Of a stretch of DNA of 44,012 nucleotides, positions 1-44,012 are shown piece by piece. The DNA is taken from positions 1 to 44,012 of the forward strand of contig DYMH01000016.1 in NCBI GenBank assembly GCA_020721645.1, in the 5' to 3' direction. The notes beneath the pieces are model-generated. The model saw nothing but the letters and a program-made list of their open reading frames with translations. It made no database searches and had not been told where the DNA came from. Made by a program: the position numbers and the translations under genes. The DNA comes from Draconibacterium orientale. Its GTDB lineage: Bacteria > Bacteroidota > Bacteroidia > Bacteroidales > JAADGE01. Every line of letters begins with the position of its first letter. Position 1 is the first letter of the stretch.

Positions 1-2
1 GC

Positions 3-2219
3 GATACGAATATTTTTGGCGATGTTAAATGTAATGGTGTCCACATGCCTTTTGTTACAATATCTATACAAGGAACAACTATCGGGACAACAAGCGACAA
101 TACCGGGCATTATAAATTGGTTAATTTGCCCGAAGGGACGTTTACATTAGTAGCACAGTATCCCGGATATAAATCTGAAAAACAAGAAATTACAACCATA
201 TACGGAACGACATCAGAAATAAATTTTGAAATCGAAGAAGATGCTGTTTCATTGGAACAAGTTGTGGTAAGTTCCAACAGAAATGAGGTAAATCGAAAGG
301 AGGCAACAACGATTGTAAACACAATTTCGCCCAAATTATTTGAAACAACCAATTCAGCTTGCTTGGCACAAGGCATGAGTTTTCAACCCGGATTGAGGGT
401 GGAAACAAATTGCCAAAATTGTGGTTTTCAGCAAGTTCGCATCAACGGATTAGACGGTCCTTACACTCAAATTTTAATCGACAGTCGGGCAATTTTCAGT
501 GCTTTATCCGGTGTTTACGGAATTGAACAAATTCCCGCTAACATGATTGAACGTGTGGAAGTTGTTCGGGGCGGCGGTTCGGCTTTGTTTGGTTCAAATG
601 CTATTGCCGGAACTATTAATATCATTACAAAAGAACCAAATTACAACTCGTTTCAACTTGCTTCGGACTTGTCGGTGATTGATAAAAATTCGTTGGAAAA
701 AACATTAAATCTCAATACTTCAATTGTTTCTGACGACAATAAAACCGGAATTACCATGTTTGGGTCAATGCGTAATCGCGATCATTATGATGCCAACGGC
801 GATGGATTTTCGGAAATCGGACTTTTAGAAAATTCAACTTTTGGTTTTAGGTCGTTTTTTAAAGCGACAAACTATTCTAAAATTATCGTGGAATATCATA
901 ATTTGAATGAATTTAGACGCGGCGGCAACAAATTTGACCTACAACCACACGAAACCGACATTACCGAGCAATTAAAACATACTATTAATGCAGGAGGTTT
1001 AACTTACAATTTATTTTCAAAGAATTATAAATCAAAATTTTCGTTATATACTTCGGCTCAGCAAACCGAAAGACAAAGTTATTATGGAGCACAACAAGAT
1101 GTTAATGCTTACGGACACACCGATGATTTGGCTTTTGTTGCCGGTTCGCAATTCGATTATAACATCGCACAATTTCTGTTTGCTCCTTCAACCATAACAA
1201 CAGGTTTGGAATATCAATTGAATAATTTGCACGACAAAATGCCGGGATACAACCGTGATTTAAAGCAAGATGTAGGTATTATAGGCTATTACCTTCAAAA
1301 TGAATGGAAAACCGGCAAAATAAAATTTTTGATTGGTGCAAGAGCCGACAAACATAATTTAATCGATAAGGTTATTATTAGTCCCAGAGCCAACGTATTG
1401 TATAAAATTACCAACGATTTTTCGGCACGACTTACTTATTCAAAAGGATTTCGTGCACCGCAAGCTTTCGACGAAGATTTGCACATTATGGCAGTTGGCG
1501 GCGAAGTAATGCTTATTCAACTTGCCGACGATTTAAAAACTGAAACTTCAAGCACTTATGGCGGTTCATTCGATTATTATTTTGATGTTTTCGGTTTACA
1601 AACCAATTTCCTGATAGAAGGTTTTTACACAAAACTAAGCGATGTATTTGTTGTTGAAGAAATTGGCACCGATACACAAGGCAATTTACTTTTTGAACGC
1701 CGTAACGGTTCGGGTGCAGAAGTGTATGGTTTAAATGCCGAACTGCGTACAGTATTTTCAAAATATTTACAACTTCAAATGGGCTTTACTTCACAAAAAA
1801 GTAAGTATTCAGAAGCCGAACAATGGGCTGACGATGAAACAATAGAACCCACAAAATACCTATTGAGAACCCCCGATAATTACGGTTATTTTACATTGAA
1901 TTACAATCCGATTAAATCATCTACTGTTTCATTATCAAGTGTTTATACCGGCAAAATGTATGTTCCTCATATTGCAGGATATGTCGAAAATGACAGAATG
2001 GAACAAAGCCCCGATTTTATGGAATTGAATTTTAAATTGGCACAAAATTTCAAAATTGGAACAACCATGCAACTACAATTAAATGGTGGCGTTCAAAATA
2101 TTTTGAACAGTTATCAAACCGATTTTGACAAAGGAACATTTCGCGATGCCGGGTATATCTATGGACCAAGTCGTCCGCGAACATTTTTTATTGGGATAAA
2201 AATTGGTACAAACTTATAA
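3..2219 (+). CDS. TonB-dependent outer-membrane receptor (5' end outside window)
   Basis: Energy-coupled outer-membrane transporter taking up a chelated metal, cofactor or similar ligand; the substrate cannot be told from sequence. The frame is open to the left edge, and the codons before the first in-window ATG (45) already encode the start of a carboxypeptidase-D-regulatory-like beta-sandwich (FGDV...MPFVTISIQGTTIGT, then NLPEGTFTLVAQYPGYKS). The true start and signal peptide are therefore missing. A plug domain follows with RINGLDGPYTQILIDSR, QIPANMIERVEVVRGGGSA and GTINIITKEP, preceded by an NCQNC cysteine pair common in Bacteroidota CirA/BtuB-like receptors. The rest is a beta-barrel ending in an aromatic-rich segment (GPSRPRTFFIGIKIGTNL). 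No SusD partner lies downstream. The next gene is convergent, and a short hairpin (GAACGA/TCGTTC, about 2232-2256) lies after the stop. Confidence 0.93.
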   Translation, partial: DTNIFGDVKCNGVHMPFVTISIQGTTIGTTSDNTGHYKLVNLPEGTFTLVAQYPGYKSEKQEITTIYGTTSEINFEIEEDAVSLEQVVVSSNRNEVNRKEATTIVNTISPKLFETTNSACLAQGMSFQPGLRVETNCQNCGFQQVRINGLDGPYTQILIDSRAIFSALSGVYGIEQIPANMIERVEVVRGGGSALFGSNAIAGTINIITKEPNYNSFQLASDLSVIDKNSLEKTLNLNTSIVSDDNKTGITMFGSMRNRDHYDANGDGFSEIGLLENSTFGFRSFFKATNYSKIIVEYHNLNEFRRGGNKFDLQPHETDITEQLKHTINAGGLTYNLFSKNYKSKFSLYTSAQQTERQSYYGAQQDVNAYGHTDDLAFVAGSQFDYNIAQFLFAPSTITTGLEYQLNNLHDKMPGYNRDLKQDVGIIGYYLQNEWKTGKIKFLIGARADKHNLIDKVIISPRANVLYKITNDFSARLTYSKGFRAPQAFDEDLHIMAVGGEVMLIQLADDLKTETSSTYGGSFDYYFDVFGLQTNFLIEGFYTKLSDVFVVEEIGTDTQGNLLFERRNGSGAEVYGLNAELRTVFSKYLQLQMGFTSQKSKYSEAEQWADDETIEPTKYLLRTPDNYGYFTLNYNPIKSSTVSLSSVYTGKMYVPHIAGYVENDRMEQSPDFMELNFKLAQNFKIGTTMQLQLNGGVQNILNSYQTDFDKGTFRDAGYIYGPSRPRTFFIGIKIGTNL

Positions 2220-2275
2220 TTTAATAATAAACGAACGATTTGTTTTAAAGTCGTTCTAATAAAAAAAATCTTGCT

Positions 2276-2304
2276 GTTCGGCAAAGGCTCAGCCTTTGTC
2301 GAAC
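2276..2304. repeat. Solitary palindromic element, core GGCTCAGCC
   Basis: A 13-bp stem (GTTCGGCAAAGGC against GCCTTTGTCGAAC, one G/T mismatch) with a 3-nt loop, lying between two convergent genes. It shares its plan (TTCGGC, AGGCTC, GCCT, GTCGA) with the palindrome array at 6533-6723, so it looks like a single member of the same dispersed family. It has no adjacent T-run, so a terminator role is less likely. Confidence 0.7.
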
Positions 2305-2331
2305 AATTTTATAAACCAACTCCATTGTTAC

Positions 2332-3240
2332 TTATTTCCTAAAAATATTTTTTAAAGCATTTTCGAGTTTCGGAAATTGGAAAATAAAACCAGCATTTTG
2401 TAATTTTTCGGAAGATACTCTGTTGCCTTTTAAAAGTATTTCTGACATCTGCCCAAATAAGGCTTTTAATACAAAAGCCGGAACAGCAGGTAAGAAAAAC
2501 GGTTTATGTAAAACCTGTGCCAAAATCTTTGTAAACTCTTTATTTGTAACATGTTCCGGACAAACGGCATTGTACGCACCGTTGATTTTCACATCTTCGA
2601 TGGCTTTGATATAAACATCGCACAAATCATCGATATGAATCCAAGGCATATATTGCTTTCCGGAACCCAAAGACGAGCCAATGCCCAATTTTACGGGAAC
2701 TGTCATCTTTGCAAGAGCCCCGCCCTTAGCGGAAAGCACAACTCCTGTTCTTATTTTAACGGTACGAATTCCTAAATCGCTTATGGAATCGGCGGCTTGC
2801 TCCCATTTTTGGCATGTTTCGCCCAAAAATCCTTTGGCAGCAGAGGCAGATTCATCGAAAATTTTATCAATCAGATTCGATTCGTAATATCCTGTTGCAG
2901 AAGCTGATATAAAACATTCAGGTTTTATGACAGCATCTTTTAAATAATTCAAAATCAATCCGATTGGTTTTACACGGCTGTCAATAATGTGCTGTTTCCG
3001 AATTGCAGTCCAGCGTTTTTCGCCGATATTTTCGCCTGCAAGATGAATGATACAATGTGCTGTTTGAAATGCCTTTATGTCTATTTCGCTTTTTTCGGGA
3101 TTCCAAAGATAGGTTTCGTATTGGCTGTCGTTGTACTTTCTTCGACTGAGTAAAGCAACTTTATAACCTTTTTCGGTCAATTTCTGTGATAGATGCATGC
3201 CTACAAGTCCGGTGCCGCCGGTGATAAGTATTGTTTTCAT
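2332..3240 (-). CDS. TIGR01777-family SDR epimerase (SDR39U1/YfcH-like)
   Basis: Extended short-chain dehydrogenase of 302 codons in the TIGR01777/SDR39U1 family, whose physiological substrate is unknown. The N-terminus has the Rossmann dinucleotide loop ITGGTGLVG, followed by IHLAGENIGEKRWT, typical of the family, a YYE segment in the catalytic region, the RTGVVLS strand and the PWIHIDDL motif. The C-terminal DUF1731-like tail contains PAFVLKALFGQMSEILLKGNRV. The longer frame to 3297 would add 19 residues with no homology to the family, so the ATG directly before KTILITGG is chosen. A terminator-like hairpin (3264-3295) separates it from the upstream beta-barrel gene, so it probably has its own promoter. 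Confidence 0.88.
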   Translation of the reverse strand: MKTILITGGTGLVGMHLSQKLTEKGYKVALLSRRKYNDSQYETYLWNPEKSEIDIKAFQTAHCIIHLAGENIGEKRWTAIRKQHIIDSRVKPIGLILNYLKDAVIKPECFISASATGYYESNLIDKIFDESASAAKGFLGETCQKWEQAADSISDLGIRTVKIRTGVVLSAKGGALAKMTVPVKLGIGSSLGSGKQYMPWIHIDDLCDVYIKAIEDVKINGAYNAVCPEHVTNKEFTKILAQVLHKPFFLPAVPAFVLKALFGQMSEILLKGNRVSSEKLQNAGFIFQFPKLENALKNIFRK

Positions 3241-3263
3241 TCTATAAATTTTGCTAAAATTAC

Positions 3264-3295
3264 AAAAAAAAGCCCGTTCAAATTTAAGAACAGGC
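3264..3295 (-). terminator. Rho-independent terminator after the beta-barrel gene
   Basis: The arms GCCCGTTC and GAACAGGC form a stem with one mismatch and an 8-nt loop. On the minus strand the stem is followed by a run of eight T. It lies about 70 nt past the stop of the gene at 3362-3991. Confidence 0.6.
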
Positions 3296-3361
3296 ATATT
3301 TAATTGTATTTGATAATATCAAAATCAGACTTACTTCATATTAACAATTAATAACCAACTC

Positions 3362-3991
3362 TTAGTTCTTTACCGGTATTGCCAAATTTAGGTAAATACC
3401 CCACGATTGGTTTCGTACATCAACATCAACATTATTAATTTGTTTCGCAATATGCGACAGCCCTAAATTATAATTGAAACAAACACTGAACATCCCGGTA
3501 AAAGCCCAACCGCCCCCCATTGCAACACCGTAATCGTAGGGGGTGTAAAGGTCTTTGATATCGACGTTTTCGTCTTCAGTTTTGGATTTTGCCGAAGCTA
3601 AAAGGCTTGCGTAGGGTCCGACTTCGACATAAAATCCGGAATTTGCTTTGCCGAGCAGTCCGTAAAAAAATCGGGGTTTTACGGCAAATGTAAAATAACT
3701 GAGTTTTGTTTTTATCGAATCCTCTTTCATATTATTTCCCATGGGCAAAAATCCCAAATCGAACATCAACGAAAAACGACTAAAATCAGCTCCTTTTGCA
3801 AAAGCCAACTGTGTTGTCAAGCTGCCGGCAAATCCAATAACATCGGTCGATTTTTGAGTATAATCGGCTCCGTAATTATTGGCAACGTTTACTCCGCCTT
3901 TAAATCCGATATAAATTCCTTTTTGAGCGAACAGAAAATCGACTTTAATAAACAGCAAAAAAATGATAAGGAAACAGAAGAGCTTTTTCAT
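3362..3991 (-). CDS. Outer-membrane beta-barrel protein (PorT/OMP_b-brl_2-like)
   Basis: Small exported porin-like protein of 209 residues. It has a clear signal peptide (MKKLFCFLIIFLLFIKVDFLFA, cleavage expected before QKG). The mature part opens with GIYIGFKGGVNVANN, typical of the Bacteroidota outer-membrane beta-barrel family, and shows alternating amphipathic strands to the end. No enzyme motif is visible, so the role is probably structural or in envelope maintenance. It stands alone between two terminator hairpins, so it is likely monocistronic. Confidence 0.8.
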   Translation of the reverse strand: MKKLFCFLIIFLLFIKVDFLFAQKGIYIGFKGGVNVANNYGADYTQKSTDVIGFAGSLTTQLAFAKGADFSRFSLMFDLGFLPMGNNMKEDSIKTKLSYFTFAVKPRFFYGLLGKANSGFYVEVGPYASLLASAKSKTEDENVDIKDLYTPYDYGVAMGGGWAFTGMFSVCFNYNLGLSHIAKQINNVDVDVRNQSWGIYLNLAIPVKN

Positions 3992-4180
3992 GATTTTATG
4001 AAATTATTTGTAAAACATTACGAACATATTATTATCGCTTTAATTGGAATAAAAATCATCGAAAAATATTAAAACAAGTTACAAAATTCGGACTGAAAAA
4101 ACAATACTGTTGCTCAATTATCTTCTAAATAATATCGAAAAAAAAATCAGCAATTTATTGATTTGGGCACATGCGAATCA

Positions 4181-4208
4181 AAAAAAAGACCGAAAAATTC
4201 GGTCTTTT
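4181..4208 (-). terminator. recA terminator
   Basis: A perfect 11-bp stem (AAAAGACCGAA against TTCGGTCTTTT, 3-nt loop) starts 6 nt past the recA stop. On the minus strand it is followed by a T-run, which is the standard intrinsic terminator layout. Confidence 0.85.
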
Positions 4209-4213
4209 GGGTT

Positions 4214-5236
4214 TCATTTTACAACAGTTTTTAAAGTTTCTCTGATTTTAGCTTCCAATTCGGCAGTTAACTCAATGTTATCAATTAACACTGCTTTTAC
4301 GGCATCGCGACCTTGTCCGAGTTTTGTTTCGCCGTAACTGTACCACGAGCCGCTTTTTTTGATGATTTCCATTTCGGACCCCATATCAATGATTTCGCCG
4401 ATTTTTGAGATGCCTTCGCCGTACATAATATCAAATTCGGCTTTTTTAAACGGCGGAGCGATTTTATTTTTAACAATTTTTACACGTGTTTTATTTCCGG
4501 TAGATTCTTCGCCTTCTTTTAATTGACCGATTTTGCGAACGTCCAAACGAACTGAGGCATAGAATTTTAGAGCATTACCACCGGTTGTTGTTTCGGGATT
4601 TCCAAACATCACACCGATTTTTTCTCGCAATTGATTGATGAAAATGACACATGTATTTGTTTTACTGATACTTGCAGTCAATTTCCGTAATGCCTGAGAC
4701 ATCAAACGAGCTTGCAATCCCATTCGCGAATCGCCCATATCACCTTCAATTTCGGCTTTTGGGGTGAGTGCCGCCACGGAATCAATAACGATAATATCGA
4801 TAGCTCCCGAACGAATGAGGTGGTCGGCAATTTCGAGTGCCTGCTCGCCGTTATCGGGTTGCGACATGAGCAAATTGTCGATGTCCACACCCAAGGCGCC
4901 TGCATACGAGCTGTCGAAAGCATGTTCTGCATCGATGAATGCAGCAATTCCGCCGGTTTTTTGGGCTTCGGCAATGGCGTGTATAGCCAAAGTTGTTTTC
5001 CCCGAAGATTCCGGACCGTAGATTTCAACAACGCGTCCTTTGGGGTAGCCGCCGATTCCAAGTGCATTATCCAAGGCTATTGAACCTGATGAGATTGAAG
5101 GAACGTTGATAACTGCCGTCGAATCCATTTTCATTACGGTTCCCTTTCCAAACTCTTTGTCGATTTTATCTAATGTAGATTGCAGTGCTTTTAGTTTTTC
5201 AGCCCTAATATCGCTTATTTCTTCTTTTTTTGCCAT
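4214..5236 (-). CDS. recA: Recombinase RecA
   Basis: ATP-dependent strand-exchange protein for homologous recombination and the SOS response, 340 residues, a normal RecA length. It has the Walker A motif GPESSGKT, the [20 protein letters not shown] segment (Walker B and L1 region), [18 protein letters not shown] (L2 DNA-binding loop region) and the KNKIAPPFK segment in the C-terminal core. The start ATG at 5236 gives MAKKEEISD, with the expected polymerisation helix ([18 protein letters not shown]) just after. The bcp gene lies 25 nt upstream on the same strand and may be cotranscribed. Confidence 0.99.
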
Positions 5237-5261
5237 TTATTCTATGTTTTTTGTTGTTTTA

Positions 5262-5702
5262 TTATTTGTATTTTAAAATCTGCGCGGTGTGATTCTTAGT
5301 ATCAACTTTTTCAAATATCTTTTCGATAACGCCCTCATCATTAATAATAAATGTTTTACGCAATACTCCCATGTATGTTTTTCCGTACATTGATTTTTCT
5401 GCCCAAACGCCGAATTGTGTCAGAATTTCTTTTTCAGTATCGGCAATCAATTGAAATGGCAAGTCGAATTTTTCGGTAAATTTTTGATGTGATTTTTCAC
5501 TGTCCGGACTGATTCCTATCACTTCAAATCCGTGGTTTTTCAATTCTTCGTAATTGTCGCGTAAATTGCAGGCTTCGGCTGTACAACCCGGAGTGTTGTC
5601 TTTTGGATAGAAATACAGAATTAATTTTTTACCTCGAATGATTTCGGGCGATATAATTTTATCGAAATGAGAAACGGTATCTCCTACTTTTAAATTACTC
5701 AT
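5262..5702 (-). CDS. bcp: Thioredoxin-dependent thiol peroxidase (Bcp/PrxQ peroxiredoxin)
   Basis: Cytosolic peroxiredoxin of 146 residues reducing H2O2 and organic hydroperoxides with thioredoxin. The active-site segment YPKDNTPGCTAEACNLRD carries the peroxidatic Cys and a second Cys five residues later, the hallmark of the PrxQ subgroup with an intramolecular disulfide. The conserved Arg is in GVLRKTFIIND. It sits just upstream of recA with a 25-nt gap. A possible reductant, thioredoxin, is encoded elsewhere in the window (34422). Confidence 0.95.
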   Translation of the reverse strand: MSNLKVGDTVSHFDKIISPEIIRGKKLILYFYPKDNTPGCTAEACNLRDNYEELKNHGFEVIGISPDSEKSHQKFTEKFDLPFQLIADTEKEILTQFGVWAEKSMYGKTYMGVLRKTFIINDEGVIEKIFEKVDTKNHTAQILKYK

Positions 5703-5806
5703 AATTATTTAGTTTTCAACAAAGATAAAAATTATTAAGGAAACAAAGAATGAACCGCTTAAAGACTTATCAACAATTAAGTAAATGAGTAATTGACTTT
5801 ATTTTT

Positions 5807-6463
5807 TTAATGTCCTAATTTGTGCAATTGGTCTGACAGAAAGATTTTTTGTTTGAAATCGTGATACAGGATATAAATCATTGCTTTTGCAACTTTTGAA
5901 GCCTCGATGCCCCGATATTTTTTTAGTTTTCCGAAGAGTATCATGCCAAAGAGGCGTGCCAATATTTTTCCGAGGCTTTCAAAAAAACGAAATTCGGTTC
6001 GCTTCCCGAAAAGCAACGATGGGCGAACAATAGCAAGTTTTTGAAAGGGAATTTCCTGAATTTTTTTCTCCATTTCGCCTTTGATGCGGAGATAGTAATT
6101 CGTTGAATTTTCATCGGCTCCGAGCGAAGAAACGACTGCAAAATTTTTAACACCCTTATCATAAGCAATTTGTGCCGTTTTAACGACTAAATCACAATCG
6201 ATTTGTTCCATTATTTCTACCGAACCTGCTTTTTTTATGGTTGTTCCCAAACATGAATACATCTCATCGGCTCCCGAAAAAAAATCCCAAGATGCAATAC
6301 TCTTAAAATCAACTACATATTCCTTTATTTTGGGACTTTTGTATGCCGATTTTTGTCTGACAGGCAATCGAATTTCGGAATAAAGCTCGGAACGGATTAA
6401 TTCTTCAACAGTCGAACTTCCGACAAGTCCGCTTGCTCCCAACACAACTGCTGTTTTAGGCAT
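5807..6463 (-). CDS. NAD(P)-binding TIP30/HTATIP2-like oxidoreductase
   Basis: Atypical SDR of 218 residues. It has the N-terminal dinucleotide loop VLGASGLVGSSTVEEL, then a YSCLGTTIKKAGS segment and FAVVSSLGADENS (catalytic Ser region), followed by YLRIKGEME with the YxxxK pair, all characteristic of HTATIP2-like bacterial proteins. The substrate is unknown. It is about 100 nt upstream of bcp. A palindrome array occupies its own upstream region. Confidence 0.82.
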   Translation of the reverse strand: MPKTAVVLGASGLVGSSTVEELIRSELYSEIRLPVRQKSAYKSPKIKEYVVDFKSIASWDFFSGADEMYSCLGTTIKKAGSVEIMEQIDCDLVVKTAQIAYDKGVKNFAVVSSLGADENSTNYYLRIKGEMEKKIQEIPFQKLAIVRPSLLFGKRTEFRFFESLGKILARLFGMILFGKLKKYRGIEASKVAKAMIYILYHDFKQKIFLSDQLHKLGH

Positions 6464-6532
6464 ATTTTTATGATATTTTGAAAAAATGACAAATTATGTC
6501 CGAATGTCATTTAGCTAAGAAATGTATTTGCT

Positions 6533-6723
6533 GTTCGGCTTAGGCTCTGCCTAAGTCGATTTATCCTGACAGGCTCTGCCTGTCTGTCAAAGCAAGGCAG
6601 AGCCTTGCAAAATAAGTTCGGCTTAGGCTCTGCCTAAGTCGATTTATCTTGACAGGCTCTGCCTGTCAAAGCAAGGCAGAGCCTTGCAAAATAAGTCCGA
6701 CTGAGGCAGAGCCTCAGCCGAAC
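6533..6723. repeat. Array of seven short palindromes with GGCTCTGCC/GGCAGAGCC cores
   Basis: About 190 nt made almost wholly of hairpin units: 6535-6559 and 6618-6642 (TCGGCTTAGGC, TCT, GCCTAAGTCGA), 6568-6584 and 6651-6667 (GACAGGC, TCT, GCCTGTC), 6592-6608 and 6671-6687 (GCAAGGC, AGA, GCCTTGC), and 6698-6720 in reverse polarity. The first three units repeat with a period of 83 nt. Stems differ between units but keep compensating pairs, so the structure is conserved rather than the exact sequence. It fills the 345-nt gap between two minus-strand genes, which otherwise holds nothing recognisable. A related single copy is at 2276-2304. Confidence 0.85.
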
Positions 6724-6808
6724 ACATGCTTAATTAAACGACAGTGAATTATGTCCTTCTGATTTTTTCTCTAAAATAAAGTAACAAAACAGATATATTT
6801 CTCGAAGT

Positions 6809-7717
6809 TTAATCACGCTTGTAAACTGTTTTATTTTCGGGTATTGTATGTTTCCAACGTTTATGAGTCCAAACCCAATTTTCGGGTCTTTTACGAATCA
6901 CTTTTTCGAGCAATTCGGCAAATCGTAATGTAATTTCGCCTGCCGGAAGTTCTTTTGGATTTTCGGCAAGAACATGAATGTTGATGATGTAATGACCTCG
7001 TTTTTGGCGTTGAACTTCAAAATACAATACCGGAATATCGAACATTTTGGCGTAATTTTCGGGTCCGTGCAGAAAACCTGTCGGAATATCAAAAAAATCG
7101 ACCCAAAAGGCTTTTTCGGTATTCGACGGGCTTTGGTCGGCAACCATAAAATAGCACGCCGGGATTTCGGTTTTTTCGCGAAAATGAACCAAGGTGTTGT
7201 AAATTGATACCATTTTTACACCAAATTTCATTCTGTTTTTTTTAACATCTGAATCTATGAAATTATTTGTCAGAGGTTTATACAAGACCGAGGATTTATG
7301 TTTTAAATAGGTTGTGGCTGCAGCCGCTCCCCATTCCCAATTCGAAAAATGTGCTGTGAGCCCAATCACACTCTTGCCCTGAGAAAAATAGTTTTCGAGA
7401 ATATCAAGATTTTGCATATTAAACCGACTTGCCATATTTTTCTTCGACATCGTATAACCTTTGATACTTTCGACAAGCATATCGCTTAAATTTTTATAAT
7501 TTTTACGAATGATTGTGTTTTTTTCTTTTTCCTGCATTTCGGGAAAACAGCGGTCGAGATTCGATTGAATCACTTTTTTTCTGTATCCTACAATACGATA
7601 TAAGACGAAAGCCGTAAAATCTGAAAACCAATAAATTACGAACATCGGAACAAATTTCATCGAAATAACCAATAATTTATAGAAGATGAAACTGAGAAGA
7701 AATGCAATTTTTTTCAT
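6809..7717 (-). CDS. Lysophospholipid acyltransferase family (LpxL/HtrB-type lipid A acyltransferase)
   Basis: Inner-membrane acyltransferase of 302 residues, probably adding a secondary acyl chain to lipid A. It has an N-terminal hydrophobic anchor (FLLSFIFYKLLVISMKFVP), the catalytic-type segment GLTAHFSNWEWGA (in HtrB/LpxL the motif is HxxxxE/D), then VLYKPLTNNFID and a VADQSPSN segment typical of the family, ending in WVWTHKRWKH. It lies 48 nt downstream of the heptose-phosphate kinase gene on the same strand, fitting a small LPS-assembly operon. Confidence 0.88.
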   Translation of the reverse strand: MKKIAFLLSFIFYKLLVISMKFVPMFVIYWFSDFTAFVLYRIVGYRKKVIQSNLDRCFPEMQEKEKNTIIRKNYKNLSDMLVESIKGYTMSKKNMASRFNMQNLDILENYFSQGKSVIGLTAHFSNWEWGAAAATTYLKHKSSVLYKPLTNNFIDSDVKKNRMKFGVKMVSIYNTLVHFREKTEIPACYFMVADQSPSNTEKAFWVDFFDIPTGFLHGPENYAKMFDIPVLYFEVQRQKRGHYIINIHVLAENPKELPAGEITLRFAELLEKVIRKRPENWVWTHKRWKHTIPENKTVYKRD

Positions 7718-7765
7718 ATTTTTTAAGAAACTTATAATTTAATTGAAACGAAGTCACACATTTAT

Positions 7766-8758
7766 TTATATTTTTAATTTCATTTCATTTTTCAAGAGTT
7801 CGGGTTCAACGGGGACTACACCGACTTTTTCGCAAACCAATCCGCCTGCCAAATTTGAGATTTGTGCAAGTTCGGCAGTCGAAAAGCCAAAAGCCAAGCA
7901 CAGTGCGGCAACAGCAATAACAGTGTCGCCGGCTCCGGAAACATCGGATATATCACGTTGTTCGGCAGGAATTTGAATGTATTTTTCAGTGTCGCAAATC
8001 AAAACACCAAGTTCCGATAAGGTTGTCATAATACTTTTTGCTCCGGTTTTTAACATAAATTCGCGAGAGATTTTAAATATCATCTCAAAATCATCTTTTT
8101 GGGTTTCAATTTTCAAACCCTCGGTAAGTTCTTTAAAATTAGGTTTGAACAAACTCACATTGCGATAATTAAAAAAATTACGTTTTTTGGGATCGACCAA
8201 AGTTGGAATATTTAACGAAATACTCAATTCGACAATCTCCGAAATAGTGCGGGCTGTTATCGTTCCTTTGTCGTAATCTTCAAAAATTATGGCGTTAATT
8301 TTATGTGATTCAATAATTTGTTGTATTTTGTCGATAAATTGTGTTTCGATGTCCTGCGATAAATAGTCGGTGTGTTCTTCATCGACCCGAATTAAATGCT
8401 GACCGGAAGCGATGACTCTGAATTTTGTTGTTGTGATACGTTTTTGGTCGGATAATATTCCAATATCAGACAGTCCTCTATCTTTTAAAAGTAATCTAAC
8501 TGTTTCTGCTTTTTCATCGGTTCCGATAACTGCACATAAAATTGGATTTGCACCAAGCGATTTTACGTTTAAAGCCACGTTGGCTGCACCTCCCAAACGA
8601 TTTTCACGCTTTTTACAATCAACAATCGGAACGGGAGCTTCGGGCGAAATACGCGAAACATTGCCCCAAAGATACGAATCGAGCATTAAATCTCCGATTA
8701 TCAATATGTTATACTCTTTAATTTTTTCAAAAAAAGTTTCAATTTGCTTGATATTCAT
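7766..8758 (-). CDS. rfaE1: PfkB-family D-glycero-beta-D-manno-heptose-7-phosphate kinase (RfaE1/HldE N-domain type)
   Basis: Ribokinase-family sugar kinase of 330 residues, best matched to the kinase half of HldE, which makes heptose 1,7-bisphosphate for LPS core synthesis. Visible are ILIIGDLMLDSYLWG at the N-terminus, RISPEAPVP and the GGAANVALNVKSLGA motif (PfkB signature 1), SLFKPNFKEL, and the C-terminal anion hole and catalytic Asp in DVSGAGDTVIA. There is no nucleotidyltransferase domain, so this is the split (RfaE1) form. The frame runs on upstream to 8875, but those codons come from a dispersed repeat. The ATG at 8758 (MNIKQIETFF) fits the family N-terminus. Confidence 0.88.
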   Translation of the reverse strand: MNIKQIETFFEKIKEYNILIIGDLMLDSYLWGNVSRISPEAPVPIVDCKKRENRLGGAANVALNVKSLGANPILCAVIGTDEKAETVRLLLKDRGLSDIGILSDQKRITTTKFRVIASGQHLIRVDEEHTDYLSQDIETQFIDKIQQIIESHKINAIIFEDYDKGTITARTISEIVELSISLNIPTLVDPKKRNFFNYRNVSLFKPNFKELTEGLKIETQKDDFEMIFKISREFMLKTGAKSIMTTLSELGVLICDTEKYIQIPAEQRDISDVSGAGDTVIAVAALCLAFGFSTAELAQISNLAGGLVCEKVGVVPVEPELLKNEMKLKI

Positions 8759-8820
8759 AGTGTAAATATCGTTATTTTTTAGATAATTGCCGCAAAGATA
8801 ATCGTTTTCATCAATATCAA

Positions 8821-8911
8821 AATGAAACGTCCATGATTTTGGCAAAACACAAAAGTGCATGATTATAAGCGACAAAGCAAGTTACATGCTGGAAATTTCC
8901 AAAACGTGGAC
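8821..8911 (-). repeat. Dispersed repeat upstream of rfaE1 (copy 1)
   Basis: The first 26 nt (AATGAAACGTCCATGATTTT and the next six bases) are identical to 27920-27945, and similarity continues about 20 nt further. Within this copy, 8829-8842 (GTCCATGATTTTGG) can pair with 8899-8911 (CCAAAACGTGGAC), giving a hairpin with a long loop. Both copies lie upstream of minus-strand genes (rfaE1 and priA) in the same orientation, suggesting a mobile relic or shared leader. Confidence 0.6.
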
Positions 8912-9056
8912 TTCCATGAAGCAAAAATAAAATATAAACACATGAAATATCGGCATATTAATAAAAGCCAAGAGGATAATTTTTTATCTATTTTTTTTGA
9001 AATGTGCATTTCCCGGCAAAAAAATTGCCTATAAACTGCAACAAATAATATTAAAA

Positions 9057-12000
9057 ATGCAAAGTCGCAGTAGATTCTACAATAATTTCCAATTCATTTT
9101 CAGATACTTCGTATTTTTAACAATTTTATTGTTATTTATACTTTTTTTGAAAAAAATAACACAAAACAAATTTCAGGTTCGACAACAAGAAGGCGTTCCG
9201 TTTTTAACAGTTAATTCGCCTGAAATTGATTCAATGTTACGAAATTTAAGTTCTGAAGAAAAACTGGCTCAATTGATATTTTATGATGCACCTGATATTG
9301 ATCGTAAAAATTCGGACAGCATTTTATTTATTATCCAATCAATTAAACCCGGTGGACTGATTTTGAAAAGCGATTCCCTTTCGACCTTGCAGCCATTTCG
9401 AAAAAAAACGTCTTCTTTTGGAAAACCGGAACCTTTTTTTGTTTTAAAAACGGATAACTCATTTCCGGATTTCTTAAAAGAGTTGGTGAATTTTCCAAAG
9501 AAACAGGCACTTGACGCAGTTTCCGATGATTCAATTAAATCGCTTTACTATCAAAAATTGAGCGAAATATACAAACAATTAGGCTTTAATTTTGTGATAT
9601 TTCCTCCGGAAAACATCAACCAATCAGACTCTTTTGCCCAAATTTTACAAACAGAAACATTCCAAAAAATCTCAATACTTCAAAAAAAACACATCATTGC
9701 GAGTGTATATCGGCAGAAATTCTGTGATAATGATTCGATTTCAAATCTGCTCAACAAAAATATCACCTATTCAGAAGTTTCGGCAATTATCAGAACAGAA
9801 AACGAAAAAACACAAAAAGCAAAATCAAAATATCGCAAAAAATTTAAAGTTAATAAACAATATGGCGGTTTGATAATACATGACTTTACAGATTTAACCG
9901 AAAAATACCAAGATTCGCTTCTTATAAGTTTTAAAAATGGAACCGAAATTTTCATCGGTCGGCAACCTGATAAAATATTAAACAGTCTTAAATATTTGCT
10001 CCAAAGTAAGAAAATTTCTCAATTAGAAATCGATTTTAGAGTTCGAAAAATATTGCAGGCAAAATATTGGACAAATTCGTTTGAAAAAAGCACCTCAAAT
10101 CCAAACTCTTTGAAAAAATTGAGCTCTGACTTAAATTTGCAAGCCATTTCGAGGCTGTTATATTCACATTCGATTTGTATTTTGGCAAACAAAAAAAATA
10201 TAATTCCGATTGGAGATTTAAAAAATCAAAATATTGCTGTATTTACATTCGGCAGCAAAGATTTTAAAATGTTTAGTAAAGTTTTAAACGAATATTTTAC
10301 GGTTTCCGAAAAGAATTTCGACCTTAACGATAAAGAAAAAACGGCAAAAATTAAATTTTCGGGTTATACAAAATATATTATTGTATCTGATACTATATTA
10401 TCTGATACTTCATTATTAAACAAAATGCTTACACTTTCCAAAAATTCTGATGTCATTTTTGTTAATTTTGGAATACTCGAAAACATAAAAGCGAGTGAAT
10501 CATTTTCAACGGTAATTTTGACTTTCGATAAGTCGGAAATGAGCCAAAAATACGCTGCCGATGCCATTTTTGGCGGAATATCGGTGAGCGGTCGCACCCC
10601 TTATAATTTAAGCATCAATCTGCCTGCCGGCAAATTGCTTAAAACCACCAAAACACGCCTCAATCATGTAATTCCGGAAGAAGCCGGGGCAAATTCTGCT
10701 GTTTTACAAAATATCGATTCCATTGTCAATGATGCCATTCGACGGGGAGCCATGCCGGGTTGCCAAGTGTTTGCTGCGAAAGACGGTATGATTATTTATG
10801 ATAAATGCTTCGGAACTCATACCTACAATAACCGGCACGCCATTTCGCCAAATGATATTTACGATTTGGCATCGGTAACAAAAATAGCCGCAACAACATT
10901 GGAAGCAATGAAACTCTACGAAACAGGTAGCCTGAAACTGACGGATAATCTCGGAAAGTTCTTTAATGATACAAAAATTCAATACACACGTATTAAACCC
11001 GATACAATAATTCATCTTGACACTTTCAAATATGCTGATATTAAAGATTTTAGAAAAATTTTAAAAAATCAAGATACAATCCGTATCAATGATAGTATAT
11101 TCTTGGCGTATGATACTTTAATAGCAACTGTAACACCAAAAAATAATATTTTTAAAGTCAGTATCGAAGAACTCCTGAGGCATCAATCGGGTATTTCACC
11201 TGCTCTTCCAATTCTGCCATACATTTTGTACAATAAAGAATATTTTAAAGCTCTTAAAAAAAATGCTGCTTACAAAAAAGCCGGTCACACCGAATTATCT
11301 CTCGAAGAGCTTATCGGATTAACCGAAAATTCAATTGATAAATACAATCTCTATTATTCTTCTAAATATCTGAAAGACAGTGCGGAAATTCAAATTGCAG
11401 AAAACTTTTATTTTAAAAATAATTGGGCTGATACGTTGTGGAATGATACTAAACAATTGAAAGTTTATTCACGTAAAGTCTATCAATACAGCGATGTGAA
11501 CATGATATTGTTGCAAATTGCCATGGATTCTTTAACAAAAACGGGTATCGACAAATTTTTATCGAATCATTTTTATAAGTCGTTAGGCTTGCAAACTATT
11601 GGTTACCAGCCGTTAAAACGGTTTAATAAAAATAGAATCGTACCGACAGAAGATGAAAAATATTGGAGAAAACAACTTTTATGCGGCACCGTACACGACC
11701 CCTCTGCGGCACTTTTAGGTGGAATTTCGGGCAATGCCGGGTTGTTTTCGAATGCGGAAGATTTGGGAGTGATTTGCCAAATGTGGCTTAACGGCGGAAT
11801 TTACGGCGGAACCCGCTATTTATTGCCTTCAACCGTGCGAAAATTCACATCGCGACAAGCAAACTCAAGTCGCGGTTTAGGATTCGACAAAGCAAATGCG
11901 AAACAAATTATCGGCACAGGGGCATCAACAGAAAGTTACGGACATACCGGTTTTACAGGAACTTGCGTTTGGGTGGACCCGGTGAGTAAAATCGTTTTTG

Positions 12001-12113
12001 TTTTCTTATCAAACCGTGTAAATCCAAAACAAAAAAACGGTCGCTTAAACTCTTTAAAAGTTAGACAAAAAGTTCACAGTGTAGTGTACCAATCTATCAA
12101 AAAAGAGAAATAA
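9057..12113 (+). CDS. Exported GH3-like / serine beta-lactamase-like fusion protein
   Basis: A 1018-residue membrane-anchored or periplasmic protein, probably acting on cell-wall or other glycopeptide material. The ATG at 9057 is followed by a signal anchor (FVFLTILLLFILFLKK); the frame opens at a TTG at 8997, which is less likely. Residues about 50-350 follow the glycoside hydrolase 3 N-domain plan (NLSSEEKLAQLIF, IKPGGLIL, LGFNFVIFPPEN, GGLIIHDFTD with the nucleophile-position Asp276, VRKILQAKYW), but the catalytic KHFPGHGDT loop is unrecognisable. A GH3 C-domain-like part follows to about residue 560. The beta-lactamase-like domain (PF00144 type) has S606-V-T-K609, Tyr811 in QYSDVN and H963-T-G in YGHTGFTGT, so it looks catalytically competent. 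Such two-part proteins are common in Bacteroidota, and the GH3 part here appears degenerate. Confidence 0.85.
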   Translation: MQSRSRFYNNFQFIFRYFVFLTILLLFILFLKKITQNKFQVRQQEGVPFLTVNSPEIDSMLRNLSSEEKLAQLIFYDAPDIDRKNSDSILFIIQSIKPGGLILKSDSLSTLQPFRKKTSSFGKPEPFFVLKTDNSFPDFLKELVNFPKKQALDAVSDDSIKSLYYQKLSEIYKQLGFNFVIFPPENINQSDSFAQILQTETFQKISILQKKHIIASVYRQKFCDNDSISNLLNKNITYSEVSAIIRTENEKTQKAKSKYRKKFKVNKQYGGLIIHDFTDLTEKYQDSLLISFKNGTEIFIGRQPDKILNSLKYLLQSKKISQLEIDFRVRKILQAKYWTNSFEKSTSNPNSLKKLSSDLNLQAISRLLYSHSICILANKKNIIPIGDLKNQNIAVFTFGSKDFKMFSKVLNEYFTVSEKNFDLNDKEKTAKIKFSGYTKYIIVSDTILSDTSLLNKMLTLSKNSDVIFVNFGILENIKASESFSTVILTFDKSEMSQKYAADAIFGGISVSGRTPYNLSINLPAGKLLKTTKTRLNHVIPEEAGANSAVLQNIDSIVNDAIRRGAMPGCQVFAAKDGMIIYDKCFGTHTYNNRHAISPNDIYDLASVTKIAATTLEAMKLYETGSLKLTDNLGKFFNDTKIQYTRIKPDTIIHLDTFKYADIKDFRKILKNQDTIRINDSIFLAYDTLIATVTPKNNIFKVSIEELLRHQSGISPALPILPYILYNKEYFKALKKNAAYKKAGHTELSLEELIGLTENSIDKYNLYYSSKYLKDSAEIQIAENFYFKNNWADTLWNDTKQLKVYSRKVYQYSDVNMILLQIAMDSLTKTGIDKFLSNHFYKSLGLQTIGYQPLKRFNKNRIVPTEDEKYWRKQLLCGTVHDPSAALLGGISGNAGLFSNAEDLGVICQMWLNGGIYGGTRYLLPSTVRKFTSRQANSSRGLGFDKANAKQIIGTGASTESYGHTGFTGTCVWVDPVSKIVFVFLSNRVNPKQKNGRLNSLKVRQKVHSVVYQSIKKEK

Positions 12114-12168
12114 TATCTTTTATTTATACAACAAAAAACATACATAATATTATGTCTTTTGATAAATT

Positions 12169-12207
12169 AAAAAAGAACATAAAAATTGAATTTACATGTT
12201 CTTTTTT
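12169..12207. terminator. Bidirectional terminator between convergent genes
   Basis: A perfect 12-bp stem (AAAAAAGAACAT against ATGTTCTTTTTT) with a 15-nt loop lies between the stop at 12113 (+) and the stop at 12217 (-). It has A/T tracts on both sides and can serve both genes. Confidence 0.75.
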
Positions 12208-12216
12208 TATATTTTA

Positions 12217-13119
12217 TTACATTCCGGAAATAACAGCAGCCAATAAAATACTGTTGAGTTTTGCCGATTCACTGTCGGCACGCGATGTGAGCACAATCGG
12301 AGCTTTTGCGCCCAAAATGACGGCGGCGAGTTCGGAACCCGTAAAACCGAGTATTTTGTAAAGTATATTTCCGGCTTCGATGTCGGGAACAAGTAAAATA
12401 TCGGCATCGCCGGCTACATCGGAAACAATGCCTTTGTGATGAGCACTTTCCGCACTCAGTGCATTATCCAAAGCCAATGGTCCGTCGATAATGCAATTTG
12501 CAATTTGTTTACGTTGAGCCATTTTCGAGAGAACTGCCGCATCGATGGTTGCCTGCATTTTGTCGTTAACGCTTTCTACTGCACCCAAAACTGCAACTTT
12601 AGGTTTAGCAATTCCCAGTGCGTTCATACACGAAACTGCGTTGTTAATAATTGCGATTTTTTCTTTTAAAGAAGGTGCAATATTCATTGCAACATCGGTT
12701 ATTCCGAGTACTTTGTGATAATTCGGAACATCGAAAATTGAGAAATGCGACAACAAACTCGATGTTTTCAAACCTTTTTCTTCGTTCAATACACCGCGCA
12801 GTAAATCAGCGGTTTGTACGTTGCCTTTCATCAGAATATCGGCTTTTTTCGTGCGAACCAAATCCACGGCAATTTCAACGGCTTTTTTGATATTTTTTTC
12901 GTCTATAATTTCTACGGTCGAAAAATCGTAACCATTGTCTTTTGCCAAACGCAAAATTTCTTCTTTATCGCCAACTAAAACAGGGATAATGATATTTTTT
13001 TTCCATGCCTTATAAACAGCGTCCAACGCATGATCGTCTTGCGCGGCGGCAACTGCAATTATCTTCGGTTTCGATTGTTTTTCAATCAATTGATACAAAT
13101 CAGAAATTCTTGTCAGCAT
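12217..13119 (-). CDS. ptb: Phosphate butyryltransferase-like phosphate acyltransferase
   Basis: About 300-residue member of the phosphate acetyl/butyryltransferase family, converting an acyl-CoA plus phosphate to acyl phosphate. Seen are KIIAVAAAQDDHALDAVYKA, PVLVGDKEEI, ADILMKGNVQTADLLRGVL, an SHFSIFDVP stretch, the SVNDKMQAT segment and DIEAGNILYKILGF near the C-terminus. Length and motifs fit Ptb better than the longer Pta encoded three genes upstream. The frame extends upstream to 13218 through repeat DNA; the ATG at 13119 (MLTRISDLYQ) is chosen. It is the last gene of a minus-strand pta, dehydrogenase, ackA, ptb series, so it may use butyryl- or branched acyl-CoA while AckA acts as the kinase. 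Confidence 0.82.
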   Translation of the reverse strand: MLTRISDLYQLIEKQSKPKIIAVAAAQDDHALDAVYKAWKKNIIIPVLVGDKEEILRLAKDNGYDFSTVEIIDEKNIKKAVEIAVDLVRTKKADILMKGNVQTADLLRGVLNEEKGLKTSSLLSHFSIFDVPNYHKVLGITDVAMNIAPSLKEKIAIINNAVSCMNALGIAKPKVAVLGAVESVNDKMQATIDAAVLSKMAQRKQIANCIIDGPLALDNALSAESAHHKGIVSDVAGDADILLVPDIEAGNILYKILGFTGSELAAVILGAKAPIVLTSRADSESAKLNSILLAAVISGM

Positions 13120-13123
13120 AGTT

Positions 13124-13257
13124 AAAATGTGAAAATTAGAAAATATGTAAATTAGGAAATGTGAAAATTTGGGAATGTAAAATGAAAAGAATGAAAGTGA
13201 TGAAGGCATTTTTTTCAATCTTGTGCCTTGATACTTGATACTTGTGTCTTGATACTT
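13124..13257. repeat. Short degenerate repeats between ackA and ptb
   Basis: Two kinds of low-complexity repeat lie here. At 13124-13190 are variants of AAATGTGAAAATTAGG. At 13220-13257 are variants of CTTGATACTTGTGTCTTGATA, immediately past (and touching) the ackA stop codon. The first kind recurs at about 15597-15636, 16797-16845 and 25157-25190, the second at 14567-14602. Confidence 0.6.
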
Positions 13258-14458
13258 ATTTTAGATTCTTTACAATTTCATATGTATCCTGAGCAATCAC
13301 AAGTTCTTCGTTAGTCGGAACAATAATTGCGGTAACTCTCGAATTATCTCCGGAAATGACGGTTTCTTTTGCTCGAACGTTATTTTTTCCGTTATCGAAA
13401 ATCAGCCCCATAAATTCCATGTCTTCGCAAATATCTTTTCGAGTATTAACGGCATTTTCGCCGATTCCGCCGGTAAAGACTAAAATATCAACGCCGCCCA
13501 TGGCAGCTGCATACGAACCGATATATTTTTTCACACGATACGCATACATCTCCAAACCGAGTTTGGCACGTTCGTTGCCTTCGTCGGCTTTTGCCTCTAT
13601 TTCACGCATATCCGAAGAGATTCCGGTAACACCCAACATTCCGCTGAATTTGTTGATTAAGATATTCGTAGTTTCGGCACCGATTTCTTCTTTGTCCATG
13701 ATATAAGTGATGGCTCCGATGTCTAAATCGCCGGTGCGGGTTCCCATTGTTAAACCTTCAACAGGTGTAAATCCCATGGAAGTATCGACCGAAATTCCAT
13801 TACAAATGGCTGCAATTGAAGCTCCGTTGCCGAGATGACAGGTTATGATTTTCTTTGTTTTAACATCAACATTCAAAATTTCGCAAGCTCTTTTGTGAAC
13901 GTATCGGTGGCTGGTTCCGTGAAATCCGTAACGACGGATTTGATATTTTTTGTATAACGAATATGGGATTCCGTACATGAAAGCCTTTGCCGGCATGGTT
14001 TGGTGAAAAGCCGTGTCGAATATTCCGGCTTGCGGAATTTCGGGCAGCAAAGCTTTAACGGCATAAATTCCCTGCAAATTTGCGGGATTATGAAGCGGTG
14101 CCAATTCCGAACATTTTTCGAGCACGCCGATAATTTCGTCGTTCAAAAAAACGCTGCCGCTGAAATATTCGCCGCCGTGTACAACACGATGCCCAACGGC
14201 TTGTATTTCGTCGAGCGATTTCACGCAACCGTGTTTTTCGCTGCTTATAATGCCTAAAATATATTCAACGCCGATTTGATGATCCAAGATTTCACCCTCG
14301 AATATCACTTTTTCGCCGTCGGGTTTGGTTAATTTCAAAAACGAACCTTTCATTCCCACTTTTTCGACAATTCCGGTTGTTAAGCGTTTTTCGTTTGTCA
14401 TATCGAAAAGCTCGAATTTTATCGATGAACTTCCGCAATTTAAGACTAATATTTTCAT
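13256..14458 (-). CDS. ackA: Acetate kinase
   Basis: Converts acetyl phosphate and ADP to acetate and ATP, the last step of acetate fermentation. The 400-residue length and motifs are those of AckA: N-terminal MKILVLNCGSSSIKFELFD (phosphate-binding loop), AVGHRVVHGGEYFSGSV, LAPLHNPANL, FDTAFHQTMP, RRYGFHGTSHRYV, HLGNGASIAAI, GFTPVEGLTMGTRTGDLD and FTGGIGENA. Butyrate kinase would be shorter and begin with a different loop. It lies between the dehydrogenase and ptb genes in one minus-strand series, with repeat-filled spacers of about 140 nt on each side. Confidence 0.98.
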   Translation of the reverse strand: MKILVLNCGSSSIKFELFDMTNEKRLTTGIVEKVGMKGSFLKLTKPDGEKVIFEGEILDHQIGVEYILGIISSEKHGCVKSLDEIQAVGHRVVHGGEYFSGSVFLNDEIIGVLEKCSELAPLHNPANLQGIYAVKALLPEIPQAGIFDTAFHQTMPAKAFMYGIPYSLYKKYQIRRYGFHGTSHRYVHKRACEILNVDVKTKKIITCHLGNGASIAAICNGISVDTSMGFTPVEGLTMGTRTGDLDIGAITYIMDKEEIGAETTNILINKFSGMLGVTGISSDMREIEAKADEGNERAKLGLEMYAYRVKKYIGSYAAAMGGVDILVFTGGIGENAVNTRKDICEDMEFMGLIFDNGKNNVRAKETVISGDNSRVTAIIVPTNEELVIAQDTYEIVKNLK

Positions 14459-14566
14459 ATTGATATTTTTGTTATAAAATTAAAAGATTGTTTAATAATT
14501 TATTTGATCCGGATTTTAATATCAGCATTGAATACACATTTTTATCAGTAACAGTTTTTTTCAAAT

Positions 14567-14602
14567 CTTATGTCTTGATACTTGTGTCTTGCTGCTTGAT
14601 AC
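14567..14602. repeat. TATCAAG-type repeat after the dehydrogenase stop
   Basis: Variants of CTTGATACTTGTGTCTTG placed directly 3' of the dehydrogenase stop codon at 14605 (minus strand), matching the element that follows the ackA stop at 13220-13257. Confidence 0.5.
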
Positions 14603-14604
14603 TA

Positions 14605-15582
14605 TTAACAATGTTTTCCGTCGAATGGTTGATCTTTTAATTTATGTCCGTTTTGATCATATTTATAGAAACCTTGCAGGGTTTTTCGTCCCAACCGTTG
14701 TGCTCTGACCAATTTTTTCAGTATCGGAGAGGGTTTGTATTTTCGGTCGCCGAATTCGTTGTACAAATTATCCATCCAACGTTCAACGCGGTCGAGACCG
14801 ATTTTGTCTGCCATTTCGAAAGGTCCGAGAGGTAAACCGAGACCGTTTTTCATAACAAAATCAATATCTTCAATGGTGCTGACTCCTTCCATCAACAAAG
14901 CACAGGCTTCGCCAATAAGTGCAACGCCGAGTCGAACGCTTACCAAACCGGGCGATTCTTCGACATGAATCGGAATTTTATTGACCAATTGTGTGAATTT
15001 ACGAACGCTTTCGCATGTTTCCGGAGTGGAATACAATCCGGTAACGACTTCCACGATTCGTGCTCCGGGAGAGGTTGTCGAAAAATGAAGACTGACACAA
15101 CGTTTTTTGTGTTTCAAACCGGCAGCAAGTTCTGTAATAACAACTGTTGATGAGTTTGTAGCGATAATTGCGTGTTCGCTCACGTGTGCCTCAATTTCCT
15201 GAAAAATTGCCTTTCTAATGTCTTTACTTCTTTCACGTTGTTTGGACAGAATGGATTCTAAAACCAAGTCGCACTCGGCAAAATCGGAATATTTGAGTGT
15301 TCCGGTAATTCGCGACATGATGAGTTTTTTCTCGGACCCCGTCATGCCCCAATGGTTAATTTTTTCTTCCAAAGCGTCCGACATTTCCGAAATCGCTTGG
15401 TCTATCATTTGCTGACTGAGTTCCAAAAAAACAACTTCGATGCCGCGAGATGCAATCATTAAAGTAATGGATTGTCCGGTAGCTCCGCCGCCTACAATTC
15501 CAACTTTGGAAAACAGTACTTTTGGTTTATCTTTTTTGCTTAACGCATAATTTTCAATAGATTCGATAATCGGCTCTGCCAT
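14605..15582 (-). CDS. 3-hydroxyacyl-CoA (3-hydroxybutyryl-CoA) dehydrogenase family protein
   Basis: A 325-residue NAD(P)-dependent dehydrogenase that would interconvert 3-hydroxybutyryl-CoA and acetoacetyl-CoA in butyrate-type metabolism. It has the Rossmann loop VGIVGGGATGQS, ATNSSTVVITELA (substrate Ser region), SLHFSTTSPGARIVEVV with the His-Glu dyad, and the C-terminal helical domain GLGLPLGPFEMADKIGLD, closing with GRKTLQGFYKY. Two deviations stand out: the usual HFFNPVP segment reads HFSTTSP, and the usual PGFxxNR reads PGLVSVR, so the active-site Asn is Val by my alignment. It may therefore be a divergent subfamily with another acyl-CoA substrate. The gene lies between pta and ackA. 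Confidence 0.85.
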   Translation of the reverse strand: MAEPIIESIENYALSKKDKPKVLFSKVGIVGGGATGQSITLMIASRGIEVVFLELSQQMIDQAISEMSDALEEKINHWGMTGSEKKLIMSRITGTLKYSDFAECDLVLESILSKQRERSKDIRKAIFQEIEAHVSEHAIIATNSSTVVITELAAGLKHKKRCVSLHFSTTSPGARIVEVVTGLYSTPETCESVRKFTQLVNKIPIHVEESPGLVSVRLGVALIGEACALLMEGVSTIEDIDFVMKNGLGLPLGPFEMADKIGLDRVERWMDNLYNEFGDRKYKPSPILKKLVRAQRLGRKTLQGFYKYDQNGHKLKDQPFDGKHC

Positions 15583-15680
15583 AATATTTTGTTTTAGGAA
15601 TATATAATTTGAAAATTAGGAAATGTGAAAAATGATTGATTTTCATAGTAAAAAATTATTTACATGAATAAATCACCTTA

Positions 15681-16685
15681 TTACATTGAGGCTGCTTGAT
15701 TTGCTGTAATTGCAATCAGGCTTACGATATCGCTCACCGAACAACCTCGCGATAAATCGTTGATTGGTGCTGCCATTCCTTGTAAAACGGGTCCGATGGC
15801 TTCGGCATTTGCCAAACGTTGAACGAGTTTGTAAGCGATATTTCCGGATTGTAAATCGGGGAAAACAAGCACGTTGGCATGTCCGGCGATTTTACTTCCG
15901 GGTGCTTTTTTCTGTCCGATTTCGGCTATAATTGCAGCATCGGCTTGTAATTCACCTTCAATCATCATGTCGGGAGCCATTTTTTGTGCTATTTCGGTGG
16001 CTTGACGCACTTTTGTTACCATATCGTGCTCGGCACTGCCTTTTGTGGAGAAACTCAACATTGCAATTCGCGGTTCAAAACCTGCGATGGCACGTGTTGT
16101 GATTCCGGTTTGTACGGCAATTTCGGCGAGTTGTTGAGCTGTTGGGTCGGGGTGAACGGCACAATCGGCAAAAACCAAAATTCCGTCTTCGCCGAAGGAT
16201 TTATCGTTCAATATCATTATAAAAGCACCGGAAACAACACTGACTCCGGGTTTTGTTTTCACATATTGAAAGGCAGGTAACAATACATTTCCGGTTGCGT
16301 TTGCGGCTCCTGCCACTTCGCCGTCGGCATCGCCGGCTTTTATCATTACGGTTGCCAAATAGAGCGGATTGTTTTCGAGTAATTCAATGGCGGCTTCTTT
16401 GGTCATGCCTTTGGATTTTCGCAATTCGACCATCAAATCGGCGTATTGTTCTTTTTTTGCATGATTTTTTGGATCGACAATGGTGATTTTGTCCATGTTT
16501 TTCAGTCCGAATTTTTGAGCATCGGCTAAAACTGTTTCGCGATTTCCGATGAGAATGATTTTTGCCAAACCGTCTTCGGCGGCAATATCTGCGGCACGCA
16601 TGGTGCGTTCGTCGAAACTTTCGGGAAGTACGATTCTTTGATTTGCCTTTCGGGCTTTGTCTTTAATTTGTTCGAGTAAATTCAT
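15681..16685 (-). CDS. pta: Phosphate acetyltransferase
   Basis: Converts acetyl-CoA and phosphate to acetyl phosphate, feeding AckA. The 334-residue protein is a short-form Pta: RIVLPESFDERTMRAADIA at the N-terminus, GMTKEAAIELLENNPLYLATVMI, DGEVAGAANATGNVLLPAFQ, VFADCAVHPDPTAQQLAEIA, FEPRIAMLSFSTKGS, EGELQADAAI and VFPDLQSGNIAYKLVQRL. The frame opens with a TTG at 16694, but the ATG at 16685 (MNLLEQIKDKA) fits better. It heads the minus-strand pta, dehydrogenase, ackA, ptb series. Directly upstream is the 42-nt repeat array. Confidence 0.97.
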   Translation of the reverse strand: MNLLEQIKDKARKANQRIVLPESFDERTMRAADIAAEDGLAKIILIGNRETVLADAQKFGLKNMDKITIVDPKNHAKKEQYADLMVELRKSKGMTKEAAIELLENNPLYLATVMIKAGDADGEVAGAANATGNVLLPAFQYVKTKPGVSVVSGAFIMILNDKSFGEDGILVFADCAVHPDPTAQQLAEIAVQTGITTRAIAGFEPRIAMLSFSTKGSAEHDMVTKVRQATEIAQKMAPDMMIEGELQADAAIIAEIGQKKAPGSKIAGHANVLVFPDLQSGNIAYKLVQRLANAEAIGPVLQGMAAPINDLSRGCSVSDIVSLIAITANQAASM

Positions 16686-16857
16686 TATATTCAATATTTT
16701 AGTAAAATCGATTTTGAAAATGCAAAATTACGAATAAAGTTTTCAATCGTTTCATAATTTTGATGATTTATCTCATCGGTTCGATATGTTTTGGAGCAGA
16801 GAATTTGGAAATGCGGAAATGTGGAAATTTGGAAATGTGAAAACTTCGTTAAACCGT

Positions 16858-17250
16858 GTGTTTCTGCAAGAACCGGTATCTACTGCAATGCAAAGTGTGG
16901 TGTTTCTGCAAGAAAATGTATCCGGTGCAATGCAAAGTGTGATGTTTCTGCAAGAAACCGCAAGCGTGCGTGGTAAAACATGGTGCTTCTGCAAGAAAAT
17001 GTATCTATTACAACACAAAGTGAGGTGTTTCTGCAAGAAAATGTATCTATTGCAATACAAAGCGAGGTGTTTCTGCAAGAAAATGTATCTATTGCAATGC
17101 AAAACGTGAGGTTCTGCAAGAAAACACGCCTGTTACCTTGCAAAATGCAATGTTTCTGCAAGAAAATGTACTTGTTGTAATGCACAGCGAGGTGTTTCAG
17201 CAAGAAATTATATCCGGTGCAATACAAAATGTGGTGTTTCGCCAAAAAGC
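16858..17250. repeat. 42-nt tandem repeat array, about nine units plus a partial
   Basis: Units start at 16858 and run head to tail with period 42 (two units are 41). The shared part begins GTGTTTCTGCAAGAAAATGT and ends in GCAATGCAAAGNG. The last, partial unit starts at 17234. Because 42 is a multiple of three, several frames on both strands stay open for stretches. The + frame reads VFLQENVSIAMQSE per unit but shifts at the 41-nt units, so I do not call a gene. Just before it (16797-16845) lies GGAAATGTGGAAATTTGG-type repeat. Nothing else is recognisable in the gap between pta and the RM relic. Confidence 0.9.
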
Positions 17251-17478
17251 CGAATGCTAAACTTTGCAGACAGCGAGTTTTATCAATCGTCTGTTTTGTC
17301 CATTTCCCTTGTTATTTCAACAGTTCGCAGACTAACGGTGCAAACTCACGCTTTAAATTCAATTCGTATTTTTTGCGATATGCGGGGTTGTGCAACACGG
17401 CATAGACGTAATGGAAAATGTCCGTTTTTGTGATTTCCGTTTCGTTTTCCGTTTGTGGGGACAGGGCGTTTCCCGTTT

Positions 17479-17506
17479 GTAGGGACAGGGCATGCCCTGT
17501 CCCTAC
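17479..17506. repeat. 28-nt REP-like palindrome, copy 1
   Basis: A perfect palindrome with half-site GTAGGGACAGGGCA. Identical copies are at 17634-17661 and 18045-18072, and a half-copy lies at about 17455-17467. All lie within 600 bp of the RAYT gene, as expected for its target or substrate element. Confidence 0.9.
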
Positions 17507-17633
17507 GGCGATGGCGACGGCGTGCGTTGATTCCGCACCGTAATAATAATTTCGGAATTGTTCCAAACCCCAATCCGTAATATTTTCGAGGCGGTTGCCC
17601 GATTTGTCGTAACGGTACAGGCGTTTCCCGTTT

Positions 17634-17661
17634 GTAGGGACAGGGCATGCCCTGTCCCTAC
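17634..17661. repeat. 28-nt REP-like palindrome, copy 2
   Basis: Second perfect copy, inside the second unit of the 155-bp duplication. It reads as GTGHALSLQ in one minus-strand frame and RACPVPTN in another. Confidence 0.9.
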
Positions 17662-17775
17662 GGCGATGGCGACGGCGTGCGTTGATTCCGCACCGTAATA
17701 ATAATTTCGGAATTGTTCCAAACCCCAATCCGTAATATTTTCGAGGCGGTTGCCCGATTTGTCGTAACGGTACAG

Positions 17776-18357
17776 TTATTCTGAATAAAATTTATCTTCC
17801 TGCCATTTAGCCGGATTGTTTGTTATGTATTCCGTAATGAATTCATACGATTCCGTGTTGCGAATTATATTGTCGTAAAACCGTGTTTGCCATTCAAATT
17901 GGTATCCCAAGCGGTGTGCATGTTTTGTTACCGCCGATTTATACGACCCGATTATTGACGATACCGAATTTTTTCCAATATTTTGAAAACGGTTTTGCCC
18001 CGTAATATTTTCGGATTTTTCGGATTGTTCGGATTGTTCGGATTGTAGGGACAGGGCATGCCCTGTCCCTACGTTCGTATCGGAATCGTCAAAATTTGTA
18101 ATCACAATAATTCCGTGAATATGGTTCGGCATAACGGCAAATTCGCCCAATTCAATATTTTTTGCATGATTTTTAATTTCATACCATAATATATCGGCAA
18201 TAACACCAATGTTGGACAATTTCATTTCGGCATTTTCAATTTTTCCGAAATAGTGCAATCTGTTTTTGGTGCAAATTGTGATAAAATACGATGCAGCCCA
18301 ACGGTAATCCCACGTTTGTAACCGAGGCGTTTTTCTGTCTTTTAATTTGTTGTTCAT
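17776..18357 (-). CDS. REP-associated tyrosine transposase (RAYT, Y1/HUH family)
   Basis: A 193-residue single-strand DNA transposase-like protein of the IS200/IS605-related RAYT group, thought to mobilise REP-type palindromes. The HUH pair is H79-I-H81 in FAVMPNHIHGIIVI. The N-terminus YRWAASYFITICTKNRLHYFG and the C-terminal SYKSAVTKHAH, WQTRFYDNIIRN, YITNNPAKW segments are typical, with Tyr161 or Tyr171 as catalytic candidates. Its own coding sequence contains one palindrome copy (18045-18072) read in frame as VGTGHALSLQ (residues 96-105) and a SEQSEQSEKSE run; the core motifs are unaffected. The gene is set exactly inside the type ISP RM relic: its ATG overlaps that fragment's stop (ATGA), and the relic resumes right after its stop. 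Confidence 0.9.
   Translation of the reverse strand: MNNKLKDRKTPRLQTWDYRWAASYFITICTKNRLHYFGKIENAEMKLSNIGVIADILWYEIKNHAKNIELGEFAVMPNHIHGIIVITNFDDSDTNVGTGHALSLQSEQSEQSEKSENITGQNRFQNIGKNSVSSIIGSYKSAVTKHAHRLGYQFEWQTRFYDNIIRNTESYEFITEYITNNPAKWQEDKFYSE
18045..18072. repeat. 28-nt REP-like palindrome, copy 3, inside the RAYT gene
   Basis: Perfect copy of the palindrome at 17479-17506, here within the transposase coding region without breaking its frame. It is flanked by a short 9-nt-type tandem (CGGATTGTT variants, 18012-18044). Confidence 0.9.
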
Positions 18358-19067
18358 TTATTTTCTTCCGTTTTTATCAGAAACATAACCGCAACGCCTG
18401 TTTGTATTCCGAAAACATTGTGGGTTGTTCCGGCAATTTTCGGATTTGCACGTACATCGCTTTTTGTATCTACGATATAAATATGGTCGAATTCTTCTGA
18501 AAGTGATTTTCTAAAACCGTCAAAAGTTCGACTGTCGATAAACGAACGATTTGTAATAAATGCAATGATTCCGTTTTTATCCACCCTATCCGATGCCCAA
18601 CGAAAAAAGCGGGAATACATATCATAAAGTTTTGTTTTTTTGGCAGTTGAGTTTTTGATATATGTGTCTTTAATTCGTTTATCAACTTCTAAATAAGTTC
18701 GGTTTTTATTGTTGTCGTTTTCGTTTTGCTGATTTGCATTATACGGTGGATTACCAATAATAACCGATATTTTACGTTGGTTCTGGTTTTTTATGCGTTC
18801 GGAGTTTTCGGAACTGAAACCGAATATACTTCCCATTTTGCCCTCGTAACCAAGTGCAGCCACATTGTCGAGCGTATCAACAAAACAAATGTTTTTAAAA
18901 TCGGCATGATAGCCCATTTTTTGGCGGAATGTATATTCAATATTCAGATTTGCAATGTAATACGGGAGAACTGCAATTTCGTTGGCGTGCATCTCGTTTT
19001 TATATTTGTAGTCCAAATTTTGTTTTGAAAGGTGTTCAATAATTCCACAAATATAAAAAAAACCGTA
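18354..19067 (-). pseudogene. Methyltransferase-domain fragment of a type ISP restriction-modification enzyme
   Basis: The frame is open from a stop at 19068-19070. It encodes the second half of the adenine-specific methylase of a type ISP enzyme: NEMHANEIAVLPYYIANLNI, the catalytic NPPY motif in SVIIGNPPYNANQQ, KTKLYDMYSRFFRWASDR, GIIAFITNRSFIDSRTFDGF, and HNVFGIQTGVAVMFLI. Motif I, the helicase part and the nuclease part, which should precede it, are absent; a terminator hairpin is found there instead. The fragment is cut at its C-terminus by the RAYT gene, and the remaining end lies at 17312-17775. It cannot make a working enzyme. The first in-frame start-like codon is a TTG at 19016. Confidence 0.82.
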
Positions 19068-19089
19068 TCAGTTTGTTATGATACGGTTT
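19060..19089. terminator. Hairpin terminator at the truncated edge of the RM relic
   Basis: An 11-bp stem (AAACCGTATCA against TGATACGGTTT) with an 8-nt loop and A/T runs on both sides. On the minus strand it probably ends transcription from the gene at 19218-19595, insulating the relic downstream. Confidence 0.7.
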
Positions 19090-19217
19090 CTTTATTTGTA
19101 AATATCACCCCGGTTACTTTTTATTTGGAAAGTCGTAGCAACCAAGCTCATTTTTGGGGGTTAGGCAATATGGAAAGCATCGCAGCTTTTCAAATATTTT
19201 TCCGTAAAAAAATTGTT

Positions 19218-19595
19218 CTACACAAGATACGAATCTAAATCCTTGGCGACACTACTGCGTTTCGGACTGTATTCGTACATGTAGATTTTGTATTGATTGT
19301 CGAGATAAACCATTTCGAAATATTCGAAAATCTGACCTTTTTTCCAATAATCAACCGTGAAAAGTGCTTTTGCCAAATTGAGACCGTTATTGGTTTGGCT
19401 TCCGATGACTTTTTCCATTTTATGGGTCATCAATTGACCGGATTCTTCCATTTTCGACCGAAAAATTTGAATGAGCTGGTCGGCGGCAGTCCGTTCCAAC
19501 AACGTTTCATCCATTAAAGCCGGAATTGCGGCATAATTGCCTTCTTTTAATAAAGAATAAAATTTAACAACAAGATCGTAGGCTTCATCGAGCAT
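19218..19595 (-). CDS. Small NTF2-like/DUF4019-like protein of unknown function
   Basis: A 125-residue acidic protein without signal peptide. The N-terminal helix (DEAYDLVVKFYSLLKEGNYAAIPALM) followed by strands with an FTVDYWKKGQIFEYFEMVYLD segment suggests an NTF2-like cone fold such as DUF3887/DUF4019, but I do not recognise a specific family. It stands alone on the minus strand, with a 185-nt AT-rich spacer upstream and a hairpin terminator about 130 nt downstream. Confidence 0.6.
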   Translation of the reverse strand: MLDEAYDLVVKFYSLLKEGNYAAIPALMDETLLERTAADQLIQIFRSKMEESGQLMTHKMEKVIGSQTNNGLNLAKALFTVDYWKKGQIFEYFEMVYLDNQYKIYMYEYSPKRSSVAKDLDSYLV

Positions 19596-19780
19596 AATTT
19601 TTCTTTTTTAGGAGTTAATATTTTCAAAAGTACTATAATTTTTTATATTTTAAAATTTTGGAATCGGGTTTGCTCATTTTTCGATTTTTAATTCTACTTA
19701 AACGGTTTGGAATTATGTACAATCAGCATATCAACACATTAAAAAATTGACACAACAAACGGTAAAATAATATCTTTTGA

Positions 19781-20815
19781 TTATTTTCCCATTTGGTCGT
19801 CTAATAATTTTTGGTCGTTAATGCGTCGTTCCAGAATATAAACATACTCCTGAGCTTGATTGTTTCCGTATTTCGTGTATGCTTTTTTTGCCCATTCCAA
19901 AGCTAATTCGAGGTTTCCCAACACTTCATAACCAACTGCAATATCATAAGCCGCTCGTCCCGGGTCTTTTTTATGCGGACTGTTCAACGCATTTTGCCAC
20001 GTGTTAATGGCATCGTTCCACTCGTTTACGGCTGCTTGTCGTGCACCGGCAGCAATGTCGTTACTTTGTTTTCCTTTGTGATAGTACATTCTGTTTACTG
20101 TAACATAAAGCGGCGTTACTCTGTACGCATAATCTTCGCCGGCTGCATAAGCCGCAGCGTAAACAGCTTGTGATTTGAGAATGAGATGAGCCACAGCATC
20201 GCCGGGATTACTTCCTTGTGCTTGCCATGTTTTGGTAAAATCGAATTGTTGTTGGTCGATAATGGATTTAATGCGCGGGTCGTACATGCGAAAGCCGATA
20301 TTAATTGCTCCGACACCTTTTGCCCAGTATTCCGTTACCTTTCCTCCGTCTTTATCGACTTGTTTTTGAAAATTTGTAACAATATAATCCGAATCGAAAT
20401 TTTCGAGACACAAAACCGCATCTGCCTTGTATTTTTTGCAGATTTGTTCCACAATTCGCCATTCCAAAGGGTTTGGGAAAGTTTTTCCGGTAACAGAACC
20501 CGAACCTTCATAAAATTCGGCTGTATTGATAACCACAAAACGATTAGATTGCCCCATTTTATTGATCAATCCGCGCAAAGCCTCTTCTTTGCCTTTTTTG
20601 TCTTGCTCCAAAACTTCACCGGTGAGAAGTCCTTCAATAATATCTGTCCATTTATTTTTGGGAACCGAATGATTTACAACCGCAATGGTTTTCACATTTT
20701 GCGGAATACTGATTTGAGCCGGCTTCATCACATCGAGCGTTAAATTTGAAGTGCCGCAAGATGCAGCGATGATTATAAAACTCAATACAAACGAGATTTT
20801 GGTGATTTTTTTCAT
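19781..20815 (-). CDS. DUF6340-type lipoprotein
   Basis: A 344-residue secreted lipoprotein: MKKITKISFVLSFIIIAAS then Cys20 in the lipobox AASCGTS, so it is lipid-anchored in the envelope. The mature N-terminus (LDVMKPAQISIPQNVKTIAVVNHS) and the middle part with KADAVLCLENFDSDYIV and GFRMYDPRIKSIIDQQQFD match the Bacteroidota DUF6340 group. The C-terminal 100 residues contain a TPR-like pair (WNDAINTWQNAL, AAYDIAVGYEVLGNLELALEWAKKA). The function is unknown. Its first 40 codons and leader are duplicated at 21946-22130. Confidence 0.75.
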   Translation of the reverse strand: MKKITKISFVLSFIIIAASCGTSNLTLDVMKPAQISIPQNVKTIAVVNHSVPKNKWTDIIEGLLTGEVLEQDKKGKEEALRGLINKMGQSNRFVVINTAEFYEGSGSVTGKTFPNPLEWRIVEQICKKYKADAVLCLENFDSDYIVTNFQKQVDKDGGKVTEYWAKGVGAINIGFRMYDPRIKSIIDQQQFDFTKTWQAQGSNPGDAVAHLILKSQAVYAAAYAAGEDYAYRVTPLYVTVNRMYYHKGKQSNDIAAGARQAAVNEWNDAINTWQNALNSPHKKDPGRAAYDIAVGYEVLGNLELALEWAKKAYTKYGNNQAQEYVYILERRINDQKLLDDQMGK

Positions 20816-20873
20816 AGGAAAATGTATTTTAAAATGATTGTTTTTGTTGTTTTATGTATTATACACTGTTTTA

Positions 20874-21908
20874 CTAATTTATTGAGTTGTTTGTTAATTC
20901 ATATTCAATCTGTTTCACAGTTGGCAATTCCGACTGCAAGTTATTTGGAATAATTTCGGTTATTGTAAGATTACTTACTCCGATTGGTTTTCCAAAATCT
21001 CGCAAAGCATATTCTACGTCAATTTTATCTTTTGATTTACAAAGAATTATACCAATTGTTGGATTGTCTGTTTCGGCTTTCAATATATCATCAACTGCCG
21101 AAAGATAATAATTCATTTTACCGGCAAATTCCGGCTCAAACTCTCCGCCTTTTAATTCAATTACTACGAAACATCTTAATCTAATATGATAAAACAACAA
21201 ATCCGGATAACGTGTTTTGTTTCCAATATTAAGCTCATATTGTCTGCCGATAAATGCAAAACCTTTTCCAAGTTCAAGTAGAAATTTCGTTACATGGGCT
21301 ACTAATTGCCTTTCAATATCTAATTCGTGTACTCCTTTTTCTAAGGTTAGAAAATCAAAAATATATGGGTCTTTTAAGGTTTGTTTAGCCAAGTCGGATT
21401 GTGGATTTGGCAATGTATTTTGAAAATTCGTTACCGATTTTCCTTGTCGTTCAAATAATTTGCTTTCTATCTGCAATTCAAGAATATTGCGAGACCAACC
21501 GTTTTCAATGGTGTTTTGAATATAAAAAAGAGCTTGCTCAACGTCCTTTATTTTGGTTAATATTAAGCGGTTATGTCCCCAAGGGATTTGTCCCACAAGC
21601 TGTGGGATTTTTTCACTGTGCGATTTATAAAATTGATAAAACTGCCGCATTGCAAATAAATTGGTTCTTGAAAAACCGGTCACATTTTCCAATTGATTAT
21701 TCAAATCGTTTGAAAGTTTTTCAACAACAGAATTCCCCCAATTCTTAATTTCTTGCTTTTCGACAATGGATTTGCCTATTTCCCAATACAAGTTAATCAA
21801 TTCACTATTAACAGATAATGCAGCTTTAATTTGAGCTTGATGTATTTGAACTTTAATTGAGTTCAACAATTCAATATATTCTGTTTTATTTATTTCTTTT
21901 TCAATCAT
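20874..21908 (-). CDS. YhcG/DUF1016-family PD-(D/E)XK nuclease
   Basis: A 344-residue protein of the PDDEXK_nuclease/DUF1016 family, which often accompanies restriction and other defence loci. The N-terminal DUF1016 helical domain is seen in NSELINLYWEIGKSIVEKQ, FSRTNLFAMRQFYQFY and PWGHNRLILTKIKD. The C-terminal nuclease core is in RYPDLLFYH, VVIELKGGEFEPEFAGKMNYY and GIILCKSK, giving D and E-x-K residues. The gene lies 58 nt past the DUF6340 lipoprotein start and is bracketed by two copies of that gene's 5' region, so it seems to have been inserted there. Confidence 0.88.
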   Translation of the reverse strand: MIEKEINKTEYIELLNSIKVQIHQAQIKAALSVNSELINLYWEIGKSIVEKQEIKNWGNSVVEKLSNDLNNQLENVTGFSRTNLFAMRQFYQFYKSHSEKIPQLVGQIPWGHNRLILTKIKDVEQALFYIQNTIENGWSRNILELQIESKLFERQGKSVTNFQNTLPNPQSDLAKQTLKDPYIFDFLTLEKGVHELDIERQLVAHVTKFLLELGKGFAFIGRQYELNIGNKTRYPDLLFYHIRLRCFVVIELKGGEFEPEFAGKMNYYLSAVDDILKAETDNPTIGIILCKSKDKIDVEYALRDFGKPIGVSNLTITEIIPNNLQSELPTVKQIEYELTNNSIN

Positions 21909-21945
21909 TTTAATCTAATTATTGAAACGCAAAATTAATCTTTTT

Positions 21946-22083
21946 TTAAGTTGTCAATATTACATTTTGCGGAATACTGATTTGAGCCGGTTTCATCACA
22001 TCGAGCGTTAAATTTGAAGTGCCGCACGAAATGCCGATAAAAATCAGACTTAATAAAATTGATATTTTTACGTTTTTTTTCAT
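21946..22083 (-). pseudogene. Truncated duplicate of the DUF6340-type lipoprotein gene (5' end only)
   Basis: The 45-codon frame opens at 22083 and reads a lipoprotein signal (MKKNVKISILLSLIFIGISC) followed by GTSNLTLDVMKPAQISIPQN, nearly identical to the intact gene at 19781-20815, and then stops after a few unrelated codons. The signal-peptide codons differ between the copies while the next 57 nt are almost identical, and the upstream leaders also match (22084-22130 against 20816-20862). This is the remnant of a paralogue cut by the arrival or rearrangement of the nuclease gene. Confidence 0.85.
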
Positions 22084-22137
22084 AGGTAAATTTATTTTAA
22101 AATGATTGTTTTTTGTTGTTTTATATTATAAAATTTG

Positions 22138-25026
22138 TTATTTCTTTTTCTTCATTTTCTTACTTTGTTTATCCATTTCAGCCTGCAATGGCGCAACATA
22201 TTGACTATACAAATCGAATAAAAACTCAATCCGAGCACGTTCATTTGTAAACGCTTGCGAACGATAACACAAATCAACGGCTTTGTCCAGCTCTTTGTGA
22301 GCTTTTACCAAATCGGGCGGCATTGCCAAAGGGTCGTATAAATCGGCTAAACTGCTATCGGGAAATTTTAAGCGTGCATCTAAAACCGCTTGTGCTGCTT
22401 TCTCAACTCGTTCTTTTTGTTTGTCGCTTACTTCTTTTGGGAAGGGGTAGTTGTTGTAAACCACTTCGTTTGAATATCTGAAATCACTTTTTAATCTGCC
22501 GCATGTATATTTTACCCAAGCCATATGCATTTCGGAAGTGAGCATACCAAAATCGTAAAGCGTTGCAGTTGGAATTGTTAGGCATGTATCGCCGGCAATT
22601 ATATCTTTTGAGAAAAATCCAAAAGGAATATATTTCCTGTTTTCGGAACTAACTCTTGGAATTAAAATATAATCAGTTTCGGGTTGCCTGTTTTCCCCAA
22701 ATAAAGCGGGAAATCCTGCTAATTTTTGAGTTGCTTCTCGTGTGCTGCTTTCTCTTAATTTTCTTACTTCATCAACTCTTTTGCTTACTTCTTTTAATTG
22801 TCTCAATTCACCGGGCGAAATTCCAACTAACCATAAACACCAACGCTTTTGATTGTTCAAAAATTCCCTTGCACTTAGCATCGGTTTTATATAGGGTTCT
22901 GCTTTGGGCTCAATTTTCAAAAATTCTACCTTTTCGTCATCTGTAAATAAATAATGACCGCCATCATTTGGCATACTGCCAAATGATATTGGTTTTGCAT
23001 TGCAAATACTTTTACGTTGTTTCGACAACACAATATCATTTCCCTCAATCAAATACGGATTTATATTTTTAACTTTTACTTCGTGTGCTTCTGCTTTAAT
23101 ATCTTCGTAATCAAACAGTAATTTATTAGTGGTATCAAAATTTGCAAAACCGATTATGACTACATGAACGGCTGCATTTCCTTTTGCCTCGTTGTCCCAA
23201 CGAAAAGTGCGATGTGCAAAATGGATTTTAATTTTATATCTGTTAAACATTTCATTCCAAAGTATTCCCACTTGTTCGCCTTGCGAAACGGAATTGGTCG
23301 AAACAAAAGCCGCTTTAATTTTTGTGCCTTGTATGTATTTTGCCGCTTTCAGATACCAACAAGCCACATAATCCAATACATTTGCACCATGAATACCAAA
23401 CGTAACTTTTTCTAAATCGGCTTTTTGCTGTTCGTTTTGTAATTGTTTGCCTATAAACGGCGGATTACCAAAAATATAATCATACTTGATTTGGCTTTGC
23501 GGTTGTGGCGGTTCTCCTTGATGGATTTTGAAACTTTCGGTTTTTACATTTACATTACCATATTCTACTGTTGGTTCGTTAACTACATATATATTAGCGT
23601 GTTTTACAACAATATCATAAGTATTTATTGGATTAAGTAAACTTTGCCAATCGGTTTGCAATGAGTTTGCATTTACGATATTTACCGATTTTTTGAGCGG
23701 AATACGCACAAAATAGCTGCCGAAACGTTCGGATATTTGCATATTCATTTGGTGGTCTATCAGCCACATGGCAACTTCGGCAATTCGTGCTGCCCATTCA
23801 TCAATTTCTATTCCGTAAAATTGGTCAACGTCTATCCAAATAACCTGCTCAATGCTGGTTACACGCTCGCCTTTATAGGTTGTATCTAAAATGGCAAGTT
23901 CTAATTTTCTGAGTTCACGATAAGCAATTATCAGGAAGTTGCCCGAACCGCAAGCGGGGTCGAGGAATTTGAGTTCGCCCAAACTTTTATGAAATTCGGC
24001 TAATTGTTTTGAGTTTCCCTTTACCTTTTCGTATTCAGCCCAAAGTTCGTCTAAAAACAAAGGTTTTATGAGTTTCAGAATATTTTTTTCACTGGTGTAG
24101 TGTGCACCCAAATTTCTTCGGGAAGTTTTGTCCATAATACTTTGGAACAACGAACCGAAAATTGCAGGTGAAATTAAGCCCCAATCCAAACCGCAACTTT
24201 CGAGCAAAATATTTCGCATTTGCGTATCAAACGATGCAATACTGAGGTTTTCTTCAAAAAGTTTTCCATTTATGTATGGGAATTGGGTATAAATTTCATC
24301 GAGATTTTTCAGACGTTTATCCTGCGGTTTATTAAGCACCTGAAAGAGTTGTGCTAATTTATTAGCAAGGTCTGAGCCGTCTTCGGCTGTATGATTTTCA
24401 ACGAAATCCCAAAATATATCTTTTTCAAATATTCCTGTATCATCGGCAAAAAGTAAAAAAAGCAAGCGAACTAAATAAATTTCCAATTCATGACCATCGT
24501 AACCGTTTTCTTTGAGCAAGTCGTGCAACTTGCCCATTTTTTCGGCGGCTTTTATATTTATCGGGTCTTCATCGCGGATTGTGATTTTCTGATAACCGGC
24601 AATAAAGCCAAATAATTTAATGTTTTGGTGAAGTTCAGAAAGTAAAAATTCGTGTTGATGGTTTTCGTCCAAATCATACAATCGGAAACGCTCAAAATCG
24701 GAAACCAAAATATATTTCGGCAATTCGGCTTCTTTTAATCCGGGGAAATAATCAATGGCTTGTTGATAGGCTTTGTCTAAATCGAGTCCTTTCGATTTGT
24801 GTTCAACAATTAAATTTCCCTTCCAGAATAAGTCGATAAATCCTTGTCGGTTGCCCAATTTTTTTACAGGCTCTTCAAAGCTCGCAATTCTGCGGCGACC
24901 AATACCAAACACATCAAAAAAACCGTCCCAAAACGATTTCGCTTCGGCATGTTCCTTTGTTTCGGTTTCCCATTCTTTTGAGAATTTAATTGCTCGTGAT
25001 TTTATTTCGTTCCAACTTAACGGCAT
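22138..25026 (-). CDS. MmeI-type (type IIL) restriction-modification enzyme
   Basis: A 962-residue single-chain enzyme that would both methylate adenine on one strand and cut DNA at a distance. Domains in order: N-terminal MmeI-like nuclease with D65 and E75-x-K77 (GFIDLFWKG, IVEHKSKG), helical spacer to about 300, then the N6-adenine methyltransferase with motif I LDPACGSGNF (355-364) and motif IV NPPF (521-524), target-recognition domain about 620-850 (LFTDDEKVEFL, FLNNQKRWCLWLVG, IPRVSSENRKYIPFGFF), and a helical C-terminus ending in a Lys run. All key residues are present and the length is close to MmeI, so it is probably active. No separate partner gene is needed. The YhcG-type nuclease gene lies downstream. 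Confidence 0.92.
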   Translation of the reverse strand: MPLSWNEIKSRAIKFSKEWETETKEHAEAKSFWDGFFDVFGIGRRRIASFEEPVKKLGNRQGFIDLFWKGNLIVEHKSKGLDLDKAYQQAIDYFPGLKEAELPKYILVSDFERFRLYDLDENHQHEFLLSELHQNIKLFGFIAGYQKITIRDEDPINIKAAEKMGKLHDLLKENGYDGHELEIYLVRLLFLLFADDTGIFEKDIFWDFVENHTAEDGSDLANKLAQLFQVLNKPQDKRLKNLDEIYTQFPYINGKLFEENLSIASFDTQMRNILLESCGLDWGLISPAIFGSLFQSIMDKTSRRNLGAHYTSEKNILKLIKPLFLDELWAEYEKVKGNSKQLAEFHKSLGELKFLDPACGSGNFLIIAYRELRKLELAILDTTYKGERVTSIEQVIWIDVDQFYGIEIDEWAARIAEVAMWLIDHQMNMQISERFGSYFVRIPLKKSVNIVNANSLQTDWQSLLNPINTYDIVVKHANIYVVNEPTVEYGNVNVKTESFKIHQGEPPQPQSQIKYDYIFGNPPFIGKQLQNEQQKADLEKVTFGIHGANVLDYVACWYLKAAKYIQGTKIKAAFVSTNSVSQGEQVGILWNEMFNRYKIKIHFAHRTFRWDNEAKGNAAVHVVIIGFANFDTTNKLLFDYEDIKAEAHEVKVKNINPYLIEGNDIVLSKQRKSICNAKPISFGSMPNDGGHYLFTDDEKVEFLKIEPKAEPYIKPMLSAREFLNNQKRWCLWLVGISPGELRQLKEVSKRVDEVRKLRESSTREATQKLAGFPALFGENRQPETDYILIPRVSSENRKYIPFGFFSKDIIAGDTCLTIPTATLYDFGMLTSEMHMAWVKYTCGRLKSDFRYSNEVVYNNYPFPKEVSDKQKERVEKAAQAVLDARLKFPDSSLADLYDPLAMPPDLVKAHKELDKAVDLCYRSQAFTNERARIEFLFDLYSQYVAPLQAEMDKQSKKMKKKK

Positions 25027-25254
25027 GCTTACTTTTTATAAATTAAAAATAATTTTGTTCCATTCAACACTTCGGTATAAATTTTATATATTTGATAATC
25101 AATGTAATATAAAATAAAATATTTATCAAATAAATAATTATAAATCAATAATTTACACATTTTCTAATTTTCATCTTTTCACATTTTACCGAACTATTGG
25201 AATATATAAACCCCTAATTAAATGTATTTTACTAAAAAAAATACTCGTGCAAAA

Positions 25255-27741
25255 TCACATCGGATCAACATTTATCGAAATCACCACACTTTTATATTTT
25301 TCATGGCTTTTGATAATATTAACAGAATCTGTCAGATATTTTTTTGCCTGCGGTGCCGATTTATCACGCTCGATTTTGAGCATGATATTTTTGATGTATT
25401 TATTCTGAATGCGCGATACAAGCGGATATTCGGGACCCAAAACACGATTTCCGAAAATTTGACGCAAGAGTTCTGCCGTTTTTTCCGATGCTTCGTTTAC
25501 CATTTTATAATCGCTGTGTTTCAACGAAATAACAATCAGGCGGAAAAAAGGCGGATATTTGAAATTTTTGCGAACCGCAAGTTCCGATTGAAAAAGTGCT
25601 TGATAATTATTTGTTTTAATATATTGTATAACCGCATTTTTAGGGTCGCCGGTTTGCAAAATCACCTTTCCTTGTTTTCCTTTGCGTCCCGCACGTCCGC
25701 TGACTTGCATCATCAATTGAAAACTTCTTTCATAAGCCCTGAAATCCGGAAAATTAAGCAGATTATCGGCATTCATAATTCCCACCACGCTCACTTTATC
25801 AAAATCCAAGCCTTTGGAAACCATTTGAGTACCGATAAGTATGTCGATATTGTGTTCTTCAAAATCGTTAATCATTCGTTGAAAGGAATTTTTGTTGCGT
25901 GTCGTGTCCGTATCCATGCGTGCCGTGCGTGCTGCGGGAAACAGTTCGGCAATTTCTTCTTCGATACGTTCCGTACCAAAACCTTTTGTACGCAAAGCCG
26001 TATCGCCGCAGGCTTTACAAGTGTGCGGCATTTCGTAGCCGTAGCCGCAATAATGGCACGTGAGCTGATTTGAATGTTTGTGATACGTAAGGCTGACCTC
26101 GCAATTCTCGCATTTCGGCACCCAGCCGCAGGTTTCGCATTCTGCCGAGGGCGAAAATCCACGCCGGTTTTGAAACAAAATCACTTGTTCGCCTTTTTTC
26201 AAAGCCTCATCGACGGCGTTAAATAAAATCGGTGTAAAATGCAATTTCATTTGCTTTTTGCGACGTGCTTCCGAAGTGTCGGCTGTAATAATTTCGGGCA
26301 GTTCGATGTTTTGATAACGATTCAATAATTCAACAAATCCGTACTTTCCTGCTTTGGCGTTGAAATAGCTTTCAATCGAAGGCGTAGCAGTTCCGAGCAG
26401 TACTTTTGCTTTGTGAATTTGTGCCAAAACAACAGCCAAATCGCGAGCATTGTAGCGAGGTGCAGGGTCGAATTGCTTGAAAGTGTTTTCGTGTTCTTCA
26501 TCAACAATTATCAAGCCTAAATTTGAAAACGGTAAAAATATTGATGAGCGAACGCCTAAAATAATCTGATACGCTTTGTTATTTGAATTTTCGGCTTCCA
26601 AATTATTCCAAATTTCGACACGTTCCGAATCGTTAAATTTGGAGTGATAAATGCCGATTTTATCACCGAAAATGGTTTTTAAGCGACCTGTTATTTGAGT
26701 TGTAAGAGCGATTTCCGGCAAAAGATACAATACTTGTTTGCCTTTTCGGATTTGCTCGTCTATCAGGCGAATGTAGATTTCTGTTTTGCCCGACGAGGTA
26801 ACTCCGTGCAGCAGAACGGTATCTTTTTGCTCGAATTGTTTCTGAATCTCGTCGAAAGCGGCGACTTGATATTCGTTCAAATCTTTCATTTGAAGTTCGG
26901 CAGTCTTTTTTTCGTTCAATCGCCCGATTTCTTTCGATTCCGAAACGAGATATTCGCGTTTCAGAAGTCCGTCGAGACTTGCAGGCGAGGCTTCTGCGTG
27001 TGCCAAAAAATCAGTACGTTTTATTTCGACAAAAGGTTTCAATCCTTCGAATTTATCGCTGCCGTATTTGCTCATCAACATAAAACTCATCAGCAGTTCG
27101 GCTTGTTTGGGAGCACGTTTCAGCGACTCGAGTGCTTCGGCAACTTCGATATCGGAATTTAGTTTATCCGAAAGTCTGATAAAATTTTCTTTTTTCGGTT
27201 TGAAAGTCTGCCGCATTTTTTCAGATGCTTCAATTGCACCTTTGTCGATAAGAGATTTTACGACAGGCAAAACATTAAATTCTGTTTTGTTTTGCAATTC
27301 GTTTATATTCAGCTTTTTGCTTTGTTTTATCAATCCCAAAACCAATTCTTCTTTTTCGGTTATTTCGAAATCCGAAAAATCGTCGTTTCCGGTGAGCAAA
27401 GTTTCGCTTTCGGGCTTCATTCCCGAAGGCAATGCAGCCTTGTAAACTTCGCCCAAAGGACACAAATAATAATCGGCTGTCCATTCCCAGAATCGAAACA
27501 TTTTGTCGGTGATAATCGGCACCGAATCGAGAACGGAAGATATTGATTTTGTGGTGTATATAGGTTTTTCGGAATGTATTTTCCTAACGATTCCGGTGTA
27601 GAAATTTTTTCGCCCAAATTGAACCACAACACGCTTTCCGACAGCAATTTCCGAAACAAATTCCGCCGGCACGGAATACGAAAAAAGTTGCGGCAGGGGC
27701 AAGGGAAGAATAATATCGGCGTATGTTATTGAATCGTTCAC
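25255..27741 (-). CDS. priA: Primosomal protein N' (replication restart helicase PriA)
   Basis: A 3'-5' helicase that reloads the replisome at stalled forks. The N-terminal DNA-binding part begins YADIILPLPLPQLFSYSVP. Walker A is GVTSSGKTEIYI, the DEAH-type box is DEEH, then FQNRRGFSPSAECETCGW starts the zinc domain with four C-x2-C pairs (CETC, CENC, CHYC, CKAC). Motifs GTERIEEEIAELFPAAR, IGTQMVSKGLDFDKV and QVSGRAGR complete the helicase. The frame opens at a TTG (27777); I prefer the GTG at 27741 because it puts the start close to YADIILPL as in other PriA proteins, giving 828 residues. It is transcribed alone, and repeat DNA fills its upstream region. Confidence 0.97.
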   Translation of the reverse strand: MNDSITYADIILPLPLPQLFSYSVPAEFVSEIAVGKRVVVQFGRKNFYTGIVRKIHSEKPIYTTKSISSVLDSVPIITDKMFRFWEWTADYYLCPLGEVYKAALPSGMKPESETLLTGNDDFSDFEITEKEELVLGLIKQSKKLNINELQNKTEFNVLPVVKSLIDKGAIEASEKMRQTFKPKKENFIRLSDKLNSDIEVAEALESLKRAPKQAELLMSFMLMSKYGSDKFEGLKPFVEIKRTDFLAHAEASPASLDGLLKREYLVSESKEIGRLNEKKTAELQMKDLNEYQVAAFDEIQKQFEQKDTVLLHGVTSSGKTEIYIRLIDEQIRKGKQVLYLLPEIALTTQITGRLKTIFGDKIGIYHSKFNDSERVEIWNNLEAENSNNKAYQIILGVRSSIFLPFSNLGLIIVDEEHENTFKQFDPAPRYNARDLAVVLAQIHKAKVLLGTATPSIESYFNAKAGKYGFVELLNRYQNIELPEIITADTSEARRKKQMKLHFTPILFNAVDEALKKGEQVILFQNRRGFSPSAECETCGWVPKCENCEVSLTYHKHSNQLTCHYCGYGYEMPHTCKACGDTALRTKGFGTERIEEEIAELFPAARTARMDTDTTRNKNSFQRMINDFEEHNIDILIGTQMVSKGLDFDKVSVVGIMNADNLLNFPDFRAYERSFQLMMQVSGRAGRKGKQGKVILQTGDPKNAVIQYIKTNNYQALFQSELAVRKNFKYPPFFRLIVISLKHSDYKMVNEASEKTAELLRQIFGNRVLGPEYPLVSRIQNKYIKNIMLKIERDKSAPQAKKYLTDSVNIIKSHEKYKSVVISINVDPM

Positions 27742-27919
27742 AAATACAAAGATGCAATTTGTTTTGTATTCGGGCAAACGATTGATTTTAAAAAATTGAT
27801 TAACAATTAATAACTGAGGTTTCGCAGTAAATATAAAAACTTAATTTTCAAAGAATTGTAAATTCATAAAAATTGTTTATTTATTGATATTCTGCAATTT
27901 AACAAATTCCAATTTGTAT

Positions 27920-27966
27920 AATGAAACGTCCATGATTTTGGCAAATCACAAAAGAATATGATTATT
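27920..27966 (-). repeat. Dispersed repeat upstream of priA (copy 2)
   Basis: The first 26 nt are identical to 8821-8846 upstream of rfaE1, and the following 20 nt are similar. The orientation relative to the minus-strand gene is the same in both cases. Confidence 0.65.
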
Positions 27967-28044
27967 CGATACAAGTAAAAATACGTTACAAAGCCCGCTA
28001 AATGTGCGGTTTTGCTGTCGCAAAAATATGTAGCCGAAATAAAA

Positions 28045-28181
28045 TATGAGTTCAGTTTAAAAAGTCGCATAGCGGTTATATATGCAAAATTTTTTGTCAT
28101 CAAAATACTGTAAAACAGTTAATTAGATAACCGCTTTGCGACTCTGATTCCAAAATTTGAGCTTTTTATACCAAACTCATA
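28045..28181. repeat. Large imperfect inverted repeat upstream of the DUF2795 gene
   Basis: 28045-28079 (TATGAGTTCAG to AGCGGTTAT) pairs with 28127-28181 (ATAACCGCTTTGCGAC to AACTCATA). The right arm carries about 19 extra nt, and the loop is about 47 nt. The outer 22 nt of the left arm recur as an exact inverted copy at 28901-28922. With the repeat at 27920 this makes up the recognisable content of the 530-nt spacer between priA and DUF2795. Confidence 0.7.
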
Positions 28182-28261
28182 TATATGTATATCAACCACA
28201 TGGAATGTTATAAAAAAAACAAAAATAATTTTAAATTTATACGGTAGTTTCATTTTTTTTA

Positions 28262-28269
28262 TATATTTG
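28262..28269 (+). promoter_or_regulatory. Bacteroidota-type -7 box (TATATTTG) for the DUF2795 gene
   Basis: An exact TAnnTTTG match lies 40 nt before the DUF2795 start codon, a normal leader length for this phylum. A clear -33 TTTG box at the usual spacing is not obvious. Confidence 0.55.
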
Positions 28270-28308
28270 CAGAAATAAGAAATTATAACTAATATAACAT
28301 TTTTCGAT

Positions 28309-28530
28309 ATGTATTGGACATTAGAATTGGCTTCAAAATTGGAAGATGCGCCGTGGCCCGCAACAAAAGATGAATTAATAGATTTTGCCATTCGTTCCGG
28401 AGCTCCGCTCGAAGTTATCGAAAATCTGCAAGAAATTGAAGATGAAGGTGAAATATATGAAAGCATCGAGGATATTTGGCCCGATTACCCAAGTAAGGAC
28501 GATTTCTTCTTTAACGAAGATGAGTATTAA
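28309..28530 (+). CDS. DUF2795 domain-containing protein
   Basis: A 73-residue acidic protein: MYWTLELASKLEDAPWPATK, then DELIDFAIRSGAPLEVIENL and QEIEDEGEIYESIEDIWPDY. The DUF2795 plan is visible (a short helix pair ending with the xPWPATKDELIDFA block) and this compact form is common across Bacteroidota. The role is unknown. It has its own promoter box upstream and a hairpin terminator right after the stop, so it is a one-gene unit that is probably well expressed. Confidence 0.9.
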   Translation: MYWTLELASKLEDAPWPATKDELIDFAIRSGAPLEVIENLQEIEDEGEIYESIEDIWPDYPSKDDFFFNEDEY

Positions 28531-28540
28531 ACTCTTTTTT

Positions 28541-28573
28541 AAAAAAATACGGACTTTAAGCCGTAATTTTTTT
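28541..28573 (+). terminator. Terminator of the DUF2795 gene
   Basis: TACGG and CCGTA form the stem around ACTTTAAG, with A-run before and a run of nine T after, starting 11 nt past the stop codon. Confidence 0.75.
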
Positions 28574-28604
28574 TTATAAACAAAAAAGGTTCTTCGTCAT
28601 TTTA

Positions 28605-29198
28605 TGTGGGTAAATTTTAAAGATAAGCATATAATTATCTGAATTTAAAGTATTTAGAACTTATTTTTAAGAATAATATAAGATTTGATTATTTTATGGC
28701 ACTTAATTCTACTTTAACAGATTAGTTTTAACACAGAGAAATTTTGTTACGCTAAGAAATAGATGAGCCGAGTATAAAAGGTATAAATGTTGAAAGTGAA
28801 AAGTGTAAAATTGTTCATAATCAGTAATTTATGTAAAGATGTAAATTTGACTTAAAGTCCTTATTTTCAGTACTATAACTTTATAAACTTTCTACTTTAT
28901 GACTTTTTAAACTGAACTCATAGATTGCTATTCAATATTTAAAAATCGGTTTTCAAGCCAAAGCTGTAAGAGGACACACAGAGGACACTGAGTTTTTAAA
29001 ACCGCAAAACGGTTTTATTCTATGTGAAATTCTGTGGATTCTCAAAACTGAAATCATATTAATTGTATTTGAGAAAAAAATCGGAATAAGTTAAAATGTA
29101 TGTAATAAATTAATTCTCTGTGTTTTAAATTTGTCAAAGTTGAATTAACTAACAGACAATAAACATCTTATCTTTAAGGCATCTTCAATTTACCCACA
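28605..29198. mobile_element. Possible MITE or IS relic with long inverted ends
   Basis: No gene lies in the 930 nt between the DUF2795 and carbonic-anhydrase-like genes. The ends match in inverted order: 28605-28627 (TGTGGGTAAATTTTAAAGAT) with 29167-29198, and further in 28703-28740 with 29114-29148 (TTAATTC..ACTTT..ACACAGAGAA type). The right arm is shorter by an internal deletion. The outer flank GGTTCTTCGTCA resembles ISL3-family ends, but the match across both sides is only partial and I see no target-site duplication. There is no transposase, so a non-autonomous element or decayed IS is inferred. Confidence 0.5.
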
Positions 29199-29464
29199 CT
29201 TTTTGACAATAGTTCTGTAAATATTTTTATTCTTTTAATAAACAGGAAATTACAAAATCTTTACTTTCAAACACAAACATCTGATAATTAAATGCATAAC
29301 GTATAATATAATTAAACTTTTGTAATTTTTAACGAACCATTGTTTTGACGAAGAGCCATTAAATTTAAATTACTATTTTAATTTTTAGAATTATAAACTA
29401 TCATTTTCAAAACACCGCATTGTTATTGATTTTTCAACAGAACAAAATTATAAAAAAATAGTGA

Positions 29465-30007
29465 ATGGAACGTTTGATAAAAATAGAAAAATCCGAAGAT
29501 ATTTTGGCGGAATATAAAAATACGCCTGTTTGTAAATTATTAGAATACCACAATTTAAATCGCCCTTTCGATACTTATATTAATGCCGAAATACTCATCG
29601 GAATGTGCATGGATAATCGCAAGCACATTCATATACCCGATAATTTTGCATACATCATACGCTCGGGCGGAGCAAATTTGCGATACAGCGAATTTAAAGT
29701 TTCGTATGCCATAGCCATTGGGCACGTTGCCCAAATTGCATTGATAGGGCACAATCATTGTGCCATGTCGAATTTAGTTTCCAGAAAAAATGAGTTTGTC
29801 GATGGACTGGTCAATACAGCAGGTTGGCAGCGGGAACAAGCCGAACAACATTTTATGAATTATGCACCGATGCACGAAATCGAAGACGAAAAAGATTTTA
29901 TTATCGGCGAAGCTCAACGTTTACGAAATAAATATCCAAAAGTGCAAATTGTGCCTTTGTTTTACTTGGTTGAAGATAATTTGTTGTATTTTATCAAAGA
30001 AAAATAA
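29465..30007 (+). CDS. Beta-carbonic-anhydrase-like protein
   Basis: A 180-residue protein with the zinc-site pattern of beta-class carbonic anhydrases: C-x-D-x-R in LIGMCMDNRKH and H-x-x-C in ALIGHNHCAMSN, with an RSGGANLRYSEFKVSYAIA segment between them that corresponds to the family's RNAGG region. It would hydrate CO2 to bicarbonate in the cytoplasm. Sequence outside these blocks is divergent, so another zinc-dependent role is possible. Its stop codon directly abuts the recQ stop on the other strand with no spacer. Confidence 0.78.
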   Translation: MERLIKIEKSEDILAEYKNTPVCKLLEYHNLNRPFDTYINAEILIGMCMDNRKHIHIPDNFAYIIRSGGANLRYSEFKVSYAIAIGHVAQIALIGHNHCAMSNLVSRKNEFVDGLVNTAGWQREQAEQHFMNYAPMHEIEDEKDFIIGEAQRLRNKYPKVQIVPLFYLVEDNLLYFIKEK

Positions 30008-31918
30008 TTACGAGGAAACCCAATGCAGATTTTTGCTTTCGGTATATTCAATTTTCTCATTATCCAAAAGCCAACGAACGACTTTAACGACCTTTTGCTC
30101 ATCGAATTTCAATAAATTTATGATTTCGGCAAGTGATTTTTCCGAAACATACAAGATTTTTTTTATATCCGAAAGAATTATATCAAATTCGTAATTGCTT
30201 AAATCCAACTCATTACGGCGTTTGCAAACATCACATTGCCCACAACGATATGTATTGTTTTCGCCAAAATAACTCAGCAGTATTTGGCTTCGGCATTTGG
30301 CGGTGCTTTCGGCATAATGAACCATGGCTTCGATACGTTTTGAGTAGCGGATTTTTCGATGTTCGTAGTTTTCGGGCGACAAGCGAAGATTTTTTTCATC
30401 TAAACGTTCTTCGGCAAAATAAATAAATGGCGTTTTTCGCTGCGGAGCATATTTGATGATGCCCGCTTCTTCTAATTTTTTAAGATACGCCGTAATTGTC
30501 AGCAAATCGACATTGGCTTGTTTGGCAAGATATTCTTCGTCGATGCTAACAAAATTTGAGAAAATTCCGGTGTAAGTTCTCAGCACAAGTTTGATAAAAT
30601 TATCGAATTTGGCATTGGCAACCTGAAATTTATACAAATTGTCGCGTTCGATGTCGAAAAATATTTTGGTCGGTGCAAAATCGTCTTCCGTAAAATCGAT
30701 GTACGATTCGTTTTGAAGAAATTTGATACTACTGAAAACCAATGAAATTGATAAATGAAATTTTGAGCAAAAATCGCGGATATTGAAAGCTTTAGTTTCG
30801 CCTTTGCCTTGTCCGATACCGATTTCGTAGTAATTAAAAAGCGAATAATAAACCTTTTTTATATCCTCTCGTTCAGGAAATGCCGAACGCATTCGCCTTT
30901 CGATATTCACTTTGTCGCTGTCCGAATACAAAAGCACTGCGTAGGCTGTTTTTTCATCTCTGCCGCCGCGTCCGGCTTCCTGAAAATATGCTTCGACCGA
31001 ATCGGGCAAATCAAGATGTACAACAAAGCGTACATCGGGTTTGTCAATTCCCATACCGAAAGCATTGGTGGATACTATGATACGGGTTCTGTTTTGTTTC
31101 CATTGGTCTTGTTTCCAATCTTTGAGTTTTGGGTCGATTCCCGCATGATAATAATCGGCAGAAATGCCGTTTTCGTTCAGAAACTTGGCTGTATCAAAAG
31201 TTTTTTTTCGATTTCTTACATATACAATTCCGCAACCCGGCACCGAATTGGTTATTTTTAGCAGATGTTTATTTTTATCTTCAACATTACGAACGATATA
31301 GACAAGATTTTTTCGTTCAAAACTTTTTTGAAACAGATTTTTTTCGCGAAAACCTAATTTTTCCTGAATATCATCGGCAACTTCCGGTGTGGCCGTGGCT
31401 GTTAAAGCAAGAAATGGCACCTTGGGTAGAAATTTTCGTAATTCGGCGATATTCAGATATGACGGGCGGAAATCGTAGCCCCACTGCGAAATGCAATGAG
31501 CTTCGTCCACAGCAATCAGATTAATTTTCATATCGGCGACCCGGGCAATGAAAATTGGAGTCGCAAGACGTTCGGGCGAAAGGTACAAAAATTTGTAAGC
31601 TCCGTAAACAGCATTGTTGAGAGTGATATCGATTTCGCGGGTACTCATTCCCGAATAAATTGCAGCGGCTTTAATGCCTCTTTTTTCAAGATTTTCAACC
31701 TGGTCTTTCATCAAAGCAATGAGCGGTGTGATAACCAAACAAATACCTTCGGCAGCCAAAGCCGGAACCTGAAAAATAATCGATTTCCCGCCGCCGGTGG
31801 GCAGTAATCCCAGAGTATCTTTTCCGGCATCGCCTACCGATTGGATAATATCTTCCTGCAACGCTCGAAATTCGGAATAGCCCCAGTATTTTGTCAGTAT
31901 TTGTGTGTATTTGCTCAA
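30008..31918 (-). CDS. recQ: ATP-dependent DNA helicase RecQ
   Basis: A 3'-5' repair helicase of about 636 residues with helicase core, zinc-binding and RQC winged-helix parts. Motifs: YWGYSEFRALQEDII (motif 0), LLPTGGGKSIIFQVPAL (I), VDEAHCISQWGYDFRPSY (II), LALTATATPEV (III), YYHAGIDPKLK, STNAFGMGIDKPDVRFVVHLD (V), QEAGRGGRD (VI), and the zinc cysteines in CRSQILLSYFG/CGQCDVC. There is no HRDC domain. The frame extends to a GTG at 32080, but the extra 54 residues come from repeat DNA and match nothing. The TTG at 31918 puts the start right before motif 0, though TTG is an uncertain choice. Confidence 0.95.
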   Translation of the reverse strand: MSKYTQILTKYWGYSEFRALQEDIIQSVGDAGKDTLGLLPTGGGKSIIFQVPALAAEGICLVITPLIALMKDQVENLEKRGIKAAAIYSGMSTREIDITLNNAVYGAYKFLYLSPERLATPIFIARVADMKINLIAVDEAHCISQWGYDFRPSYLNIAELRKFLPKVPFLALTATATPEVADDIQEKLGFREKNLFQKSFERKNLVYIVRNVEDKNKHLLKITNSVPGCGIVYVRNRKKTFDTAKFLNENGISADYYHAGIDPKLKDWKQDQWKQNRTRIIVSTNAFGMGIDKPDVRFVVHLDLPDSVEAYFQEAGRGGRDEKTAYAVLLYSDSDKVNIERRMRSAFPEREDIKKVYYSLFNYYEIGIGQGKGETKAFNIRDFCSKFHLSISLVFSSIKFLQNESYIDFTEDDFAPTKIFFDIERDNLYKFQVANAKFDNFIKLVLRTYTGIFSNFVSIDEEYLAKQANVDLLTITAYLKKLEEAGIIKYAPQRKTPFIYFAEERLDEKNLRLSPENYEHRKIRYSKRIEAMVHYAESTAKCRSQILLSYFGENNTYRCGQCDVCKRRNELDLSNYEFDIILSDIKKILYVSEKSLAEIINLLKFDEQKVVKVVRWLLDNEKIEYTESKNLHWVSS

Positions 31919-32022
31919 ATTTTCAGGTATTTTAAAATTTCTATTTAGTGTCTGAAAGAAAACTCGTAATTCGCTTTTATATTGTGCGATACAATAATAT
32001 TGCAAGCAGAATTTTTCCCGGA

Positions 32023-32119
32023 AACTCTGTGTAACTCCGTGAAAAAACTCTGTGTAACAATAAAATAACGTTTGTATCACAGAGTTACACGGAGTAAAAC
32101 ACAGAGGTGCACAGAGTTA
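32023..32119. repeat. ACACAGAG-type inverted repeats upstream of recQ
   Basis: Alternating copies of CTCTGTGTAACTCCGTG and its reverse form (CACAGAGTTACACGGAG) make a two-step hairpin. CTCCGTG pairs with CACGGAG outside and CTCTGTG with CACAGAG inside. The same ACACAGAG word appears in the 28.7 and 29.1 kb spacer. Confidence 0.7.
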
Positions 32120-32198
32120 TTCATACGCAAATTGTTACATAATTCATTAATATTCAAACTCTTGCACGTTTTCTTGCAAACACTATTTAGAGAAAATA

Positions 32199-32723
32199 TT
32201 ATTCTATTTTTAGTGGTCCCGCTTCAAGAATTTTCAATAAATCATTGAATATCTGTTTTTTATCTGAATTAATGGTCGAAAAGGCATTGTTCATTTTTTC
32301 GATTTCAAGAGTTGAGGCTTGTTGGTTTTCGAGGACGAAGCAATTTTCTATAACAGTAAATGCCTCAAAAGCTGTCAAAAAGTCAGTTTCTAAAAAAATA
32401 TCAACAAAAACTGAGAGCGAATCCCTGAAAACCAAGCCGGACATCCAGCAACCCGTCAATATTTCTTTACGAATAGTTATATAATTCACATTTTGTAAAG
32501 CCTCAATCAAAATAGGAACTGCAGAAATCTGCTTCAAAGAGCATAAAATATCGTTAATTTCGGATTTAATCGATTGGTTGTCAGACAAATGAAGGAGTTG
32601 AATCACCGATTTCAGCAATTCGGCATCGCCTTTTACTTTCACTGTTGCCAAAGCCGCCAAAACAGTGCTTTTGTGCTCCGAAAACAAGTGTTCGGTGATA
32701 ATTAATCTTTCTTTATTTTCCAT
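32199..32723 (-). CDS. HEAT-repeat-like protein of unknown function
   Basis: A 174-residue, almost fully helical protein without signal peptide. Helix pairs such as HKSTVLAALATVKVKGDAEL, LLKSVIQLLHLSDNQSIKSE and ISAVPILIEALQNVNYITIR look like HEAT/ARM repeats and suggest a binding scaffold; no catalytic motif is visible. The ATG at 32723 is used; the frame also has a TTG at 32732. It overlaps the end of cca by 11 nt, so the two are probably translated from one transcript. Confidence 0.7.
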   Translation of the reverse strand: MENKERLIITEHLFSEHKSTVLAALATVKVKGDAELLKSVIQLLHLSDNQSIKSEINDILCSLKQISAVPILIEALQNVNYITIRKEILTGCWMSGLVFRDSLSVFVDIFLETDFLTAFEAFTVIENCFVLENQQASTLEIEKMNNAFSTINSDKKQIFNDLLKILEAGPLKIE

Positions 32724-34131
32724 TTTTATCAATTTGTTTGTAACCTAATTTTTCGGCTTCTCGAAGCATTAATTCAAAAGCCGCTTGGTATGTATTTTCG
32801 ATAATTCCGTCCAAAATTGCATCTTTCACGGCATCTTTAATAATGCCAATGTCTTTGTTCGGATTCATATTGAAAGTGCTGATTATCAAATCACCGGTGA
32901 TTGGCGGCTGCCAATTTCGGACTTTATCTTTTTCTTCTACTTCTTTTAATTTTTGGCGAACAATTCTGAAATTTTCAAGAAATCGTTTTACTTTTTCTTC
33001 GTTTTTCGAAGTTATATCCGCTTCGCAAAGTGTCATCAAATCTTCGGTTTCATCTCCGGCATCAAACAGCAGGCGACGCAGGGCAGAATCCGAAACTTCT
33101 TCACTCACCAAAGCGATTGGGCGTAAATGAAGTCGTACCAATTTTTCGACATACTTCATTTTCTCGTTCATCGGCAGTTTCATGTTTCTAAAAATTTGCG
33201 TAACCATTTTACTGCCAACAAATTCGTGTGCATGAAAAGTCCAAATGCCATCAATAAATTTTTTGGTCGCCGGTTTTCCGATGTCGTGCAAAATGGCAGC
33301 CCAACGCAGCCACAAATTATCGGTTTTTGGGGCAATATTATCTAAAACTTTTAGAGTATGATAGAAATTATCTTTATGAAATTGCCCTGCAAGTTCTTCA
33401 ACACCCTTTAAATTCAATAATTCCGGGAAAATAATTTCCAAAAATCCGGCTTTGTCCAACAACAAAAAACCCATAGAAGGCACCGGCGAGAGAATGATTT
33501 TATTCAATTCATCTGCAATACGTTCTTTGGAAACAATTTTCAGTCGGTCTTTATTTTTTTTCAAAGAATCGAACGTTTCGTTGGCAATTTCGAAACCAAG
33601 TTGTGTTGAAAATCTAACGGCCCGCATCATTCGCAGAGGGTCGTCTGAAAAGGTGATGTCGGGGTCGAGCGGCGTGCGAATCAATTTGTTTTCGATGTCT
33701 TTCAGTCCGCCGAAAGGGTCGGTTAATTGACCGTAAGTTTCTTTATTGAGGCTTATTGCCATTGCATTAATCGTAAAATCGCGGCGATTTTGATCGTCTT
33801 CCAAAGTTCCGTTTTCCACAATCGGTTTTCGCGAATCGGGTGAATAGGATTCTTTCCGTGCGCCGACAAATTCGATATCTGCGTCCCGAAATTTCAGCGA
33901 AGCCGTTCCAAAACGTTTAAATACAGTAACTTGCGGTTTGTTTTTGATATTTTTTGCAACAGCTTTTGCCAAATCAATGCCGCTTCCGAGTACAACAATA
34001 TCAATGTCTTTATCCGAACGATTGAGAATGCAATCGCGAACAAATCCGCCGATTACAAAGGCTTTAACGCCGAGTGAATCTGCTGTTTCTGAAATTATTT
34101 TAAAAATAGGATTTTTTAGATATTCGTTCAC
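32713..34131 (-). CDS. cca: CCA tRNA nucleotidyltransferase / poly(A) polymerase family with HD domain
   Basis: Adds or repairs the 3' CCA of tRNA. It has the class II nucleotidyltransferase head with GGFVRD, the metal-binding DIDIVVLGSG, RRDFTINAMAISL and LIRTPLDPDITFSDDPLRMMRA, then RIADELNKIIL, and a C-terminal HD phosphohydrolase domain (WAAILHDIGKPATK, FHAHEFVGSKM). The length of 472 residues fits the Bacteroidota form with HD domain. The frame begins with a TTG at 34167; the GTG at 34131 (NEYLKNPIFKIISETAD) matches the usual N-terminus better. It is followed by the overlapping HEAT-like gene. Confidence 0.93.
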   Translation of the reverse strand: MNEYLKNPIFKIISETADSLGVKAFVIGGFVRDCILNRSDKDIDIVVLGSGIDLAKAVAKNIKNKPQVTVFKRFGTASLKFRDADIEFVGARKESYSPDSRKPIVENGTLEDDQNRRDFTINAMAISLNKETYGQLTDPFGGLKDIENKLIRTPLDPDITFSDDPLRMMRAVRFSTQLGFEIANETFDSLKKNKDRLKIVSKERIADELNKIILSPVPSMGFLLLDKAGFLEIIFPELLNLKGVEELAGQFHKDNFYHTLKVLDNIAPKTDNLWLRWAAILHDIGKPATKKFIDGIWTFHAHEFVGSKMVTQIFRNMKLPMNEKMKYVEKLVRLHLRPIALVSEEVSDSALRRLLFDAGDETEDLMTLCEADITSKNEEKVKRFLENFRIVRQKLKEVEEKDKVRNWQPPITGDLIISTFNMNPNKDIGIIKDAVKDAILDGIIENTYQAAFELMLREAEKLGYKQIDKNGK

Positions 34132-34421
34132 CTTGTTTTTGCGTTTTGTATCAAATTTGAGAGGCAAAAGTACAATTTATCGAATTAAAACGGAAACTGA
34201 AAACAAGATTTAGCAATTTCGGACTTAATGACATATTGAAATATGTGAATGAATGAAAATATCTGTCGAAATGACTTGAAAATTAAAAAAAATCGCTTCT
34301 TTTGCAAAAAAAAAATGACGGTACGCAATTTGTAATTTCAAAATTCGGTTTGGGGAATTTATCGTTTACCAATACAGAGTTCAATAATTTTTCAATTTTA
34401 TTTATCATTTAATCAAATCCC

Positions 34422-34784
34422 ATGGCACTCGTAGAATTTTTAACAGAACAAAGTTTTAAAGAAAAAGTATTCAATTTCGAAGCAAATAAAGACTGGAAAT
34501 TTGAAGGCGAACTTCCTTGCATGATCGATTTTTACGCCGATTGGTGCAGTCCGTGTAAAATGGTTGCCCCTATTTTGGAGGAATTGCAACAAGAATACGA
34601 CGGAAAAATCAATATCTATAAAATCAACACCGAAGACGAACGCAATTTGGCTGCAATGTTTGGCATACAAAGCATTCCGTCTTTGCTTTTTGTTCCCAAA
34701 GAAGGACAACCGCAAATGGCTGTCGGAGCACTTCCGAAAGAAACATTCAAAAAAGCAATTGCCGATGTGTTGAAAGTCAATTAA
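34422..34784 (+). CDS. trxA: Thioredoxin
   Basis: A 120-residue cytosolic dithiol reductase with the active site DWCSPCKMVAP. The motif is CSPC rather than the classical CGPC, a variant often met in Bacteroidota. The cis-proline loop is in IQSIPSLLF. The N-terminus carries about 15 residues more than E. coli TrxA before the first strand. The start ATG is preceded by an AT-rich leader. It may serve the Bcp peroxiredoxin encoded at 5262-5702. No cotranscribed gene is seen; the next 965 nt hold no gene. Confidence 0.95.
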   Translation: MALVEFLTEQSFKEKVFNFEANKDWKFEGELPCMIDFYADWCSPCKMVAPILEELQQEYDGKINIYKINTEDERNLAAMFGIQSIPSLLFVPKEGQPQMAVGALPKETFKKAIADVLKVN

Positions 34785-34863
34785 TTAATTGTTAATGATT
34801 AAATTCATCAGATAAATTATATTAATAATGCGAATCAAAAGTTAATAGTTCGGTATTTTTTTA

Positions 34864-34932
34864 TCTCGCAAAGTCGCAAAGCACGCAAAAATGCTGATAT
34901 TAAACAATTTGCGACTTAGTGTCTTTGCGAGA
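34864..34932. repeat. Inverted repeat of the TCGCAAAG type
   Basis: Outer arms TCTCGCAAAG and CTTTGCGAGA enclose inner arms GTCGCAAA (34873-34880) and TTTGCGAC (34908-34915). It lies in the gene-free stretch after trxA (34785-35750) and has no T-run, so it is a dispersed palindromic element rather than an evident terminator. Confidence 0.6.
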
Positions 34933-35149
34933 CATAATATCTGTAAATTGCTAATATTCTGTTAGATATAAAAATATAACGAAGTATAGAAAGTCGGAAT
35001 TTGATAATAAAAAATTATCAATTTGATTTACAATAGACACGACTTCAACTAAGTTAAAATTATAAAATCCTGATTTTAAGGATTTTAACGATTTTTTTTA
35101 TAAAGTCTAAGCAGAAATCCTGTTAAAATTAGAGATAATTTAAAAACGA

Positions 35150-35188
35150 AAAACCGCAAATAATTCAAAATCAATTATTTGCGGTTTT
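35150..35188. terminator. Strong orphan hairpin/terminator
   Basis: A perfect 16-bp stem (AAAACCGCAAATAATT against AATTATTTGCGGTTTT) with a 7-nt loop, T-rich on both exits. It is 365 nt past trxA and 560 nt before the next gene, with no gene beside it, so it may end a long 3' extension or a small untranslated RNA. From 35189 to 35704 I see nothing but AT-rich sequence. Confidence 0.65.
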
Positions 35189-35704
35189 CTATTTGTGATA
35201 CGGAAACGAATATAAATATTTTTTTATTACGTACAGTGATTCAATAAGTTGCTTGTCATTAAATTGGAGTCATCTGAAACACATGCGAAACACTTTAATA
35301 GGTATCATTAATTAAAAAAAACTGCACAAATATACTAAAAAAGGTATCAATACCGAAGAATAACAATAGACAAAGAATATTATTTTTCAAAATCAATATC
35401 ACATTAATTAAATCCTGTTTATTGTTTATAATAATATTTGAAAAATTCAAATGGAGATTCAACTATCCCAAGCACCCCATTTCCCATTTCCTCAAAAAGC
35501 ACTTTGCCCAAAAAAAGAACGGGCAAAACTACTTTTCTCGTCAAAGGCAAAATCAATTTGCAACACGATCTTTTGCATCTTTAGTTTCCTCAATAGCCTG
35601 CAAATTAATGGTAAATAGAACCATTTGTTAGTTTAAAATCAACACAAAGTAAATTGTTGATAACTTTATTCTATCTAAACTTTTAAAATTGAATCATTTA
35701 TATA

Positions 35705-35712
35705 TATATTTG
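35705..35712 (+). promoter_or_regulatory. -7 box (TATATTTG) of the LRR/caspase operon
   Basis: An exact TAnnTTTG match in an AT-rich stretch 38 nt before the ATG at 35751. No other such box directly precedes the following co-directional genes, so it probably drives the whole operon. Confidence 0.6.
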
Positions 35713-35750
35713 TAAACTATATAACACTTTGTTTAACGAAATATAGTCAA

Positions 35751-37187
35751 ATGCCCCGAATCAAAGACTTGGCAGAATATTTTATTAAATGTTCTGAAAA
35801 AATAAAATCAGAGAATAAAGACCTGATATTAAGCAGTTTGAAGATTTGTAAAAACATTTCTAAGGAAAATGTAAGTTTCGGAAACAGTGCCGATTTTTTT
35901 GAAATTGACACAATACAACAGTTGGATTTATCGAATCAAAACTTGACTGAAATTCCGGATTTTGTTCTCAAAATGAAAAATCTGAGAATTTTAAATCTTT
36001 CGGGTAATAAATTCAAATCTCTTGGAATTTTAAAACAAATTCATTCTTTAAATATTTTAATTGCAAAATCTTGTCAGATAAATAACATAACTGATGAAGT
36101 CGGATTGATGAAAAATCTGATTATTGTTGATTTATCCGATAATTCGATTTCTCAACTTCCACCTGCTTTTCTATCATTGCCTCTGCTTTCGGGATTAATA
36201 CTTCAAAAAAATAGAATAAAATCATTGCCCGACGACATTTCCGATTGCAAGAATTTGCAAAAATTGGATCTTAGTTTTAATGTTTTAAAAACTGTTAATC
36301 CGGAACTTTGGAGAGCCCCAAATATTAAACATCTTAATTTGAGTTATAACGAAATTGAACAAATCCAATTTTCGTCCGATAAAAATAATTCGTTGATATA
36401 TTTGAACATCGAAAATAATAAGCTTACGGGAATTGATGAAAATATTGTCAATTATAAGAAATTAAAGCGTTTTTTCGTAAACGGAAACCTACTGAAATCA
36501 ATACCTTCCGAATTAACACAATTAAAAAATTTACAAAGTTTTTATTTTAAGGACAATCCGTTCGATGATATGCCCGATTTGCAAAATATCGGTTCTCTAA
36601 ATTTATTTTCTTATCTGAATAAAACAAGCGACAGAACGTATGAAGTAGAATGGCAGATTCCGAAGGAAATCAAAACCGCATTTCAACAGTATTTGATATA
36701 TTTTCCGGATTTTGTAGAAAAAAACACCGGAAATTTTCTACCGTTTGATATTTTATCAACAAAATTGGGCTTGAAATTGATAACACAAAGATCAGCGAAA
36801 ATCGGGATCAAAGAAATTAATCATTATATAAAACAATATATTGATTTTCTGAAATATACATCAGATGAAATTTTAGAAATTGCCGAAAATCTAACGGAAA
36901 AAAATATTGATTACTATAAATCAAAACAATTGATTCGAGAGGTTTTAAGAGAAAAAAATTCATTGTCCGAAAAATTAAATGAATATTTCGACAGATTGAC
37001 ATTTGCGGAAAACGAATTTTCGGATAAGCAACAAAATCAAGGATTACAGTTTCAAATTAATTATTTTGAGTCGCTTTCGAGCGATCATTTGAAAATTATT
37101 CAAAATAAAACATCAAATATATTGAAACAGAATTTTAATGTTGAAATAACGAATACCGTTAAAAGTTTACCGGAAAGTACAGAATAA
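35751..37187 (+). CDS. Leucine-rich-repeat protein, first gene of the candidate conflict operon
   Basis: A 478-residue cytosolic protein. Residues about 50-275 hold some nine to ten LRRs of the bacterial type (LDLSNQNLTEIPDFVLKMKN, LRILNLSGNKF, LIIVDLSDNSISQLPPAFLS, LQKLDLSFNVL, IKHLNLSYNEIEQI), a ligand-binding solenoid. The second part (about 300-430) is helical: FQQYLIYFPDFVEKNTGN, a strand pair LGLKLITQR, then INHYIKQYIDFLKYTSDEI and a long helix. The same plan is found in the next gene's middle region, so the two are paralogous there. There is no nuclease or EAD-like end. The gap to the next gene is 12 nt. The role as a sensor is inferred. Confidence 0.85.
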   Translation: MPRIKDLAEYFIKCSEKIKSENKDLILSSLKICKNISKENVSFGNSADFFEIDTIQQLDLSNQNLTEIPDFVLKMKNLRILNLSGNKFKSLGILKQIHSLNILIAKSCQINNITDEVGLMKNLIIVDLSDNSISQLPPAFLSLPLLSGLILQKNRIKSLPDDISDCKNLQKLDLSFNVLKTVNPELWRAPNIKHLNLSYNEIEQIQFSSDKNNSLIYLNIENNKLTGIDENIVNYKKLKRFFVNGNLLKSIPSELTQLKNLQSFYFKDNPFDDMPDLQNIGSLNLFSYLNKTSDRTYEVEWQIPKEIKTAFQQYLIYFPDFVEKNTGNFLPFDILSTKLGLKLITQRSAKIGIKEINHYIKQYIDFLKYTSDEILEIAENLTEKNIDYYKSKQLIREVLREKNSLSEKLNEYFDRLTFAENEFSDKQQNQGLQFQINYFESLSSDHLKIIQNKTSNILKQNFNVEITNTVKSLPESTE

Positions 37188-37199
37188 TTTTTACTGAAA

Positions 37200-39524
37200 A
37201 TGAAAATACCCCTTCAAATAATTGAATCAATGTCGAATTTGATTCAAAATGTTCCCGACAACGTAATTCAAGAAACGCTGGAAGAAATAGACGATTTGAA
37301 TGCTTGTCAAACCGTAACGCTGGAAAATCTTCAAAAAGCTGACGAAAACAGTCAAATTATTGATTTGTCGAACAGCAAATTATATCACTTGCCCAAAAAA
37401 TTGTCGAGATTCAAAAACGCAAAAGTTTTAAAATTGTCGAAAAACAATATTGTTGATTATGACGGACTTGAAAATCTTGAAAATCTGCGATATTTAATAA
37501 TGGACGAAAACTATTCGAAGTTTTTTCCGCATCAAATTTTCGGTTTGAAAAATCTGATTTATTTGAATGCTCAAAACAACGAATTACATTACTTATCCAA
37601 CAAAATTGGCTTTCTTAACTCGCTCATTTATTTGAATCTGGAAAACAATTTGATTTCGTATATTCCGGAACAAATTAAAAACTGTAAACAACTGAAATAC
37701 TTCAATTTGGGAGTTAATAAAGTAAAATATTTGAATTACAATTTCAGCGAAAACGAAAATTTAGCCGAAGTGTATTTTCATGCGAATGCAATTCCGACTG
37801 CCGAATTGGAATCGTTCACAAAAAGAGGAATTCTTTGCTTCGGCTCAACCGAAAAACCGGAAATTAACGGGATAAACGGACACAGCAAGCTCTCGAATAA
37901 AACAAACGGAACGACACTGCTTGGTTCGGAAAAAATTAATATTTCGCATTCTTTTTCGGTACCTAAAAATGAAAATGGTTTGGATTCGACAAATTCGGGG
38001 TTCAAAAATGATTTTCAAAATATTTCCGGAAAAGATCCGATTGATGAAACGGCTGTCAAATGGAAAGATGTTTTTCAAAATTACATAGATTTATTTTCAA
38101 ATTATTTGGAATCAAAAATCGGACGGAAAGTTCGTATTCGTGTCGAAAATGATTCGGAAGGTTTGAAATTATATACACATTCCGACGAAAATATTTCGTT
38201 TGAAGTTATTCAAAATCATTTGCATGATTATTTGAATGATATGAAAAACACGTCGGGAAAAATCAAAGAATTAATTGATAACAATGAACTGAAACGATAT
38301 GAAATATTTGAGTTGCGCCAAAATGTACGGGATATCGATCACGAAAAGAAATATTTGGAAGATAAAGTCGGAACATATTACGAAAAAGTTTTGTTACTCA
38401 AAAGTACAATCGATGAGCAAAAACAATTTATCGACAGTTTGAAAGATGAAGTTAATTACTTGAAAACCAATCAAACCACAGCAATAAATCAATCGAATGA
38501 AGAACAAAAACAGTTTATTATAAATATAGAAAACAAACAAATTAATAACACCAACGGATTTCCTGCAGACCCGGCATCGCCTGCAAACAACACTAATCAA
38601 GTTGATTCTCCGTCGGAGAAATTCGACCCTGAAAAATTGTTGGTCGATTTGTACAAAAAAATGATTCGTTTATCGGAACGAAAATATTCGTTCAAAAAAG
38701 AAGACGACCACAACGATAACATTGCCGATTTTCTGCGCGATAAAGGTTATATGGTAACCGACCAGACGCGCAGCGGAATAAGCAAAAAAGACTCCGGCAT
38801 GGTCGATTTCATTATTCGCGACAAAGAAGGAACTCCGCTTTCGATTCTCGAAGCTTTGCGGGTGAAATCGAGCGGATTGAAAAATAAATTAATCGGTGAT
38901 CACATTATTCGAATTCTTCGCAAATACGACACTGTCGGGCATCCTGTGGCTTTTTTGATTATTTATGCCGAATCTCAAAATTTTATCCGTTTGTGGAAAA
39001 ATTACATCACTTACTTGGAAAATTTGAATAATAATGACGAGTTCAAAGATGCCAATTGTCCGATTCTTTCAGTTAACGAGAGCGGAATCAGCGATAAAGC
39101 CGATATAAAAATAGGAATTACAAAACACAAACGCGAGGAAAAAGAAATGACGTTATATCACCTTTTTATTAACATGTATGTTCCGACTCGCGAATCGGAG
39201 GAAACAGAAAAAGTCCCTGTTTGGGAACAGAAATTCAAAAAATCAATCGACATCGGAGAAACTCCGGAATTTAGTGTCTTCTTCGAATACATCAAATATC
39301 TGATAGAAATTTCGCAAATAAAGGAAGCTCTCGATGGTGCGAAAAAATATTTCGAAATCACAAAAGATAAAAAATCTTTGAATTTTATTTTGTTGAAATC
39401 CGGAACATATCACGACATTCGACGGAAACAACTTGGAAACGTCAGCAGCAAAAACGAAACACGACAAGGTATCACTAAAATAGGATACGATCTTCTTGAA
39501 TATATTTCCGATTTAGAAAATTGA
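37200..39524 (+). CDS. LRR protein with PD-(D/E)XK-like nuclease and C-terminal EAD11-like domain
   Basis: A 774-residue protein of four parts. LRRs lie at about 50-205 (IIDLSNSKLYHLPKKL, LIYLNAQNNELHYLSNKI, LIYLNLENNLISYIPEQI). After a low-complexity linker, about 283-392 repeats the helical domain of the preceding gene product (WKDVFQNYIDLFSNYLE, GLKLYTHSDENISFEVIQNH), followed by coiled coil to 430. At about 490-660 is a restriction-endonuclease-like core: DHNDNIADFLRDKGYMVTDQ, GMVDFIIRD (D536) and LSILEALRVKSS (E551, K556; ExK spacing is unusual), then VGHPVAFLIIYAESQNFIRLW. The last 50 residues (about 727-774, LNFILLKSGTYHDIRR to YDLLEYISDLEN) fit the EAD11 adaptor pattern. Such parts suggest a sensor-effector of a defence system. 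The stop is followed 2 nt later by the next ATG. Confidence 0.82.
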   Translation: MKIPLQIIESMSNLIQNVPDNVIQETLEEIDDLNACQTVTLENLQKADENSQIIDLSNSKLYHLPKKLSRFKNAKVLKLSKNNIVDYDGLENLENLRYLIMDENYSKFFPHQIFGLKNLIYLNAQNNELHYLSNKIGFLNSLIYLNLENNLISYIPEQIKNCKQLKYFNLGVNKVKYLNYNFSENENLAEVYFHANAIPTAELESFTKRGILCFGSTEKPEINGINGHSKLSNKTNGTTLLGSEKINISHSFSVPKNENGLDSTNSGFKNDFQNISGKDPIDETAVKWKDVFQNYIDLFSNYLESKIGRKVRIRVENDSEGLKLYTHSDENISFEVIQNHLHDYLNDMKNTSGKIKELIDNNELKRYEIFELRQNVRDIDHEKKYLEDKVGTYYEKVLLLKSTIDEQKQFIDSLKDEVNYLKTNQTTAINQSNEEQKQFIINIENKQINNTNGFPADPASPANNTNQVDSPSEKFDPEKLLVDLYKKMIRLSERKYSFKKEDDHNDNIADFLRDKGYMVTDQTRSGISKKDSGMVDFIIRDKEGTPLSILEALRVKSSGLKNKLIGDHIIRILRKYDTVGHPVAFLIIYAESQNFIRLWKNYITYLENLNNNDEFKDANCPILSVNESGISDKADIKIGITKHKREEKEMTLYHLFINMYVPTRESEETEKVPVWEQKFKKSIDIGETPEFSVFFEYIKYLIEISQIKEALDGAKKYFEITKDKKSLNFILLKSGTYHDIRRKQLGNVSSKNETRQGITKIGYDLLEYISDLEN

Positions 39525-39526
39525 TT

Positions 39527-41539
39527 ATGATACAAAAACCGAAACATCTGACCAAATCGCTTTTCAAGTTGGCATTGGAATGTCCTGCAAAATTATTCTT
39601 TGCAACAAACAAAGAATATTACGACTCGAAAAAGGAAAACAGTTTTCTGCAATCGCTTGCCGACGGCGGACATCAAGTTGGGGCATTAGCCAAAACCTAT
39701 TTCCCCGGCGGGCACGACATCGAAACGCTGAACAAGAAAATTGCACTTCAAGAAACGGCTGAACTCTTGAAAAATAAAAATGTAATCATTTACGAACCGG
39801 CATTTTTGCTCGATCATTTCTTTATTCGTGTCGATATTTTGGTGAAAAATGACAGAAAAATTGAAGTCATAGAAGTCAAATCAAAAGTTTTTGAAGGTGT
39901 TGACGAACAAAGCTTCTATTCGGAAAGAGGAGGCGGAATTAAGACCGATTGGTTGCCGTATTTGTACGACATTGCTTTTCAATCTTATATCGTCAAATCC
40001 ATTTTTCCGGATTATCAAATCGATTCTTTTTTGATGTTGCCCGACAAATTTGCAAAAGCAAGTGTTGAAAAACTTAACACCTTGTTTCCGATTATGACTG
40101 CACCTGACGGTAAAAAATCAATTCGTGCCGTTGAAGGTTTAACAAAAAACATAGTGGGCAATGAAATTTTGAAAAAGGTAAATGTCAACGAAATTGTTTT
40201 CAAATTAATTAACGATGAATTTGGTTTCAATTTGAATATGACATTCAAAAAATATATTCATTTTTTGGCAGACCAACTGGTTTTGAACAAGAAAATAGAA
40301 ATGAAACCCCACGCAAATTGTGCAACTTGTCAATTTAAAACCGATAAAATTTCAGATAATATAAAATCCGGTTTCGATGAATGTTGGGCACCAATTTACG
40401 AACGACACGGTTACACCAAAAAAGATGACACAATTCTCACTTTGTGGAATTTCAGAGGCAAGCAGGCATTAATGGACAGTAATATTTATTTTCTCAACGA
40501 TGTGAGTCTGTTTAATATTTTCGAATCCAATACTCAGCCCGTGAATCTGAAAAATGGCTTGGAAAGAAGTGAAAGACAATGGATTCAGATTGTGAAAAGC
40601 ATCAATAAAGACACAAAACCGTATTTTAATCGAGAGGAGTTAAAAAACGAATTGAACAAAGTTGAATATCCTCTGCATTTTATTGATTTTGAAACCACTA
40701 TGGCTGCAATTCCGTTTTTTAAAGGCATGCACCCTTACGAAGGAATCGCATTTCAGTTTTCGCATCATATTTTGCAGAAAAATGGAAAAATTGAACACGC
40801 CGGGCAATTTCTCAGCACCACCCCCGGAAAATTTCCGAATTTCGATTTCGTCAGAAATTTAAAACAGCAATTGGAGAACGACAACGGAACTGTGTTCTGT
40901 TACAGTCAGCACGAAAATACGTATCTGAACATCATTTTTGAACAACTTTATAAACAAAAAAATAAAGATGTACCTGATAAACAGGAACTTTTGGCATGGA
41001 TAAAAACCATCACGCATTCATCGAAAAACTCGTCGGAACAATGGTTCGGAAAGCGAAATATGTTTGATATGTTGGATTTAATCAAGAAACATTATTACAA
41101 TCCTTACACAAAAGGTTCAAATTCAATAAAATATGTATTGCCTGCCGTATTAAATTCCTCTAAATCATTACAAAAAAAATATGTAAAACCGATTTACGGC
41201 AGCACGAAAATTAAAAGCCTTAATTATGAAAAACAAAAATGGATAAAATTTGAAAATGGTGAAATTATTAATCCGTATAAACTTTTACCGGAATTGGTTT
41301 TGGATAATTTATCGTTGGAAAGAATTGCCGAAGGCGGTTCTGCCATGAGTGCTTTCGGAATTTTGCAATTTGAGAAAATTTCTGAAAAAGACAGAACAGA
41401 AATAGAAAAAGCGTTGCTGAGATATTGCGAATTGGATACATTTTCGATGGTCATAATTTGGGAATATTTTATCGAATTAGTAAATCAAGAGGAAATATCA
41501 GTAAAACAAAAAAAATTCAAGAATCACGTTATGAGTTAA
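39527..41539 (+). CDS. DUF2779 protein: Cas4-like nuclease plus DEDD-exonuclease-like domain
   Basis: A 670-residue putative dual nuclease. The N-terminal half has a Cas4/AddB-like PD-(D/E)XK core: D103 in FFIRVDILVK, E116-x-K118 in IEVIEVKSK, with an early Cys (CPAKLFF) and a later CATC plus DECW, a pattern suited to an iron-sulfur cluster. The C-terminal DUF2779 half is RNase H-like: D387-x-E389 in HFIDFETT (exonuclease motif I), GIAFQFSHH, VFCYSQHENTYLN, and D637 in RYCELDTFSM (motif III). The frame has a TTG at 39521 overlapping the previous stop; the ATG at 39527 is preferred. In this operon it is likely a nucleic-acid-degrading effector or processor; alone, DUF2779 proteins are of unknown function. 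Confidence 0.88.
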   Translation: MIQKPKHLTKSLFKLALECPAKLFFATNKEYYDSKKENSFLQSLADGGHQVGALAKTYFPGGHDIETLNKKIALQETAELLKNKNVIIYEPAFLLDHFFIRVDILVKNDRKIEVIEVKSKVFEGVDEQSFYSERGGGIKTDWLPYLYDIAFQSYIVKSIFPDYQIDSFLMLPDKFAKASVEKLNTLFPIMTAPDGKKSIRAVEGLTKNIVGNEILKKVNVNEIVFKLINDEFGFNLNMTFKKYIHFLADQLVLNKKIEMKPHANCATCQFKTDKISDNIKSGFDECWAPIYERHGYTKKDDTILTLWNFRGKQALMDSNIYFLNDVSLFNIFESNTQPVNLKNGLERSERQWIQIVKSINKDTKPYFNREELKNELNKVEYPLHFIDFETTMAAIPFFKGMHPYEGIAFQFSHHILQKNGKIEHAGQFLSTTPGKFPNFDFVRNLKQQLENDNGTVFCYSQHENTYLNIIFEQLYKQKNKDVPDKQELLAWIKTITHSSKNSSEQWFGKRNMFDMLDLIKKHYYNPYTKGSNSIKYVLPAVLNSSKSLQKKYVKPIYGSTKIKSLNYEKQKWIKFENGEIINPYKLLPELVLDNLSLERIAEGGSAMSAFGILQFEKISEKDRTEIEKALLRYCELDTFSMVIIWEYFIELVNQEEISVKQKKFKNHVMS

Positions 41540-41592
41540 ATTACAAATTTACTTTTAGATGTGATTTTGAAAATTTATAAAAATTGAAAGTT

Positions 41593-43365
41593 ATGATATT
41601 GAATACCGGTTTTAAAGTTGTTATGTTCGGAAGCAGCGACTATAAATATGCTGAATTTAATCCGATTCCCAATGTGAATGCGAATCTCGAACATTTGTCG
41701 AAGGTTTTGCAGGACGAATCCATTATCGGCATTCCCGAAGAAAACATCAAAATATTTCTAAATATAACCGAAGTTGAGCTTAAAGTACAGCTCGACAATT
41801 TGGCTTCCGAAAGCAATCGTAATGAAACTCTTTTGATATATTTTTCGGGGCACGGCGTTTTCAGCAATTCTAATTTTGAATTGTATCTCGCCGGATTCGA
41901 TACACAGAGCGACAAAGTTCATGTCAACGGTTTGACTATCATCAAATTTAAAGAATTTGTAAACAAAGCGAAAAATTTACGAAAATTTGTAATTCTCGAT
42001 TGTTGTTACAGCGGCGAAATTCACCGAGGGGCAATGAACAAAAGTTTTGAAAATCATTTGTTGGCACAAATCAAAAGATACAGCGGTACGTTTACAATTA
42101 CGTCGTCATCTCGCGACCAAGTTTCTCTTTATCCGCCCGAAAAGCCGCAGGAACCAACATTTTTTACCGGCAAATTGATTGAATTTTTGAAAACAGGAAT
42201 TAATAACAACAATCAATACGTAACGTTGCAAGAGATATTCTCGGCAATTAAATCCGATTTCGAACAACAAGGATTGCCCATTCCGCAATCTTCTTCTTTC
42301 GATAATACCAACGAATTACCTTTTGCACAGAACAGAGCGTGGCTGGGCGTTGATGTAATTAAACAATTGGAAATCATAAACCAAAACATAAATCCGGTTA
42401 ATCATGTGTTTCTATTCCACAGTCCCGAAAGCGGTGCCTCAACTTTTATAGGTACGTTGATTAAAACCGTTCAAAACAGCACCGACATTCGCCTGCGGCT
42501 TTTTTCGGAAACCAATCAAATTCTTGATTATTTCGAAAATCATCTTGCAAAATTTATCGTCAAAAATCGTTATCCGGAAAAAGGCATAATTGGAAAAGCT
42601 GCGGAATTTGATTTGGGTATCAGTAGCGACAATACCGATTCGACATTACGATTTTCGTTTCTCGACACGTGCGGAACGGATTCTCAGAAAATTTTGGAAT
42701 ATAAAACGAAAAGCACAATTCTGTCGTATTATTTGATGCACTCAAAACATATTGTGATTCTGACAAGCGTAAATCAAGCGGCAACCGATGATTTAAAAAT
42801 TTCGGGCTTTTTTGAAATTCTGCATCAACTGAAATTGAAAACGCCGGTAGAACTCATTATTTCTAAATGGGATGAAATTGAACAAAATATCAGTTTAAAT
42901 GATTTTATCGAATCTCGTATGCCCAACACCTCAAAGTGGCTCTCGACGAAGGAATTTAATAAAGTGAATGTGTTTAATTTCAGTATTTTATCGAACAATC
43001 CAAAAGAGTTTGAATTAAAAAACAATACTTACGCAAAGCAATTTATCAACCGTTTATGGGAAAATTTAACACAATCGGAAGTTAATTTATTCAATACCGG
43101 TATTTTAAAGAAACCGGGAAATAATATTAATATAGATACCAAAAAATTGAACAATTTATTGATGAGTTCTCGTATCAAAGAGGTTTTCAGCACGTTGTTG
43201 AAATCTAATTTGCCGCTTCGCGAAGAAAAAGAATTGAAATTGCTGTACAGCAATTGGACAGATTTAATCGACAAAGAACGTGCAGATTTGATTTCGGGCG
43301 AAAAATTGATTAAGAAAAAGACAATAATCAAAACCGGATTGCTCAAATACATCGAAAACTTTTAA
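41593..43365 (+). CDS. Caspase-like protease with GTPase-like domain and C-terminal EAD11-like domain
   Basis: A 590-residue protein. Residues 1-240 are a peptidase C14 (caspase/metacaspase) domain with His87 in LIYFSGHGVF and the Cys pair 137-138 in VILDCCYSGE (Cys138 the probable nucleophile). Residues about 265-490 look like a G-domain: HSPESGAST at the P-loop position (no Lys, so degenerate), D358-T-C-G361 as DxxG, and S424-K-W-D427 in place of NKxD, with hydrophobic strands VFLFH, LRFSFLDT, HIVILTS and VELIISK before them. The last 44 residues (LKLLYSNWTDLIDKERADLI to GLLKYIENF) match the EAD11-like end of the LRR-nuclease protein encoded two genes upstream. The frame has a TTG at 41584; the ATG at 41593 is chosen. 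It is probably a suicide-type effector. Confidence 0.85.
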   Translation: MILNTGFKVVMFGSSDYKYAEFNPIPNVNANLEHLSKVLQDESIIGIPEENIKIFLNITEVELKVQLDNLASESNRNETLLIYFSGHGVFSNSNFELYLAGFDTQSDKVHVNGLTIIKFKEFVNKAKNLRKFVILDCCYSGEIHRGAMNKSFENHLLAQIKRYSGTFTITSSSRDQVSLYPPEKPQEPTFFTGKLIEFLKTGINNNNQYVTLQEIFSAIKSDFEQQGLPIPQSSSFDNTNELPFAQNRAWLGVDVIKQLEIINQNINPVNHVFLFHSPESGASTFIGTLIKTVQNSTDIRLRLFSETNQILDYFENHLAKFIVKNRYPEKGIIGKAAEFDLGISSDNTDSTLRFSFLDTCGTDSQKILEYKTKSTILSYYLMHSKHIVILTSVNQAATDDLKISGFFEILHQLKLKTPVELIISKWDEIEQNISLNDFIESRMPNTSKWLSTKEFNKVNVFNFSILSNNPKEFELKNNTYAKQFINRLWENLTQSEVNLFNTGILKKPGNNINIDTKKLNNLLMSSRIKEVFSTLLKSNLPLREEKELKLLYSNWTDLIDKERADLISGEKLIKKKTIIKTGLLKYIENF

Positions 43366-43397
43366 CACTCAGGAAATCTCAAATTTCAAGCACCAAG

Positions 43398-43431
43398 AAA
43401 AAAGCCCTTATCTTCGGATTGGGGCTTTTTT
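43398..43431. terminator. Bidirectional terminator closing the operon
   Basis: AAAAAAGCCC against GGGCTTTTTT form a 10-bp stem with a 14-nt loop, 33 nt past the caspase gene stop and 25 nt past the stop of the opposing gene. Both exits are T-rich. Confidence 0.85.
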
Positions 43432-43455
43432 TATTAAAATATCAGAAACTATTTG

Positions 43456-43857
43456 TTATTTTTCAATCAATTTAATCAGACTTATTTTTTTACCACTGTC
43501 AACAGCTTTTTTCGATAAATCTACAATTCTTTGAATCTCTTCGTCTGTTGCTCCGACAGGGGCTTTTAAAGTAACGGCTTCATTTTCGATTTTAACTTCG
43601 ATATACGCATTTTGTTTTGCCGTGTTGCTATCGACACGCCTTTGTAAGATCGCAAACACTCCCGTAATGAGTGCCGAAAGTGTAACCTGCGAAAAAGCAA
43701 TAACAGCCATCAAAATCTCCGGAGTTAATGACATTGAGTTTTCCGGTATTTTCTCAATAACCAATTCCACTTCGTTATTTGCCGAAATTTCATGTTTCAA
43801 GAGTACATACAAATCATTAACACTGAGCGAGTCATCGATAATTTTTATCCTTTCCAT
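43456..43857 (-). CDS. Small membrane protein, EACC1-like
   Basis: A 133-residue protein with an N-terminal strand-helix-strand part (IIDDSLSVNDLYVLLKHEI, EVELVIEKIP), one membrane helix (ILMAVIAFSQVTLSALITGVFAIL) followed by RR, and a C-terminal strand-rich tail (AYIEVKIENEAVTLKAPVG, ATDEEIQRIVDL). This layout is that of the effector-associated constant component EACC1, a small membrane partner of caspase- and EAD-type conflict systems. Identification rests on layout and short similarity, so it is tentative. It faces the caspase gene across a shared terminator. After its start (43858-44012) I see only AT-rich sequence to the window edge. Confidence 0.6.
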   Translation of the reverse strand: MERIKIIDDSLSVNDLYVLLKHEISANNEVELVIEKIPENSMSLTPEILMAVIAFSQVTLSALITGVFAILQRRVDSNTAKQNAYIEVKIENEAVTLKAPVGATDEEIQRIVDLSKKAVDSGKKISLIKLIEK

Positions 43858-44012
43858 GTTTTTGTTTTTTTAGTAGATTTCTTTGTTGCGAATATATGAA
43901 AAAAATCTCATAAAACTGTCATATTTGTAAAAATAACTGTACATGCCGTAATATAAATTTATGCTTATCCCGGATAATACCTAAAATGATATTTTGAAAC
44001 AATTTTTTTATT

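Follow-up and report, generated by a model that had tools for sequence, protein, structure and literature searches.

How REP palindromes spread is still debated; RAYTs are assumed to be the agent, and direct evidence of their transposition is thin. The BOX elements of Streptococcus pneumoniae resemble the array described here in being small repeated elements with a modular interior in which the number of units varies; to our knowledge, their sequence is unrelated to that of the array and they have no link to a RAYT. GTAG/CGTC REPs and RAYTs flanked by TIRs are treated in the available portion of PMC3733652, and MITEs are reviewed in PMC10969869 (also available in part). The accessible text of Quentin et al. 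2018 (PMC6006769) describes RAYT group 5, or TnpA-REP subclass 2.6, of Bacteroidetes, with 'atypical' flanking structures that have copies elsewhere; as far as that text goes, the present system shares with this subclass a similar RAYT length, matching HUH and Y motifs and flanking hairpins with copies in the genome, but differs in that most copies outside the RAYT locus lie between IS4-type TIRs. The BrickBuilt elements, or MITE464, of Porphyromonas gingivalis (Klein et al. 2015, PMC4596501, accessible portion) are MITEs with internal repeats, and they too have TIRs that match an insertion sequence and occupy intergenic positions, but their TIRs are IS5-type, their direct repeats of 23 or 41 nt are not hairpin REP units, and that portion of the article states no link to a RAYT. 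IS4-family insertion sequences and their MITEs have in common with the array the TIR sequence, the 10-bp duplication and, in relatives, an IS4-family DDE transposase; the interior here consists of RAYT-type hairpin units rather than a deleted transposase gene, and the stretch shared with the insertion sequence copies examined is only about the terminal 16-23 bp. The open-licence PMC literature yielded no description of an IS4-type MITE that contains REP units of the RAYT type, and as far as could be searched the element is a variant not previously described, although MITEs and REPs are kinds already known. Very probably it is a MITE of the IS4 type whose cargo is two REP units of the RAYT type (subclass 2.6-like), inverted relative to each other.

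The window, which is the whole stretch of 44,012 nucleotides that was analysed, contains at 6533-6723 the seven hairpins that an earlier note on this DNA had reported. All seven GGCTCTGCC cores were located (starts 6543, 6572, 6596, 6626, 6655, 6675 and 6705, of which the third, sixth and seventh are in minus orientation), compared to 0.02 expected by shuffling in the whole window, and the array folds far more strongly than shuffled sequences (z of -13.5 as RNA and -11.4 as DNA). The hairpins follow the order H1 H2 H3 H1 H2 H3 H4. A higher-order period of 83 nt had been claimed and holds for successive copies of H1 and H2, but those of H3 are 79 nt apart because one H2 has an additional TGTC; both H2 variants of single copies, with and without the extra TGTC, are present in the window copy. 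H4 is indeed a reversed closing unit, but the third and sixth cores are reversed too. The core is not confined to the array: in the 3.83-Mb assembly of the window's genome it occurs 117 times (66 forward and 51 reverse) versus 6 times (3 and 3) for the reversed control pattern. An eighth core in the window, at 15572, is part of an ORF and lacks hairpin arms. The neighbours of the array are ORFs at 5807-6463 and 6809-7717, both on the minus strand. The relative that had been placed at 2276 is real; the left TIR-side match of this probable worn copy scores 16 versus a shuffled maximum of 13, which is significant, and its right TIR side scores 8, which was equalled by 58 of 500 shuffles and is not significant. 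The interval 6533-6723 encloses the hairpins but leaves out the ends of the element and the target duplication: the hairpins fill the inside of a MITE of 245 bp, which is bounded by 18-bp TIRs and flanked by an exact target duplication of 10 bp, as follows.

6492..6501, unstranded: target-site duplication, left copy AATTATGTCC, matching the right copy at 10 of 10 positions
6502..6519, plus: left TIR GAATGTCATTTAGCTAAG, three mismatches to the family consensus CAATGTCGTTTAGTTAAG
6502..6746, plus: whole MITE, 245 bp, with no overlapping ORF of at least 90 aa
6534..6559, plus: hairpin H1, first copy, TTCGGC-TTA-GGCTCTGCC-TAA-GTCGA
6560..6567, plus: linker between H1 and H2 with TATC, a motif kept in units of other genomes
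6568..6584, plus: hairpin H2, first copy, GACAGGCTCTGCCTGTC
6592..6608, minus: hairpin H3, first copy, reversed
6617..6642, plus: hairpin H1, second copy
6651..6667, plus: hairpin H2, second copy
6671..6687, minus: hairpin H3, second copy, reversed
6695..6723, minus: hairpin H4, reversed closing unit
6729..6746, minus: right TIR, reading CACTGTCGTTTAATTAAG on the minus strand, two mismatches to the consensus
6747..6756, unstranded: target-site duplication, right copy AATTATGTCC
2247..2327, plus: probable worn one-hairpin relative, hairpin at 2276-2306

Dispersed copies of the array were found in the genome by blastn with the window array as query, and their flanks end alike, with CAATGTCGTTTAGTTAAG on one side and CTTAACTAAACGACATTG on the other. 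The TIR occurs at 79 sites with three or fewer mismatches, compared to 11 for the control. Pairing of TIRs within the examined loci retained 32 elements of 75-328 bp, with exclusion of seven longer pairings (at least 395 bp, with poor duplications). Among flank lengths from 4 to 15, agreement between the two sides of the 32 elements is found only at 10 (mean identity 0.83 versus 0.47 for the control), and the flanking 10-mers match at eight or more of ten positions in 25 of the 32 versus 35 of 992 control pairings; a good 10-bp duplication is absent from the other seven. The interior is of the REP type in 23 elements, with one to seven detectable cores. The typical REP-type copy is 162-167 bp long and has four hairpins, of which H3 and H4 are reversed and the other two forward, and a 75-bp copy on contig C124 is a single long palindrome with one hairpin. 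All 22 REP-type elements examined in this respect lie clear of ORFs of at least 90 aa, and the order of the genes on either side varies. The 20 other genomes of the family yielded no empty site; in them the sole homologue of the neighbouring gene is distant (42%). The window element has the traits of a MITE: it is short, non-coding and bounded by TIRs, it belongs to a multicopy, dispersed set, and the duplication is of one length. Other interiors, many of them palindromic, are present in nine of the 32 own-genome elements, and TIR-bounded elements of other genomes also carry other interiors, with folding z from -13.8 to +1.1, not all of it strong. The own-genome loci that combine this TIR chassis with other, mostly palindromic interiors are L091, L129, L141 and L112 (240-242 bp), L098, L100 and L116, L144, and L131.

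TIRs of 18 bp together with a 10-bp target duplication make a DDE transposase of the IS4 family, and not a RAYT, the most likely agent that spreads the array directly. The TIR is present with one mismatch at most in 17 of 60 genomes (the window's own included), and the control pattern in none. An internally deleted insertion sequence in genome G027 led to a complete one of 1498 bp in G009, which has a TIR at each end, a duplication that matches at 10/10, and a transposase of 399 aa that scores 153 bits against the NCBIfam IS4 family NF033592 (cutoff 115). A search for transposases of this type in 393 genomes of the order yielded 17 matches in 11 genomes: a TIR-like end (at least 16 of 18 positions) accompanies 16 of the 17, nine have both ends and a 10/10 duplication (four of these in one genome), and the match at L359 has a best end of 13/18 or less. 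The IS4-family insertion sequences of related genomes are approximately 1.4-1.5 kb long, with TIR and duplication as in the MITE. No transposase for this hairpin family is in the window, as had been noted, and an autonomous IS4 copy with these ends gave no match in the assembly of the window's genome; the partner may therefore have been lost or left unassembled. The IS4-like (DDE_Tnp_1) transposases on contigs C189 and C264 were set aside as partners, no matching TIR pair having been shown around them (ends examined for C189 alone). A 1057-bp element in genome G044 (L165, 462-1518) has the same TIRs and a 10/10 duplication; its ORFs are all short (80 and 72 aa), and it may represent a MITE with passenger DNA.

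The hairpins point to a RAYT. The second RAYT whose presence elsewhere had been suspected is on contig C179 of the same genome, where a gene encoding a 186-aa protein (109.9 bits against NF047646 REP_Tyr_transpos, cutoff 80) lies between arrays of hairpins of the array type, and H1H2 of the MITE aligns to this flank, linker included, with a score of 39 versus a shuffled maximum of 15. A run of N within the hairpin array that adjoins this RAYT (L049, approximately 2300-2400) makes the number of units there unreadable. The C179 RAYT, with its motifs NHIH and YIHNNP and its length, fits subclass 2.6 or group 5 (NH[LIV]H, YIH[QN]NP, about 179 aa), of which a cognate RAYT flanked by the hairpins, with copies elsewhere, is also characteristic; it has no WQ motif, and the subclass is therefore given as 2.6-'like' only. 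H1H2 and H3H4 are two inverted REP units, as in a REPIN or BIME, with feet of GTTCGGC/GTCGA in place of the canonical GTAG/GTGG tetranucleotide. In 30 RAYT loci out of 107 places listed, flanking hairpins (core AGG[CT]-N3-5-[AG]CCT, arms of at least 7 bp, within 400 nt) are present at 11 of 11 loci of close relatives of the C179 RAYT (at least 65% identity) versus 1 of 19 loci of more distant ones, below that line (Fisher p 2e-7), the line having been picked after inspection of the data. A 166-bp copy searched in 393 genomes matched 22 (the window's own included), in the others mostly by its hairpins and not its TIRs; two candidates were scored per genome, which makes unit counts per genome lower bounds. 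In five of the 21 other genomes (G057, G117, G148, G153, G234), a hairpin match and a RAYT match are separated by no more than 200 nt, and G265 has free-standing four-hairpin units without the TIR. The window itself contains at 17776-18357 a RAYT-like gene (50 bits, family cutoff 80) near several GTAGGGACAGGGC-type palindromes, which differ from the array hairpins, as stated earlier; it is probably a decayed, different RAYT system. Irregular repeats of an TTTCTGCAAGAAAATGTATC-like unit at 16860-17260 are followed by a near-duplicate stretch at approximately 17480-17780.

A RAYT in the same genome with matching flanking hairpins, and units without TIRs in other genomes, would be expected if the array were an ordinary RAYT-mobilised REP cluster (BIME or REPIN) with incidental TIR-like flanks, but the TIRs and the 10-bp duplication are common to separate copies, and identical TIRs also enclose unrelated interiors as well as transposase genes of the IS4 family; this explanation is very unlikely.

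Conservation of the hairpins was assessed with 29 distinct units at 21 loci of other genomes, collected with a search pattern in which the 5' foot and the cores are already prescribed. The count leaves out L154 and the loci of a named contig scan, where the pattern fixes part of the stem; among the matches listed from that scan, most are scattered single matches in unrelated genomes. The arms of H1 are paired in 26 of the 29 units (shuffled mean 6.7, maximum 15) and those of H2 in 19 (shuffled mean 6.5, maximum 13), and therefore the hairpin structure is conserved between genomes; the linker contains TAT[CT] in 25 units (shuffled mean 8.5, maximum 15), and 26 units have a G.T pair within the first stem. 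The earlier statement that stems vary yet keep pairing holds between units of the window and between genomes, but not for H4, in which one position of the stem fails to pair in 16 of the 26 own-genome copies. In these 26 aligned copies, 92.2% of cells are paired versus 91.8% after shuffling, H4 is paired in 79%, and 856 cells contain two double changes, which is little more than inherited pairing. Selection on structure within the window's own genome was dropped as a proposal and is not claimed, because conservation of structure across the 26 copies is weak.

Strong folding, pairing maintained across genomes and three terminator-like sites in 600 nt (0.6 in shuffles), with H1 and H4 terminator-like, could be read as signs of a regulatory RNA or terminator cluster with its structure under selection; yet pairing within the genome is barely above chance, the terminator-like sites are without long T tracts, the Rfam matches are 12 microRNA-like ones that all fall far under gathering scores, and the copies are intergenic among mixed gene orders, which leaves this explanation highly improbable. 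A non-mobile tandem-repeat expansion of a chance palindrome would account for the internal duplication of 83/79 nt, but is contradicted by the many dispersed copies with common ends and by the 10-bp duplication, and has next to no likelihood.

According to the preferred explanation, an IS4-type MITE with a REP interior, the array is a non-autonomous DDE-type transposon with TIRs of about 18 bp that leaves a 10-bp target duplication; an IS4-family insertion sequence that shares its ends, of the kind known from related genomes, would provide the transposase in trans. The interior consists of two double-hairpin REP units in inverted orientation (H1-TATC linker-H2 ... H3-linker-H4). A REP pair of the RAYT-flanking kind is predicted to have been captured between IS4-type ends and then spread by transposition into intergenic DNA, and in the window copy H1-H3 would have been duplicated, from four hairpins to seven, for which the simplest route would be slippage or unequal exchange at the feet of H1 and H4, which resemble each other. 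One short element appears to combine two unrelated mobile systems, the IS4 family and RAYT. Within transcripts, these hairpins could serve as bidirectional terminator-like or mRNA-protecting structures, probably as a side effect; the element is regarded as chiefly selfish and may influence where transcripts end.

A second dispersed repeat in the window's genome, of approximately 155 bp (142-156 bp between GTAACGAAATAA-type inverted ends, which differ from the MITE ends), bears an H1-type hairpin and a GAGGCTTTGCCTC hairpin. It is found at 14 loci (L015, L021, L023, L024, L026, L036, L038, L040, L044, L046, L047, L052, L054, L058) and also at L216; the duplication test gave an excess of 0.12-0.16 over the control, with a possible CTAAG-like duplication. 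A metagenome-assembled genome labelled Draconibacterium orientale has relatives of both the MITE-type elements and the second repeat.

For one clade of Bacteroidales RAYTs, the REP unit can now be read: its two hairpins have AGGC-N3-GCCT cores, the linker between them contains TAT[CT], and a G.T pair is conserved in the stem of the first hairpin. The 10-bp duplication, a mark of DDE transposition, on REP-type units provides a concrete second route by which REPs spread. A wider pattern can be proposed only tentatively: in Bacteroidales, one IS4-type TIR chassis might repeatedly capture and disperse palindromic REP-type units of different RAYT families, which would uncouple the spread of REPs from the RAYT and make REPs a cargo traded between HUH-type and DDE-type systems, with two possible transposases per element.
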